A program made the translations under genes and the position numbers. From positions 1 through 50,421 of IMG/VR virus record IMGVR_UViG_3300032288_002769: 50,421 bases of DNA. One strand, written 5' to 3'. Position 1 is the stretch's first letter. Every line of letters starts with the position of its first letter. The notes beneath the pieces were generated by a model. The model was given only the letters and a program-made list of their open reading frames with translations. It had not been told where the DNA came from and ran no database searches. Shown one piece after another: positions 1 to 50,421 of this stretch. Source of the stretch: a virus.

Positions 1-745
1 CTTTAGCAGAGGTGTAGATAGTACGAATAACTTCACGGTTGATTTCAGCTAGAATTTCTGCTGACAGAATGTTTGAAAGTTCTGTCTCAGCATCTAGACC
101 ATGAACTGCTTTCAAGTCTTGTGCAAGTTCCATTGTGTACTCTGCCTTTAGCGCACGGCTCTTAGCAGTTACTGAAACTTTTTCAATGCTGAAGCCCATC
201 TCTAGAGGAGTTAGGTTTTCTGCTGTAGCAGTTGCCATAGCTGAACCTGTTGCTAATCCTGATGTAAATACATTCTTGCTACCTGTTGATGTATCTGATG
301 CAAGAGTTAATGCATCGGTTACAGTACCAGCGCCTGAGTGAACTGTGTTAGCTTCACCGAAGTATGCTTCAGTACCGCTTGAAGGTACACGATCTGTACC
401 GTACATTGAACGCATTGCAAAAATCAAACCGGTAGGACCTGTCATTGGCTGAACGCCGCAAACATCATACGCAATTAGATTAGGCAATGAACGACGAACT
501 AAGCTGATTAGAATTGGATCGAAACCAGCAACTGGACCAGTAGCAGTAGCACCAGCACCAAAACCACCTGTACCAGCCTGGTTAGTAATTTCGTTTAGTT
601 GTTGAGCATCGCTCATCATTGCTTGCTGTTGATTCTCAAGAATCATAGCTGTAACTGCTCTGCGATACTTGTCCTTAATAGCAGGAAGTTCGCCGTGCTC
701 CAATACTGGAGCCCATTTCTTTTGTAGTTCTTCTGAAAGATACAT
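1..745 (-). CDS. 23: Major capsid protein gp23, N-terminal part (runs off window)
   Basis: This is the first 248 codons of the T4-type major capsid protein, open to the window edge without a stop. I translated it by hand from an ATG at 743-745; an AGGAG ribosome binding site at 754-758 supports that start. The N-terminus reads MYLSEELQKKWAPVLEH, followed by the acidic/helical delta region, a Gly/Ala-rich stretch, then VAGFDPILISLVRRSLPNLIAYDVCGVQPMTGPTG, split here as PILISLVRRSLPNLIAYDVCG and QPMTGPTG, which is characteristic of gp23. LNE at residues 50-52 fits the [LI]xE cleavage consensus of the gp21 protease, so residues 1-52 are probably removed during head maturation. It follows scaffold gp22 after a 28-bp gap. 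Its product forms the hexameric capsid shell. Family assignment is certain; the cleavage position is inferred. Confidence 0.97.
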   Translation of the reverse strand, partial: MYLSEELQKKWAPVLEHGELPAIKDKYRRAVTAMILENQQQAMMSDAQQLNEITNQAGTGGFGAGATATGPVAGFDPILISLVRRSLPNLIAYDVCGVQPMTGPTGLIFAMRSMYGTDRVPSSGTEAYFGEANTVHSGAGTVTDALTLASDTSTGSKNVFTSGLATGSAMATATAENLTPLEMGFSIEKVSVTAKSRALKAEYTMELAQDLKAVHGLDAETELSNILSAEILAEINREVIRTIYTSAK

Positions 746-773
746 CTTTGTTTCTCCTGTTGTTATTATAAAA

Positions 774-1772
774 TTACTTTAGTGTTTTGGAAATAGAGTT
801 AACCACTGATGCAACAAATGGATCAACTGCTTTAGTTGCCTGGTTGCTTGCATCTTCTACCTGTTCATGCAGTTGCTCTACATCAGCTTTTTTAACACCT
901 GATGGGAAGTAGTTTTCACGGATAGTTTCAAGTTTGGTTTTGTATTCGTCCTCTGTGGAGAATTCAACACTCTCTGCGAGTGATTTGATTTTTTCAACTT
1001 GAGTATCAGTCAAACCTTCGGTAACTGTATGGGTAATTTCTTCCTTGCGTGACTCGACTAGTTGCTTTCTTAGTTCGATACCACGCTCGATTTCTTCGTT
1101 TAGCTTGCTTTCTGTTTCTTCAACTCTAGCAGCTAATTCTTCTACTAGGTCTACTTTGTCTTCTGGAACATCAATATAGTGTTCAGCGAAAAGATTCTTT
1201 AGACCGCTGATGAATTCTTCAGCTAGTTCTGAACGAATGCCTTTTTCGATAGCGATTTCATTGTCTGCCATCCATTGTTCAACAACATAACCTAGATAGT
1301 CATTAACTTTCTCTGTTAGGTCATCTTTGATAGACTCAACGGCTTCTTCAAGCATACCGGCATAACGAGTCTCAACTTCTTCTTCAAGCTGAGAAATGCG
1401 GTCTTGAACACGAGCTTCGAAAATTGTAGAAACTTTGTTCTTGAATTCTTCTGAGATTGTAGAATCATCTGCAAAAAGTGCATCAATATCTTCTGCAAAT
1501 ACTTTCTCTTCTACTTCTTCTTCTTCTTTCATAGTTTTATTCTGTGTATCTGATGAAGCAGCAGAAGGCTTTGTTGTAGGAGCAGTTGCGCTCTTAGCAC
1601 CTTTAGTTGCATCAATTTTGTTGGAATCATCAGTAGGCTTTGAGTCTTGAGGTGTTGGACCACCCATATCAACTACTGTAGCACCTTCTGGTTTTTCCAT
1701 AGGCATCGCATTCTTACCTTTACTTCCAGCAAGAATTTCTGCGGCAGCCTCAAAAAGTTTATTTGTAGCCAT
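774..1772 (-). CDS. 22: Prohead core scaffolding protein gp22
   Basis: A 332-aa internal scaffold protein, somewhat longer than the roughly 270 aa of T4 gp22. Residues 1-80 are low complexity, rich in Lys, Ser, Thr and Pro. Residues 80-270 are strongly acidic and helical with long coiled-coil stretches (for example residues 120-150 and 215-250), as expected of a core that assembles inside the prohead and is later cut into small peptides by gp21. Several [LI]xE tripeptides could serve as protease sites. The ATG is preceded by AAGGAG and by a perfect late promoter octamer TATAAATA at 1795-1802. Position between gp21 and gp23 matches T4. Identification rests on composition, coiled coil and synteny more than on strict sequence identity. 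Confidence 0.92.
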   Translation of the reverse strand: MATNKLFEAAAEILAGSKGKNAMPMEKPEGATVVDMGGPTPQDSKPTDDSNKIDATKGAKSATAPTTKPSAASSDTQNKTMKEEEEVEEKVFAEDIDALFADDSTISEEFKNKVSTIFEARVQDRISQLEEEVETRYAGMLEEAVESIKDDLTEKVNDYLGYVVEQWMADNEIAIEKGIRSELAEEFISGLKNLFAEHYIDVPEDKVDLVEELAARVEETESKLNEEIERGIELRKQLVESRKEEITHTVTEGLTDTQVEKIKSLAESVEFSTEDEYKTKLETIRENYFPSGVKKADVEQLHEQVEDASNQATKAVDPFVASVVNSISKTLK

Positions 1773-1794
1773 TAGAAATCTCCTTTGTGTTATT

Positions 1795-1802
1795 TATTTA
1801 TA
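1795..1802 (-). promoter_or_regulatory. T4-type late promoter for gp22 (TATAAATA)
   Basis: An exact TATAAATA on the minus strand lies in the gap between gp21 and gp22, 22 nt upstream of the gp22 ATG and followed by AAGGAG. It should drive abundant late transcripts of scaffold gp22 and, by read-through, capsid gp23. Confidence 0.75.
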
Positions 1803-1806
1803 ATAA

Positions 1807-2457
1807 TTAAAGTTTTGATAAGAAATTTTCAAAGAGGCGCAATGCCACCTTCTCTACATCCTTACTTGACGCTTTTCTGATTTGTTGCTTTGCTCTATCA
1901 ATATCAACCTCAACAAAGCGACCTTCAACGAAAAGCCATTCTTTGTTCTCCATGATACCGTTAACGAATGCTCCTGGTGCAGAAGGATCGGCAACAATAT
2001 CAGCAGCAGTAGCTAAACGGAAATCGTCAGCAACATAATTAATGCCATTTTCTCCCGGAACAAGAGAACCCATACCTCTTGAAGAAACTCCCAAACTAAC
2101 ACCTGAATCAATAAAGTTCTTCACGATATTGCCATATGGGGTATCAAGAATCTTTGCTTTACCAATAAATGCATTACCGTCTTCTCTTAGAGAAACAATC
2201 TTGTGCGATACTCTCTCTAGATTGATAGATGGTGTATCGGGATGACCTAGTTCACCTAAAGCACGATTGGTATCTACATATTCTGTAGTATATCTGTTGA
2301 CTTCTTCTCGTAGAGTGTTCATTCTGTAAATTCTACGATTTCTATTAGCTTGTTCGCCTACTAGAAATACTCCTTCAATGTAAAGGTTTTTCTTTCCGTC
2401 TTCTGAAGATTCAGAAAGATAGCGAACATCTTCGATTGTTTCAGTAATTAATTTCAT
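1807..2457 (-). CDS. 21: Prohead core protease gp21
   Basis: A 216-aa serine-type prohead maturation protease of the T4 gp21 family. It sits inside the prohead, cleaves scaffold and capsid proteins after [LI]xE, and then degrades itself. The N-terminus (MKLITETIEDVRYLSE) and the block GELGHP, with the candidate catalytic His72, are typical. The candidate nucleophile is Ser125 or Ser126 in GVSSRG, and the downstream stretch DIVADPSAPGA (about residues 152-162) is also a family hallmark. Length matches T4 gp21 (212 aa). It overlaps the preceding 120-aa gene by 4 nt (ATGA), so translation is probably coupled, and it is followed by gp22. Which of the two serines is the nucleophile cannot be settled here. 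Confidence 0.95.
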   Translation of the reverse strand: MKLITETIEDVRYLSESSEDGKKNLYIEGVFLVGEQANRNRRIYRMNTLREEVNRYTTEYVDTNRALGELGHPDTPSINLERVSHKIVSLREDGNAFIGKAKILDTPYGNIVKNFIDSGVSLGVSSRGMGSLVPGENGINYVADDFRLATAADIVADPSAPGAFVNGIMENKEWLFVEGRFVEVDIDRAKQQIRKASSKDVEKVALRLFENFLSKL

Positions 2458-2816
2458 ATTGTTATACCTGTGTATGGATCGACATTATAGGTTGCAGTCT
2501 TGCTAACTTCCATAACAATTGAACCTCCAGTAACGATTTGAATTTGAAGATTGCCTGATGCTGTATTAGCGCACACACCACCCATATCATCAAGATTCAT
2601 TGTGCCTGCATTATGTAACCCAAAAATAGGGACACCATCACGGGTAATAACAATTGCGCCATTAGTTGACCATGTCATTCTTTTAATTGCCAAAGCGGTG
2701 ACAGTCTCCGATTGAGCGTTTGCTCTAAATTCATTCAATCTAAGGTTAGCAGTACTAACATCAGTACATCTAATAATAGATGAACCTCTTACTGAGTTTA
2801 TGATTTCATGTGCCAT
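2454..2816 (-). CDS. Small beta-rich head-cluster protein, function unknown
   Basis: A 120-aa protein without Cys-rich or membrane features. The sequence is rich in beta-forming residues and short Thr/Val/Ile strands (MAHEIINSVRGSSIIRCTD at the start; MEVSKTATYNVDPYTGITI near the end). I recall similar small proteins next to gene 21 in T4-like phages of aquatic cyanobacteria, but have no formal name for them. It sits between the gp68-like core protein (its ATG directly abuts that gene's stop, TAA at 2817-2819) and gp21 (4-nt overlap). The context suggests a virion or head-assembly component, perhaps a small capsid decoration or neck protein. That role is an inference from position only. Confidence 0.75.
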   Translation of the reverse strand: MAHEIINSVRGSSIIRCTDVSTANLRLNEFRANAQSETVTALAIKRMTWSTNGAIVITRDGVPIFGLHNAGTMNLDDMGGVCANTASGNLQIQIVTGGSIVMEVSKTATYNVDPYTGITI

Positions 2817-3248
2817 TTATCGTATTCCCATTGATTTGCGTCTTCTGAGAGACATTTTTCTTTTTAATAAAGTTCTGTTTAATTTTGCTCTACCTTTGGA
2901 CTTCCAATATCGTTTAAGCATTCTTGCTTTGTGAATTCTAACACTAGCAGGAATTCTCTTAACCGTGTTACCTGAAAGTTTGTATCCTTTAATTGCTGAT
3001 CGTCTTACATTTTTTTGTACTGTAATACGACCTTTTGCATTTCTTCTAATTCTACGGCGAATCTTTTGAATTCTTCCCATTCGAATTATGTTAGCTTCTT
3101 CCAGTTCTTCCACTTCTTCGTATATAGAGCAAGCAACATATCTCTTTTTTTCTTCAATTCTTTTTGCTATGATAGTGTTTAGATAAGACTCTATAAGTTC
3201 TTTAGCCTCATCTAACTTATTATGTGCAATTAAATCTATAAATTTCAT
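2817..3248 (-). CDS. 68: Prohead core protein, gp68-like, with highly basic tail
   Basis: A 143-aa protein of two contrasting halves. Residues 1-52 form an acidic/helical module starting MKFIDLIAHNKLDEAKELIE. Residues 53-143 contain 35 Lys/Arg out of 91 and no Asp or Glu, ending RRRKSMGIR. T4 gp68 is likewise a small prohead core protein encoded between genes 67 and 21, and related proteins in T4-like marine phages carry the same Arg/Lys-rich ending. It is therefore likely to be packed in the prohead core, where the basic tail could contact acidic core proteins or DNA. The start overlaps the preceding gene by 4 nt. The N-terminal module resembles that of the 62-aa gene at 4042-4230. The gp68 assignment is based on position, size and charge. 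Confidence 0.75.
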   Translation of the reverse strand: MKFIDLIAHNKLDEAKELIESYLNTIIAKRIEEKKRYVACSIYEEVEELEEANIIRMGRIQKIRRRIRRNAKGRITVQKNVRRSAIKGYKLSGNTVKRIPASVRIHKARMLKRYWKSKGRAKLNRTLLKRKMSLRRRKSMGIR

Positions 3249-4045
3249 TTGGCATGCTTGAAAGCAAAGTCAGCAGCCTTCATTAAATGTTCTGGTGACT
3301 TATGTACCATATCAGCAAACTTTTTCTTGTTCTCGTCATTCAATGCTTTATGCACTTGAGTAATCGCTGATGCGGTGAAATGATCTACTTTACGGGTATG
3401 ACCTGACGCAAACTTAACAGACTTTGCCTGTTTATCATTCACAATCTTATGAAGTGTATCCATTACTGCTTCTTCTAACTCAACTTGTTCAGTAGTTTGA
3501 ATGTCTTTAAACCCTTCATCAGAAAATGGAATGCTAAAATGTTTTTTCAGTCTATCATTATAGTATAAAGCAATCTTTGTATTGTCTGGGTATAAACGAA
3601 TCGCTTTTCTTTTTAGTAACAACACAAAAGGTGGTTCGTTGTGAATGTTTTCTTCAGTCAATTCAATGTCTTCTGCTAACTTACCATCAAGAACATCATT
3701 TGCACCAATTTTAATTTTGTGTGTTTTAATTTTTCTACCAGTAACATCTAATTTAAAATCCGCAGCAGGAATAGAATCCGCTGCTTCACTTACTGCTCTG
3801 CGAGACTGTTGAAATATTTGTTTATTATTAGTAAGCAAATCTACCATCTTAACAAACATATTTTGAATGATGGCACGATCAGCAGAAGAAAACTTTGGAT
3901 TATCTTCTGACATTCTATCTAAAATTTTGTGTAGTCTTTGCATCTGTGCTTTATTGGCAAGACCAGCACGAACAAGTGCATCAAACTTTGTATAGTCTGA
4001 TTTTTCTTCTTCTACAATAGATTTGAATTCTAATAAAGATTTCAT
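3245..4045 (-). CDS. Head-cluster protein of unknown function, possible core/virion protein
   Basis: A 266-aa, mostly helical protein between the gp67-like and gp68-like genes, overlapping both by 4 nt. The N-terminal third (residues 15-90) is helical with the stretch ALVRAGLANKAQMQRLHKIL. The middle (residues 100-185) looks like a small mixed alpha/beta domain. The C-terminal 70 residues contain FTASAITQVHKALNDENKKKF and end KAADFAFKHAK. I recall this kind of C-terminus (TASAI, then LN..N..KF, then DFA..K) in proteins encoded near the prohead genes of other T4-like phages. The embedded position implies co-production with the core proteins and suggests a prohead core or head-associated role, but no activity can be assigned. 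Confidence 0.8.
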   Translation of the reverse strand: MKSLLEFKSIVEEEKSDYTKFDALVRAGLANKAQMQRLHKILDRMSEDNPKFSSADRAIIQNMFVKMVDLLTNNKQIFQQSRRAVSEAADSIPAADFKLDVTGRKIKTHKIKIGANDVLDGKLAEDIELTEENIHNEPPFVLLLKRKAIRLYPDNTKIALYYNDRLKKHFSIPFSDEGFKDIQTTEQVELEEAVMDTLHKIVNDKQAKSVKFASGHTRKVDHFTASAITQVHKALNDENKKKFADMVHKSPEHLMKAADFAFKHAK

Positions 4046-4230
4046 GCTTCTGTAGTTTCTTCCTGTTCAGGTTCTTCTACTTCAACACCATTAAAAAGTG
4101 TAGAAGCAATCTCTTGTTTTTTAGCATCAAGTGATTCGAATGCTCTTGACGAAAGTAATTCATCCAAAGCTGTTCTAGCTTGGTCACCCTCGCCTGCTGC
4201 TACTAAATCAATAAATTGTTTCGTATCCAT
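4042..4230 (-). CDS. 67: Prohead core protein, gp67-like
   Basis: A 62-aa acidic protein encoded immediately after the portal gene, as T4 gene 67 is. Residues 1-48 form one helical module beginning MDTKQFIDLVAAGEGDQART. The last 12 residues are almost all Glu, Pro and Thr (VEEPEQEETTEA), an acidic tail comparable in character to the acidic end of T4 gp67. T4 gp67 is a major prohead core component, cut by gp21. The ATG has an AGGAG ribosome binding site, and an AATAAATA late-promoter-like octamer lies 18 nt upstream, inside the end of gp20. The assignment rests on position, size and charge; the sequence is too short for certainty. Confidence 0.78.
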   Translation of the reverse strand: MDTKQFIDLVAAGEGDQARTALDELLSSRAFESLDAKKQEIASTLFNGVEVEEPEQEETTEA

Positions 4231-4239
4231 AATTTCTCC

Positions 4240-5919
4240 TTATTTCTTATTTATTACCCGACTGAATCTCTTAACAACATTGTCAAGTTCAGGTGTGGGC
4301 GATTCTTCAGATTCTCTATCCGATACATTGTCTTCAGGTGGATATTGTTCTGGCGTAGCTTCAGCGGGTTGCTGTTCTTGTCCTTGATCTGGTGGTAAAG
4401 GTTTACCATCAGGCCCTAATTCTGCTGGTTCAGGTTCAGAATCAATTTGCTTTTGCATTTCTTCAATTTCATCGTCTGTAAATTGAAGAACATTTTTCTT
4501 TACCCATTCTTGAGAATAGTATCTACCAACATAGGGATCAATTTGCGTTAACATCTGAATTCTACCCTGTAGTAATTCAGCATCTCTTAGTTCTGTGAAA
4601 TGATTGTCCTGATTGAATTCGTAGTAAATATCTTCTCTAAATTTTTCCCATTCTTCTTGAGAACATATTCCTTTAAGAACAAGCTGTGTTCTGACTGCAT
4701 GATCGAATATTTGAGCGAATTTATTGCGAATTCTATTGATGAATTTATTGAATTTTAATTCATCTCTAGTTACTTCTGTACTTCTACCTAGACCTACTAG
4801 ACCGCCGCCTTGTGGTTCTAATCTGCTATAGGGAACATTCAATGATTGAAATAGTTTCTTTTGAAAGTACTGTACATCTTCCATTTGACCTAAATTTTGT
4901 CCAGCTGGAAGTGTAGTGATTTCGGTGCCCTTACCACCTTCACGACGAGGTAGCCAAAAATCTTCAAGCATAGACATATGTTTTCTGTCATCTCTCAGTT
5001 CACCGGTGCTGGCATCATATACCATTTTGTTTTTGTATTTGACCATCACATCACGCATATATTGTTCAGCTTTACCTTTTGGTAAATTGCCTACATCAAT
5101 ATAAAATATACGGCGTTCTGGTGCTCTAGATATACGGTAAATAACTACCGCATCTTCAATCATTCGTAATTGATTTAATGGCTTGATTGCTTTGTGTAGA
5201 TATGATATAATGAATGTATTCTTAGCATCCATCATACCTGAGTTAACATTAATAATTGATTCGGGTGCGATTCTTAGTCCCGTATTTACTGATGCAGTAT
5301 AACCTTGAGTAGTAATGCCTCTATCATTGTAGACATAATATTCTGCCATTGATTTGATAATATCAGCGCCGGTCTTAGGGTCACGACCTTTTTGTACTTC
5401 ACGAACCTTACGAATCTTTCTTGGATCGATATATCGTAATTCTTGTATACCTTCTTTAGGATTTTTCTCATTGACAATAACATGAAAATATAATCTACCA
5501 TCAATGTACCAACGGCGATACAAATCATCAGCAATATTAGAGAAGTTTAACATTTTCAATATGTTATCAAACTCATCTCTAATTTTTTTCTTAATTGTTT
5601 CTGGTTGCTTCAAGTTATCTAAAACCATTGAAACGATTTCGCCATCTTTTTCGTGTACAATTGATTCATTAACAATTTCATCAATCGCTGCATCACATTC
5701 TGGATGGTTTGACATTTCACGGTATCGAGTAATCAGTTCCAATTCGTTACGAACGGAGCCTTCTAAGTCAACATATGTACCGTAATGTGCGTTTTGTGTA
5801 ACAGTAACTGCACCATCATCAAGTGCAGCATTTGGAAGTGTAAAGGAAGCTTGTTCAGGAGTTTCCTTCTGAACGATATCTTTTTGTCCGAGTGTAAAGC
5901 CAAATAGTTTTATAGCCAC
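4240..5919 (-). CDS. 20: Portal vertex protein gp20
   Basis: A 559-aa portal protein (T4 gp20 is 524 aa). It forms the dodecameric ring at the unique head vertex through which DNA is packaged and to which the neck attaches. Recognisable blocks include RNELELITRYREMSNHPECD (residues 56-75), AIDEIVNESIV, YRISRAPERRIFYIDVGNLP and the stretch around FNKFINRIRNKF. The C-terminal 60 residues are a Pro/Glu/Gln-rich, probably disordered tail. The start is a GTG at 5917-5919, supported by an AAGGA site about 8 nt upstream; I see no better ATG. It is separated from gp19 by a GC-rich hairpin, so its expression may be set apart from that of the tail genes. Identification is firm. Confidence 0.97.
   Translation of the reverse strand: MAIKLFGFTLGQKDIVQKETPEQASFTLPNAALDDGAVTVTQNAHYGTYVDLEGSVRNELELITRYREMSNHPECDAAIDEIVNESIVHEKDGEIVSMVLDNLKQPETIKKKIRDEFDNILKMLNFSNIADDLYRRWYIDGRLYFHVIVNEKNPKEGIQELRYIDPRKIRKVREVQKGRDPKTGADIIKSMAEYYVYNDRGITTQGYTASVNTGLRIAPESIINVNSGMMDAKNTFIISYLHKAIKPLNQLRMIEDAVVIYRISRAPERRIFYIDVGNLPKGKAEQYMRDVMVKYKNKMVYDASTGELRDDRKHMSMLEDFWLPRREGGKGTEITTLPAGQNLGQMEDVQYFQKKLFQSLNVPYSRLEPQGGGLVGLGRSTEVTRDELKFNKFINRIRNKFAQIFDHAVRTQLVLKGICSQEEWEKFREDIYYEFNQDNHFTELRDAELLQGRIQMLTQIDPYVGRYYSQEWVKKNVLQFTDDEIEEMQKQIDSEPEPAELGPDGKPLPPDQGQEQQPAEATPEQYPPEDNVSDRESEESPTPELDNVVKRFSRVINKK
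4248..4255 (-). promoter_or_regulatory. Candidate late promoter before the gp67-like gene (AATAAATA)
   Basis: AATAAATA on the minus strand overlaps the last codons of gp20 and lies 18 nt upstream of the gp67-like ATG, next to an AGGAG site. One base from the T4 late consensus, so less certain than the two exact matches. Confidence 0.4.
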
Positions 5920-5947
5920 TAGTTATATCCTTGCATAATGAATGAAA

Positions 5948-5965
5948 GAGGGGGAAATCCCCCTC
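5948..5965 (-). terminator. Hairpin between gp19 and gp20, terminator-like
   Basis: A perfect 7-bp GC-rich stem (GAGGGGG paired with CCCCCTC) around a 4-nt loop lies in the 50-bp gap after the gp19 stop. On the minus strand it is followed by TTTCATT, a short and imperfect U-tract. It would be a plausible factor-independent (partial) terminator or mRNA 3'-end stabiliser after the tube gene, separating abundant tail mRNA from the portal cistron. On the plus strand no U-tract follows, so I assign it to the minus strand. Confidence 0.6.
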
Positions 5966-5969
5966 CTTC

Positions 5970-6515
5970 TTAAACTACTAGATCCTCAACTGATTCCCAC
6001 CACTGATATGATAGATTGACAGTAAATTCTTCAATCGTATCGTTTGATCCCCAATCAACATCGATTGCGGATAAATCAGTTGGGAATAATCCGATGATTT
6101 TATACTTCTTCAATGTATTACCAGCTTTGCCATACTGTCTTACTTCACCATCAACAGTATAACCAAGTTGTGTTGCAGCAGCTGGATTACGAATGTTTAA
6201 GTTGTGACTATTTAAACCGTTCATCCAACGCTCAAAAGCATTACGAATAACAAAATCTTCATCGTTAATAACTGTTAGTGACCAGTCTTGAAAGGTTCTA
6301 TTACCAGCAAACTTCAGTTCACGACCAAAGTAATTCATCGGAACTGTGTTAACTGTAGAACCTGGCAACTGAGCAGTCTTACACATAAAACTCATTTTTG
6401 TTTGTGCTGTTCCAGGCAATGCAAACGCAGGAAATGGTAAAGTCACCTCGAAAAGGTTTGGACGGGCACCATCACCCTGCATCTGAGAGCGGAATTCGTT
6501 GATATTAAATGCCAT
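5970..6515 (-). CDS. 19: Tail tube protein gp19
   Basis: A 181-aa tube subunit (T4 gp19 is 163 aa). It stacks as hexamers to form the rigid inner tube of the contractile tail. Typical features are MAFNINEFRSQM at the start, NLFEVTLPFP (residues 20-29), CKTAQLPGSTVNTVPMNYFGRELKFAGNR spread over residues 45-75, and the ending NLSYQWWESVEDL. It follows the sheath gene after 28 bp with GGTCTCC on the plus strand, that is, GGAGACC in the mRNA, as ribosome binding site. The octamer AATAAATA at 6538-6545 could provide an extra late promoter. A hairpin follows the stop codon. Identification is firm. Confidence 0.96.
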   Translation of the reverse strand: MAFNINEFRSQMQGDGARPNLFEVTLPFPAFALPGTAQTKMSFMCKTAQLPGSTVNTVPMNYFGRELKFAGNRTFQDWSLTVINDEDFVIRNAFERWMNGLNSHNLNIRNPAAATQLGYTVDGEVRQYGKAGNTLKKYKIIGLFPTDLSAIDVDWGSNDTIEEFTVNLSYQWWESVEDLVV

Positions 6516-6537
6516 TATTGGGTCTCCTATCTCTCTT

Positions 6538-6545
6538 TATTTATT
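6538..6545 (-). promoter_or_regulatory. Candidate late promoter before gp19 (AATAAATA)
   Basis: The octamer AATAAATA on the minus strand differs by one base from the T4 late promoter consensus TATAAATA. It overlaps the gp18 stop codon and sits 23 nt upstream of the gp19 start, a workable distance for a short leader. Confidence 0.4.
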
Positions 6546-8214
6546 AGAATTTTCCAACAACTTCTTCAAACGCTACGCCTGTTCTAACAGCAACGAAGTT
6601 TAGCTGAATATAGTTGATGGAACGAGCAGGTTTAATGTAAATATCACCAACAAATTGATTCTGGTCAATTACTTCAGCAGTATTATTTGTGCTATCGCAG
6701 ACAACACGATAATCAAAAATACCACGGCGACCTTTAACATCACGCAGATATGGTTCAACAGCGTTAATAAATGCTGCTCTTGTAAATTCATCATTGAATT
6801 CAAACAATGATGAACGAGAAGCTTTAGCAATTGCTTTCTCTAAAACAATAAACAGACGGCGTACATTAATCCTATCGAACGCAGAAGGACGAGTTAACAG
6901 AGTTTTGTCGCCATATAGAAGTGTGCCTTCACCTGGGAAAGTAACAACTGGGTTGATACCTGCTTTGTAAAGTGTATCTCTTTCTGCTTTTGTAGGATTC
7001 CATGCAAGCTTAATTACATTCTTAAGCACACCACGGGTCGATCCTGCTGGAGAGAACCATGGGTCACGGGTCTGATCTGTTCTAGCACATAGACCAGCAA
7101 TATCTCCGTTTAGAGGTACCCAACGATAAACATCATTGTATTTGTCGAATTGATACTTGTAACCGCAATCTGCTGCGGCATATGATGATCTTGTAAAGTT
7201 GGCAATAGTACCTACAACATCGGCTACTTCTCCACCAAAGTTATCTACGGCATCTTCAAAGTCAGGTGAAACAAATACGATACAATCTTTGCGAGATTCG
7301 GCAATAGAGATTAAATGGTTAGGAACTGTAGCACCTGTAGTTCTACCTGCCATCAATAAAGAAACATCTACAGCGTCTGGATTAGCAAATAAATCGTAAG
7401 AAGTATTAATATCTGAAGCGGTTGGAGTAGCATCTGCACCACTATCAAGCGACAAGCTTACTGATGAAGACATATTAGTAAACGCATATCCTAGTGTAGC
7501 TGGTGTACCCCAACGGCTAGTTAGGATAGGATGTCCACCCCACCAAACATACTTAGATTTTTTATTCAGAACATCTTTGTAGTAATTGCTTGAACCATCA
7601 TAGTTCTTTGCATCGCTTGCTTTAGAAACATATCCAAATTTCTCTAGAACTGTTCCTGCATTTGCTGTAAATACACCAGCCTCATCAACGATAACGATGT
7701 GCAATTCATCAAATGTTGAACTATTAGATTGTGCATATGCTGAGTTAGCTGGAGCGGAATCAAATAGTGATTCATATGTCCAACCTGAAAAAGTTGCTGC
7801 ATCAGCCATAGAAACTTTTAAACCACTGCCTAATACACCTGGATACTTAGCGTAAATTGAAGTGGAACTATTTGCTGAATAATTTTGTTGATAGTCAGTT
7901 TCATTTTTAATTAGAACTGCCTCATTTCCGCCTGTTACAGCGTTTACTGCACCCGAACCAACAGAACGAACGAATCTTAAGTCACTGCTGTATGAAAGAA
8001 AATTAGCGGCAGTGAAAAAAGTGCTGTATGTGTTAGCGTCTGGTTTACCGAATTTATCTGCAAATTGAATTTCGTTTGAAATTGTAGTTAATTCATTCAC
8101 TGGACCCCATGTTGCAGCGCCGGCTAAACCACCAACAGATGTGGCAACAGAAGGAACAACTGTTGTCAAATCTACTTCGGAGACATTTACTCCTGGTGAT
8201 AATTGGAAAGCCAT
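6544..8214 (-). CDS. 18: Tail sheath protein gp18
   Basis: A 556-aa contractile sheath subunit (T4 gp18 is 659 aa, so this is a shorter version with less of the exposed domain). The N-terminus MAFQLSPGVNVSEVDLTTVVP is the sheath signature, followed by GGLAGAATWGPVNE. The C-terminal domain, which interlocks subunits, is well preserved: AFINAVEPYLRDVKGRRGIFD and DIYIKPARSINYIQLNF. It has a strong AAAGGAGA ribosome binding site and a perfect TATAAATA late promoter at 8257-8264 in the gap after gp17, consistent with very high late expression. The middle region (residues about 100-300) is the variable surface-exposed part. Identification is firm. Confidence 0.97.
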   Translation of the reverse strand: MAFQLSPGVNVSEVDLTTVVPSVATSVGGLAGAATWGPVNELTTISNEIQFADKFGKPDANTYSTFFTAANFLSYSSDLRFVRSVGSGAVNAVTGGNEAVLIKNETDYQQNYSANSSTSIYAKYPGVLGSGLKVSMADAATFSGWTYESLFDSAPANSAYAQSNSSTFDELHIVIVDEAGVFTANAGTVLEKFGYVSKASDAKNYDGSSNYYKDVLNKKSKYVWWGGHPILTSRWGTPATLGYAFTNMSSSVSLSLDSGADATPTASDINTSYDLFANPDAVDVSLLMAGRTTGATVPNHLISIAESRKDCIVFVSPDFEDAVDNFGGEVADVVGTIANFTRSSYAAADCGYKYQFDKYNDVYRWVPLNGDIAGLCARTDQTRDPWFSPAGSTRGVLKNVIKLAWNPTKAERDTLYKAGINPVVTFPGEGTLLYGDKTLLTRPSAFDRINVRRLFIVLEKAIAKASRSSLFEFNDEFTRAAFINAVEPYLRDVKGRRGIFDYRVVCDSTNNTAEVIDQNQFVGDIYIKPARSINYIQLNFVAVRTGVAFEEVVGKF

Positions 8215-8256
8215 TTTATGTTCTCCTTTTTAGTATAGAACCTTAATCTATTCATC

Positions 8257-8264
8257 TATTTATA
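8257..8264 (-). promoter_or_regulatory. T4-type late promoter for gp18 (TATAAATA)
   Basis: An exact TATAAATA on the minus strand lies in the 53-bp gap between gp17 and gp18, 43 nt upstream of the gp18 ATG. In T4 this octamer is recognised by the late sigma factor gp55 with the sliding clamp. Placement before the sheath gene matches the need for heavy late transcription. Confidence 0.75.
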
Positions 8265-8267
8265 CTT

Positions 8268-9902
8268 TTAGAATGTTGAGGGCATGTAACCTCTTGATTT
8301 TGCAAGAGTCCATATATCTTCGCCATCAAACATTTTTTCTTCTTCTTGGCCTGTAACAAGTTCTCCTACAGGCAACATTTCTTCTTCTATCATCAAGTTT
8401 TGCTCTTCGACCATTTTCTTTCTGATATCTGAGTCAGTCAAATCTCGAAAGAATGGCTGAGCAGATAACCAAGAGAAAATAACTAGAGTCATAACTATAT
8501 CGTCATTATTTCCTTCTTCTGCTTTATAAGAATCTCCCACTCTCACAAAGGTGTTCAATTCTGCTATTGTGTCGAAATCATATAGTAAAATTTTATCGTT
8601 CTCTATTAATGCCTTCAAATTAGCGCAACCAATCTTTTTGACTGGAGTGGTAGTCTTAACACCAAAAGTAGTTGTTTTTTTATAGCCAGAAGAGACTCTT
8701 TGACCTTTAGCCGAATGTCTCTCTAATCGGAAAATATTTTCATACTCCAAATCATAATGTAAAATATCTACAACCTGTTGACCGACATTATTTGTTTCCA
8801 ACAATATATAAGCGTTGTTGTATTTAGACGCTATAGAATATATAACATTAGGAAATACCAAAGGTGCTATATTATTATTACGATATTTGGCAACATGTTT
8901 ATACGGTATTTCGGTCACATCAACAATAGAGATTGCTGAGTAATCTCGGTTCACGCCTTCGGCACAATCTACGGTAGCAATATATGTATGATTTTTGATT
9001 GGCTGTTCATAGACCATCAGTCCCGTATCGTTGGACTCAATAGGTTGTCTGAAAACTAAAGTCTTTAGCTTGTATCCTGGTATCAGAGTAGCCGAAGAAC
9101 CTATAAATTCAGTTTCAAATTCTTGTCTGAATTGCTCTTCGCTAGTGTTACGGATTGTTTCTTCTTTCCATTTCTCATCTCTTCCTGGTACCATGGACCA
9201 ATGAACTTCAAATGGTACATATAACGAACGCTTTTCTACAGCATCCATCCACATCTTATAGAACATATTCAAACCGTAAGGTGTGGAAACGATAATAACT
9301 TTTGTGGTTTTACCTGATGAGATAACTGGATATGTAGATTGGAAGAAATCTTGAGCCATATTGTGTGGTACGAAAGCAAATTCATCTAAGAAAATCAAAT
9401 TGTAAGTACCACCACGAACGCCTGATGCGCTTGTTGCAAATGCAGAAATCTCAGATTTGTTTTCTAGTACAATGTTACCTTTGTTCCATTCTAAGATACC
9501 CTGTTGCATCCACATAGGCAAATATTCATAGGCATATTGTATACGACCTAGAATATCTCTAGCGAGATCGCCTTTGTTAGCGAGAATAGCTATTTTATAG
9601 TCATCTTGGAATAGAACCGACCATAACATATAACCGACAACCGTAGTTGTTTTACCAACTTGTCGTGGCATTTTACATATTGAAAAACGGTTAATATGAA
9701 AACCATGGATCATATCTTCTTGAAATGGCCACATATTAAACGGAACAAGACCTAAGTCAACATTGACAATCTTTACATAGGTCTTAATAAAGTATACTGG
9801 GTCTTTGATGCACTTAGTAATTTCTACTAATTGCTCCTGCGTATACTCAATTTTTATGCCAGGTTTCTTTAGGCTTGAATTGCCTTGATAACCCTCATTC
9901 AT
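8268..9902 (-). CDS. 17: Large terminase subunit gp17 (ATPase and nuclease)
   Basis: A 544-aa DNA packaging motor (T4 gp17 is 610 aa). The N-terminal ATPase carries Walker A MPRQVGKTT (residues 78-86, Lys84), Walker B LIFLDE (169-174, Asp173 and Glu174) and the coupling motif STPYG (206-210). The C-terminal RNase H-like nuclease shows the three acidic motifs: Asp312 in VDCAEG, Glu369 in LLETNNVGQQ, and Asp467/468 in NNDDIVM. All catalytic residues appear intact, so the headful nuclease and translocase should be active. The start at 9902 overlaps the Dps gene by 4 nt (ATGA), so translation of the motor is probably coupled to that gene. It follows gp16 except for the Dps insertion. Confidence 0.98.
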   Translation of the reverse strand: MNEGYQGNSSLKKPGIKIEYTQEQLVEITKCIKDPVYFIKTYVKIVNVDLGLVPFNMWPFQEDMIHGFHINRFSICKMPRQVGKTTTVVGYMLWSVLFQDDYKIAILANKGDLARDILGRIQYAYEYLPMWMQQGILEWNKGNIVLENKSEISAFATSASGVRGGTYNLIFLDEFAFVPHNMAQDFFQSTYPVISSGKTTKVIIVSTPYGLNMFYKMWMDAVEKRSLYVPFEVHWSMVPGRDEKWKEETIRNTSEEQFRQEFETEFIGSSATLIPGYKLKTLVFRQPIESNDTGLMVYEQPIKNHTYIATVDCAEGVNRDYSAISIVDVTEIPYKHVAKYRNNNIAPLVFPNVIYSIASKYNNAYILLETNNVGQQVVDILHYDLEYENIFRLERHSAKGQRVSSGYKKTTTFGVKTTTPVKKIGCANLKALIENDKILLYDFDTIAELNTFVRVGDSYKAEEGNNDDIVMTLVIFSWLSAQPFFRDLTDSDIRKKMVEEQNLMIEEEMLPVGELVTGQEEEKMFDGEDIWTLAKSRGYMPSTF

Positions 9903-10333
9903 TTAGTAATGCTTCTTAACATCCATGCGTGTTTTTGGTGAGCACCCAAAAGGTCTTGTAGAAAGTTACCAACTGCTGGCTCATTAGCATTTTCAGCAGC
10001 AACAATACCTGCACGGAGATGAATAATATATCTGTCATTATCTGCTCTCAATTGATTCATCATTTCTAAAGGAGATGGAATATTTAATTCCTCATCGAGA
10101 TCAGCAAGTTCTAAGAATCTTGTCATAGAACCTGGGGCATAAGCATTTAATTTTCTTAAGTGCTCTGCGATATCATCAGTTTGTGCCCATATAGAATTAT
10201 ATAATCCATCTAAGAAACTGTGATATTGTGGGAAGTTTGAACCCTCAATGTTCCAATGAAAATTGTGTGTCTTCAAATACAAAGCAAAGTTTGTAGCTAG
10301 AATCACTTTCAGTTGTTGAATAAGTTGTTCCAT
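9899..10333 (-). CDS. Dps-family ferritin-like protein encoded between terminase subunits
   Basis: A 144-aa protein of the Dps/ferritin-like family (bacterial Dps is usually 150-170 aa). Dps forms dodecamers that oxidise and store iron using peroxide and often coat DNA. The diagnostic block is THNFHWNIEGSNFPQYHSF at residues 22-40. The ferroxidase ligands of E. coli Dps (H51, H63, D67, D78, E82) correspond to H26, H38, D42, D53 and E57 here, with identical spacing (12, 4, 11, 4). This indicates a functional iron centre. The usual Lys-rich N-terminal DNA-binding tail is absent: the protein starts MEQLIQQLKV directly in helix A. It lies 1 nt after gp16 and overlaps gp17 by 4 nt, so it is co-translated with the packaging motor. 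Possible roles are protection of DNA from oxidative damage, iron withholding, or a virion or packaging part; which of these is unknown. Confidence 0.93.
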   Translation of the reverse strand: MEQLIQQLKVILATNFALYLKTHNFHWNIEGSNFPQYHSFLDGLYNSIWAQTDDIAEHLRKLNAYAPGSMTRFLELADLDEELNIPSPLEMMNQLRADNDRYIIHLRAGIVAAENANEPAVGNFLQDLLGAHQKHAWMLRSITK

Positions 10334-10334
10334 T

Positions 10335-10718
10335 TTATCCTACCTGTTTAATTTGTTTAATCAAATCTCTTGTTGACCCTACAAATACTGCTTTATCCAC
10401 ATTGATAGTAGCAGGTACTTGTGGTTGCAAATCTTTTCTTTTCTTTTGTAGGTCCAATAGGTCTTTGTTCATTTCACCCAATTGCTTTAGCATATTCGAT
10501 GCTACTTCATATGCTCTAGGATGCTCAGACTCTTTAGCTACATGCAAAATATTATCGACAGCAATATTCCCTTTCATCACAAGTTCACGAATGTTTTTTC
10601 TGGCAAAAGCAAAATCAGTTTCAATATCATCAGAAGAATTATCAATAACTACCGGAGATTTTACATCCTCAATAGGTTCAATATCAAAAATCTCCGATAG
10701 CTTTTCATTTATCTTCAT
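10335..10718 (-). CDS. 16: Small terminase subunit gp16
   Basis: A 127-aa small terminase (T4 gp16 is 164 aa). It forms a ring that recognises and regulates packaging of phage DNA by gp17. The helical core around residues 38-95 contains AKESEHPRAYEVASNMLKQLG and LLDLQKKRKDL, which matches the small-terminase pattern of T4-like marine phages, as does the end VFVGSTRDLIKQIKQ. The N-terminal 35 residues are acidic and probably disordered. It starts 3 nt after the fibre-like gene's stop and ends 1 nt before the Dps gene. I am confident because of the characteristic HPRAYEV motif and its place just before gp17 apart from the Dps insertion. Confidence 0.92.
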   Translation of the reverse strand: MKINEKLSEIFDIEPIEDVKSPVVIDNSSDDIETDFAFARKNIRELVMKGNIAVDNILHVAKESEHPRAYEVASNMLKQLGEMNKDLLDLQKKRKDLQPQVPATINVDKAVFVGSTRDLIKQIKQVG

Positions 10719-10721
10719 AGA

Positions 10722-11780
10722 TTATACGAATGCTAATTGCTTCAGTTGGCTACCATCAGAAATAAACATCTTGCCTACACCAGTAGCATGACTTGTTACA
10801 ACCATAGTGCCTGCTGGTAGAGAAGTAGAATCTAAATTGGTAACTGCTGTTGTTAGAGATTTAATTGTCAACCCGTTATACAATCTAATATCAGCTTGAG
10901 TGTATGCTGTATTTGATGATGCAATATCTGTAGCTTTAAACTTCAAGTCTAGACCGTACTTGAAACCACTAGCGGGAGTTGTGTTAACCATAGCAACACC
11001 AAATGCCGAGTTAGCGGTAGTTAATCCACCATCACCATCTAGATAAGCCATAACCGCAGAATCAGCAGTTGTTGTTTGGTCACCAATCACACCTAGAACA
11101 CCAGCTTTTGGAAATAGGCTTGGGCTTGTGCCTGTGATGTTATAGCTACCTGTTACACCGGTAATGTAGTTTCGTGTCGCTGTTAAGTTTGCACCAGTAA
11201 CTCTACCTCTAACTGCTTGAGAACTAGCGGGATCTTGATAATCGCTACTTCCAAAAGCTGCACTGATTGTTAATGTTGATGCTAGACCTACTGTAGCACC
11301 ACCACCAGTTGCTGATGCAGTATCTGTAATAATCTGTTTAACAGTAAATGTATTCGTATTTGCAGCACTAACTAAACTATTTGCCTTTTCAAAAGCAGCA
11401 TTGGCTTGAATAAAAGCAGAAATGCTCGAACTGGAACTGGAGTTTGCAACAACAAAAGCCGCATTGGCTTGAATAAAAGCACCATTGGCATATATCGCAG
11501 CAGAGTTAGCAACATAGCTTGGTGTGTTAGCTTGAATAAATGCTGCATTGGCCTGAATAAATGCCGTAGCTGCCACATTTGATGTGGTGTTAGCAAAACT
11601 GAAAGCTGAGTTGGCATGAGTAAAAGCTAGATTTGGTCTTAGCGAAGTGTAATTATTAAGTGTGCTCAACGCAAGACTATAAGTTACACCACTAGCGGTA
11701 TTTGAAATTGGAAATATAATTTTAGAAGGAATATTGCTAATCGCAATTGTCTCATCTAATTGTGAAATCCTTTTGGTCAT
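10722..11780 (-). CDS. Fibre-like structural protein between gp15 and gp16
   Basis: A 352-aa protein with three parts. The N-terminal 45 residues (TKRISQLDETIAISN, then FPISNTASGVTYSLALSTLNNY) resemble short attachment domains of phage fibres. Residues about 50-140 carry AF..AN. heptads such as AFIQANAAFIQAN, shared with the fibre genes 10-20 kb away. The C-terminal half (residues 145-352) is a beta-rich region ending in TSHATGVGKMFISDGSQLKQL, a type of ending I recognise from fibre and neck-associated proteins. It sits outside the main fibre cluster, between tail completion gp15 and small terminase gp16. A whisker- or collar-like fibre is a reasonable guess given the neck genes next to it, but is not shown. 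It could also be an ordinary side fibre. Confidence 0.85.
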   Translation of the reverse strand: MTKRISQLDETIAISNIPSKIIFPISNTASGVTYSLALSTLNNYTSLRPNLAFTHANSAFSFANTTSNVAATAFIQANAAFIQANTPSYVANSAAIYANGAFIQANAAFVVANSSSSSSISAFIQANAAFEKANSLVSAANTNTFTVKQIITDTASATGGGATVGLASTLTISAAFGSSDYQDPASSQAVRGRVTGANLTATRNYITGVTGSYNITGTSPSLFPKAGVLGVIGDQTTTADSAVMAYLDGDGGLTTANSAFGVAMVNTTPASGFKYGLDLKFKATDIASSNTAYTQADIRLYNGLTIKSLTTAVTNLDSTSLPAGTMVVTSHATGVGKMFISDGSQLKQLAFV

Positions 11781-11804
11781 TTTAAAGGTATCCTTGTTTA
11801 CTTT

Positions 11805-12899
11805 TTATGTTAGTAAGTTTTCTGAAGCTTCTGTTAGAATGTTCTCATCTTCTTCTGTAGTAATCTCAATGTATGCATCATTTATAGTTAACGATTGATC
11901 TTCTAAAGTCGATGGGAATTCTTTAATATCCGTATTATAACCGTAACTTGTATCTGGAGTCGCTGAAGTTGGATCAGGGATCGTAACTAAAGAAACTGTT
12001 TTAATTGGGTTCAAATCAACAGTATTTATAGTATAACTTGCCCCGGAGTAGTCTCCCGTTAGAACTTCATTCTCTTCTAGCAGGTCGGTTAAATTAGAAA
12101 CTACTAGTGATCCTGTACTGTTATTGGCAAAATAAGTAACGGTACCTGTTTTTCCTTTATTCGCTACTCTAACGATTTCTCCTGTTGTATATACGCCCCT
12201 GCCTGAATTTGAGTCAATATAAACTTGTTGAGAAGTTGTAGCCCTTGTGTCGGTGTAGATATTCGTATTTGCCTGCTCAATAACGGAAGATGCACTAACC
12301 GCAGGGAAAATATATCCTCTAGCAGTAAACGATAGATTCCATATAATTAATCTGGTACTCATCATATCGCCCTCATAATCAACCTCAGGAGTTACTGAGT
12401 TGAGCATAATTGGCATGTCATATTTTCTACCGATGGACGGAATAAAATCAATCGTCACGGTAAAATCTGGCGTAAAGAATGGCAAAATTTGCTCTAGTAT
12501 TTGAGTACCATCTTCGGTATTTCTAACATATATTGATAAATCGAAATCGAAGGTATAAGGTATCGGAGCGTATTGTCCTTTAACTGTACCATTGGAAGAA
12601 TCAAATCCATAATTCTTATTTACAGTAATGAATTTTCTAGATGAATCATAAGCAATACCTGAAAGATCAAAAGATATTCTTGGCACATAGGCATTAATAG
12701 ATTTTGTCAGGGTTGGATCAGAAGTTAATCGAGTAATATATTTTTCTTTAGCACCATACGAAATAGGAACTTTATTTTTTTCATAGGCTTTAGAACCATC
12801 TTTACTATAGCGAATTAATGTGATATCATTAAAGATAGAACCAAAAGCTACAATAACTTTTCGTATTGTTCTATTATAGAAGTGGTCATTGCCTAACAT
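11805..12899 (-). CDS. 15: Tail sheath stabiliser / completion protein gp15
   Basis: A 364-aa tail terminator (T4 gp15 is 272 aa). It caps the sheath end of the finished tail and docks it to the neck. The first 205 residues hold the family core: FYNRTIRKVIVAFGSIFNDI (residues 7-26), VPISYGAKEKYITRL, then PRISFDLSGIAYDSSRK and TIDFIPSIGRKYDMPIMLNS. From residue 225 on there is a C-terminal extension with the pattern GEIVRVANKGKTGTV followed by a GDYSGASYTI strand, a beta module also found in gp8 and the gp7-position protein here, and an acidic tail (EITTEEDENILTEASENLL). It overlaps gp14 by 1 nt (TAATG). Identification of the core is firm; the extension's role is unknown. Confidence 0.93.
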   Translation of the reverse strand: MLGNDHFYNRTIRKVIVAFGSIFNDITLIRYSKDGSKAYEKNKVPISYGAKEKYITRLTSDPTLTKSINAYVPRISFDLSGIAYDSSRKFITVNKNYGFDSSNGTVKGQYAPIPYTFDFDLSIYVRNTEDGTQILEQILPFFTPDFTVTIDFIPSIGRKYDMPIMLNSVTPEVDYEGDMMSTRLIIWNLSFTARGYIFPAVSASSVIEQANTNIYTDTRATTSQQVYIDSNSGRGVYTTGEIVRVANKGKTGTVTYFANNSTGSLVVSNLTDLLEENEVLTGDYSGASYTINTVDLNPIKTVSLVTIPDPTSATPDTSYGYNTDIKEFPSTLEDQSLTINDAYIEITTEEDENILTEASENLLT

Positions 12900-13789
12900 T
12901 ATGCATCACCAAATGGGTTATGTTCTGTAAAATCTATGATTAAATCCGATTCTGTTTGCAGTCTTACATTGTCACTGATATCTTCAAACACATCATTACC
13001 CACTTGAGTCATTTCATTAATTACGGCGACATTTGCTATATTGCTTGAAGCACGACAATAAACATTACCTGATGTAAATGTTCCTTGGACACGAACAACT
13101 TGCAATTCAGTGTTAGCTTTGAAAGAGTAAACTACGGCTCTTGTATCAGATTCTAAGAATGAAGTGCCTTGGTATATTTCATCGTAAGGATAAAGTGTTC
13201 CTACATTATTTGCACCAAGAGTAAATGTGGTTCTTCTATACTCACTGAATGCTTGATCGTCAATTTCTCGTATACCGGTAGAAATAATTTCTTCAGAGAA
13301 TACAAACTGTTTAAGTTTTAAAGCGTACACATAAACATTACCGCCACGACCACGACCTAATGTGTAGAACATAGCTTGATCGTTTTCGTGCTCTACGAAT
13401 GTAATTTCAAAAAAGTTTTGCACTAGAGGCACATATACTAAATCACCTTCTCTAGGTCTTAACAAAGGAACGGTTGCTGCGAATCGGCGGCGTGATAAAA
13501 GCAAAGTAACTTCATCACGAATCTCTAAACCAAATTTAGAAATGAAGTCTCCTTCGCCATCCATACCACTAACATTTTCAAGATACATTTCAATAGGATA
13601 AGCATTACGATATTGTTTAAGTGTATCTTCACCGTAAAGCATATCTTCGGAATCTCTAGATGATCTTGAAATATAATAAACATCCATGCCATGAATCTGC
13701 ATAGCTTCAATTACCAAATCTTCTACCAGTAACTGCTCACTGGTAATTTGGTGTTGTGGAAAGTTATTGAAATAAAAATTAGTAGGCAT
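12899..13789 (-). CDS. 14: Neck protein gp14
   Basis: A 296-aa neck protein (T4 gp14 is 256 aa). With gp13 it forms the head-to-tail connector that closes the packaged head and receives the tail. The start MPTNFYFNNFPQHQITSEQLLVEDL, quoted here as NFYFNNF and EQLLVEDLVIEAMQIHG, is the family signature, followed by DVYYISR (residues 36-42) and LYGEDTLKQY. It overlaps gp13 upstream and gp15 downstream by 1 nt each, so the three are probably translated as a coupled set in nearly equal amounts. Residues 200-255 hold a beta-rich segment that may be a lineage-specific insertion. Identification is firm. Confidence 0.95.
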   Translation of the reverse strand: MPTNFYFNNFPQHQITSEQLLVEDLVIEAMQIHGMDVYYISRSSRDSEDMLYGEDTLKQYRNAYPIEMYLENVSGMDGEGDFISKFGLEIRDEVTLLLSRRRFAATVPLLRPREGDLVYVPLVQNFFEITFVEHENDQAMFYTLGRGRGGNVYVYALKLKQFVFSEEIISTGIREIDDQAFSEYRRTTFTLGANNVGTLYPYDEIYQGTSFLESDTRAVVYSFKANTELQVVRVQGTFTSGNVYCRASSNIANVAVINEMTQVGNDVFEDISDNVRLQTESDLIIDFTEHNPFGDA

Positions 13790-14742
13790 TAGCCAACAAA
13801 CATTTCTTGTGGTAGGGTGTTGTAAGATTGCATTTCTTCTTCTAGCTTGTCTAACTCGACTAGTGCTTCTTGCATAATTCTAGGACCATCAAGTGTAACA
13901 CCACCAGGCATTTGAATGCCAGCAAATTTAGATAGATTTGTTCCCCACTGATATTTGATTTTTGCAGTGGCATATGCTTTTAGAAATCTATCGTTCCATA
14001 CATCTGGATAACCTGTCTGGGTAATTGTAACACCAGTTGCATTAGCATCAAATACACTATCTACAGTCAAAGAAGTATCTGTAGGTATTGAAGTAATCTT
14101 TCTTTGTTCGTTACCGAAATTAATGTATTCACCGATTGAAAATTGTTGTGTAAATGCGGTACCTGTTCCAGTTACTGAAGTGCTAGAAGTTGAAACATTA
14201 GCAGTACCGGTAAATGTCTTAGTATCCCCTGCCACTTTTTTGTAGCATTCTACAATTACATAGTCATCAACATGTAAATCTCTAGACCAATCAATATCTA
14301 AAATTAATTTATTATGTAAGCGATTGAATCTGATCTGTGGGGTACCTGAGAACAACAGGTTCAAGGTACGAATATGCTGCATTGTAATTTCATATGAAAC
14401 ATACGAAACAGAAGTAAAGTCATATAGGTCGTGCAGGCGTAACTGATAACGCAAGTCAAACATATTAACTGAAGAATTCGACTGGTCAAAAGGTAAAATA
14501 CCAGTGACAAAAATGACAGAATCCGGAACATAAATCCATCCTCTGTCGATATCAGCTTGAACAATTTTATGCTTTAAGTACATTTTCTCAGTACCATCAA
14601 AATGATAGTCGTAGAAAAAGCTTAATGCATCGTCAATTCTATCGTCTACTTGATCGTCATCTACATTAATTTGAATGACTGGATGACCTAGTCGGCGTAG
14701 ACAATAGTCTTTAAATTCTGCTCTGGTTGTTGGAGTTGCCAT
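13789..14742 (-). CDS. 13: Neck protein gp13 with inserted beta domain
   Basis: A 317-aa neck protein (T4 gp13 is 309 aa) that binds the portal side of the head and is joined by gp14. The family core is clear: TRAEFKDYCLRRLGHPVIQI (residues 6-25), NVDDDQVDDRIDDAL, YHFDGTEKMYLKH and, after a break, PDVWNDRFLKAYATAKIKYQW. Between the two halves, residues about 174-243 form a Thr/Ser-rich beta segment (TGTANVSTSSTSVTGTGTAF and SIGEYINFGNEQRKITSI) typical of small repeated beta domains in tail proteins; it looks like an insertion at a loop. A candidate late promoter GATAAATA lies 34 nt upstream. It follows the lectin gene after 48 bp. Confidence 0.94.
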   Translation of the reverse strand: MATPTTRAEFKDYCLRRLGHPVIQINVDDDQVDDRIDDALSFFYDYHFDGTEKMYLKHKIVQADIDRGWIYVPDSVIFVTGILPFDQSNSSVNMFDLRYQLRLHDLYDFTSVSYVSYEITMQHIRTLNLLFSGTPQIRFNRLHNKLILDIDWSRDLHVDDYVIVECYKKVAGDTKTFTGTANVSTSSTSVTGTGTAFTQQFSIGEYINFGNEQRKITSIPTDTSLTVDSVFDANATGVTITQTGYPDVWNDRFLKAYATAKIKYQWGTNLSKFAGIQMPGGVTLDGPRIMQEALVELDKLEEEMQSYNTLPQEMFVG

Positions 14743-14775
14743 GAAATCCTCTTTATAGAGTATTTAGTTACGCTA

Positions 14776-14783
14776 TATTTATC
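14776..14783 (-). promoter_or_regulatory. Candidate late promoter before the neck genes (GATAAATA)
   Basis: GATAAATA on the minus strand, one mismatch from TATAAATA, lies in the 48-bp gap between the lectin gene and gp13, 34 nt from the gp13 ATG. It would start a transcript for the gp13-gp14-gp15-packaging block independently of the long fibre region. Confidence 0.45.
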
Positions 14784-14790
14784 TTACCAA

Positions 14791-17700
14791 TTATACTTGC
14801 GGATATGCAACACCTGGTACTGTAAAGTTAGCAACATATCTAGCATATCCTTTGGTAATTCTTATCTCATCTAGATAACCATTCCAACTTTCAGTGCCTG
14901 CTGCGTTGTTACCTACCGTTAATGCTAAATTGGGTGGTAAAGTTCCAGTATAAGTTACTGTGCTACCAACTTGTGTTCCGTTCAAAAATAATCTCAAATT
15001 TGAACTACTTCTTGTGGCTGCAAAATGAGTCCAAGTATTGGTTGAAATTGTACCCCCAAATGCCACATTCGCAGATGCTGTAAAGAATTCTAAATTAGCA
15101 GTATTCGCAACAAGGCTAAATCTACCGGCAGTTGTATCTGTTGCCGTAGTTCTAGTCGCACAAATGGTTTTTCTACCAGCAGCCACAGTAGCAGTATACA
15201 ACCACCCCTCGATTGTAAAATCTCCAGTAAAAACATTTAGAGGACTAAAAGTTGGTGCGGCTTGTATATAATCTCCGGAACCATCAAAGTATAAACCACG
15301 ATCTCCATATTTTTCCTGAGTTGTAGATGCCGTAGAATTGCCTCCAGTAATAAGGGCGTGCTGACCTGCGTAATCAAAAACACCCGAAGATTTTGAATTC
15401 AATATCATAGTAGTGTTAGCGATAGCAGTTAATGGTGTAGTTGTAGGTGTAAAGTTATTAGTATAAACTGCTGTGCCTACAACTACACGAAGATCAGAGA
15501 TGAATCCATTTGTCCACCAAGTGGCAGCACCTGGAGCATCACCTACTTGTCCTATAGTAAATTGTGATGTTGTTGCATAATCGTTGGCGTCTGTATAAGT
15601 AGTTGCATTAGCGATACCGTTGACATATAGTTTAGTAGTACCACTACTTTTAACTACTGCAATATGATACCATTGTCCACTAGTTATACTACTTTGAGTA
15701 ATTCTATTAACACCACCTGTATAAAAAGTCAAGTTTCCCGCCGTAGAAAAAAGTACTGTAACTTTAGTTTGAGTGGCACCGCCTCCAGAAGTTCTAAAGT
15801 CTATTAATCCAAAATTACTTGCTACCGAGTTAGGATACACCCAAAACTCAACTGTCCAATTACCAGTGCCAAAACCAAAAGCAGTTGTTGCAGTTGGAAT
15901 TCTGTAATAATCTGTAGAGCCGTTAAAGTAATAAGAACCAACATAAGTTTCTGGTGAATATGCGATACTAGTAGTAAATGGGATAAATTTTGTAACAGCG
16001 GCATCACCAGATTTTGTTATTGAAAATGCATTATTACTTCTATCTATAAACTGATTATATTGACAAGTCAATAAACTTACATTAGCAGAGTTGGCACTTT
16101 GACTGGTTGTAGTTAGTACAGTCGTTGATGGTGTAAAATTGCTTGTATATAAAGCTTGTCCTTTAACTATTCTGAGACTGGCAATGTGACAATGTGAATA
16201 TGCGGACCAGGTATCCGCATATCCTGCTCTGAATGTAGCCGATGTATCAACAAGGTTTGTACTATTGGTTCCAGTAGCATCTAATGTACCATTTTTAAAC
16301 CAATAAACTGTAGATCCAGTTCTTACGAGCGCCCAATGTGTCCAAGTATTAGTATCTACATCAGATCCAGAAAAGAAATCACTTGTGCCACCAAGTCTTG
16401 CACCCAGTTTTGTAGGACTTAGTGCAGCATTTTTATAAATTTGCCATCCAGAAGTAGCATCACTAGCTTTTTTACCAACAACTCCCATAGTACTGGACCA
16501 AGTTATAGGGTATATCCAAAACTCTACAGTAAAATTACCTGAACCTAAATCTAATTTAGTATCATGCGCTATTGACATGTAATCGCCATTACCATCAAAA
16601 TATGCACTCCACATTGTACCGTACGGACTAAAAGAACTTACAGTTGGTGTACCTGTTCGTGTAAAGTTTAAATTTGAAGTAGTGTTTGAACTTAAATCAA
16701 CAATTCTATTATTATCAAAACTTGCATTGGATAAAGAACCTAAGAAAATTACATTAGCAGAGTTGGCACTTTGACTTGTTGTAGTCAATACTGATGTTGC
16801 GGGTGTAAAGTTTGCTGTATATAATGCTTGTTTAGTTATACGAACATTTGAAATGTAACCAGTAAAAGGTTGTGCTGTTGTTCTTGAGTTTCCAATATAA
16901 AGACTTTCTGTTTGGCTAAAATCATCACTTCTAGTTGATGAAGCTTCTGAAGTTCCATTTAGATATAAATTAACTGCTGTTCCATTTCTAACTAAAGCAA
17001 AATGATACCAAGTATTCAAAGCAATGACTGTTGTACCTTTTACAACAGTCGATGTAAAAGTTGTTGCTAATTGACCACCAGCAGAACCATCGATACGAAT
17101 TTCCCAACCGGTATTTTCAGCGGTCGCACCTTTAGCAAGAATTCCTTTTTGAGCACCACCGATTGCCGTAGCACGAAACCATCCTTCGATAGTGAAACTG
17201 CTTGTACCTATTCTGATTGCAGCACTATCTGATACAGTTAAATAATCGCCAGTGCCATCGAAAAATGTTGATCCATCCGAAGATGTAGGTGATGCAAATG
17301 GAGAAAATCTACTTGGTGTTACATCACCATTTAGTGTTATCAAAGAATTATTATTACTTGAATCTAAGTTGTAAGCGGTATTTGCAATATAAGTATTTTC
17401 TCCAGTAATTAATAATGAAGTATATTTCCAATAAGTATCGTTAGTTAGAACAATAAGAGTAATGTTTTGTTGTGTAGTTTGATTTTGTGCATCATTAACT
17501 AAAACTACCAAATTTGTAGTGCTATCTGAGGTTACCGTTCCTGATATTAAACCCGAAGACGATAGTGACAATCCTGATGGTAATGTTCCAGAATACAAAC
17601 TATATGTTAGGGGTGTATCACCAGTCGCTAAAAGTTGAACACTTACTGTAAAAGATGGACTTGTATATGAGGTGCTAGTGAAAGAAGGAAAACCAGAAGT

Positions 17701-18027
17701 CGCAACACCATTCGTGTATACTGCACCATAACTATTAGGATTAAATAACATCAAATTAACTGTTCCTGATGCAATCGCAGGAACTACAGCCCTATACTCA
17801 CTGCTGCTTACATAAGTGTTGGATACAACAGAACCATTTAGATAAATTGTAGCACCAGGTAAAAAACCATATCCTCTAATTTTTATATTACCGCCAGAAC
17901 TTGATACAGCGGTATCATCTAAATCATTGTAAAAAGAATCAGTATAAGTTATGCTCGTAATAGCTATACGATTAGCTTCATCAAAACTTTTGATAGTATT
18001 CGTGCTAAGTAATTTTTGACTGTTCAT
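14791..18027 (-). CDS. Giant adhesin with four LamG-type lectin domains (copy A)
   Basis: A 1078-aa protein. Residues about 20-110 look like an IPT/TIG-type beta domain (IKIRGYGFLPGATIYLNG). Residues 115-195 look like a putative-Ig (He_PIG) domain with the hallmark GTLPSGLSLSSSGLISG. Four concanavalin A/LamG-like lectin domains follow, at roughly 205-420, 430-650, 655-880 and 885-1075. Each contains FDG.GDY, then FT.E.W.Y near strand 3, W.H.A..R, and a closing strand of the type YISNVRITKQALYTANF. Such domains bind glycans, so the protein most likely contacts host surface polysaccharide. It overlaps its paralogue (18024-21329) by 4 nt. I see no signal peptide or enzymatic motif, and assign no depolymerase activity. 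Confidence 0.9.
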   Translation of the reverse strand: MNSQKLLSTNTIKSFDEANRIAITSITYTDSFYNDLDDTAVSSSGGNIKIRGYGFLPGATIYLNGSVVSNTYVSSSEYRAVVPAIASGTVNLMLFNPNSYGAVYTNGVATSGFPSFTSTSYTSPSFTVSVQLLATGDTPLTYSLYSGTLPSGLSLSSSGLISGTVTSDSTTNLVVLVNDAQNQTTQQNITLIVLTNDTYWKYTSLLITGENTYIANTAYNLDSSNNNSLITLNGDVTPSRFSPFASPTSSDGSTFFDGTGDYLTVSDSAAIRIGTSSFTIEGWFRATAIGGAQKGILAKGATAENTGWEIRIDGSAGGQLATTFTSTVVKGTTVIALNTWYHFALVRNGTAVNLYLNGTSEASSTRSDDFSQTESLYIGNSRTTAQPFTGYISNVRITKQALYTANFTPATSVLTTTSQSANSANVIFLGSLSNASFDNNRIVDLSSNTTSNLNFTRTGTPTVSSFSPYGTMWSAYFDGNGDYMSIAHDTKLDLGSGNFTVEFWIYPITWSSTMGVVGKKASDATSGWQIYKNAALSPTKLGARLGGTSDFFSGSDVDTNTWTHWALVRTGSTVYWFKNGTLDATGTNSTNLVDTSATFRAGYADTWSAYSHCHIASLRIVKGQALYTSNFTPSTTVLTTTSQSANSANVSLLTCQYNQFIDRSNNAFSITKSGDAAVTKFIPFTTSIAYSPETYVGSYYFNGSTDYYRIPTATTAFGFGTGNWTVEFWVYPNSVASNFGLIDFRTSGGGATQTKVTVLFSTAGNLTFYTGGVNRITQSSITSGQWYHIAVVKSSGTTKLYVNGIANATTYTDANDYATTSQFTIGQVGDAPGAATWWTNGFISDLRVVVGTAVYTNNFTPTTTPLTAIANTTMILNSKSSGVFDYAGQHALITGGNSTASTTQEKYGDRGLYFDGSGDYIQAAPTFSPLNVFTGDFTIEGWLYTATVAAGRKTICATRTTATDTTAGRFSLVANTANLEFFTASANVAFGGTISTNTWTHFAATRSSSNLRLFLNGTQVGSTVTYTGTLPPNLALTVGNNAAGTESWNGYLDEIRITKGYARYVANFTVPGVAYPQV

Positions 18028-21000
18028 TTTGCTATATTTGGACTACTACTTACAGTAAAGTTTGCAATATACCTAGCATATCCTCTAGTAACTCTTAGAT
18101 CATCTATGTATCCCTGATAATGGTTCGTAGCTGTAGTATCTCTATTTCCAATTGAAGTACCTATAGTTACATCTCTGTCAGTGCAAGATGTTGAACTCGT
18201 ACCACTACCTGTTGTTGGTTTTGTTCCATCCAAATATAGAGTAACTGTTGTACCGTATCTAACAACAGCGACATGAGTCCAAGTGTTTGCAGTTAGTGCA
18301 GTTGAAGATGTAAATAAAGTGGCGTTATTAATCACAACTGACGGAAATCCTGTGGCACTTATATTCAAAGCTAAGCCTGTTGTTGATGCTGCACTAGTGC
18401 GAGAATCAATAACTGTCATCGCTTTAGCCACTGTGGTTGGATACAACCATGCTTCTATTGTAAAATCACCAGTTCCAAAATAACAACTTAGTGCTGTATT
18501 AACATATGCATAAACAGAAATATAGTCACCGGTTCCATCGAAAGAATAACTGTGTGCACCCCATTTACTTGTATTAGGTAATAGTCTAACATCGCCGTTT
18601 ACTTGCAAAGTGTTTTGCATAGTACTATCTAATATAGAGGTAGTTGCACCGGAAAGTAATATTTTTGCATTGGCAGCATATTCTCTATATCCAAAAGGTC
18701 TAACAGGAGGAGTAAAATTGCTTGTATATGCCGCATTGCCGTTGATAAATCTGTAATTAGATATGTAACCAACATAAGGACTTCCTAAATCTCCGCCAAC
18801 ACCTATTCTAAATTGTTTAGCAGCACCGTTGTAATTGTAAATTGTTACGCCAGTAAAGTTGTAAGTTGTTGCATCAGCAATACCATTAACATAAAGTGAT
18901 CCAGTATTTCCATTTCTAACTACAGCAACATGATTCCATGAATTTGCAGTTACATATCTTGTTGTTCCAGTTAATGCTTTGGTTGAAATACCAGATGCTG
19001 CATCAGTAAAAGAAAATTCCAAAACATTTGCTGAAGTGACAATAAAAATCCAAGCACCACCAACTTGCCAATTATTAGATATTCCTCGGGCTGCTGCATT
19101 TGTTGTTGGATAAATCCAAGCTTCTATTGTAAAATTATTGGCACTTTGAAGAAAATCATTATTAGCGGTACATGTTACATAGTTTCCACTGGCCGGAGCC
19201 AAATACATAGAAGTACCATTGTCATCATATGAATAAGTATTTGCTCCATTAAATGGACTAAAGCTAATTACTGATGCGGTTCCAGTCGGAATTATTCTTG
19301 CAGCAGTATTACTGTTATCAATATAACCATAACTATTACATGCTATTAACAATACATTAGCTGAGTTGGCACTTTGGCTGGTTGTTGTAAGTGGTGTTGT
19401 GGATGGAGTAAAATTACCAGTATATACTGCTTGTTTAGCAATACGAAAATTGCTGATGTAACCCGTGCTGCCATAACTTGCTGATCCATTATCTTTAGTG
19501 CCAATCCATACTGGGTTTGTTGTTGCTGCTCCTGTTATAGTGCCAGATACTGTTGCAGTTCCTCCGGCTACGCCATTGACATAAAATGTTAAAGTTGAAC
19601 CACTTCTCACCCAAGCAACATGCGTCCATCTATTGTAATATACTGTAGTTGTTCCATAATATACACTAGAATTATTAAGAAAAAATTTCATCCTTCCTTG
19701 TCCAGTAACTGGACTAGCTAATGGATCTATAGAACATAAAAAGTTAGCAGAAGTAGCAGCACTCTGTCTGGCATCATATACACCCCAATTAGTTATGGTT
19801 GTGTCGGTTGGATATATCCATGCTTCCATGGTGAAATCACCAGTGAATGTAGTAAGGGCTGATGTAGCGCCAGTAGCAAGATAATCTGTTTTGGAACCAA
19901 AATACACACTCCAATTTGGTTGAAATGGATTGAAGGATGAAAAGTTTGGTGTTCCTGTTTTAGATATTGCTCTCTGATGAATACTAGCATCAATAATCAG
20001 GTTATTATTATTTGATGTTAGTTTTTGACAAGTTAATAAAACCACATTAGCTGAGTTGGCGCCTTGACTAGTGGTTGTTAATGGTGAAGTTGTTATTGTA
20101 GTATTTGATGTATATAATGCTTGACCTTTTGTTATACGAATGTTTGACATATGACCCGTAACAACCGTAGAACCAGAACCATCTTTTCCTATATAAACTG
20201 AAGCAGTTGATCCATAATCTTGATTAGTAGTATAGGTGCTTCCTACTTGATTACCATTAATAAATAATTTGGAATTACCTGACTGTTTAGATATAGCTAC
20301 ATGTGTCCAAGTATTCAATGTCATCGCAGGACCAGTGATAACAGCAGAATTTGGTGAGTTGCTATAGAAAACAATATTTGTACCATTGTACATTAACAAT
20401 ACTCTTTTGTTATTGTTATCATTGATATCAATCCAATCTTGTCTGGCATTAACAGTTGGATATACCCAACATTCTACTGTAAAATCTTCTGTGCCCAATC
20501 CAAAAGCTGTATTAGAAGCTACAACCAAGTAGTCTCCAGAACCATCAAAATATGCCGCACCGTCTGTAGCATTATTTGATGTGAATGGAGTAAAATGAGA
20601 AGGCCTACAATCTCCGTTTACTGTTATGTAAAAGTTTTTGGGTGATGAATCTGAAAATATTGTTGCAGAATTGGATGTTGTATTATTTGATCCTAAGGGT
20701 TCTCCAGTTAATAATAAAGTAGTATTTGCCCAGTAAAGATCAATATCAACAATTACTAATGTAATAGTTTGTTGAAAAGATTGATTTTGTGGATCAGTTA
20801 CTATAACATCAAAAGTTGTAGTTGAAGTCGATGTTGCTGTGCCCGAAATTAATCCACTTGAAGATAGTGATAATCCACTTGGTAGTGTGCCCGAATATAA
20901 AGTGAAAGTTAACGAAGCATCGCCGGTAGCGGCCAATTGAACGGATACATCCCTAACACTGGTATATGATGTAGTAGTAAAACTAGGAAAACCAGATGTT

Positions 21001-21329
21001 ACTAAGTTAGCATAAATTGAACCGGTATTCAAACGACTATCAAATATCATTAATGGATATGAACCAGCAGAAGTTGCTGGTATTATAGCACGATATTCGC
21101 TAGAACTTATGTAAGTATTTGATACTAGTGCATTGTTAAAATATACCTTACAACCTGGTACAAAACCATACCCTTTGATTTGTATATAACCACCGGCAGT
21201 GTTAACAGCAGTATCGTCTAACCAATTGTAAGAAGCATCAGTAACATTAACACCAGTTATCGTAATGCCATTATATTGAGTTATGCTGTTAGAATCCGAG
21301 TATCTGGTTCTTACAGATTTACTTGTCAT
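18024..21329 (-). CDS. Giant adhesin with four LamG-type lectin domains (copy B)
   Basis: A 1101-aa paralogue of the next gene downstream, with the same order: IPT/TIG-like (about 22-115, GYIQIKGYGFVPGCKVYFNN), putative-Ig (about 120-200, SGTLPSGLSLSSSGLISGTA), then four LamG-like lectin domains (about 205-435, 436-670, 671-900, 901-1098). Typical lectin blocks are FDGSGDYLVVAS, FTVECWVYP, NTWTHVAISKQSG and GHMSNIRITKGQALYTSN. The N-terminal 200 residues are the most alike between the two copies, while the lectin domains differ more; this suggests a shared anchoring end and divergent binding ends. The gene overlaps the 109-aa gene upstream by 1 nt and copy A by 4 nt. Role in host glycan binding is inferred from the fold. 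Confidence 0.9.
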   Translation of the reverse strand: MTSKSVRTRYSDSNSITQYNGITITGVNVTDASYNWLDDTAVNTAGGYIQIKGYGFVPGCKVYFNNALVSNTYISSSEYRAIIPATSAGSYPLMIFDSRLNTGSIYANLVTSGFPSFTTTSYTSVRDVSVQLAATGDASLTFTLYSGTLPSGLSLSSSGLISGTATSTSTTTFDVIVTDPQNQSFQQTITLVIVDIDLYWANTTLLLTGEPLGSNNTTSNSATIFSDSSPKNFYITVNGDCRPSHFTPFTSNNATDGAAYFDGSGDYLVVASNTAFGLGTEDFTVECWVYPTVNARQDWIDINDNNNKRVLLMYNGTNIVFYSNSPNSAVITGPAMTLNTWTHVAISKQSGNSKLFINGNQVGSTYTTNQDYGSTASVYIGKDGSGSTVVTGHMSNIRITKGQALYTSNTTITTSPLTTTSQGANSANVVLLTCQKLTSNNNNLIIDASIHQRAISKTGTPNFSSFNPFQPNWSVYFGSKTDYLATGATSALTTFTGDFTMEAWIYPTDTTITNWGVYDARQSAATSANFLCSIDPLASPVTGQGRMKFFLNNSSVYYGTTTVYYNRWTHVAWVRSGSTLTFYVNGVAGGTATVSGTITGAATTNPVWIGTKDNGSASYGSTGYISNFRIAKQAVYTGNFTPSTTPLTTTSQSANSANVLLIACNSYGYIDNSNTAARIIPTGTASVISFSPFNGANTYSYDDNGTSMYLAPASGNYVTCTANNDFLQSANNFTIEAWIYPTTNAAARGISNNWQVGGAWIFIVTSANVLEFSFTDAASGISTKALTGTTRYVTANSWNHVAVVRNGNTGSLYVNGIADATTYNFTGVTIYNYNGAAKQFRIGVGGDLGSPYVGYISNYRFINGNAAYTSNFTPPVRPFGYREYAANAKILLSGATTSILDSTMQNTLQVNGDVRLLPNTSKWGAHSYSFDGTGDYISVYAYVNTALSCYFGTGDFTIEAWLYPTTVAKAMTVIDSRTSAASTTGLALNISATGFPSVVINNATLFTSSTALTANTWTHVAVVRYGTTVTLYLDGTKPTTGSGTSSTSCTDRDVTIGTSIGNRDTTATNHYQGYIDDLRVTRGYARYIANFTVSSSPNIAK

Positions 21330-21658
21330 TAACTTATTTCGCTTCCAAACGCCGAGAAACTTAGACTTGGTAGTGCCGCATTAGCAACAAGAAAATCGCC
21401 AGCGCCCATAGTAACACCAATAGTCAAAGTGATAGTATCATTTGCTGGTATAAATGTATTATAGTTAATATAATGCTGTGCTGATAAAGTATTACCTGAA
21501 GGTACAACAGCTACTCTAAAAGTAGAAGAGTTTGCATTTTGATTACACACTGCAATCGTACTAATAACAGTATTCGTTCCAACGGGAACTGTGTATATTG
21601 TATTTGAAGAGTTAGCAATAGGGTTAATTTGCCCTAAAATTTTATATATGATGCCCAT
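21329..21658 (-). CDS. Small virion protein, beta-sandwich type
   Basis: A 109-aa protein starting MGIIYKILGQINPIANSS and continuing IYTVPVGTNTVISTIAVCNQ, with HYINYNTFIPANDTITLTIG and an end SFSAFGSEIS. I recognise this as a small family found next to fibre genes of T4-like aquatic phages (YKVLGQ at the start, FRVAV, AFGSEI at the end). It has the pattern of a single beta-sandwich and no catalytic motif. It could be a fibre-tip, spike or decoration protein. It starts 5 nt after the 611-aa fibre stop and overlaps the giant lectin gene by 1 nt, so it is translated with them. The exact role is unknown. Confidence 0.85.
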   Translation of the reverse strand: MGIIYKILGQINPIANSSNTIYTVPVGTNTVISTIAVCNQNANSSTFRVAVVPSGNTLSAQHYINYNTFIPANDTITLTIGVTMGAGDFLVANAALPSLSFSAFGSEIS

Positions 21659-21663
21659 TTAAA

Positions 21664-23499
21664 TTATGCTCCCATTAGCATGAAAGGATGTATTGTTGTC
21701 GTAGATGTTCCACCGCCACCGGTGTTTGTGTTAGCTTTATCAAAAGCAGCATTAGCTTGGATGAAAGCAGCCGTGATACTATTATTTTGTGTAACATCAA
21801 CACCAATACTTATATTTGCTGAAATGAATGCAGCATTAGCTTGGATGAATGCTCCACTAATATTAGTGTTTTGAGTATCGTTGACACCACCCTCATTGTT
21901 AGCTTTAATAAATGCAGAGTTGGCTTGTATAAAAGCACCACTAATATTAGTGTTTTGAGTATCATTAATCCCAGTATTATTATTGGCTACAATAAATGCA
22001 GCATTAGCTTGGATGAAAGCACCATTAGCATATTGACTGGCACTGTTAGCGGCACTTCTTACCCATAAATCTGTAGAATTGTTTGCAGCATCCCAAGCTA
22101 AATTGGCTTGAATGAATGCTCCGTTAGCTTGTATTTCTGTTATAGTAATTCTATTATTTTGAGTATCATTAACACCAATACTATTATTAGCGACTATGAA
22201 TGCTCCATTAGCATATGAACCTGCCGATGCTGCTGCTTCTCTAGCGACACCATCGGTTGCTGAACCACCAGTCAAACTGTTTGCAAAAGCAAATGCCGCA
22301 TTAGCTTGAATGAATGCTCCATTCGCTTGAATGCTGGCCACAATGATATCTGTGTTCTGTGTTAAATTAACACCAGCCTCATTATTGGCTTTAATAAATG
22401 CGGCATTGGCTTGAACAAAAGAACCATTAGCGTATGTACTAGCACTGTTCGCTGCATCTCTTACCCAAGGATCAACAGCATTATTGGCAGCTATAAACGC
22501 CGCATTGGCTTGAATAAAAGCACCGTTGGCATATGTACTAGCACTGTTCGCTGCATCTCTTACCCAAGGATCAACAGCATTGTTTGCTGCAATAAATGCA
22601 GCATTAGCATATGAGCCGGCAGAATTGGCAGCATCAAAAGCGAGATTGGTATAGGGAAGTAAATCAATATTTTTAAGTCTTATTAATGATGAATGCAAAT
22701 TTGCATTCAATGTGTCGATTGTAAATGAAGCATCATTAATATCAATATTGTTATTTGAACCAATCTCTGAAGTATACCCTTTAAATAGATACCATTCTTT
22801 TGTGCCTGTATCACGAATGAAACCGGTATGAGCATTTGTGCCGTCATTATAGTGTGCGGCCAAACCAATATCTAATGTATCACCGGCATAATTATTAATA
22901 CCCATAATAAACAAGGTATCATTAGCAACGATTTGAGATGCACTAATACTAAAAGTATTTCCAGTAACGATTAAGTTACCAGTAATAGAAACATCACCAG
23001 TTATTGTACCACCAGTTGAATCATATTTTGTATTGGCGACTATGAACGCTGCATTAGCTTGAATAAAAGAACCATTTGCCCGAATCTCGGTTACTGTGAT
23101 TCTACTGTTTTGAGTATCGTTGACGCCACCTTCGGTGTTTGCTTTGAGAAAAGCACCGTTGGCTTGAACGAATGCTCCGTTAGCGTATGTACCTGTACTG
23201 GTTATATTTGTATTTTGAGTATTGTCTATACCTAAACTATTATTCGCCGTCAAAAATGCAGCATTAGCATATGACCCTGCTGAGTTTGCAGCAGTGAATG
23301 CTGAGTTAATAAGACCGGTGATCTTGTTGGTTCCCTCGTAAAAACCAGTCGAGTATATGTTACCTGTAGCACCAATACCACCGGAAACAATAATACTTCC
23401 TGTGGTTGTTGTATTTGCAGGATTGCCAGAAGATACTGTTAATACAGTATCAATTGTAGCATTTCCGTAGATTCGTGTACCGCTTAGTAATTTGGCCAT
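21664..23499 (-). CDS. Tail fibre shaft protein with AF..AN. heptad repeats (611 aa)
   Basis: Residues 1-60 include TGSIIVSGGIGATGNIYS, a fibre module also present at the C-terminus of the 652-aa protein. Residues about 60-160 and 290-600 are built from heptads of the form A-F-x-x-A-N-x (YANGAFIQANAAFI and variants), consistent with a trimeric coiled coil. A globular insert at about residues 185-255 contains ANDTLFIMGINNYAGDTLDI and EWYLFKG. A 33-residue unit, NAVDPWVRDAANSASTY plus ANGAFIQANAAFIAAN, is duplicated in tandem. The end is a short GGGGTSTTTIHPFMLMGA. No Shine-Dalgarno is evident upstream of the ATG, which follows the sequence CATAAATACTAC. The tip ligand is unknown. Confidence 0.88.
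   Translation of the reverse strand: MAKLLSGTRIYGNATIDTVLTVSSGNPANTTTTGSIIVSGGIGATGNIYSTGFYEGTNKITGLINSAFTAANSAGSYANAAFLTANNSLGIDNTQNTNITSTGTYANGAFVQANGAFLKANTEGGVNDTQNSRITVTEIRANGSFIQANAAFIVANTKYDSTGGTITGDVSITGNLIVTGNTFSISASQIVANDTLFIMGINNYAGDTLDIGLAAHYNDGTNAHTGFIRDTGTKEWYLFKGYTSEIGSNNNIDINDASFTIDTLNANLHSSLIRLKNIDLLPYTNLAFDAANSAGSYANAAFIAANNAVDPWVRDAANSASTYANGAFIQANAAFIAANNAVDPWVRDAANSASTYANGSFVQANAAFIKANNEAGVNLTQNTDIIVASIQANGAFIQANAAFAFANSLTGGSATDGVAREAAASAGSYANGAFIVANNSIGVNDTQNNRITITEIQANGAFIQANLAWDAANNSTDLWVRSAANSASQYANGAFIQANAAFIVANNNTGINDTQNTNISGAFIQANSAFIKANNEGGVNDTQNTNISGAFIQANAAFISANISIGVDVTQNNSITAAFIQANAAFDKANTNTGGGGTSTTTIHPFMLMGA
22433..22482. repeat. 50-bp perfect direct repeat, copy 1
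   Basis: Identical to 22532-22581. The 99-bp offset corresponds to a tandem 33-codon unit in the 611-aa fibre (NAVDPWVRDAANSASTY and the heptads that follow), so the reading frame is preserved. Confidence 0.9.
22532..22581. repeat. 50-bp perfect direct repeat, copy 2
   Basis: Second copy of the 22433-22482 repeat, 99 bp away and in frame. Confidence 0.9.
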
Positions 23500-23516
23500 G
23501 TAGTATTTATGTTGTA

Positions 23517-24716
23517 TTATTCAAAAGGACTGAACACTACCGTTTCGTCAAACTCTCCAGCTATCTGTAAGACGCCAGTCATAAGTTCTCTTTTTTGCAC
23601 AGTAGGATCGTTTGCTATCGTAACTTCATCAAATTCGGAAGAATAAATTACAGTCTTCGTAATAGAATTTATTGACTTTGTAATTTCATCCATAGTAACA
23701 ACTTGCATTGAACCGTTGGCGTATAATTTTGAAGCAGTTTGTTTTAAGGCTGGTGTGTATGTTATAATAATAATACCTCGTGCACCAGAACCGCTATAGG
23801 TTCCTGTTGCACCGGAACGATAAGTTCCACCGCCTCCACCGCCGCCATAATTACCGCCGTTACCGCCATCTCTTGCATCGGCGGCTGTTATAGCACCTCC
23901 AGCGGCGCCACCTCCACCTCCACCAGAGTAATAAGGAACAACGCCGCTTCCTCCATTGCCGCCTTTTAAAGCTCGGCCACCATTCCAAGATGTGGCAACA
24001 GAAGAGCCGGCACCACCGCCACCATTCGTTCCATCAGCATCAAAATCTCCTCCAACGCCGCCAGCTTGCCCAGACGAACCACCGCTACCACCAATACCAG
24101 CACCAGCAGATGCTCCAAGACTACCAGTCGAACCTCCTCCATTAGGGCCACCGGCACCGCCGCCACCATCTCCGGAATCTGTAGTGGAACTAGTTCCTTT
24201 GCCTCCTCCTGCACCTCCGTTGCCAGCATAACCACCGGCACCGCCACCGCCCGTAGAACCTGCTTGGTTGGTAGAACTTGGCGCCACACCACCAGAACCT
24301 CCGGAATATTTAATCGATCCTATACCACTAGCAGATGATCCTCCAGCGCCAACATTAGCGACCCGTTGTCCACCACCGCCTCCTACCGCACCAACTAAAG
24401 CAGTAACATAAGATGCCGATCCAAACCAAGTATCTCCTCCAGAACTGCCATTGCCACCGGCTGTGTTTGTACCACTGCCGCCACTACCTACGGTGTAAGG
24501 AACAGTCGTAAAAGAAGATAAACTTACATTTGCAGAACGAGAATAGGCTCCTCCTCCACCTCCAGCGCCCGGATAACCGTTACCTGCTGCTTGGTTGACA
24601 CCTTTACCTCCTCCACCGCCACCACCTATACACTCTATGGTGTTATTATAATCGTTCCAATCGGCTGGTTTAGTCCAACTACTACCACCAGTAAGTATGA
24701 CTCTTGTTAATGCCAT
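23517..24716 (-). CDS. Glycine-rich adhesin-like protein (399 aa)
   Basis: Residues 1-25 read MALTRVILTGGSSWTKPADW, a start seen in phage glycine-rich tip proteins. Residues about 28-325 consist of runs of 3-8 Gly separated by short turns (for example ECIGGGGGGGKG and GGGGAGGYAGNGGAGGG), the composition of a polyglycine-II sandwich such as in the gp38-type receptor-binding tips of T-even phages. The C-terminal 75 residues are non-repetitive (KLYANGSMQVVTMDEITKSI, ending ETVVFSPFE) and may be the anchor. The Gly codons make the gene locally GC-rich compared with the AT-rich surroundings. It lies between two heptad-repeat fibres. Receptor binding is inferred from composition, not shown. Confidence 0.85.
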   Translation of the reverse strand: MALTRVILTGGSSWTKPADWNDYNNTIECIGGGGGGGKGVNQAAGNGYPGAGGGGGAYSRSANVSLSSFTTVPYTVGSGGSGTNTAGGNGSSGGDTWFGSASYVTALVGAVGGGGGQRVANVGAGGSSASGIGSIKYSGGSGGVAPSSTNQAGSTGGGGAGGYAGNGGAGGGKGTSSTTDSGDGGGGAGGPNGGGSTGSLGASAGAGIGGSGGSSGQAGGVGGDFDADGTNGGGGAGSSVATSWNGGRALKGGNGGSGVVPYYSGGGGGGAAGGAITAADARDGGNGGNYGGGGGGGTYRSGATGTYSGSGARGIIIITYTPALKQTASKLYANGSMQVVTMDEITKSINSITKTVIYSSEFDEVTIANDPTVQKRELMTGVLQIAGEFDETVVFSPFE

Positions 24717-24731
24717 GATTAGCTTATTTCA

Positions 24732-26690
24732 TCAATTGAATACAGTATCTAAACTATTTGTTATTTCATTGAAGAATACATAGACAGCACTTGGAGAGGT
24801 AGGACCGACATTAGAAAAACCTATCGCTCCATTAGTTCCAATATAAATGTTTCCGGTAACACCGATACCTCCAGAAACAATAATAGAACCATTGGTATTG
24901 GATGTTGATGATGCAGTATTTGTAAAATATGTTTTTTGAGTAAATGTAACTTGTCCACTGTTTGTTACATTACCGGAAGTGGTTTGATTACCTACAGAGA
25001 AATCTCCATCAACAGTAAATACCCCACTAACCCAAGTATTACCTTTAACAGCAAGACCACCATTGATAATCAAAGCACCCGTACTATTCGAAGTTGTGGG
25101 TGTGGTGTTTTGAATAATCATTGAAGCCGTAGTAGATAATGTCACATTACCCGTTACGGTTCCTCCTGCTTTTGGTAAAGCAGCATTAGCTACTAAAAAT
25201 GCAGCGTTGGCTTGAATGAACGCACCGTTAGCATAAGTTGCTGCTGATCCGCCAGCAGCATTTGCGGCAGCGAAGGCGGCGTTGGCCTGAATAAACGCAC
25301 CGTTGGCTTGAATACTAGAGACTGTGATGTTCGTGTTTTGAGTTAAGTTAACACCAGCTTCGTTATTGGCTTTCGCAAAAGCACCATTGGCGTATACAGA
25401 AGCAGAGTTGGCATCTCTAAATGCTCCATTAGCTTGAATAGTAGCAACAGTAATATTAGTGTTTTGCGTTAAGTTAACACCACCTTCAGTATTTGCTGTT
25501 ATGAATGCAGCATTAGCTTGAACAAAGGCTCCATCAGCAATTATATTAGCGGTATTGGCTTTAAGGAATGCAGCATTAGCTTGAATGAATGCTCCATTGG
25601 CATAAGTTCCAGAAGCGCCGCCAGCAGAATTTGCAACTTCGAAAGCAGCATTAGCTTGAATGAATGCTCCATTCGCTTGAATGCTGGTTACTGTAATATT
25701 AGTGTTTTGAGTATCGTTGACGCCCGCTTCATTATTGGCTTTAGCAAATGCTCCATTAGCATATAATGCTGCTGAGTTGGCAGTACTTCTTGCTACTGAA
25801 TCTGGTGTTGCTGAAGGGTTTAATAGATTTGTTCCTACTCCACCTGATGCTTCCGTTAAATCAATATAAACACCACGGGCAGAACCACCTTGTTCAAAGA
25901 TTCTTAGTTTATCTTGATAAGCGTCAATTGTAACACCGCCACCGAGAGTACCACTAGGCGGTTTATCTAAAAGTATTTCACCACCTTCATCACCACCAAC
26001 CGGCAATACTATTAGTTTACCACCACCACCAATTTTTAAATCACCACCAAATACTGTACCACTCGTATTTGCTAAGGCAGCATTGGCTTTATCGAAAGCT
26101 GCATTTGCTTTAAGATAAGCACCATCAGCTATAGGTTGAACAAAACTTAAGCCGGAATAAGCACTATTTGCATATGTTGCTGTCGAGTTTGCTTTGTCGT
26201 ATGCTGAGTTGGCTTGAATGAATGCAGCATTGGCATATGATGCTGCACTATTTGCAACAGTGAAACTAGAGTTAGAATAAGAACCGGCAGAGTTTGCAGT
26301 AGCCCAAGCTATAGAACCGTTAGTAGAAGTAAAGGCATCATTAGCTTTATCGAAAGCACCAGAGGCTATATCGTAGGTTGTTTTATCACCAATCGTTACT
26401 GTCTTCGTTGTACTGCAAGCGGTTATGCTGATACCATTTGCACCTACTAATGTCAATGTATCAGTTGATGAAGACGCCAACACCAATGTAGAATTGGCAT
26501 TGATTGTGGAAAAGGAATCACTAGTTGATCCTCCTCCACTACTGGTTGAGATTGATGCTATTGAACCATTTGCATGTTTATAGAAAAGTAAACCATCAGC
26601 ATAATTTATTGCCAACTCGCCATAATTTAACCCTGATGGAACACTACTTGATATGCCCGATTTTTTTAGCTGTATGCTTGTATTTGCCAT
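24732..26690 (-). CDS. Tail fibre with Mtd-like N-terminus and AF..AN. repeats (652 aa)
   Basis: The N-terminal 50 residues (TSIQLKKSGISSSVPSGLNY, GELAINYADGLLFYKHANG) match the small virion-attachment domain common to phage fibres and reminiscent of the major tropism determinant N-terminus. Heptad A-F-x-x-A-N-x repeats occupy about residues 110-210 and 300-510. Between them lies a Gly/Asp-rich segment (GGDLKIGGGGKLIVLPVGGD). The C-terminal 130 residues contain GALIINGGLAVKGNTWVSG and GSIIVSGGIGVTGNIYIG modules and end EITNSLDTVFN. It shares 73 identical bases with the 590-aa fibre gene. It starts 5 nt after the coiled-coil gene's stop. Confidence 0.88.
   Translation of the reverse strand: MANTSIQLKKSGISSSVPSGLNYGELAINYADGLLFYKHANGSIASISTSSGGGSTSDSFSTINANSTLVLASSSTDTLTLVGANGISITACSTTKTVTIGDKTTYDIASGAFDKANDAFTSTNGSIAWATANSAGSYSNSSFTVANSAASYANAAFIQANSAYDKANSTATYANSAYSGLSFVQPIADGAYLKANAAFDKANAALANTSGTVFGGDLKIGGGGKLIVLPVGGDEGGEILLDKPPSGTLGGGVTIDAYQDKLRIFEQGGSARGVYIDLTEASGGVGTNLLNPSATPDSVARSTANSAALYANGAFAKANNEAGVNDTQNTNITVTSIQANGAFIQANAAFEVANSAGGASGTYANGAFIQANAAFLKANTANIIADGAFVQANAAFITANTEGGVNLTQNTNITVATIQANGAFRDANSASVYANGAFAKANNEAGVNLTQNTNITVSSIQANGAFIQANAAFAAANAAGGSAATYANGAFIQANAAFLVANAALPKAGGTVTGNVTLSTTASMIIQNTTPTTSNSTGALIINGGLAVKGNTWVSGVFTVDGDFSVGNQTTSGNVTNSGQVTFTQKTYFTNTASSTSNTNGSIIVSGGIGVTGNIYIGTNGAIGFSNVGPTSPSAVYVFFNEITNSLDTVFN
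25490..25562. repeat. 73-bp perfect direct repeat, copy 1 (in 652-aa fibre)
   Basis: Identical base for base to 28422-28494 and in the same orientation, 2,932 bp away. In both places it encodes the heptad stretch IIADGAFVQANAAFITAN in the same reading frame. Identity at third codon positions points to recent copying or conversion rather than protein-level selection. Confidence 0.93.
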
Positions 26691-26695
26691 CTATT

Positions 26696-27367
26696 TTAGA
26701 ATTTTCCACCATCTGCAAGTATGGCTTCCGATTTACCCTTTTTCTTTTTGCTAGGTATTACATTTTCTACAACTATAGGTACTTCAACTGCTGTTAGTTT
26801 ACTTATCTCATTTTTCAATTTATCTATCTCAGCAGTTTTGATGGCAAGCTTTTCATCGGTTGTTTTGATGATGTTTAAAATTTCTTTTTCTTTTTGTGCT
26901 ACTTCATTTTGACTTTTGATTAGTTCTTTTCTAAAAGTTTCTAAATGTTCTAGTTGATGCTTAGATTTATCCCATTCTTCTTTTTCTTTTGTCAAAACAG
27001 TAACATTATTTTCATACATCTTAACACTATTTTTTAAAGCTTCTACTTCGCTCCTTAATAAATTTTCTTTATTTGGATCGTAAGTTGAAAGTTTATTTTT
27101 TAATTCTAAGTTATTTTGAGTAATTTCATCATTCTTTTTTCTATACTCTTCTTCCAACTCAAGTTTTCTTTGTTGGTAGAGATATTCTTGTTGCACCTCT
27201 GATTGATTCTGTTTCTCAGTGAACTCATTAATTTTTTCATCCATCATTTTTAACATGTCATCGCTCACCTTTAAATTGGCTTGCAATGACATGTTTTTAG
27301 CTAAGATATCAATTACTGTATCATTTAGAATCTGCACATAATGCTTAATGTAGGACTCATTATTCAT
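26696..27367 (-). CDS. Coiled-coil protein with C-terminal DGGKF tag
   Basis: A 223-aa protein that is almost entirely charged helix. Residues 25-190 are Lys/Glu/Gln/Leu-rich and should form a long coiled coil, preceded by MNNESYIKHYVQILNDTVID. Residues 191-223 are VEVPIVVENVIPSKKKKGKS, then the ending EAILADGGKF. I recall similar proteins in fibre regions of T4-like cyanophages, with the same type of start and a DGG-containing end. The last residues resemble those of the three neighbouring genes (LDGGIF, IDCGIF, LNGGTF). It lies between two fibres and may be a scaffold, chaperone or connector for them. No enzymatic motif is present. Function is unknown. Confidence 0.85.
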   Translation of the reverse strand: MNNESYIKHYVQILNDTVIDILAKNMSLQANLKVSDDMLKMMDEKINEFTEKQNQSEVQQEYLYQQRKLELEEEYRKKNDEITQNNLELKNKLSTYDPNKENLLRSEVEALKNSVKMYENNVTVLTKEKEEWDKSKHQLEHLETFRKELIKSQNEVAQKEKEILNIIKTTDEKLAIKTAEIDKLKNEISKLTAVEVPIVVENVIPSKKKKGKSEAILADGGKF

Positions 27368-27426
27368 TCAAAACTCCTATTATGTAAAATTGTATAAAAT
27401 TATATAGACTACTTACTAAAACTACA

Positions 27427-29199
27427 TTAGAAAATTCCACCATCCAAAGTATTTGTCCAAATTGGAGTTCCAGAATTGTTCACAGTAAGAATTTGATTAG
27501 ACCATGTTTGATCTGAAGTATCTGCTGCTGCGGTAACAGACATAGCACCTGTACCATTACCGTAAATAATACCTTTACTGGTAAATGTTGCAGCACCAGT
27601 ACCACCTTGTGTTACAGTTAATCCTGAGATTGACTGATATGTTGCAGCAGTCAATCTACCGTATGCATCAACTGTTAGTGAGGTTAGAGTATTGTTTGTA
27701 GCACCAGAACCCGTTGCTGTGAAAGTACTATTAGCAAGTGATCTAAATCCTGTATCACCGGCAACCAATAATGTATCTTGTGTGTAAGAAGTAGAACCTG
27801 TACCTCCACGAGAATAACCAAACACACCAGAATTAATTGCTGATGCAGGCAATGCAATTGGGTTGGCTGATGTTCCAGTTAATCTTCCGTATGCATCAAC
27901 GGTAATTGATGTGATTGTATTTGATGATCCCAAATCATACGAACCGGTATGGGTATATGTACTATTTGCTAGAGTATTAAGACCACCAGTTCCATTTCCT
28001 ACTAAGATTGCTCCATCACTGAATGTTGTACGACCGGTACCACCATCGCCTACAACAATTGCTGCGGCCAGGCTAGAAACGATACCGCCGGTTATATTTG
28101 CACGAAGTGTAGCAGTATTAGCAGAGGTAGCAGAACCTGACGCCAATACATTACCTGTAGGATCATTGGTAAGTCCTTTAAATAGGAAGTACTCTCCAGC
28201 AGCTTGTCTAACAAGACCAGTATATTTTGTTCCCGAATTTACATACTCACCATAAAAACCAATATCTAATGCATCTGCCGCATTATTTGCAGCCAATTTA
28301 ATAAGAGTGTCTTCTGTTCTAATGGTCGATACATCATTAATAACTTGATCGCCACTGACGATAAGGTCTCCAGTAATAGCAAGACTACCGCTGATAGTAC
28401 CACCCGAAGAAGATAGTTTGCTATTTGCTGTTATGAATGCAGCATTAGCTTGAACAAAGGCTCCATCAGCAATTATATTAGCGGTATTGGCTTTGTCATA
28501 TGCCGAGTTAGCTTGAACGAAGGAACCGTTGGCATAAGTTGCTGCTGAGTTAGCAGCTTGTCTAGCCCAACTATCAACTGAAACACCGCTACTTGCTATA
28601 GTATTGGCATAATCGTAGGCAGCATTTGCTTTAAGGAAAGCACTATTCGCATATGAACCAGCGGAGTTTGCGCCAGTCCAAGCAGCATTTGCTACAAACG
28701 CTGGATAACTAACATCAATCTCATGGGTAGAAACCGCAAGAATTCTACCATTAGCAGCGATTGTAAGAGTAGGGATCGCAGTAGCTGATCCGTAGTCACC
28801 AGCAGATAGGCCAGGAACTGCATTCAAACTTGCATTAAGTGTTACTGCTCCGGTTCCATTAAAAGCAACCGAAGAAGCACTAATATCGCCGCCAGAAATA
28901 CTAAAATTTCGTGAAGTCTGTAATTGAGTGGCTGTATTCGAATTACCATATAATGTAGCATAAAATGCATTATTGTCATCTCTTTTTACTAAAGTGCCGG
29001 CAGTGGAATCAGAAGTTGCTGAATTTACAGTATCATAAGTTACTTTACCGCCGATAGCGTAAGAGGTAGAGCCATCAGCACTACCGATGAAGATGTTATT
29101 TGAACTGTATGAATAAGCTAACTCACCGCCTAACAAAGAAGATGGTGTTGAGGTAGTAGAAGAACGCTTAATCAACAATGCTGTGTTAGAAACGGCCAT
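27427..29199 (-). CDS. Tail fibre with Mtd-like N-terminus and DGGIF tag (590 aa)
   Basis: Residues 1-50 form the attachment-type domain (ALLIKRSSTTSTPSSLLGG, ELAYSYSSNNIFIG) seen also in the 834-aa fibre. Residues 150-260 hold heptads such as YANGSFVQANSAYDKAN. A globular domain follows at about 275-350 (EDTLIKLAANNAADALDIGF, EYFLFKGLT), also found in the 611-aa fibre. Residues 365-560 contain repeated beta units of the form TITSITVDAYGRLTGTS, a classic fibre shaft repeat, and the protein ends in LDGGIF. A CATAAATA late-promoter-like octamer lies 44 nt upstream, with AAGGAAAG as ribosome binding site. Modular structure shows a side fibre; its ligand is unknown. Confidence 0.9.
   Translation of the reverse strand: MAVSNTALLIKRSSTTSTPSSLLGGELAYSYSSNNIFIGSADGSTSYAIGGKVTYDTVNSATSDSTAGTLVKRDDNNAFYATLYGNSNTATQLQTSRNFSISGGDISASSVAFNGTGAVTLNASLNAVPGLSAGDYGSATAIPTLTIAANGRILAVSTHEIDVSYPAFVANAAWTGANSAGSYANSAFLKANAAYDYANTIASSGVSVDSWARQAANSAATYANGSFVQANSAYDKANTANIIADGAFVQANAAFITANSKLSSSGGTISGSLAITGDLIVSGDQVINDVSTIRTEDTLIKLAANNAADALDIGFYGEYVNSGTKYTGLVRQAAGEYFLFKGLTNDPTGNVLASGSATSANTATLRANITGGIVSSLAAAIVVGDGGTGRTTFSDGAILVGNGTGGLNTLANSTYTHTGSYDLGSSNTITSITVDAYGRLTGTSANPIALPASAINSGVFGYSRGGTGSTSYTQDTLLVAGDTGFRSLANSTFTATGSGATNNTLTSLTVDAYGRLTAATYQSISGLTVTQGGTGAATFTSKGIIYGNGTGAMSVTAAADTSDQTWSNQILTVNNSGTPIWTNTLDGGIF
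28422..28494. repeat. 73-bp perfect direct repeat, copy 2 (in 590-aa fibre)
   Basis: The partner of 25490-25562, identical over 73 bases and flanked by sequence that diverges at once on both sides. It encodes the same heptad residues in the same frame. Confidence 0.93.
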
Positions 29200-29242
29200 T
29201 GTCTTTCCTTTTTATTGTTATAGTGTACAAGGTTTATGTAAC

Positions 29243-29250
29243 TATTTATG
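29243..29250 (-). promoter_or_regulatory. Candidate late promoter before the 590-aa fibre (CATAAATA)
   Basis: CATAAATA on the minus strand, one base from TATAAATA, lies in the 63-bp gap after the 834-aa fibre gene and 44 nt upstream of the 590-aa fibre ATG. It could give the second half of the fibre region its own late transcript. Confidence 0.45.
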
Positions 29251-29262
29251 CTTCAAAAATTT

Positions 29263-31767
29263 TCAAAAAATGCCACAATCTATAATTCCGGCTATGATAG
29301 TATTTGCTATAACTATATTTGCTGTCAGGTTGCTAGAAAGCATATCTAAATTGCCAGAAAGTGTACCGCCAGTATTACTTAATTTACTGTTTGCCGCATC
29401 AAAAATTATAGAACCGTCAAAAGTTAGAATTTTAGGACTAGCATTTTGATTAGCAGTAATTGATATACCATTAGCGGTAACCAAATTAATAGAATCTTCA
29501 CCAAATGCGACTAATCCTGGACCACCATTAATATCCCAAGTTTTAAAGCTACTTGCTAAACGGATTCTAACAGCGCCATCACCTAAATCCGAAACAAAAA
29601 CGCCTGTATCATTATCGAAACGAAGAGTTGTTACATTGTTGACTACACCAAAAATATCATTAGCAAAATTATAATTTGATACAGTATTAATAGAATTATT
29701 CGCTCTATTAAAAGCAGCATTAGCTTGAGAGAATGCTGCATTTGCATAAGATTCTGCGGCATCTGAGGCAATAAAAATAGAATTATTTCCATTATTTGCT
29801 GCCCACTTACCGGAAGTTTCTATCCATAAAAATTGTGCATTAGGTTGAGCACCACGGTCTACTTCAATACCTGCATTGTATAGAGGTTGACCTGACTGGT
29901 CAATCGCCGCATTTAGAGTAATGATATTATCAGTAATTAATACTGTCTGAGTATTTGCATAGACCACATTACCGGTGATGACCAAATTACCAGTTATCTG
30001 TACATCACCGGTAATTGTACCACCGTTATTTGCATCTAAAGAATTGTTGGCTCGTAAAAACGCAGAGTTAGCATATGAACCTGCCGAGTTTGCTTGTTCA
30101 GAAATACCACCTACAGATTGTCCTTCTCCACTTAAATCGATAACGAAAGTCGTTATATTGTTAGCATCATAATTGTTGCTGATTGCCAAACCGCCTGTTC
30201 CAGTAGTTGCTAAAACTACACCACCGAGATTTATACTAACTGGACCCGAATAAGTTGGATTTGTTACTTGAAGAGTACCATTAGCATCAGCACTTAAAAT
30301 GACACCATCGATATCGACAGAACCTGGACCCACATACAGAGAATGCCATTTTCTTGTTGGTGATCCCAAATAATACCTAACATCAGTTAACGGTGTTATG
30401 TTACCCGTCATTACTATATCACCGGATATTGTTCCTCCAGATGATGAGAATTTACCGTTAGCAGTATTGTAAGCACCTTGTGCTAAAGTGTAACCACTGT
30501 TTGCTTTATCGTATGCTAAATTGGCTACATCAAACCCAGTGTTGGCTTGTCTGATAGCCACATTAACTAAATTGTAAGCAGAATTGGCATGTCTAAATGC
30601 ACCAGATGCAATAATTGCTGAATTGTTTGCTGATTCAAAAGCACTATTTGCATAAGAACTAGAAGTATTGCTTCTAGCAAAAATTAAGTTAGCTAATTCA
30701 AAAGCACCATTAGCGTAGAGCGAAGCACCATTAGCTTGAACAAACGCACCATTAGCGTAGAGTGCAGCACTGTTCGCTAAATTGTAAGAACTATTAACAT
30801 GAATATAGGCCGAATTCGCTTGAAGAAAAGCGGCATTAGCATAAGAAGAAGCAGAATTAGCAACCGCAAACGCAGCGTTGGCTTTGATAGAAGCCGGACC
30901 TGCATATAGAGAAGCATTATTGGCTACTTCAAATGCTGCGTTAGCTTGAGTAAAAGCACCATTGGCATATCTACTTGCACTGTTCGAAGTATAGCTGGCA
31001 ACAAAAGCATATGCATATGCTGAATTTGTAAGTTCGTATGCCGCATTGGCTTGTATAAATGCACCGTTAGCATATCTGCTTGCACTATTTGCGGCCGTAC
31101 GAACCCAGTTGTCTTGAAGAAGAGCGCCGGATAGTAGTATAGTAGAGTTTGAATTTACTACTATAGTTTCGATACCATCGGTACCTTTGATAGTTAGAAC
31201 ATCTCTTCCAACTGTAATAGAATTTGCGCCATAATCACCTTTAACATTTAAGGTGACTAGAGAATTAACATCCAATGCAATATTGGCGGCACTAGTAATT
31301 CGTCCTTTTGAATCTACTGTAATTGTTGGAACTATAGCAGTGCCTATTCCAGCGCCACCGTAAGTTGCAGCAGAAACACCAGTAGATGTTAATACTAAAG
31401 GTATATTGGCGTTATTTGATCCATCAACCGACACTCTTCCGGTAGCGTCTCCACTGACACCAATTAATCTTGGATTTTCCCAAGTAGTCGCTGTACCTGC
31501 GTTACCGTATAATGTTGAGTGTACCGCAGAAGCAAAAACAGCACCGTTTGCTGCTCTCTTTACTAGAGTTCCTGCTACCGCAGCATTTGAAGCAGCATCA
31601 ATGATATCGGTGTAGTACTTACCACCAATAGTGATGATACTATTATCGGTGTTACCACCAATGAATAATTTGCCAGATACATTTGAATAAGCTGGCTCAC
31701 CGGTAGTAAGGACTAACGGGGCAGTATTAGTATTAGAATACTTTAACTGAAATGTTGTAAATGCCAT
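29263..31767 (-). CDS. Large tail fibre with AF..AN. repeats and DCGIF tag (834 aa)
   Basis: Residues 1-60 form an attachment-type domain (FQLKYSNTNTAPLVLTTGEP, AYSNVSGKLFIGG). Residues 125-180 include the shaft repeat IVPTITVDSKGRITSAAN. A long heptad region covers roughly residues 225-440 (SASRYANGAFIQANAAYELT and many variants). Beyond it come beta modules with GPGSVDIDGVILSADANG, a domain similar to those in the 590- and 611-aa fibres (VLITDNIITLNAAIDQSG), and a C-terminal domain ending IIAGIIDCGIF. The gene's ATG directly abuts the stop of the 83-aa gene. It is the longest fibre of the heptad family in the window; the heptad region alone would form a rod of over 200 residues. Confidence 0.9.
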   Translation of the reverse strand: MAFTTFQLKYSNTNTAPLVLTTGEPAYSNVSGKLFIGGNTDNSIITIGGKYYTDIIDAASNAAVAGTLVKRAANGAVFASAVHSTLYGNAGTATTWENPRLIGVSGDATGRVSVDGSNNANIPLVLTSTGVSAATYGGAGIGTAIVPTITVDSKGRITSAANIALDVNSLVTLNVKGDYGANSITVGRDVLTIKGTDGIETIVVNSNSTILLSGALLQDNWVRTAANSASRYANGAFIQANAAYELTNSAYAYAFVASYTSNSASRYANGAFTQANAAFEVANNASLYAGPASIKANAAFAVANSASSYANAAFLQANSAYIHVNSSYNLANSAALYANGAFVQANGASLYANGAFELANLIFARSNTSSSYANSAFESANNSAIIASGAFRHANSAYNLVNVAIRQANTGFDVANLAYDKANSGYTLAQGAYNTANGKFSSSGGTISGDIVMTGNITPLTDVRYYLGSPTRKWHSLYVGPGSVDIDGVILSADANGTLQVTNPTYSGPVSINLGGVVLATTGTGGLAISNNYDANNITTFVIDLSGEGQSVGGISEQANSAGSYANSAFLRANNSLDANNGGTITGDVQITGNLVITGNVVYANTQTVLITDNIITLNAAIDQSGQPLYNAGIEVDRGAQPNAQFLWIETSGKWAANNGNNSIFIASDAAESYANAAFSQANAAFNRANNSINTVSNYNFANDIFGVVNNVTTLRFDNDTGVFVSDLGDGAVRIRLASSFKTWDINGGPGLVAFGEDSINLVTANGISITANQNASPKILTFDGSIIFDAANSKLSNTGGTLSGNLDMLSSNLTANIVIANTIIAGIIDCGIF

Positions 31768-32019
31768 TTAGAATGTACCGCCATTCAAAATGGAAATATT
31801 AAGAGCACTCTGAGCAAAAATGAATCTATCGTTTACGGCATCATATGCCAATACATCTCCATCTGCTATTCCTGGAGATTCATACACATCAGTTAACTGA
31901 CCCAATTTAATGGTTGGTAACCCTTTAAATTTTGGATCCGCAATTACCGTTCTTACTGGCGTATTAATTCTAGCTACAGTAGTGACCGATGCGTTTACTT
32001 TTCCTACAATATCGGCCAT
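31768..32019 (-). CDS. Small fibre-region protein with NGGTF tag
   Basis: An 83-aa protein. Residues 1-40 are basic and beta-rich (MADIVGKVNASVTTVARINT). Residues 41-70 contain LGQLTDVYESPGIADGDVLA followed by YDAVNDRF, a short module common in phage fibre proteins. It ends NISILNGGTF, matching the tag on three neighbouring products. It may be a fibre connector or adaptor that uses the same tag, but nothing beyond its place at the head of the fibre operon segment supports this. It follows the 110-aa gene after 3 nt and abuts the 834-aa fibre. Confidence 0.82.
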   Translation of the reverse strand: MADIVGKVNASVTTVARINTPVRTVIADPKFKGLPTIKLGQLTDVYESPGIADGDVLAYDAVNDRFIFAQSALNISILNGGTF

Positions 32020-32022
32020 GTT

Positions 32023-32355
32023 TTACCTCGTCACAGATGGTAGTACTGTAACAATTCCTTCTACGATCCTAGTAACAGTATTACTAGGAGAGGTAATTTT
32101 CAAATCGTACACATAACGGCCGGGAGTAATGTTTGCAGTATTTGATGCTGTAATACTGAGAGTTATTTGTCCATTTGCAGTATCAGTTACATCTGCATTT
32201 ATAGGATGGTATGACGATGCATAATATGATTTACGCATTTGTGACTGCGCCGTATACGAATACAAGTTAATGGCAGCGCCATTGATATCTTCAACATCTA
32301 CCGTGGTAGAATATGTAGCGCCCTGCTCAACAACTAATTCTGTGTATGCAGCCAA
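32023..32355 (-). CDS. Small Ig-like structural protein (BppU N-terminus type)
   Basis: A 110-aa protein with one predicted beta-sandwich. It begins AAYTELVVEQGATYSTTVDV and includes the stretch LYSYTAQSQMRKSYY, then ITPGRYVYDLKI and VEGIVTVLP. This pattern (QGAT at the start, GYTA..MR, a PGRYVYD turn, and a V.P ending) is shared by small baseplate-associated proteins with a BppU-like N-terminal Ig fold. The start is a TTG at 32353-32355 with AGGTAG upstream; I see no better start codon. A GATAAATA octamer lies 23 nt upstream, inside the end of the S74 gene. It is probably a baseplate or fibre adaptor. Confidence 0.82.
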   Translation of the reverse strand: MAAYTELVVEQGATYSTTVDVEDINGAAINLYSYTAQSQMRKSYYASSYHPINADVTDTANGQITLSITASNTANITPGRYVYDLKITSPSNTVTRIVEGIVTVLPSVTR

Positions 32356-32376
32356 TTTAGTCTACCTATTTGCTTA

Positions 32377-33432
32377 TTATTTATCTAATTTGCCTTCAAG
32401 GTAAGCTACCCTTGAAGATAATTCTTTGACAGCTTCAATTAATAATCCTACAAAATTGTCATAGTAAACTTTCTTCGTGCCATCAACTTCAGTCACTAAT
32501 TCAGGAAGAATTTGTTCAACTTCTTGAGCAATGACACCCATAGATTTAAGACCATTTTCTTTCCATGAGAATGTAACACCACGAAGACTGTTAACTGTAG
32601 CTAATGCATTTGTAACTGTTGCAATATCTGTCTTCAGTTTTTCATCAGATGATGCTGTAAAGTTTGTAGCACCGACAACACCACTTGATGGATTGAAAGT
32701 TAACTTAGAGGTTGCAGTTCCGATAGCAGAAAGAGAGCCAGAGGTTGCAGAAGTAAAGTTGATATAACGAGTAGCATTTGTTGTATTGTCATCTGCGATT
32801 GTTGTAAAAGTTACTGATGTTTCGGATGCGGCAGTTAATCTGCCTGCCGAGTCCACCGAGATTGTAGGAATTTTAGTAGCTGAACCGTAAGTACCTGCTA
32901 CAACTGTGGTAGCAGGAAGTCTAGCAGAAGGCAAAGTACCTGTGGTTAATTTTGAAGCATCAATACCACTTGCTAATTGAGCATTAGAAATAGTACCAGT
33001 TAATTTTGTTGTTGCTACATCAGCAATCTGAGAATCTGAGATTGTTCCTGTTAATTGACTAGTAGCTATAGAAGGTGTCACATTAGCTGCGTAGGTTATT
33101 CGTCCCTTTGTGTCAACAGTAAATGTTGGGATGACTGTAGTACCACCTGCTGAAGTACCACCGTAAGGAGCACCGACCACACCAGTTGTAGTCATCTGTG
33201 TTGATGTAACAGTATCACTTAATAGTTTTGTACCTGCTATGCTGCCAGCAAGTTGAGCATTTGTGATTGTTCCGGTAAGTAAAGATGTAGCAATAGAAGG
33301 TGTAACGCTAGATGCTGTGGTAATTCTACCAGTAGAATCAACCGTAAATGTTGATATGGTTGTCGTACTACCATATGAGGTTGCACTTACGCCGGTGTCC
33401 GAAAGTGTCGATGATTTAACTTTTGTTGTCAT
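32377..33432 (-). CDS. Short tail fibre with S74 chaperone domain (351 aa)
   Basis: Residues 1-255 are repeats of a beta unit of the form YGSTTTISTFTVDSTGRITT, alternating with TGTI.NAQLA segments, a pattern typical of triple-beta fibre shafts. The C-terminal 93 residues (from 259) are an S74-type intramolecular chaperone: SSDEKLKTDI at the start, then GVTFSWKENG, GVIAQEVEQILPELV and a final helix LLIEAVKELSSRVAYLEGK. Ser262 and Lys267, five residues apart, match the Ser-Lys dyad that cuts the chaperone off after trimer folding in endosialidase-type proteins. The mature fibre would then be about 261 aa. An AAGGGAA site precedes the ATG, and AATAAATA lies 25 nt upstream. Confidence 0.9.
   Translation of the reverse strand: MTTKVKSSTLSDTGVSATSYGSTTTISTFTVDSTGRITTASSVTPSIATSLLTGTITNAQLAGSIAGTKLLSDTVTSTQMTTTGVVGAPYGGTSAGGTTVIPTFTVDTKGRITYAANVTPSIATSQLTGTISDSQIADVATTKLTGTISNAQLASGIDASKLTTGTLPSARLPATTVVAGTYGSATKIPTISVDSAGRLTAASETSVTFTTIADDNTTNATRYINFTSATSGSLSAIGTATSKLTFNPSSGVVGATNFTASSDEKLKTDIATVTNALATVNSLRGVTFSWKENGLKSMGVIAQEVEQILPELVTEVDGTKKVYYDNFVGLLIEAVKELSSRVAYLEGKLDK
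32378..32385 (-). promoter_or_regulatory. Candidate late promoter (GATAAATA) before the 110-aa gene
   Basis: GATAAATA on the minus strand, one mismatch from the T4 late octamer, overlaps the last codons of the 351-aa S74 gene. It lies 23 nt upstream of the TTG start of the 110-aa gene. Confidence 0.35.
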
Positions 33433-33456
33433 TATTGAATTCCCTTAATTACCTTT

Positions 33457-33464
33457 TATTTATT
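33457..33464 (-). promoter_or_regulatory. Candidate late promoter before the 351-aa fibre (AATAAATA)
   Basis: AATAAATA on the minus strand in the 45-bp gap between the glycine-rich gene and the S74 fibre, 25 nt from the ATG and upstream of its AAGGGAA ribosome binding site. One base from the T4 late consensus. Confidence 0.4.
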
Positions 33465-33477
33465 TTACCTTTTTGCA

Positions 33478-35037
33478 TCAATATAAAATATGTACGATTC
33501 CGTCAGAATAATATCTTGCGCCCGTAGATATTTGCTCTCTATATCCCATTCCTCTACCTGAATAAACCAATCCTTGATAACTACCGTTTAAAGAAAAGTA
33601 TATGGGTATAGCAGGACCGTATCCATTTATGCCTGGAGCGCCACCCACAGCATATCCGCCGTCCCCGGCACCTTGACCAGCACCTCCAGATGCAGCGGTA
33701 ATATTTGTCCAAGAACCTGTTTGAGATGCTACACTTCCTCCGGTACCGCCGTTGGCATAAGCTTGGCCGCCCCGGCTACCTAAAAAAGATGAACTACCAC
33801 CGCCGCCATTACAAGTAACATCTACTGTTCCATCAGAGGTATAAAACCTACTTTGGCCACCGGATGCTCCAGAAGTAGGACCGTTACTACTTGTAGTTTC
33901 TCCTACATATCTTGGTGATGCTCCAACAACAACATTGTATACTTGTCCTGGCGAAACAGATAAAGTTCCTCGAAAACCAGCACCACCTCCACCACTGCCT
34001 GAGTTGTTTGTAGAGTTGTTTCCTACATAATTTCCTGTTCCTCCGGCAGCTATTACTGTTACTGTAATTTGATACACTCCTTCGGGGACTGTAAATTGAT
34101 AAGTTCCTGCGGTAGGATATTGTTTAACAATGTCATTAAAAGTAACTCTTACACCGCCAGAACCTCCATCTGCTCCGGATCTTGCGTTTTGATTAGAAGT
34201 ATATCCACTAATTGATGGTGGAACACTAGCACCATTTAAAAAACCGGCGCCGCCGCTACCACCATAAGAAGCACCACCTCCAGGTCTTGCCGCACCACCG
34301 CTGGCTATAGCATTAGAACCTCCTGCTCCAGTTGTTGATCCAAGGGCGCCTGAAAAAACTGTTCCGTTTATATCATATCCGCTACCTGAAGCACCGCCAG
34401 CACCATAAGAAACTGTAGATGGATCTGCTGTAACTGCTTGACCGCCACCACCTCCAGAACTCGAAACGATTTTCTGACCAGTGCTAAAAGCGACATAAGA
34501 TTCACTGCCAGATGAACCAGGACTAGCTGTTCCAGAATTTATTGGTCTTCCACCAAGCCCTGCCGAACCAACAACCACAGTGAGAACTTGACCAGCAGTG
34601 ATATTGGTATAATTATTAATATAAGCATATGCTGATGAACCTCCGCCGCCGCCAGCACCTGGACCATATGTTTGTAAACTACCACGCTGACTTACAACAT
34701 AATACGCTCCACCAGCACCACCGCCACCGCCGCCGGCAGCAGAAAGACTAACAGATGCACAACCATCAGGAACAATTACGGAATAAGTTCCTGGTGTTGT
34801 ATACAATACTGTTTTAATTATGGTGGCTGTAGATTTTACGGTACCATAGAAAAAACTTGTTTTGTTTGGTTGTCCAGCAACAGAAGGTATTGCAGCATTT
34901 GGAGTTATATTAGGAACATAAGCGCCGCCCCTGTAATATTCATCCATTCCTATAGGAGCAACACCACCAAACTCATCCTGAATGGTAGATAATCGTAAAT
35001 CTCCAGATACTGGCAACTTACTGTTGTAAGAAGGCAT
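33478..35037 (-). CDS. Glycine-rich adhesin-like protein with IQDEFGG start (519 aa)
   Basis: Residues 1-70 match a widespread phage virion module: PVSGDLRLSTIQDEFGG, APIGMDEYYRGGAYVPN. Two similar domains follow. Each begins with a short beta segment (VLYTTPGTYSVIVPDGCASV at about 78-97, and QYPTAGTYQFTVPEGVYQIT near 310) and continues into Gly-run stretches of about 150-190 residues. The Gly runs suggest polyglycine-II sandwiches like those of gp38-type receptor-binding tips. The end is IPIYFSLNGSYQGLVYSGRG and a Tyr-rich tail. It lies between two S74 fibres and overlaps the 1200-aa gene by 1 nt, so it may be the adhesin of the fibre encoded just upstream. Binding function is inferred. Confidence 0.87.
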   Translation of the reverse strand: MPSYNSKLPVSGDLRLSTIQDEFGGVAPIGMDEYYRGGAYVPNITPNAAIPSVAGQPNKTSFFYGTVKSTATIIKTVLYTTPGTYSVIVPDGCASVSLSAAGGGGGGAGGAYYVVSQRGSLQTYGPGAGGGGGSSAYAYINNYTNITAGQVLTVVVGSAGLGGRPINSGTASPGSSGSESYVAFSTGQKIVSSSGGGGGQAVTADPSTVSYGAGGASGSGYDINGTVFSGALGSTTGAGGSNAIASGGAARPGGGASYGGSGGAGFLNGASVPPSISGYTSNQNARSGADGGSGGVRVTFNDIVKQYPTAGTYQFTVPEGVYQITVTVIAAGGTGNYVGNNSTNNSGSGGGGAGFRGTLSVSPGQVYNVVVGASPRYVGETTSSNGPTSGASGGQSRFYTSDGTVDVTCNGGGGSSSFLGSRGGQAYANGGTGGSVASQTGSWTNITAASGGAGQGAGDGGYAVGGAPGINGYGPAIPIYFSLNGSYQGLVYSGRGMGYREQISTGARYYSDGIVHILY

Positions 35038-38000
35038 TATCTTCTCTTAAGTTCTTCTATTTCCTGCTTTAGTTCCTTTACACCTTCAATTAGAAGAGCA
35101 ATAATTTTCTCATAGCGAACAGCCATATATCCATTATCACGGTGAGTAACAACCTCTGGTAACACCTTCTCAATCTCTTGAGCGATAATACCAACATCTC
35201 TTTCCGTTCTGTCTGGATACATCTCTCTAGCAGTTTCATTCCAATCAAACTTTACACCGTTGATTTGACTAATTTTTTCTAGAGCATTGTCAATAACTTC
35301 AATATTTGTCTTCAATCTTGCATCGGAACTGTAGTAAGCAGTAATGTCATTTGTGGCTCTAATTTCACCTGTAGTACCGGTAGGTACTGTGCCAACGCCT
35401 ATGCTACCAAATTGTACAGAGCTTGTTGTGGCAATTGATTGTGGTAGCGATAGTGTTACAACTCCTGTTGGATTACTTGCAATAATTTGGTTTGTTGTTC
35501 CAACAATACTTGTTTGTGTACCATCAGATACTGTTGTAACTCTACCGTAAGAGTCAACAGTAATGTTAGCGGCAATGTAAGAACCAGCAACCGCACCGCT
35601 GGCCGGTAATCGAGCAGCAGGTAATGTGCCAGATGTGATGTTTGTTGCTGAAGTTGTATCTGTAGTTGCTGAAGTAGCTAAGCCAGTAATCTGCGAAGTA
35701 TTAATGGCGATAGCGACGTTTGCTGCATAAGTCACACGACCTTTAGAGTCAATTTTAATAACAGGAACTTGGCCAGTTGTTCCATCCAAACCACCCCAAG
35801 CAGTAGCCCTTACTGTGACACCGGAATCATCGAGTCTGGCAGTATTCAATGTTCCTGTTGTAATGTTTGTTGCTGAAGTAGTATCTGAAGTTGCTGAAGC
35901 AGCCAGACCAGTAACTTTAGCAGAAGCTAATGATGATATCCATGATGGGTTTGCATAAGAGCCTGTTGAATACAGACCATTAGTAACTGTTCCTGCATTT
36001 CCAGTTATACTACATGTGAATGTATTACCGGTATTAGCAAAAGATTTAACCCATGATGTTGTAGCTAGAGTAGTATCTGAAGTACCTAAACCGGCTGTTG
36101 TTGCACTAACAGTACCAGTAAATGTTGCTCCAGATAATTTGGCTTTACTTGTTTCTAAGTAATCAATAGCTTGTTGAATTGTTGTTCCGTATGTCCCAAG
36201 CGTAGCAGGAATTGTACCACTAACTGAGTAGTTTATGTTATTAGCATATCTAGGATTGTCGATATAACCATCGACTTCAATCATCACGGTATCGCCTGCT
36301 GCACAGCCTGTTCCTAATGTTACACTAATCGCACTTGTTTCAGTATAGTCGGAGTTATATTGTCTAACGCCGTTGATATAAACTCTTAGCTGAGAAGCAC
36401 CAGGAACATATGTGGGTGTTTCAAATAAAGTTTGGCCCAACGAAGCGGTATAAAACAATCTTGAAGTATTGATTGTTGTTCCTGGTGCTGTACCTCCACC
36501 ACCACTTCCTGTTTGTGCTGCCCAATAGTATGTACCTGGTCCACCAGTTGTTAGAACATAACCTGCTGTAGTTCCTGTTGGCAATAGCGTAGTTAATGCA
36601 CCCGCCGCAGAAGTAGCACCAGTACCGCCTTGGGTAAGTGGTAACGCAGCAGTTAATGATAGGCCCGCAAAGGTTGGTGATGCGGTTGTTCTTAAATCTT
36701 GTGGCGTATTAATAGTCAACACATTTGTAGCGCCAGCAACAGTAACACCGTTAGTACTACTATAGGTAATAACACCCCAAACTGGTCTTGCAGTACCTGA
36801 AGTTCCATTAAAAGTATTAGAAGTTAAGTTTGCTGCTGCAAAAGCACCATTAGCTTGTTGGAAAGCAGGACCCGCATAAGTGTCAACATATTGCTTTAGT
36901 TTTGTGTTTGCAGTTTCAACAGTAGTATCAACATAACTCTGCATCTTCGTGTTAGCCACATCAACATAACTCTTCATACTAGTGTTAGCTACATCAACAT
37001 AACTCTGCATCTTCGTGTTAGCCACATCAACATAATTCTTCATGTTGGTATTAGCATTATCGGCGTAGTTTTTAACTACCCAAGTAGAAGACATAACCGA
37101 GTTACTTACTGTTGTTAAACTGGCGCTAATTAAGTTTGCAGTAAGAATTTTAGAGAAAGCACTAGCATTATCTGTACTATCTACATTTCGAATCTGCCAT
37201 TGTTTATTTGTCTCATCCCAACGAATATATGCGTTAGCGCCACTACCCGTAGCTAGAATACCTGATGTGACTCCACGATTAACGCCCAGATATGCATAAC
37301 CTGATGTTACTGGAATAACTGAACTTAGAATGAAGTTGTCTGTATCATACAGAATGTCACCAGAAACAACAAAGTTACTAGCAACAGTCAAGTCACCGGC
37401 AATGTATGCCGAACTATCAAATGTGGCAGCCCCGACCGAATGGAATATTCCACCAATATCTGCCCTATCGGTTGTTCTTAGCGTAGATGAAGATACTGCC
37501 CTGGTTGAATTTAAATTTCCTACATCAACATTACCCGAAACAATCATGTTTGCTGCGGTTACAGTATTCGCTGTATTCAAGTTTCCTGCTGTAGTATTAC
37601 CAACTACAACTAGAGTTTCAGACACATCAATGTTTCTCGCTGAAACAGTATTAGAAGTGATTAAGTTTCCTGCTGTAGTATTACCAACGACCACCATCGT
37701 TCCAGAAATATTAGCATTTCCTGCATGCACCGTATTAGCAGTAATTAAATTTCCTACAGTTGTATTACCTGTCACAATAAGTGTCGATGATATACGGCCG
37801 GTTCCACCTGAGATTGCATTAGCCGTAGTCAAATTGCCTACAGTGGTATTTCCAACAGCAACTAGAGTGCCTGAAATATTGCCGGCACCAGCATGTACTG
37901 TATTAGCGGTAATTAAGTTTCCTACAGTTGTATTGCCTGTTACTGTAAGAGTAGTTCCAACTGAGGCATTGCTTCCGGCAGCTAAGAAAGAACCAAATGA

Positions 38001-38639
38001 ACCAAAAGTTCCTACTGTAAGAGATTGTCCTACTGCTGCTGTTGTGCCTACTGTAAGTGCTGTACCAACATCTGTTGATAAAGCAACTTTAAGAGTTGAA
38101 GATAATCTACCATCAACACCATCAATTGCTGCTACGCTGATTAAATTTCCTGAAGTAGTATTTCCAACAACAGTCAAAGTTTTTCCGATGTAAGCAGTAT
38201 TTGCTACTCCTAAGAAACCTGTGTTTGTTGTTCCAATTACAACGGTATTTGCATTAACAGTTATGTTATTTGTTGTTAGGCTTTTGGTAACTTGAAGATT
38301 TGTATTGACTACAGCACTGTTCGCTACGATAAGTGCATTACCGGGACCGTAAATTGAAACAGCATTTCCTACACCAATATTACCAGTAGTTGTTTCTCTA
38401 GCACCTAAAGCAAGTTCTTTACCTATAGAAACATTGGTAGAAAAAATAGCGGCATTTGAAACTTGAAGTGCGGTTCCGGTTGCAGTGATTGATACATTAC
38501 TGTTTCCAGATATAGTTAAAATACCTGCTGTTTTTTCATAAGTACCAGTTTCAAGAGCGTTGAGTTGGCCAGCAGACAAGTTGGTCTGAATGCGCCATTC
38601 ATCAACTGTATTTGTTCTAGTAATATTAGTGATTGACAT
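35037..38639 (-). CDS. Large tail fibre with S74 chaperone domain (1200 aa)
   Basis: The N-terminus (VDEWRIQTNLSAGQLNALET) appears to be a baseplate attachment segment. Residues about 215-380 contain tandem 28-residue beta repeats (VGNTTVGNLITANTV and variants). Residues about 535-590 hold 11-residue repeats YVDVANTKMQS, suited to a right-handed coiled coil. A domain near 725-790 (FYTASLGQTLFETPTYVPGA, LRVYINGVRQYNSDYTETSA) resembles the collar-type domain of T4 gp10-like proteins. TVDSYGRVT-type shaft repeats lead to the C-terminal 99-residue S74 chaperone: SSDARLKTNI, DVGIIAQEIEKVLPEVV and a helical end. Ser1105 and Lys1110 form the expected self-cleavage dyad. It is the first large fibre after the baseplate genes and is a candidate long tail fibre. 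Confidence 0.92.
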   Translation of the reverse strand: MSITNITRTNTVDEWRIQTNLSAGQLNALETGTYEKTAGILTISGNSNVSITATGTALQVSNAAIFSTNVSIGKELALGARETTTGNIGVGNAVSIYGPGNALIVANSAVVNTNLQVTKSLTTNNITVNANTVVIGTTNTGFLGVANTAYIGKTLTVVGNTTSGNLISVAAIDGVDGRLSSTLKVALSTDVGTALTVGTTAAVGQSLTVGTFGSFGSFLAAGSNASVGTTLTVTGNTTVGNLITANTVHAGAGNISGTLVAVGNTTVGNLTTANAISGGTGRISSTLIVTGNTTVGNLITANTVHAGNANISGTMVVVGNTTAGNLITSNTVSARNIDVSETLVVVGNTTAGNLNTANTVTAANMIVSGNVDVGNLNSTRAVSSSTLRTTDRADIGGIFHSVGAATFDSSAYIAGDLTVASNFVVSGDILYDTDNFILSSVIPVTSGYAYLGVNRGVTSGILATGSGANAYIRWDETNKQWQIRNVDSTDNASAFSKILTANLISASLTTVSNSVMSSTWVVKNYADNANTNMKNYVDVANTKMQSYVDVANTSMKSYVDVANTKMQSYVDTTVETANTKLKQYVDTYAGPAFQQANGAFAAANLTSNTFNGTSGTARPVWGVITYSSTNGVTVAGATNVLTINTPQDLRTTASPTFAGLSLTAALPLTQGGTGATSAAGALTTLLPTGTTAGYVLTTGGPGTYYWAAQTGSGGGGTAPGTTINTSRLFYTASLGQTLFETPTYVPGASQLRVYINGVRQYNSDYTETSAISVTLGTGCAAGDTVMIEVDGYIDNPRYANNINYSVSGTIPATLGTYGTTIQQAIDYLETSKAKLSGATFTGTVSATTAGLGTSDTTLATTSWVKSFANTGNTFTCSITGNAGTVTNGLYSTGSYANPSWISSLASAKVTGLAASATSDTTSATNITTGTLNTARLDDSGVTVRATAWGGLDGTTGQVPVIKIDSKGRVTYAANVAIAINTSQITGLATSATTDTTSATNITSGTLPAARLPASGAVAGSYIAANITVDSYGRVTTVSDGTQTSIVGTTNQIIASNPTGVVTLSLPQSIATTSSVQFGSIGVGTVPTGTTGEIRATNDITAYYSSDARLKTNIEVIDNALEKISQINGVKFDWNETAREMYPDRTERDVGIIAQEIEKVLPEVVTHRDNGYMAVRYEKIIALLIEGVKELKQEIEELKRR
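36927..36969. repeat. 43-bp perfect direct repeat, copy 1
   Basis: Repeats perfectly at 36993-37035, offset 66 bp (two 11-codon units), within the YVDVANT coiled-coil repeats of the 1200-aa fibre. An in-frame gain or loss by slippage would change the rod length. Confidence 0.9.
36993..37035. repeat. 43-bp perfect direct repeat, copy 2
   Basis: Second copy of the 36927-36969 repeat, identical over 43 bases. Confidence 0.9.
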
Positions 38640-38878
38640 TATTCTTTACTCTGTTTCAGCAATAAGTTTAGGAGAGATTTTATTTCCTGCATATCAGAAG
38701 ACAAGCCGTCTACCTTAGTTTTCAATATATTTATTTCATCATTCTTACCAGATAATCTTTCACTAAGTTTTTTTCGTGCCTCATTTTCGACCAACGCTGA
38801 ACGCCCCGTCATCAACAGGGCGTTCGTTTGAGCATCTTTTACGAAGCTAGTGCCTTCTACTTTCAAATACTTCTGCAT
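38639..38878 (-). CDS. Small coiled-coil protein between baseplate and fibre genes
   Basis: A 79-aa protein. The start (MQKYLKVEGTSFVKDAQTNA, then LLMTGRSALVENEARKKL) is followed by a coiled coil over residues 40-76 (NDEINILKTKVDGLSSDMQE and LKSLLNLL-like heptads). The segment with FVKD..TNALL resembles small T4-like phage proteins encoded beside baseplate genes. It overlaps both neighbours by 1 nt (TAATG), implying tight stoichiometric coupling with the 2055-aa baseplate protein and the 1200-aa fibre. It may bridge or cap these two, but there is no direct evidence. An 8-bp inverted repeat lies within it at 38799-38825. Confidence 0.82.
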   Translation of the reverse strand: MQKYLKVEGTSFVKDAQTNALLMTGRSALVENEARKKLSERLSGKNDEINILKTKVDGLSSDMQEIKSLLNLLLKQSKE

Positions 38879-41800
38879 TATTCAGCTGGTACCGCAATTA
38901 TACGAAGGTCTTTAACTTTAGGTATAATTGCTGGATCGGAAGAAGTCATAACTATCTTGATTGCAAAAGTCTTGAAGCTATCATATGTAACACCATTTTC
39001 GGCAACATATTTAACATAATTATCTGTAGCAGATGGACGATACTCATACTCACGGAAAGTTACATTATCTAAAGATGGGGTAGTTGTAGGATTTACACAT
39101 TCCATCTTCATATATGGACGATCTTTAAAATCTGTAGCATCAGTATCTGAAAGAATTTTGTAGAATACTGTTACCTCAGAGATTCCTGGCTTATTAGCTG
39201 ACAAGAATACTCTTAGATCACCGGCATCATAACCATCTGCTAGTCTGATTGGCTTAGTGATATATCGTGCCAAACAAGGTCCGCCAGATGAATCATATTC
39301 ACTATTCAGTACGATGGTTGCTGGAAAATCAGGATGAGTATAGTAAGAGATATCAAAATCATCTAGATAGGTGGCACCACCCGCAGAAACATAAACACCA
39401 GTGACATTGCCTTGTGCATCTACTCTGACATTAGCAGTAGCGCCAGTACCTAAGGTGCTATTGATAGTAATCGTATTTGCTATGTCATAACCTTTACCTG
39501 AAGCAACTATTGTAAAATCTTCTTCATTAATTTCAGCATTGTCAACGAAGTTTTCCCATAAGTTTACATACATGCTTTCAAGTCCAATGATAGGTGTTAC
39601 TGTATCATCGGTAGTTGAAAGTTGTATATTCAAAGTCAAGTCATTTGCATTTTGCAGTTTCTTTCTACGATATCCTACTTGATACAGAATATCATCGGAG
39701 AAGCTATATGTCTGATAAGGAGTAATATTTCTAAATGTAGTTTCTTTATCTCCTAGAATTGTTGTCATAGCAATACTATGAGATACTGAAGTTACTTTAT
39801 CGGAAGGATTAATAATATTTTCTAATAGGCGAAGTTTGTCGTAATTTATTACTGAAGAATGAGTTTCATTTTGGAGTACAAAATTTGCAGGTAATGTTGT
39901 ATCAAACTTACAGCGGTTTAATCTGAACATCAAGTCTTCATTAATAGATGGCACGAATTCAATCGCATTTTGCGATCTGTATAGAGTACCCATATATGGT
40001 TGTTTATCAACAAAGCCATTACCATTTATACTTGTTGCACCTTTTTCCGCAGTCCAAATAACATACTCTGGAGAATTACTTGCTACAATTAGAGAGTGTA
40101 ATCCCGGCTTTAAATAAACAGGGAAGTAGAATTGGAAATTAGTTGCAGTAGTAGAATCACTTAATTTTGGTACATTAGATACATTAACTTCTGATGGATA
40201 TTTTGTAGCAACGGATTCTGGAATCCAGAAATCTGAAGAAGGCACGCCATTAATTGTAGGACGAATTTGAACAGAAACTGGAATGTTTCCAGAATCTTTA
40301 GCCTTAAAGTAAACATCAACATCACTTAAAAACACACCATTTGGATAAACAGCCTCATCAACATAGAATGTCTGTGCCAATGGGTCTTGGCTTCTCCAAG
40401 TGTTTAGAACATTAGTTCCAACTCTTGTGCTATTCACAAGTTGATCGGAAGTTGTTGTTCCAACAATCTTAAAATCCACATCAACATTAAGAACAGTATT
40501 CACTAATTCTGTTTTATTAGCAGTAATACCTTGCGAAACATAAGTTTTGTCTGCATATGAAATTGCATCTGCATCGTAGGTATTATTACTTGATTCTGTG
40601 ACACGGAAGTTTCTTTGACCACTTCTAAATGTGGCTTGTGGCATACAGAAAGCACCACCAACAATACCTAGAGCATTCGAGGTGTTGTCTCCAATACTAT
40701 AGATTACATTACCGTTTGTTGTAGCTGTAGAACTTAATGTAGCAGTTCTTGTTGAACCAACATACCCAGTGATGGTATATTCTTCTCCTAGTCCAGCAAA
40801 AGAAGATGTGGTATGTACAAGTCTAATTTTCTTGCCATTGTAGAAACTATTAACACTAGATGCATCAGAACTTAGAATGATTGAAGAACCGGAAACATAT
40901 CCTGTTGCCGAACGATGGTCATCAATACTTGATACGGTATAGAATTTACCTGTGTCTAGTCCGTAAATATACTTTCCTAGAAGAGGTTTATTTGTTTCAT
41001 TGATAATAGAAACTTTAGCAGTTCCTGGTTCATTAGCTACGACAAATCCGATATCATACGAATTACCACCACTGATTAGGCTTGATAAATTAGCAGCTAG
41101 AGATGCTATAGTATTAGCAGTTAAAACGGGCTCACCAGCAACTAGTGTGGATGTAGTATTTAAACTTACTTGGCTAGGAACAATAACATACTTGTTAACA
41201 TCAGTATCATCAAAGAAACTGTAATATGTACTCTTAGGTCTTAAACCAGAAGACACAAACAGAATCTGTTTAGGTGCCATATATGGTTGAATAGCCAAAT
41301 CTGTAACAAAGGTACCAGTACTAACTTGTGAGGTTGAAGTGGAGATTTGCTTCTGCTGTATCTCTGCTCCTTTTGTCAAATAGGTGTTATCATTCACTGG
41401 TTGCAGTGTTTGGAACCAATTTCCACCTATAGATTGCGTATAAGCAGCACCTGTTTCTTGAACTGTTTTATACCATTTCTGGTCGTAAATTTGAGCAAAA
41501 GGACTATTTCTATCATTTGCCCAAGTTTTATTGGCATCAGAAATATATTTGAATGCACTGTTGATGAAATTGAATGCATTCGAAATACCCTCAGTAGAAT
41601 TCAATACTACTTTGGCAGTAACATTAGTATCAACATCGCCAGAAAATTCTGGGAATAGTTGAGTAGTACCTCTGAAACCTGCATAGTTAGCAACAGTTAA
41701 TGGTGAGAATTTTGTAGCATAAGGTTGACTAGCAAACTCCGTTGATGTATAATTGACCATCATAGCTTTTTTGTCATTAATGCCTTTGATAGCATACGCA

Positions 41801-44800
41801 CCAGAAAATTGTGCAGTATTAGCTTTAAGGTGTACAGTTCTCATTAATGAAGCTGGCTGAAGTATACCTTCTGCAACCAAGTTTCTATTATCGTATCCAA
41901 CTTCTTCTGGACCCGCTTGAGCATTTTTTGTAGTAAAATTATCAACTAAAATACCATACTTAGAACGTTCAAGTCCATTGGCATCTAAAATTTTTGTAGA
42001 TGCCGCATCTTTTTCAAGTGAAGTTAGTGAGACATAATACTCAAGGCCACGAATCCTATCATCAAACGATTGAATATCCGACATTGTAAATCTGCGATGA
42101 TTTCTAAAGTCAGCACGAATTTCTTTAACATTTTCTGTATATGCAGGAATGCTCAATGTATAGATCAACATATCTTTTTGATCTATAGGCGGCGCTGAAG
42201 GAATAACAGCGGACTGACCGGTAATGACAGCAAATTCTCTTGTTGGTTTAACTACTATCTGGTCAATTCTATTTAAATAATAATCGTAATTTGTTGTGAT
42301 TTGTTCATAAGGTTCAGGATTTAATGCTCCAGTGAATGTAGTTCCACCAGTTACTTTTGTTGGCCTAAAGTCAAAAGCCGATCTTAAAGATACAAGAGTA
42401 TTGTCTTCTTTATTATTAAATCTTGAAATATCTGCATAAGATAAATTAGAACCGGCTTTCAAATATGAGTCAACAGTAAATAATCCAGAACCACCGCTAT
42501 AAGGAGAATTTTGATGCTTCAAGTATCTGTACTGAACATATACTCTACCTGTAGGTGCTGGATATCCTCTCTTCAATTTAATAGTAGCATGGTCGTAGTG
42601 AGATTTCTTTTGTCCGTTGTCAAACTCATAACTATCAGTGATATCATAATCACTATTAGTCAACATTGCTGTTGTTACATTAGCACCAGTATCTTTAGAA
42701 TCTGTAATACGAATGATATCATATACATCAGCGATTTGCAGAGAAACTGGTTTGCCAGGAGTTCTAAGTTGAGTCTGTAATGCAGCAGACATGTAATTTG
42801 TGCCGCCAATACTGGTAAATACTGCACCGCCGCCGAAGTAGGTGATTTCTCCAGAACTGTTTGCCGATTCAAGTCTATTGTCTCCACTACCACCTAATTC
42901 GTAAGGAATTTTGGCGTGAAGGTCGGCTCCGGTTGTTAATGGTAATAATTGTTTACCTCTGATAGTACCTGTCGAACCGTTTTCTGCATTGTTTATTTTT
43001 GTAGTGATTAATAAATCAACATTAACACCAGCACTTCCAGCACCACCAAAATTGATAGTAAACTGCGAAGAACTGATTGCGGTAACTGTAAAATAATTAT
43101 TTGCTAAACTCAAAACAGTATTTGCTACGATTCCTTTTTCTGCAACACCAGCATTACCGCTTCTAACAAAACATATAATATTATCGAGTATCTGTGTATC
43201 AGAAATAACACCTGGTGTTCCGGCAAATGTAAAAGTATCAGTTCCAGTAGCTGTAATTGTTATTGTTCCAGCACCATCTGCTGTTCTATTCAGATATGAT
43301 TTTCTGATATAGTAGTCCATATTGTTGATGGACGAAGCTTTAATAGCATCTTGTGGAGGTGGAAAAATTAAACCACTTCTCTTAGGCTCATTGATTGAAG
43401 CAAAACCTGTTATACTATCTTTAGAATCACTATTAATATTTCCTGCAAATTGAATGTAAGTACCATCACTATAAACAAGAGACTCTGCTACTTTGAAGTC
43501 AGAATCAATAGCAATAGTATTTGAACTTGGTGTAAACGGTAGAGCAGATGCCAAATTCAATGTTGTAGTATTTGAACTAAGAATAAGAATAGGCGATAAC
43601 GAAGTACCGCCGGCATCAGTAATTCTAAAGTACATATTAGCATAAGCATTTAATGGCAGTGATGTATTGAATGTGCTTGGAAATTTAATCTGTGTAGTAT
43701 TTGATGTACTAGCAGGAATAGTTCCAGTGATGGGTGTTGTATTTGCCGCAAAAGTATTAATAGTAAATGTATGATCTGTACCTAAATTTTTATCTGTAGA
43801 ATCATTATATCTCATCATATTGGCAAAAAGAGTACCAATTTTTGTTGAGTTATACTTTGGGACAGTTGAAAAACTTATACTCGCATGAGGTACGCAATGA
43901 ATATCTAACTGTGGGAATGTTGTAACATCAAGTGTGTTTCTAACATCCTGTACAACCACAGAACTTTCATAGTTTGTTGGTATATCACCATCTGTTACAT
44001 TACTAACTGCCCTCGCTCTTGACAATTCAATAGTTGTTGGTGCAATAGTTTCAAATTCATATCCACCAACATATGCTTTACCTGGATCAAGAATCACATT
44101 AAACATACCATTAGCACTATCACCTTCATCTAAGGTAATAACAAATGGGTCGGTTGTGTAGTTACCAGATTCATCGTAGGTTCTACGAGCCATCGTTTTT
44201 TCGATTTCACTGTAGATTGGTGTGTTAACTTCTTTAGTAACAACACCATCGACCATACGAACAATTTCAAAGAATGAAGAAGTGTCTGCTGAGTCTAGAG
44301 TTCTCTTTGAAAGAGATGTGTTTATTTGATATCTATCAGCACCAGGTGCTTGATAATTGAACGCACCTTGAGCAGGATCAAGTAGAGAAACATCATCAAC
44401 TTGATCGGCAAGAATTTCATCGAATTCAATACCAATTTTTAAGGATGGTTTATTATTAATTGTTGATGTGTTATATCCTAACTTGTAGAAAACTTCTAAT
44501 ACTATAAATTGAGGAACAATTTTTACAAACTGTCCTTTAAAATAGTAAACACCTTCACGGATGCTTGCTACCATTGAGGTACCTACAGCATCGGCAGTGA
44601 TTAATTGAGCATATTTAATTTCACCATATACTTGAATTTCATCGTTCTCTGCAAATTTTTCGCCACTTAGATATTTAATAACCAAAATTGGATTATTAGT
44701 GGTAGTATCAACTGCAATGACTTTTGCTCTAACATCTTTAGTTGATGTTTTTTCTACAATAGTTTTGTCTATAAAATCTGTAGCTACAACATCTTCATTA

Positions 44801-45045
44801 TTATATTGAGTTTGTAAAATAATATAATTTGCTGTAGGATCAATAGAAATACCACCACCAATTACGGGGCTACCATTTTTAAAAATGTGATTACCAAATT
44901 TTTCAATTTGATTAGCAACTATCGTCTGTAGCTGAGTTAGTTCTCTAGCTTGTATTGAATATCCTGGTTTAAACAAGACACGCATGAAGTTTTTATCTTC
45001 ATCGAAATCATCGTAGTAAGGATCGTAGTTAAAAGTAGCAGTCAT
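38878..45045 (-). CDS. Giant baseplate-associated structural protein (2055 aa, DUF4815-like)
   Basis: The largest gene in the window. The N-terminus (YDPYYDDFDEDKNFMRVLFK, PGYSIQARELTQLQTIVANQ, then IEKFGNHIFKNGSPVIGG) is the hallmark of a large virion protein family, DUF4815-like, in T4-like aquatic phages. Residues about 1040-1110 contain a helical stretch with DIQSFDDRIRGLEYYVSLTS. From about residue 1510 there is a segment with DPLAQTFYVDEAVYPNGVFL and DVDVYFKAKDSGNIPVSVQI, followed by a beta domain. A GxGY-type module lies near the C-terminus (ASGKGYDIANTITINS). It follows gp8 after 11 bp, where T4 has gp9-gp10. It may therefore replace these fibre-attachment functions of the baseplate. 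It has no recognised enzyme motif. Confidence 0.88.
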   Translation of the reverse strand: MTATFNYDPYYDDFDEDKNFMRVLFKPGYSIQARELTQLQTIVANQIEKFGNHIFKNGSPVIGGGISIDPTANYIILQTQYNNEDVVATDFIDKTIVEKTSTKDVRAKVIAVDTTTNNPILVIKYLSGEKFAENDEIQVYGEIKYAQLITADAVGTSMVASIREGVYYFKGQFVKIVPQFIVLEVFYKLGYNTSTINNKPSLKIGIEFDEILADQVDDVSLLDPAQGAFNYQAPGADRYQINTSLSKRTLDSADTSSFFEIVRMVDGVVTKEVNTPIYSEIEKTMARRTYDESGNYTTDPFVITLDEGDSANGMFNVILDPGKAYVGGYEFETIAPTTIELSRARAVSNVTDGDIPTNYESSVVVQDVRNTLDVTTFPQLDIHCVPHASISFSTVPKYNSTKIGTLFANMMRYNDSTDKNLGTDHTFTINTFAANTTPITGTIPASTSNTTQIKFPSTFNTSLPLNAYANMYFRITDAGGTSLSPILILSSNTTTLNLASALPFTPSSNTIAIDSDFKVAESLVYSDGTYIQFAGNINSDSKDSITGFASINEPKRSGLIFPPPQDAIKASSINNMDYYIRKSYLNRTADGAGTITITATGTDTFTFAGTPGVISDTQILDNIICFVRSGNAGVAEKGIVANTVLSLANNYFTVTAISSSQFTINFGGAGSAGVNVDLLITTKINNAENGSTGTIRGKQLLPLTTGADLHAKIPYELGGSGDNRLESANSSGEITYFGGGAVFTSIGGTNYMSAALQTQLRTPGKPVSLQIADVYDIIRITDSKDTGANVTTAMLTNSDYDITDSYEFDNGQKKSHYDHATIKLKRGYPAPTGRVYVQYRYLKHQNSPYSGGSGLFTVDSYLKAGSNLSYADISRFNNKEDNTLVSLRSAFDFRPTKVTGGTTFTGALNPEPYEQITTNYDYYLNRIDQIVVKPTREFAVITGQSAVIPSAPPIDQKDMLIYTLSIPAYTENVKEIRADFRNHRRFTMSDIQSFDDRIRGLEYYVSLTSLEKDAASTKILDANGLERSKYGILVDNFTTKNAQAGPEEVGYDNRNLVAEGILQPASLMRTVHLKANTAQFSGAYAIKGINDKKAMMVNYTSTEFASQPYATKFSPLTVANYAGFRGTTQLFPEFSGDVDTNVTAKVVLNSTEGISNAFNFINSAFKYISDANKTWANDRNSPFAQIYDQKWYKTVQETGAAYTQSIGGNWFQTLQPVNDNTYLTKGAEIQQKQISTSTSQVSTGTFVTDLAIQPYMAPKQILFVSSGLRPKSTYYSFFDDTDVNKYVIVPSQVSLNTTSTLVAGEPVLTANTIASLAANLSSLISGGNSYDIGFVVANEPGTAKVSIINETNKPLLGKYIYGLDTGKFYTVSSIDDHRSATGYVSGSSIILSSDASSVNSFYNGKKIRLVHTTSSFAGLGEEYTITGYVGSTRTATLSSTATTNGNVIYSIGDNTSNALGIVGGAFCMPQATFRSGQRNFRVTESSNNTYDADAISYADKTYVSQGITANKTELVNTVLNVDVDFKIVGTTTSDQLVNSTRVGTNVLNTWRSQDPLAQTFYVDEAVYPNGVFLSDVDVYFKAKDSGNIPVSVQIRPTINGVPSSDFWIPESVATKYPSEVNVSNVPKLSDSTTATNFQFYFPVYLKPGLHSLIVASNSPEYVIWTAEKGATSINGNGFVDKQPYMGTLYRSQNAIEFVPSINEDLMFRLNRCKFDTTLPANFVLQNETHSSVINYDKLRLLENIINPSDKVTSVSHSIAMTTILGDKETTFRNITPYQTYSFSDDILYQVGYRRKKLQNANDLTLNIQLSTTDDTVTPIIGLESMYVNLWENFVDNAEINEEDFTIVASGKGYDIANTITINSTLGTGATANVRVDAQGNVTGVYVSAGGATYLDDFDISYYTHPDFPATIVLNSEYDSSGGPCLARYITKPIRLADGYDAGDLRVFLSANKPGISEVTVFYKILSDTDATDFKDRPYMKMECVNPTTTPSLDNVTFREYEYRPSATDNYVKYVAENGVTYDSFKTFAIKIVMTSSDPAIIPKVKDLRIIAVPAE

Positions 45046-45056
45046 TTATTCCTCGT

Positions 45057-46385
45057 TTAGAAACTCAAAATGAAACGGATTCTTTCCGTTTGACTTGGGT
45101 CACGCATAATTGGTAGCTTATCTGATATGTATAAAACTTTTCCTGAGTATAAGTGTAGTGTAGGATCAGTAATTCCAGTCACAACACGAATAGAAGAAGT
45201 GCTATATCCTTTGATTGCTTGGTTAGATTGTAAATTACCAAAAACATTGTTTACATATAACACATTTTCTACTTCATCAAAAGATATTACATCTGCTGTA
45301 AATGTAGCATCCTCAAAAGTGGTTCCTTGATAAACAACCTCATCATTATTGAAATCGCCAACACCAGGTGCCACTTTAATTCTCGTATAGAGTGTGTATA
45401 GAGTATCTGTGGCAAGTTGTTCTGTTCCAAAATTATAGGGATTGTTTATTAAACTTATCTCTCTAAAATCATTATCTGTAGGTACTGCTCCAGATTCGTC
45501 TTGATTGAAGTCAACATTAAACATAATAGTTGAAGCACTCAGTTCATATATTGGATCATATCCATGTCCATCGTGGGGTGCGATTGAAACGGTTGCAGCA
45601 GCGTCGACACCGGCGCCGCCAGAAACATCGGTAAACGATAAAGTTGCGGTAGTATAATTAATACCCCTATCTTGAATTACTATATCATTAACATGGCCAG
45701 AAGAAGTTACATTAGCTTTCAATATGGCGCCGGATCCATCACCCGTTATTGTAATGATATTTTGTGTAGTTCCGCCAATGTAATTATTGCCTGAATTTGT
45801 TACTGTAACAATATCGATTGAACCCGGAATAGCGGCTGCCTGTACAAATCTGTTACCATAGACTGGCATCCAATCAACGCTTAAAAATTTTTGTTTTGAC
45901 TGAGAATTTATGGTATACAAATATTTCCATTTATACCCATCTGAAGTCATCGTATAAGGTTCTTCCAACGAAGTCGTAGACAAAGCTAGTTGAGGCTCAT
46001 CGGTTGAAGCGGCACCGAAGTTATTGAACAAGCACTTAAATACTTGATCTCTAGAATTCAATACATAGAAATTTGAAGTTGATTCATATGTATTGTAAAC
46101 TGTTCCAGAAGTCCAGTTAATTCTTTCAACCACAAACGATGCATTTTCGAGGGTAATCTGTTTTGCTACGATACCTCTTTTGTATAGACCAAAAATGTAG
46201 TTATCTGTTTCTAGTGGAGTTGCGGGAGTTTCAGCGCCAGAATTCCATGCCAATTGTTTACCCAACATTGCATAAACATATGAATGTTTATCTGAAGGCA
46301 AATATGAATTTGCCGCTACATCCAAAAGGGAGTAGAATTGTTTTGCTATCAGAATTTTTATATTTTTTGTAAGTAAGGATGCCAT
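45057..46385 (-). CDS. 8: Baseplate wedge protein gp8
   Basis: A 442-aa wedge protein (T4 gp8 is 334 aa). In T4, a gp8 dimer binds gp10-gp7 in each of the six wedges. Matching blocks are YKWKYLYTIN (residues 151-160, like YVWEYLFEI in T4), FREISLINNP (307-316, like FRQISIITNP) and the C-terminus SGKVLYISDKLPIMRDPSQT followed by ERIRFILSF (like SGEMIYMENRPPI with an ILFTF ending). The extra length comes from two beta modules: a GxGY-type module at about 189-270 and a second at about 338-405 (FNNDEVVYQGTTFEDATFTA). No clear Shine-Dalgarno precedes the ATG; GATAAATA ends 6 nt upstream. Confidence 0.92.
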   Translation of the reverse strand: MASLLTKNIKILIAKQFYSLLDVAANSYLPSDKHSYVYAMLGKQLAWNSGAETPATPLETDNYIFGLYKRGIVAKQITLENASFVVERINWTSGTVYNTYESTSNFYVLNSRDQVFKCLFNNFGAASTDEPQLALSTTSLEEPYTMTSDGYKWKYLYTINSQSKQKFLSVDWMPVYGNRFVQAAAIPGSIDIVTVTNSGNNYIGGTTQNIITITGDGSGAILKANVTSSGHVNDIVIQDRGINYTTATLSFTDVSGGAGVDAAATVSIAPHDGHGYDPIYELSASTIMFNVDFNQDESGAVPTDNDFREISLINNPYNFGTEQLATDTLYTLYTRIKVAPGVGDFNNDEVVYQGTTFEDATFTADVISFDEVENVLYVNNVFGNLQSNQAIKGYSTSSIRVVTGITDPTLHLYSGKVLYISDKLPIMRDPSQTERIRFILSF

Positions 46386-46393
46386 AGAGTTAT

Positions 46394-49192
46394 TTATCTA
46401 ACTTTTTGAATGGAAGCAGTAATATAATTGTTTGAGGTGTTGAATTGGGTATCTGCAAACATAGTGCTATTATTGACGAAATTGATAGTTTTGACTACAT
46501 CGGTTATCACATTGACTTTTACGGCAGTTGATGTTACGCCGATAGTATCTTCCAAAATCATGCAATTAGCATTTATTACCGATTTAACTGAAGTAGTATT
46601 TCCAGTAGATAGGTAAATAATATCTTCATCATTAAAGTCGTTAATAAAGTTTACACTATTTGCTTCTCCAGTGACTACATTCGAACCAGTAACAACATTT
46701 ATAGTATTTGCAATTGCTCTTCTGACATTCATCAGAATGATAGTATCACCAACATTTATTGTGGCTCTAAGATTAGCACTAACATTTGTAGAAATAATAG
46801 AATTAGCTGAAGAGCGAATGTTAAAGGTGTCTCCATATGATGAAACTGATAAGTAATTTATATCGTCAGTCTCTTCAATCATTTCCGAGCTATCTACAAT
46901 TCTATTAACAAGAGTTTTTGTTCCTATAGGATGTACGATATCATTTAATGGCTTTTTAAATTTAGCATAGTCTGTTTGTGAACTAATTAGATATGAGAAA
47001 TTGTGATACTTTTCAGAATCTTGTATTTTCTTATCAGAACTTGGTTGTCCATCGCTATTCAAATAAACTCCGGGATAACGAATCAACCCATTTTCAAAAG
47101 TAGCAGTCGCTCTAGCACGACCATCACCATAATATAAAATATTAGTTACATTTGCAGTTATTAAACCATCATCGGAAATTATTTCTTTCGTTTTGTCTAA
47201 TGTTCCCACATAATCAAAAATACGCATGAAGTTAGTTTCAGCATCGAATCTATCAATCGTTGCTTTAAATGTGGTATTTACATTTGATGTACCCTGATAA
47301 ATTTTTGTATTGGAAACAAAAATAACACCGGCAGTAACATTTGCTAATGTTAAATCAGCATTTCTTAATGAAACTTTCGGCAACGAAGAATAATCGTAAC
47401 CGTAGCTAGAGACACGAAGACTTGTTACTGCACCAATTCTAGAGGTAGCTAATTTTAACTCTTCTCCATCTCCCAAAATTTCCGTTACTTGAAGTGAAGC
47501 GCCAGTTCCTGAAGCACTTTGAACTGATAAAGTCGGTAAAGAATCTTTTTTATATCCTTCACCTCCCATTACAAAAGCATTCGATGAATGATTATTGATC
47601 GTCACGACTTTAATACCATTATTTCCTAAGTGTAATGCACTAACATAAGCATTGGCTCCGTAGCCAGTTCCGCCGGTGAAAATAATTATATCATTTAAAG
47701 CATAATTAGTACCGCCATCAGTTACAGCAATTCTACCTAAAGAGCCTAAATCGGAAACTACATTTCGATTAATTTTAAAAATTTGAATACTTTGTGTAAT
47801 TTCATTTTGAAATATATGATTCAAATAAATTGTCGATCCAGAAACACTATCCACACGAATAACTTCTTCATAAGCTTTTGATGCTAGAACAAGCCTAATG
47901 TAATTGTCTTTCTCTAAACTTCCAGATACATCGGTTTCACAAACGATGAAATTTTGACCTCTCGAAATTGCTCCGAGACTATATCCTAAAAGAGAATCAG
48001 TATAATCTTCATTATACAAACTAAAAGTATCAACAGAAGGTTTTGTTCGATAACCCCCTCCGGATCCAGTAACTGTTACGAAAGATATTGGATAAACATT
48101 AAATGATTGATATGTCGATACTGTCTGAATTGTCTGGTTGTAGAAATCATTTATTGTAGGATGTAGGCTGTTGAGTGAAGAAACGGAACGGTTACTAACA
48201 TTCATCGTTCTCTTATTCGTACCATCAACTAGAGTTAAGGCTGCTTTGGCCTCAGTTCCTAAGTTGCTATTTTCAAAACCACCTTTAAAATCAAAAATTA
48301 CGGTGCCGGGATCAGTAGATTGATTTCTGAAACCATAACCACCATTCGTAACGAATATGTCGGTTACGCCACCAGATGTGGTTACACCTACATTAGCTAC
48401 TGCACCAATTGGAGTATTTGCGGTAAGACTGAAACCACCAATAATTGAAACCGGATCACCCGGATAACCTGTAGTCGCATCATAGCCGTTGTAGAAAGAA
48501 CCTCTATTTTTAGGATCAATTTTTAATTCAGAAAGAGAACCGATTAATCTTCCTGAAACAGTAACTGAATTTCCCTGTTCATCACGGTAAGTCGAAGTTA
48601 AAGTTTCGCCAGTCTGAAACAGTCTTTCAATATTTGAAATATAGGCTTCATAATAACTAATACCTAATTGCCTATCTACGGATTTAATTACCTTCTCGAC
48701 AATCGCTGTAGCTTTTGTCGTTTGTCCTGTTAGCTTAGTGTTTTCAATATTAAAAATATTCGTATCGGTAGTGTCGATACGAAGTGCTAAAGGAAGAACC
48801 CATTTACCATCAGAAGCTTTTACAATATCTTCTTTTGGATAATAGATATCAATCTCTTCGTCATACAATGCACGAAATAGAAATTTTATTGCATCTTGAG
48901 TACCAGCAGCTTTATAAAATTGTGATACTAGTTTTAGAAATAATCTTTTATCTGTTAGAATTTCTTGGGGAAAATATGGAAGTAAATCTCTTCTTAGAAT
49001 ATCTAAGTAAGTTTCATTCGACAAATCAATATCACTTCCATATCGTAGATCGTCGATACCAACTGTAACGCCACCCTGAGTTTCCATCCACTCATAGTAT
49101 TTTTCTAAGAAGGTTACAAACTTAGGATAATCTTCTCTGACAAATTGTGGTAACTGATTAGCTACCAATCCTGATATTAGTGCGTTTTCCAT
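46394..49192 (-). CDS. Large baseplate wedge protein in the gp7 position (932 aa)
   Basis: A 932-aa protein between gp6 and gp8, where T4 has gp7 (1032 aa). The N-terminal 130 residues are a conserved helical domain: QLPQFVREDYPKFVTFLEKY YEW, quoted here as VREDYPKFVTFLEKYYEWME, then RRDLLPYFPQEIL and FYKAAGTQDAIKFLFRALYD. This start is familiar from a structural protein family in T4-like marine phages. The rest is beta-rich, with several GxGY-type modules (VTNGGYGF, GGTGYGANAYV, GGEGYKKDSLPTLSVQ) and one YQGTSNVNTTFKATIDRF module. Sequence does not show obvious similarity to T4 gp7, so the call relies on position and size. It overlaps gp6 by 1 nt (TAATG). Confidence 0.82.
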   Translation of the reverse strand: MENALISGLVANQLPQFVREDYPKFVTFLEKYYEWMETQGGVTVGIDDLRYGSDIDLSNETYLDILRRDLLPYFPQEILTDKRLFLKLVSQFYKAAGTQDAIKFLFRALYDEEIDIYYPKEDIVKASDGKWVLPLALRIDTTDTNIFNIENTKLTGQTTKATAIVEKVIKSVDRQLGISYYEAYISNIERLFQTGETLTSTYRDEQGNSVTVSGRLIGSLSELKIDPKNRGSFYNGYDATTGYPGDPVSIIGGFSLTANTPIGAVANVGVTTSGGVTDIFVTNGGYGFRNQSTDPGTVIFDFKGGFENSNLGTEAKAALTLVDGTNKRTMNVSNRSVSSLNSLHPTINDFYNQTIQTVSTYQSFNVYPISFVTVTGSGGGYRTKPSVDTFSLYNEDYTDSLLGYSLGAISRGQNFIVCETDVSGSLEKDNYIRLVLASKAYEEVIRVDSVSGSTIYLNHIFQNEITQSIQIFKINRNVVSDLGSLGRIAVTDGGTNYALNDIIIFTGGTGYGANAYVSALHLGNNGIKVVTINNHSSNAFVMGGEGYKKDSLPTLSVQSASGTGASLQVTEILGDGEELKLATSRIGAVTSLRVSSYGYDYSSLPKVSLRNADLTLANVTAGVIFVSNTKIYQGTSNVNTTFKATIDRFDAETNFMRIFDYVGTLDKTKEIISDDGLITANVTNILYYGDGRARATATFENGLIRYPGVYLNSDGQPSSDKKIQDSEKYHNFSYLISSQTDYAKFKKPLNDIVHPIGTKTLVNRIVDSSEMIEETDDINYLSVSSYGDTFNIRSSANSIISTNVSANLRATINVGDTIILMNVRRAIANTINVVTGSNVVTGEANSVNFINDFNDEDIIYLSTGNTTSVKSVINANCMILEDTIGVTSTAVKVNVITDVVKTINFVNNSTMFADTQFNTSNNYITASIQKVR

Positions 49193-50421
49193 TAAATTAC
49201 CACTGTTTTAACTACAATACTTGTTGGATCTTCTATATCTAATACTAGCATTTTATTTTGTTTTGATTGAATAATATTTGTCTTTGGACGAATGTGTACT
49301 TGAATATCTCCAAAGTCATTGTTTACATCTATTGGTTTGAAGTTTTGAATGTTAATTCTTCCCAATTGATAATCTATAATTCCAACAACACCATTATTGG
49401 TGTTTTGATTGATGATAATTTTAGTGCTTTGACTGCTGACTTCATCAGTTTTAAAGTAAGCGATTCTAAGTTGACCATATCTTCCTTGAAGAACGGCTGA
49501 AGCTTCGGCGAGTTGTCCGTCGCCGCCATTTACACGGACTGCCGCTGTTGTATATCCAACACCAGGCTTTGTCACAAGTATTTCCGAAAGCTTTCCATTA
49601 ACTATTACAGCCGTTGCAGTAGCACCAACTCCATCTCCAATAATTTGTATTGTTGGAGTTGTGGTGTAACCGTATCCTGGATTGGTAATTGTTACGGATT
49701 CTAGACCCGTGTATGAAGAAGGTATCTCTTCAAAGAAACATTGACGGGCGATACCTTCCTCATCTAAAACAGTAAAATCGGGAGAAGAATAGAAGTTATC
49801 GTTTGTTGTGCCACGAACTAATTCAAATCCAAAGTCTAAAGTGTAACTGTCAGATATATTTAAAATAGGACGAAACTTCTTAGCTACGAATAGTGTCAAT
49901 TCATTTGAAAGAATTGATCTATCATATGAGTCGATTAAACTTTCGACACTAGAAAATCTAAAGTAGCTATTGAATTGATTTAAATTAGTGGTGGTGTAAT
50001 TTTCTACAATATCTCTAATACCTGCTTTTAGTTGAGATTCTGTGGTAGCTAATTTAGCTTTATCATAGTACGCATTGATTTGCAGTTTCAAGTAATTATA
50101 GTCCACATCAACGATTTCTGGAAGAACAGTTAAAATGCTCATTGGTTTTAATATGTTCTGCTTAACATAATCTTTTTCTGTCTGAGTGATCTCAAATCCT
50201 AATTTTGGTTTTGCAGCAACAAAAATCTTACCATAAACAGGAGGATCATTTTCTTCTCCTCCCCAAACATTCACTGCTTCAAATTGTGGATACTTTTGTT
50301 GTATTAATCTGATATAGTCATTCTTAGTAACTGCTCTGTTTTGTGCCAACAAACTTAATGGCGCACCGTATTTAATTTCATCTACGGTTTCTCTGATTGA
50401 ACCTCCAGCACCTAGATCGGA
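49192..50421 (-). CDS. 6: Baseplate wedge protein gp6, C-terminal part (starts outside window)
   Basis: The reading frame is open to the window edge, so the start lies beyond it; 409 sense codons are visible (T4 gp6 has 660). The block GGSIRETVDEIKYGAPLSLL, followed by AQNRAVTKNDYIRLIQQKYP, is the hallmark of gp6 and the wider Baseplate_J family. gp6 dimers form the ring that holds the six wedges together around the hub. TTG at 50350-50352 should not be taken as the start because the conserved coding sequence continues upstream. A GxGY-type module lies at 49483-49701 (TNPGYGYTTTPTIQIIGDG, LVTKPGVGYTTAAVRV). The last residues end in SIVVKTVVI. The stop overlaps the next ATG by 1 nt. Confidence 0.96.
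   Translation of the reverse strand, partial: SDLGAGGSIRETVDEIKYGAPLSLLAQNRAVTKNDYIRLIQQKYPQFEAVNVWGGEENDPPVYGKIFVAAKPKLGFEITQTEKDYVKQNILKPMSILTVLPEIVDVDYNYLKLQINAYYDKAKLATTESQLKAGIRDIVENYTTTNLNQFNSYFRFSSVESLIDSYDRSILSNELTLFVAKKFRPILNISDSYTLDFGFELVRGTTNDNFYSSPDFTVLDEEGIARQCFFEEIPSSYTGLESVTITNPGYGYTTTPTIQIIGDGVGATATAVIVNGKLSEILVTKPGVGYTTAAVRVNGGDGQLAEASAVLQGRYGQLRIAYFKTDEVSSQSTKIIINQNTNNGVVGIIDYQLGRINIQNFKPIDVNNDFGDIQVHIRPKTNIIQSKQNKMLVLDIEDPTSIVVKTVVI

Follow-up and report, generated by a model that had tools for sequence, protein, structure and literature searches.

A Dps-type mini-ferritin gene between the two terminase genes of an uncultured T4-like phage clade, with a possible role at the phage head

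In phage T4, genes 16 and 17 are adjacent. What is a gene for an iron-oxidising protein doing between gp16 and gp17, the genes for the small and large terminase subunits, in a T4-like relative? The question is raised by the window analysed here, a stretch of 50,421 nt of viral DNA, for which a sequence-only reading had proposed a Dps ferroxidase gene in exactly this place. Matches to Pfam, PHROGs and PDB sequences bear out the Dps assignment, and family matches identify both neighbours (Table 1). The coordinates proposed for the gene were correct, but its strand had not been mentioned: the ORF starts with ATG on the minus strand, and the plus-strand frame across the same positions is riddled with stops. 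The tight junctions described on either side are visible in the coordinates. The gp16 ORF ends, stop codon included, at 10335, leaving a gap of 1 nt before the dps start at 10333, and dps overlaps gp17 by 4 nt (ATGA, 9899-9902). Upstream of dps lie the head-closure gene, the sheath-stabiliser gene, a 352-aa ORF of no assigned kind and gp16; downstream are gp17, gp18, gp19 and gp20. The 352-aa ORF (10722-11780, between the sheath stabiliser and gp16) contains repeated AN-A-F motifs; it gave no family matches, and relatives mostly lack it at that place. No late-promoter-like site was found directly before dps in the window. ATAAATA occurs 14 times in the window (1-50421), a total below chance, with 13 of the 14 sites on the coding (minus) strand. 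Several of these sites lie shortly ahead of gene starts, as T4-like late promoters would.

Table 1. Features of the dps locus and metal site in the window, with examples of protease-Dps chains from other phage loci (positions of the latter are those of the named locus).
Feature	Position	Strand	Evidence or remark
dps, 144-aa phage Dps mini-ferritin	9899..10333	minus	PF00210 (Ferritin) E = 3.8e-24; phrog_3636 E = 8e-34; AF2; Foldseek
gp16, terminase small subunit	10335..10718	minus	PF11053 E = 2.8e-13; phrog_445
gp17, terminase large subunit	8268..9902	minus	PF03237 + PF17289; phrog_2
Tail sheath stabiliser gene, same operon, upstream of dps	11805..12899	minus	phrog_227 E = 3e-71
Head closure gene, same operon, upstream of dps	12899..13789	minus	phrog_460 E = 3e-61
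H26 codon, metal ligand	10256..10258	minus	H37 of PaDps by mapping
H38 codon, metal ligand	10220..10222	minus	H49 of PaDps by mapping
D42 codon, variable fifth position	10208..10210	minus	N/D/G/K/E/A among relatives
D53 codon, metal ligand	10175..10177	minus	D64 of PaDps by mapping
E57 codon, metal ligand	10163..10165	minus	E68 of PaDps by mapping
Protease-Dps chain (L407-L460 set)	L434:4095-6152		
Protease-Dps chain (L407-L460 set)	L426:4134-6149		
Protease-Dps chain (L407-L460 set)	L408:717-5936		

The product is a genuine Dps-type mini-ferritin. It matches 61 PDB sequences (phmmer), of which the top ones are all Dps, and structure prediction, proposed earlier as a check, agrees. The AlphaFold2 single-chain model, built with 36 relatives, has a pLDDT of 97 and the Dps order of helices (2-28, 34-49/52-61, 70-76, 88-115 and 119-143), forming a ferritin-like four-helix bundle with a short BC helix and no fifth (E) helix. 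In a Foldseek search of the PDB, the best 50 matches of this model are all Dps-family structures.

Is the metal site intact? The sequence-only reading saw five residues matching the ferroxidase ligands of Escherichia coli Dps. Residues H26, H38, D42, D53 and E57 are present with gaps of 12, 4, 11 and 4, a spacing motif that arises in 5 of 200,000 shuffles of the protein, and the phmmer alignment to E. coli Dps (1dps; query 18-72 on chain 43-97, offset 25) puts them on residues 51, 63, 67, 78 and 82. Residues and spacing therefore stand, but D42 is not conserved in the family: across 104 distinct relatives this position varies (N 41, D 34, G 25, K 2, E 1, A 1) and is neither D nor E in 69, while the other four residues are invariant. 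A canonical five-ligand site is not supported, conservation being limited to four. In Pseudomonas aeruginosa Dps (PaDps; PA0962, PDB 8ff9), H37 and D64 bind iron 1, H49 binds iron 2, and E68 takes part in both sites (PMC10002758). Because these ligands map to the four invariant residues (Table 1), the site in the window Dps is complete by the PaDps standard; the variable position 42 maps to PaDps E53, which is absent from that protein's listed ligands. The acidic D127 of the window Dps aligns with the iron-binding Q138 of the PaDps pore and is D or E in 98 of the 104 relatives. PaDps oxidises Fe(II) with H2O2, not O2 (PMC10002758). The window protein is very probably a functional Dps-type ferroxidase.

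Coating of DNA in the E. coli style is not expected, because the window Dps is acidic (pI 5.5) and begins directly with helix A. The Lys/Arg-rich N-terminal tail of DNA-coating E. coli-type Dps is absent here, as had been remarked from the letters: a single K/R occurs among the first 15 residues. Acidity is family-wide, with net charges of -4 to -10 and pI values of 4.8-5.9. A scan of the whole window for a capsid-targeting-like N-terminal pattern did not find one on the Dps; the sole match was the ORF at 4042-4230.

How widespread is this arrangement? Close relatives of the window Dps are encoded on 312 IMG/VR stretches. Both gp16 and gp17 flank dps in 76 of the best 80 dps loci, the remaining 4 showing one only, and gp16-dps-gp17 recurs in 68 of 72 further loci that were found with other patterns and share source contigs in part with the best-80 set. 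A set of 80 loci drawn by gp17 rather than by dps provides a fair test of slot occupancy: dps is present in 68 of the 72 that leave room for it upstream. This gp17-anchored count supplies the survey of 16-17 intergenic genes that the sequence-only reading had asked for, and the gp16-dps-gp17 order is near-fixed in one uncultured T4-like clade. Loci without dps are nested among those with it and are therefore probably losses. The gene is under purifying selection: median dN/dS is 0.17 for dps, 0.07 for gp17 and 0.27 for gp16, and median pairwise identity is 71% for dps against 57% for gp16. Among the Dps-bearing phage records matched, no cultured phage with gp16-dps-gp17 was found; three inspected cultured-phage Dps records, of different kinds, all have Dps elsewhere, and no Dps in the matched cultured-phage records is more than 33% identical to the window Dps over its length. 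Lake samples (Kiruna, Erken) are named by two record titles.

The order of the three genes outlasts the exchange of its parts. A gp17 allele only 42-49% identical to that of the window, on a long branch, accompanies dps at 74-81% identity. This divergent allele sits in otherwise similar loci (L003, L006, L049, L061, L064 and L288), in which the large terminase was likely replaced by recombination. In 6 loci, dispersed across the gp17 tree, the 16-17 slot is filled by a distant dps lineage. The slot thus keeps a Dps through swaps, since either gp17 or dps is replaced and the order is kept. These exchanges divide the earlier idea of a Dps made with the packaging motor: a Dps with a complete ligand set in a packaging operon survives, but a specific partnership with the gp17 motor is weakened and now unlikely, because a distant gp17 allele was swapped in and dps stayed very similar. 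Nor need the 16-17 position alone mean a packaging function, because in related cyano- and pelagiphages this gap is a variable insertion slot holding other small ORFs.

Other genes of these contigs deserve mention. An ORF inserted between dps and gp17 (L130:2915-3493) is a homing endonuclease by PHROG match, and one in the same place at L156:3011-3427 resembles it by eye. At L048:6440-8611 and L472:2360-5413, gp17 is broken at Walker A, with intein-like halves on either side of an endonuclease-like ORF; this has the look of gene fracture by a split intein, at the same site in two different phages. Rubrerythrin, a peroxide-scavenging di-iron protein, is encoded on 2 of 11 large contigs with T4-like dps (L471:2580-3017 and G003:C1:74857-75195).

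Among 84,980 bacterial and archaeal genomes, the window Dps finds its best match at 56% identity, followed by Oceanimonas at 47%. The former (L160, CAIWHI010000271.1) belongs to a Bacteroidetes MAG by binning but is a contig of a T4-like phage; its gp16 and gp17 are adjacent without dps, which is encoded elsewhere, among virion genes. Recent capture of dps from a known host is not supported, the top match being itself phage and the next standing at 47%. Both this contig and L187 (CAIOZF010000052.1) are phage DNA filed in bacterial MAGs, and their "bacterial" Dps are phage Dps. In a tree built with care and freed of long branches, a 100/100 branch divides 41 phage Dps from 23 bacterial Dps plus PaDps, with the bacterial Dps drawn by similarity to the phage query and the order inside the phage side mostly unresolved. 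The window Dps groups with other phage Dps, several of which are encoded beside head genes.

A Foldseek search of predicted viral structures (BFVD) revealed long chains that contain a Dps fold, and three of these carry the name "Prohead protease". The Dps of L187, which is a phage contig from a lake MAG, then served as seed for an IMG/VR search that yielded 77 loci, 33 fused and 44 stand-alone. In L187 itself the Dps gene follows that of the major head protein at a distance of about 130 nt, and likewise in L394 and L395; in L406 it is flanked by head-morphogenesis genes on one side and the major head protein gene on the other. In the 33 fused loci (24 distinct domains) Dps is housed within an ORF of 379-2200 aa, in which Pfam and PHROGs place a Peptidase_S78/head-maturation protease towards the N-terminus, then Dps and then an acidic C-terminal part. 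The S78-type protease part is shared by 28 of the 33 (phmmer), and one Dps belongs to a chain of 1740 aa that also gave portal and protease matches. In 24 of the fused loci the ORF that follows is the major head protein gene, at a spacing of 3-7 nt in 21, overlapping in two and 123 nt away in one; a portal gene is nearby in most. All four ligands are kept in every Dps of the set, fused (33/33) and stand-alone (44/44). The full-length model of a protease-Dps fusion is too poor for use (pLDDT 57, 13 sequences).

Head proteases and scaffold chains of tailed phages become built into the prohead. A Dps domain housed in such a chain must therefore enter the prohead, and with its metal site kept it most likely works there as an active mini-ferritin. 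The window dps is encoded among packaging genes, and other phage members are fused to or placed beside head genes; as the fusions belong to other phages and to a different part of the phage Dps tree, they transfer to the window phage by analogy. Around the stand-alone genes, 31 of 287 ORFs have capsid-targeting-like N-termini, against 2.4 expected and a maximum of 9 in 200 shuffles, a count that is a lead only since the pattern (M-x-x-F-x-x-F-[LIV]-x-E-like, resembling T4 internal proteins) was chosen post hoc. The loci concerned are L435, L438 and L463-L469. A search of the stand-alone Dps contigs L435-L469, which are fragments, for a T4-like gp17 gave no match.

From these observations a mechanism can be proposed. 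The phage-specific Dps would assemble into a 12-subunit mini-ferritin. At the two-fold interface between subunits, H26, H38, D53 and E57 would make up the di-iron sites; there Fe(II) would be oxidised with hydrogen peroxide, and the protein would store the ferric iron. It would be read, presumably late, together with the neck, gp16 and gp17 genes of a head-completion and packaging operon. Acting around the head, and perhaps inside it, the protein could clear Fe(II) and peroxide, sparing the genome Fenton damage while it is packaged and possibly also once the particle is free. Such protection would work by chemistry and not by coating of DNA, in keeping with an acidic protein that has no basic tail. 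The locus is best explained by a late, head-associated mini-ferritin that keeps the surroundings of the packaged genome clear of Fe(II) and peroxide, a reading to which we give a probability of about 55%. The head association is argued from the fused Dps, which enters the prohead with its metal site, and from the window Dps, which lies on the same side of the tree and in a packaging operon. The link to packaging or the virion, first raised from the window alone, gains support from the near-fixation at the 16-17 slot and from the protease-Dps fusions beside capsid genes elsewhere. The window Dps, with neither a targeting peptide nor a protease fusion, may reside within the mature virion, at somewhat under even odds. 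Equally tentative is the wider suggestion that Dps was taken up by several tailed-phage lineages as an internal protein of the head, where it would detoxify iron and peroxide and extend the survival of the particle. Capsid-borne Dps might, with the same reserve, be delivered in two ways: from a separate late gene of the packaging operon, as in this phage, or as a domain of the protease-scaffold chain.

The main rival is defence of the host against reactive oxygen species (ROS). Ferritin and other ROS genes occur in >10% of freshwater phages and were interpreted in this way (Kavagutti et al., 2019; PMC6802176), and Dps could lower Fe(II) and peroxide so that the infected host survives oxidative stress from light or grazers until lysis, the late operon being merely a tolerant slot. 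That related phages place unrelated small ORFs in the 16-17 gap suits this explanation, as does the rubrerythrin on some contigs of the clade, and the Dps of cyanophages falls in a cluster with porin and PstS-like genes. However, an early, metabolic-gene setting would be expected, as in cyanophages, and here dps is nearly fixed in a packaging operon; host protection also leaves the head protease-Dps fusions beside capsid genes unexplained. It fits the cyanophage Dps lineage better than the window Dps, for which we consider it unlikely, though a serious contender.

Two further readings retain the biochemistry and change its purpose. Dps proteins bind and store iron, and with all four ligands kept, and an acidic residue at the PaDps Q138 pore position (D127) in nearly all relatives, the protein could serve iron handling rather than DNA protection, through late storage or withholding of iron or through iron supplied to or carried for the particle (Ferrojan-type). 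No iron-uptake genes were seen beside dps, and PaDps works with H2O2 and not with O2, which makes it a peroxide scavenger (PMC10002758); we regard this reading as improbable. PaDps, the closest solved relative, also cuts DNA in vitro with divalent cations (PMC10002758), and with dps placed between terminase genes one could imagine a nuclease-like accessory that would nick or trim DNA, either while host DNA is broken down or in packaging. Several points speak against it: no mechanism or residues are assigned to the PaDps cleavage, gp17 has a nuclease domain of its own (PF17289), the exchange of gp17 leaves dps unaffected and the Dps surface is acidic, so that such a role is highly improbable. 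A head-associated ferroxidase is preferred to all three.

Free phage particles cannot repair their own DNA, and one way in which virions decay is through peroxide or photochemical damage. A ferroxidase made with the head or built into it would, if this reading is true, be a particle-borne antioxidant. To our knowledge none has been described for any virus, and no report was found in the full-text literature searched, the coverage of which is partial. If a capsid-borne antioxidant were demonstrated, it would be genuinely surprising, and the "ferritin" matches of environmental phages might then also include head proteins, not just metabolic genes that help the host. The predictions are Dps peptides in virions, peroxide-resistant particles and iron in heads. 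Nothing on gp16-dps-gp17 or on protease-Dps chains came up in literature searches that paired phage Dps with the terminase, the virion or the prohead protease. What is new here is the fixed gp16-dps-gp17 unit and the protease-Dps chains, which are undiscussed in the searched records and papers; phage Dps itself had already been annotated.

How does the window Dps compare with systems already known? PaDps is its top PDB match (TM 0.94, rmsd 1.1), sharing 33% identity, the same four ligands and a gap-free alignment across the helical core. Of three mapped residues in the PaDps tyrosine network two are lost, Y27 being F16 and Y81 being M70 in the window Dps, and Y19 is retained; PaDps is a bacterial chromosomal gene product from the opposite side of the Dps tree. 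The E. coli ligands H51, H63, D67, D78 and E82 are all matched, but the D67 position is variable in the phage family and the window protein is acidic and without the basic N-terminal tail. The Dps of cyanophage S-SRM01 (292 IMG/VR relatives) is likewise phage-borne and 144 aa long, and is 33% identical; in contrast, it is encoded beside a porin gene, outside the packaging operon, and forms a separate branch (support 100). In this common cyanophage lineage (L082, L314-L393; for example L377:905-4435) the porin neighbour recurs, and L377 also has a gene for a PstS-like periplasmic binding protein. Salmonella phage 7-11 and its kin are also tailed phages with a Dps-family gene, but theirs lies among nucleotide-metabolism genes and its product is 27-30% identical. 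The protease-Dps chains (BFVD A0A6J7WPK9, A0A6J7XDU5 and A0A6J7WIS1; L407-L460) share the four ligands and the phage side of the tree, and differ in that the domain sits in a protease/scaffold-like chain of phages with S78-type heads, not T4-like ones, whereas the window Dps stands alone. T4 itself has the same two terminase genes in the same order, and in the window phage dps separates them.
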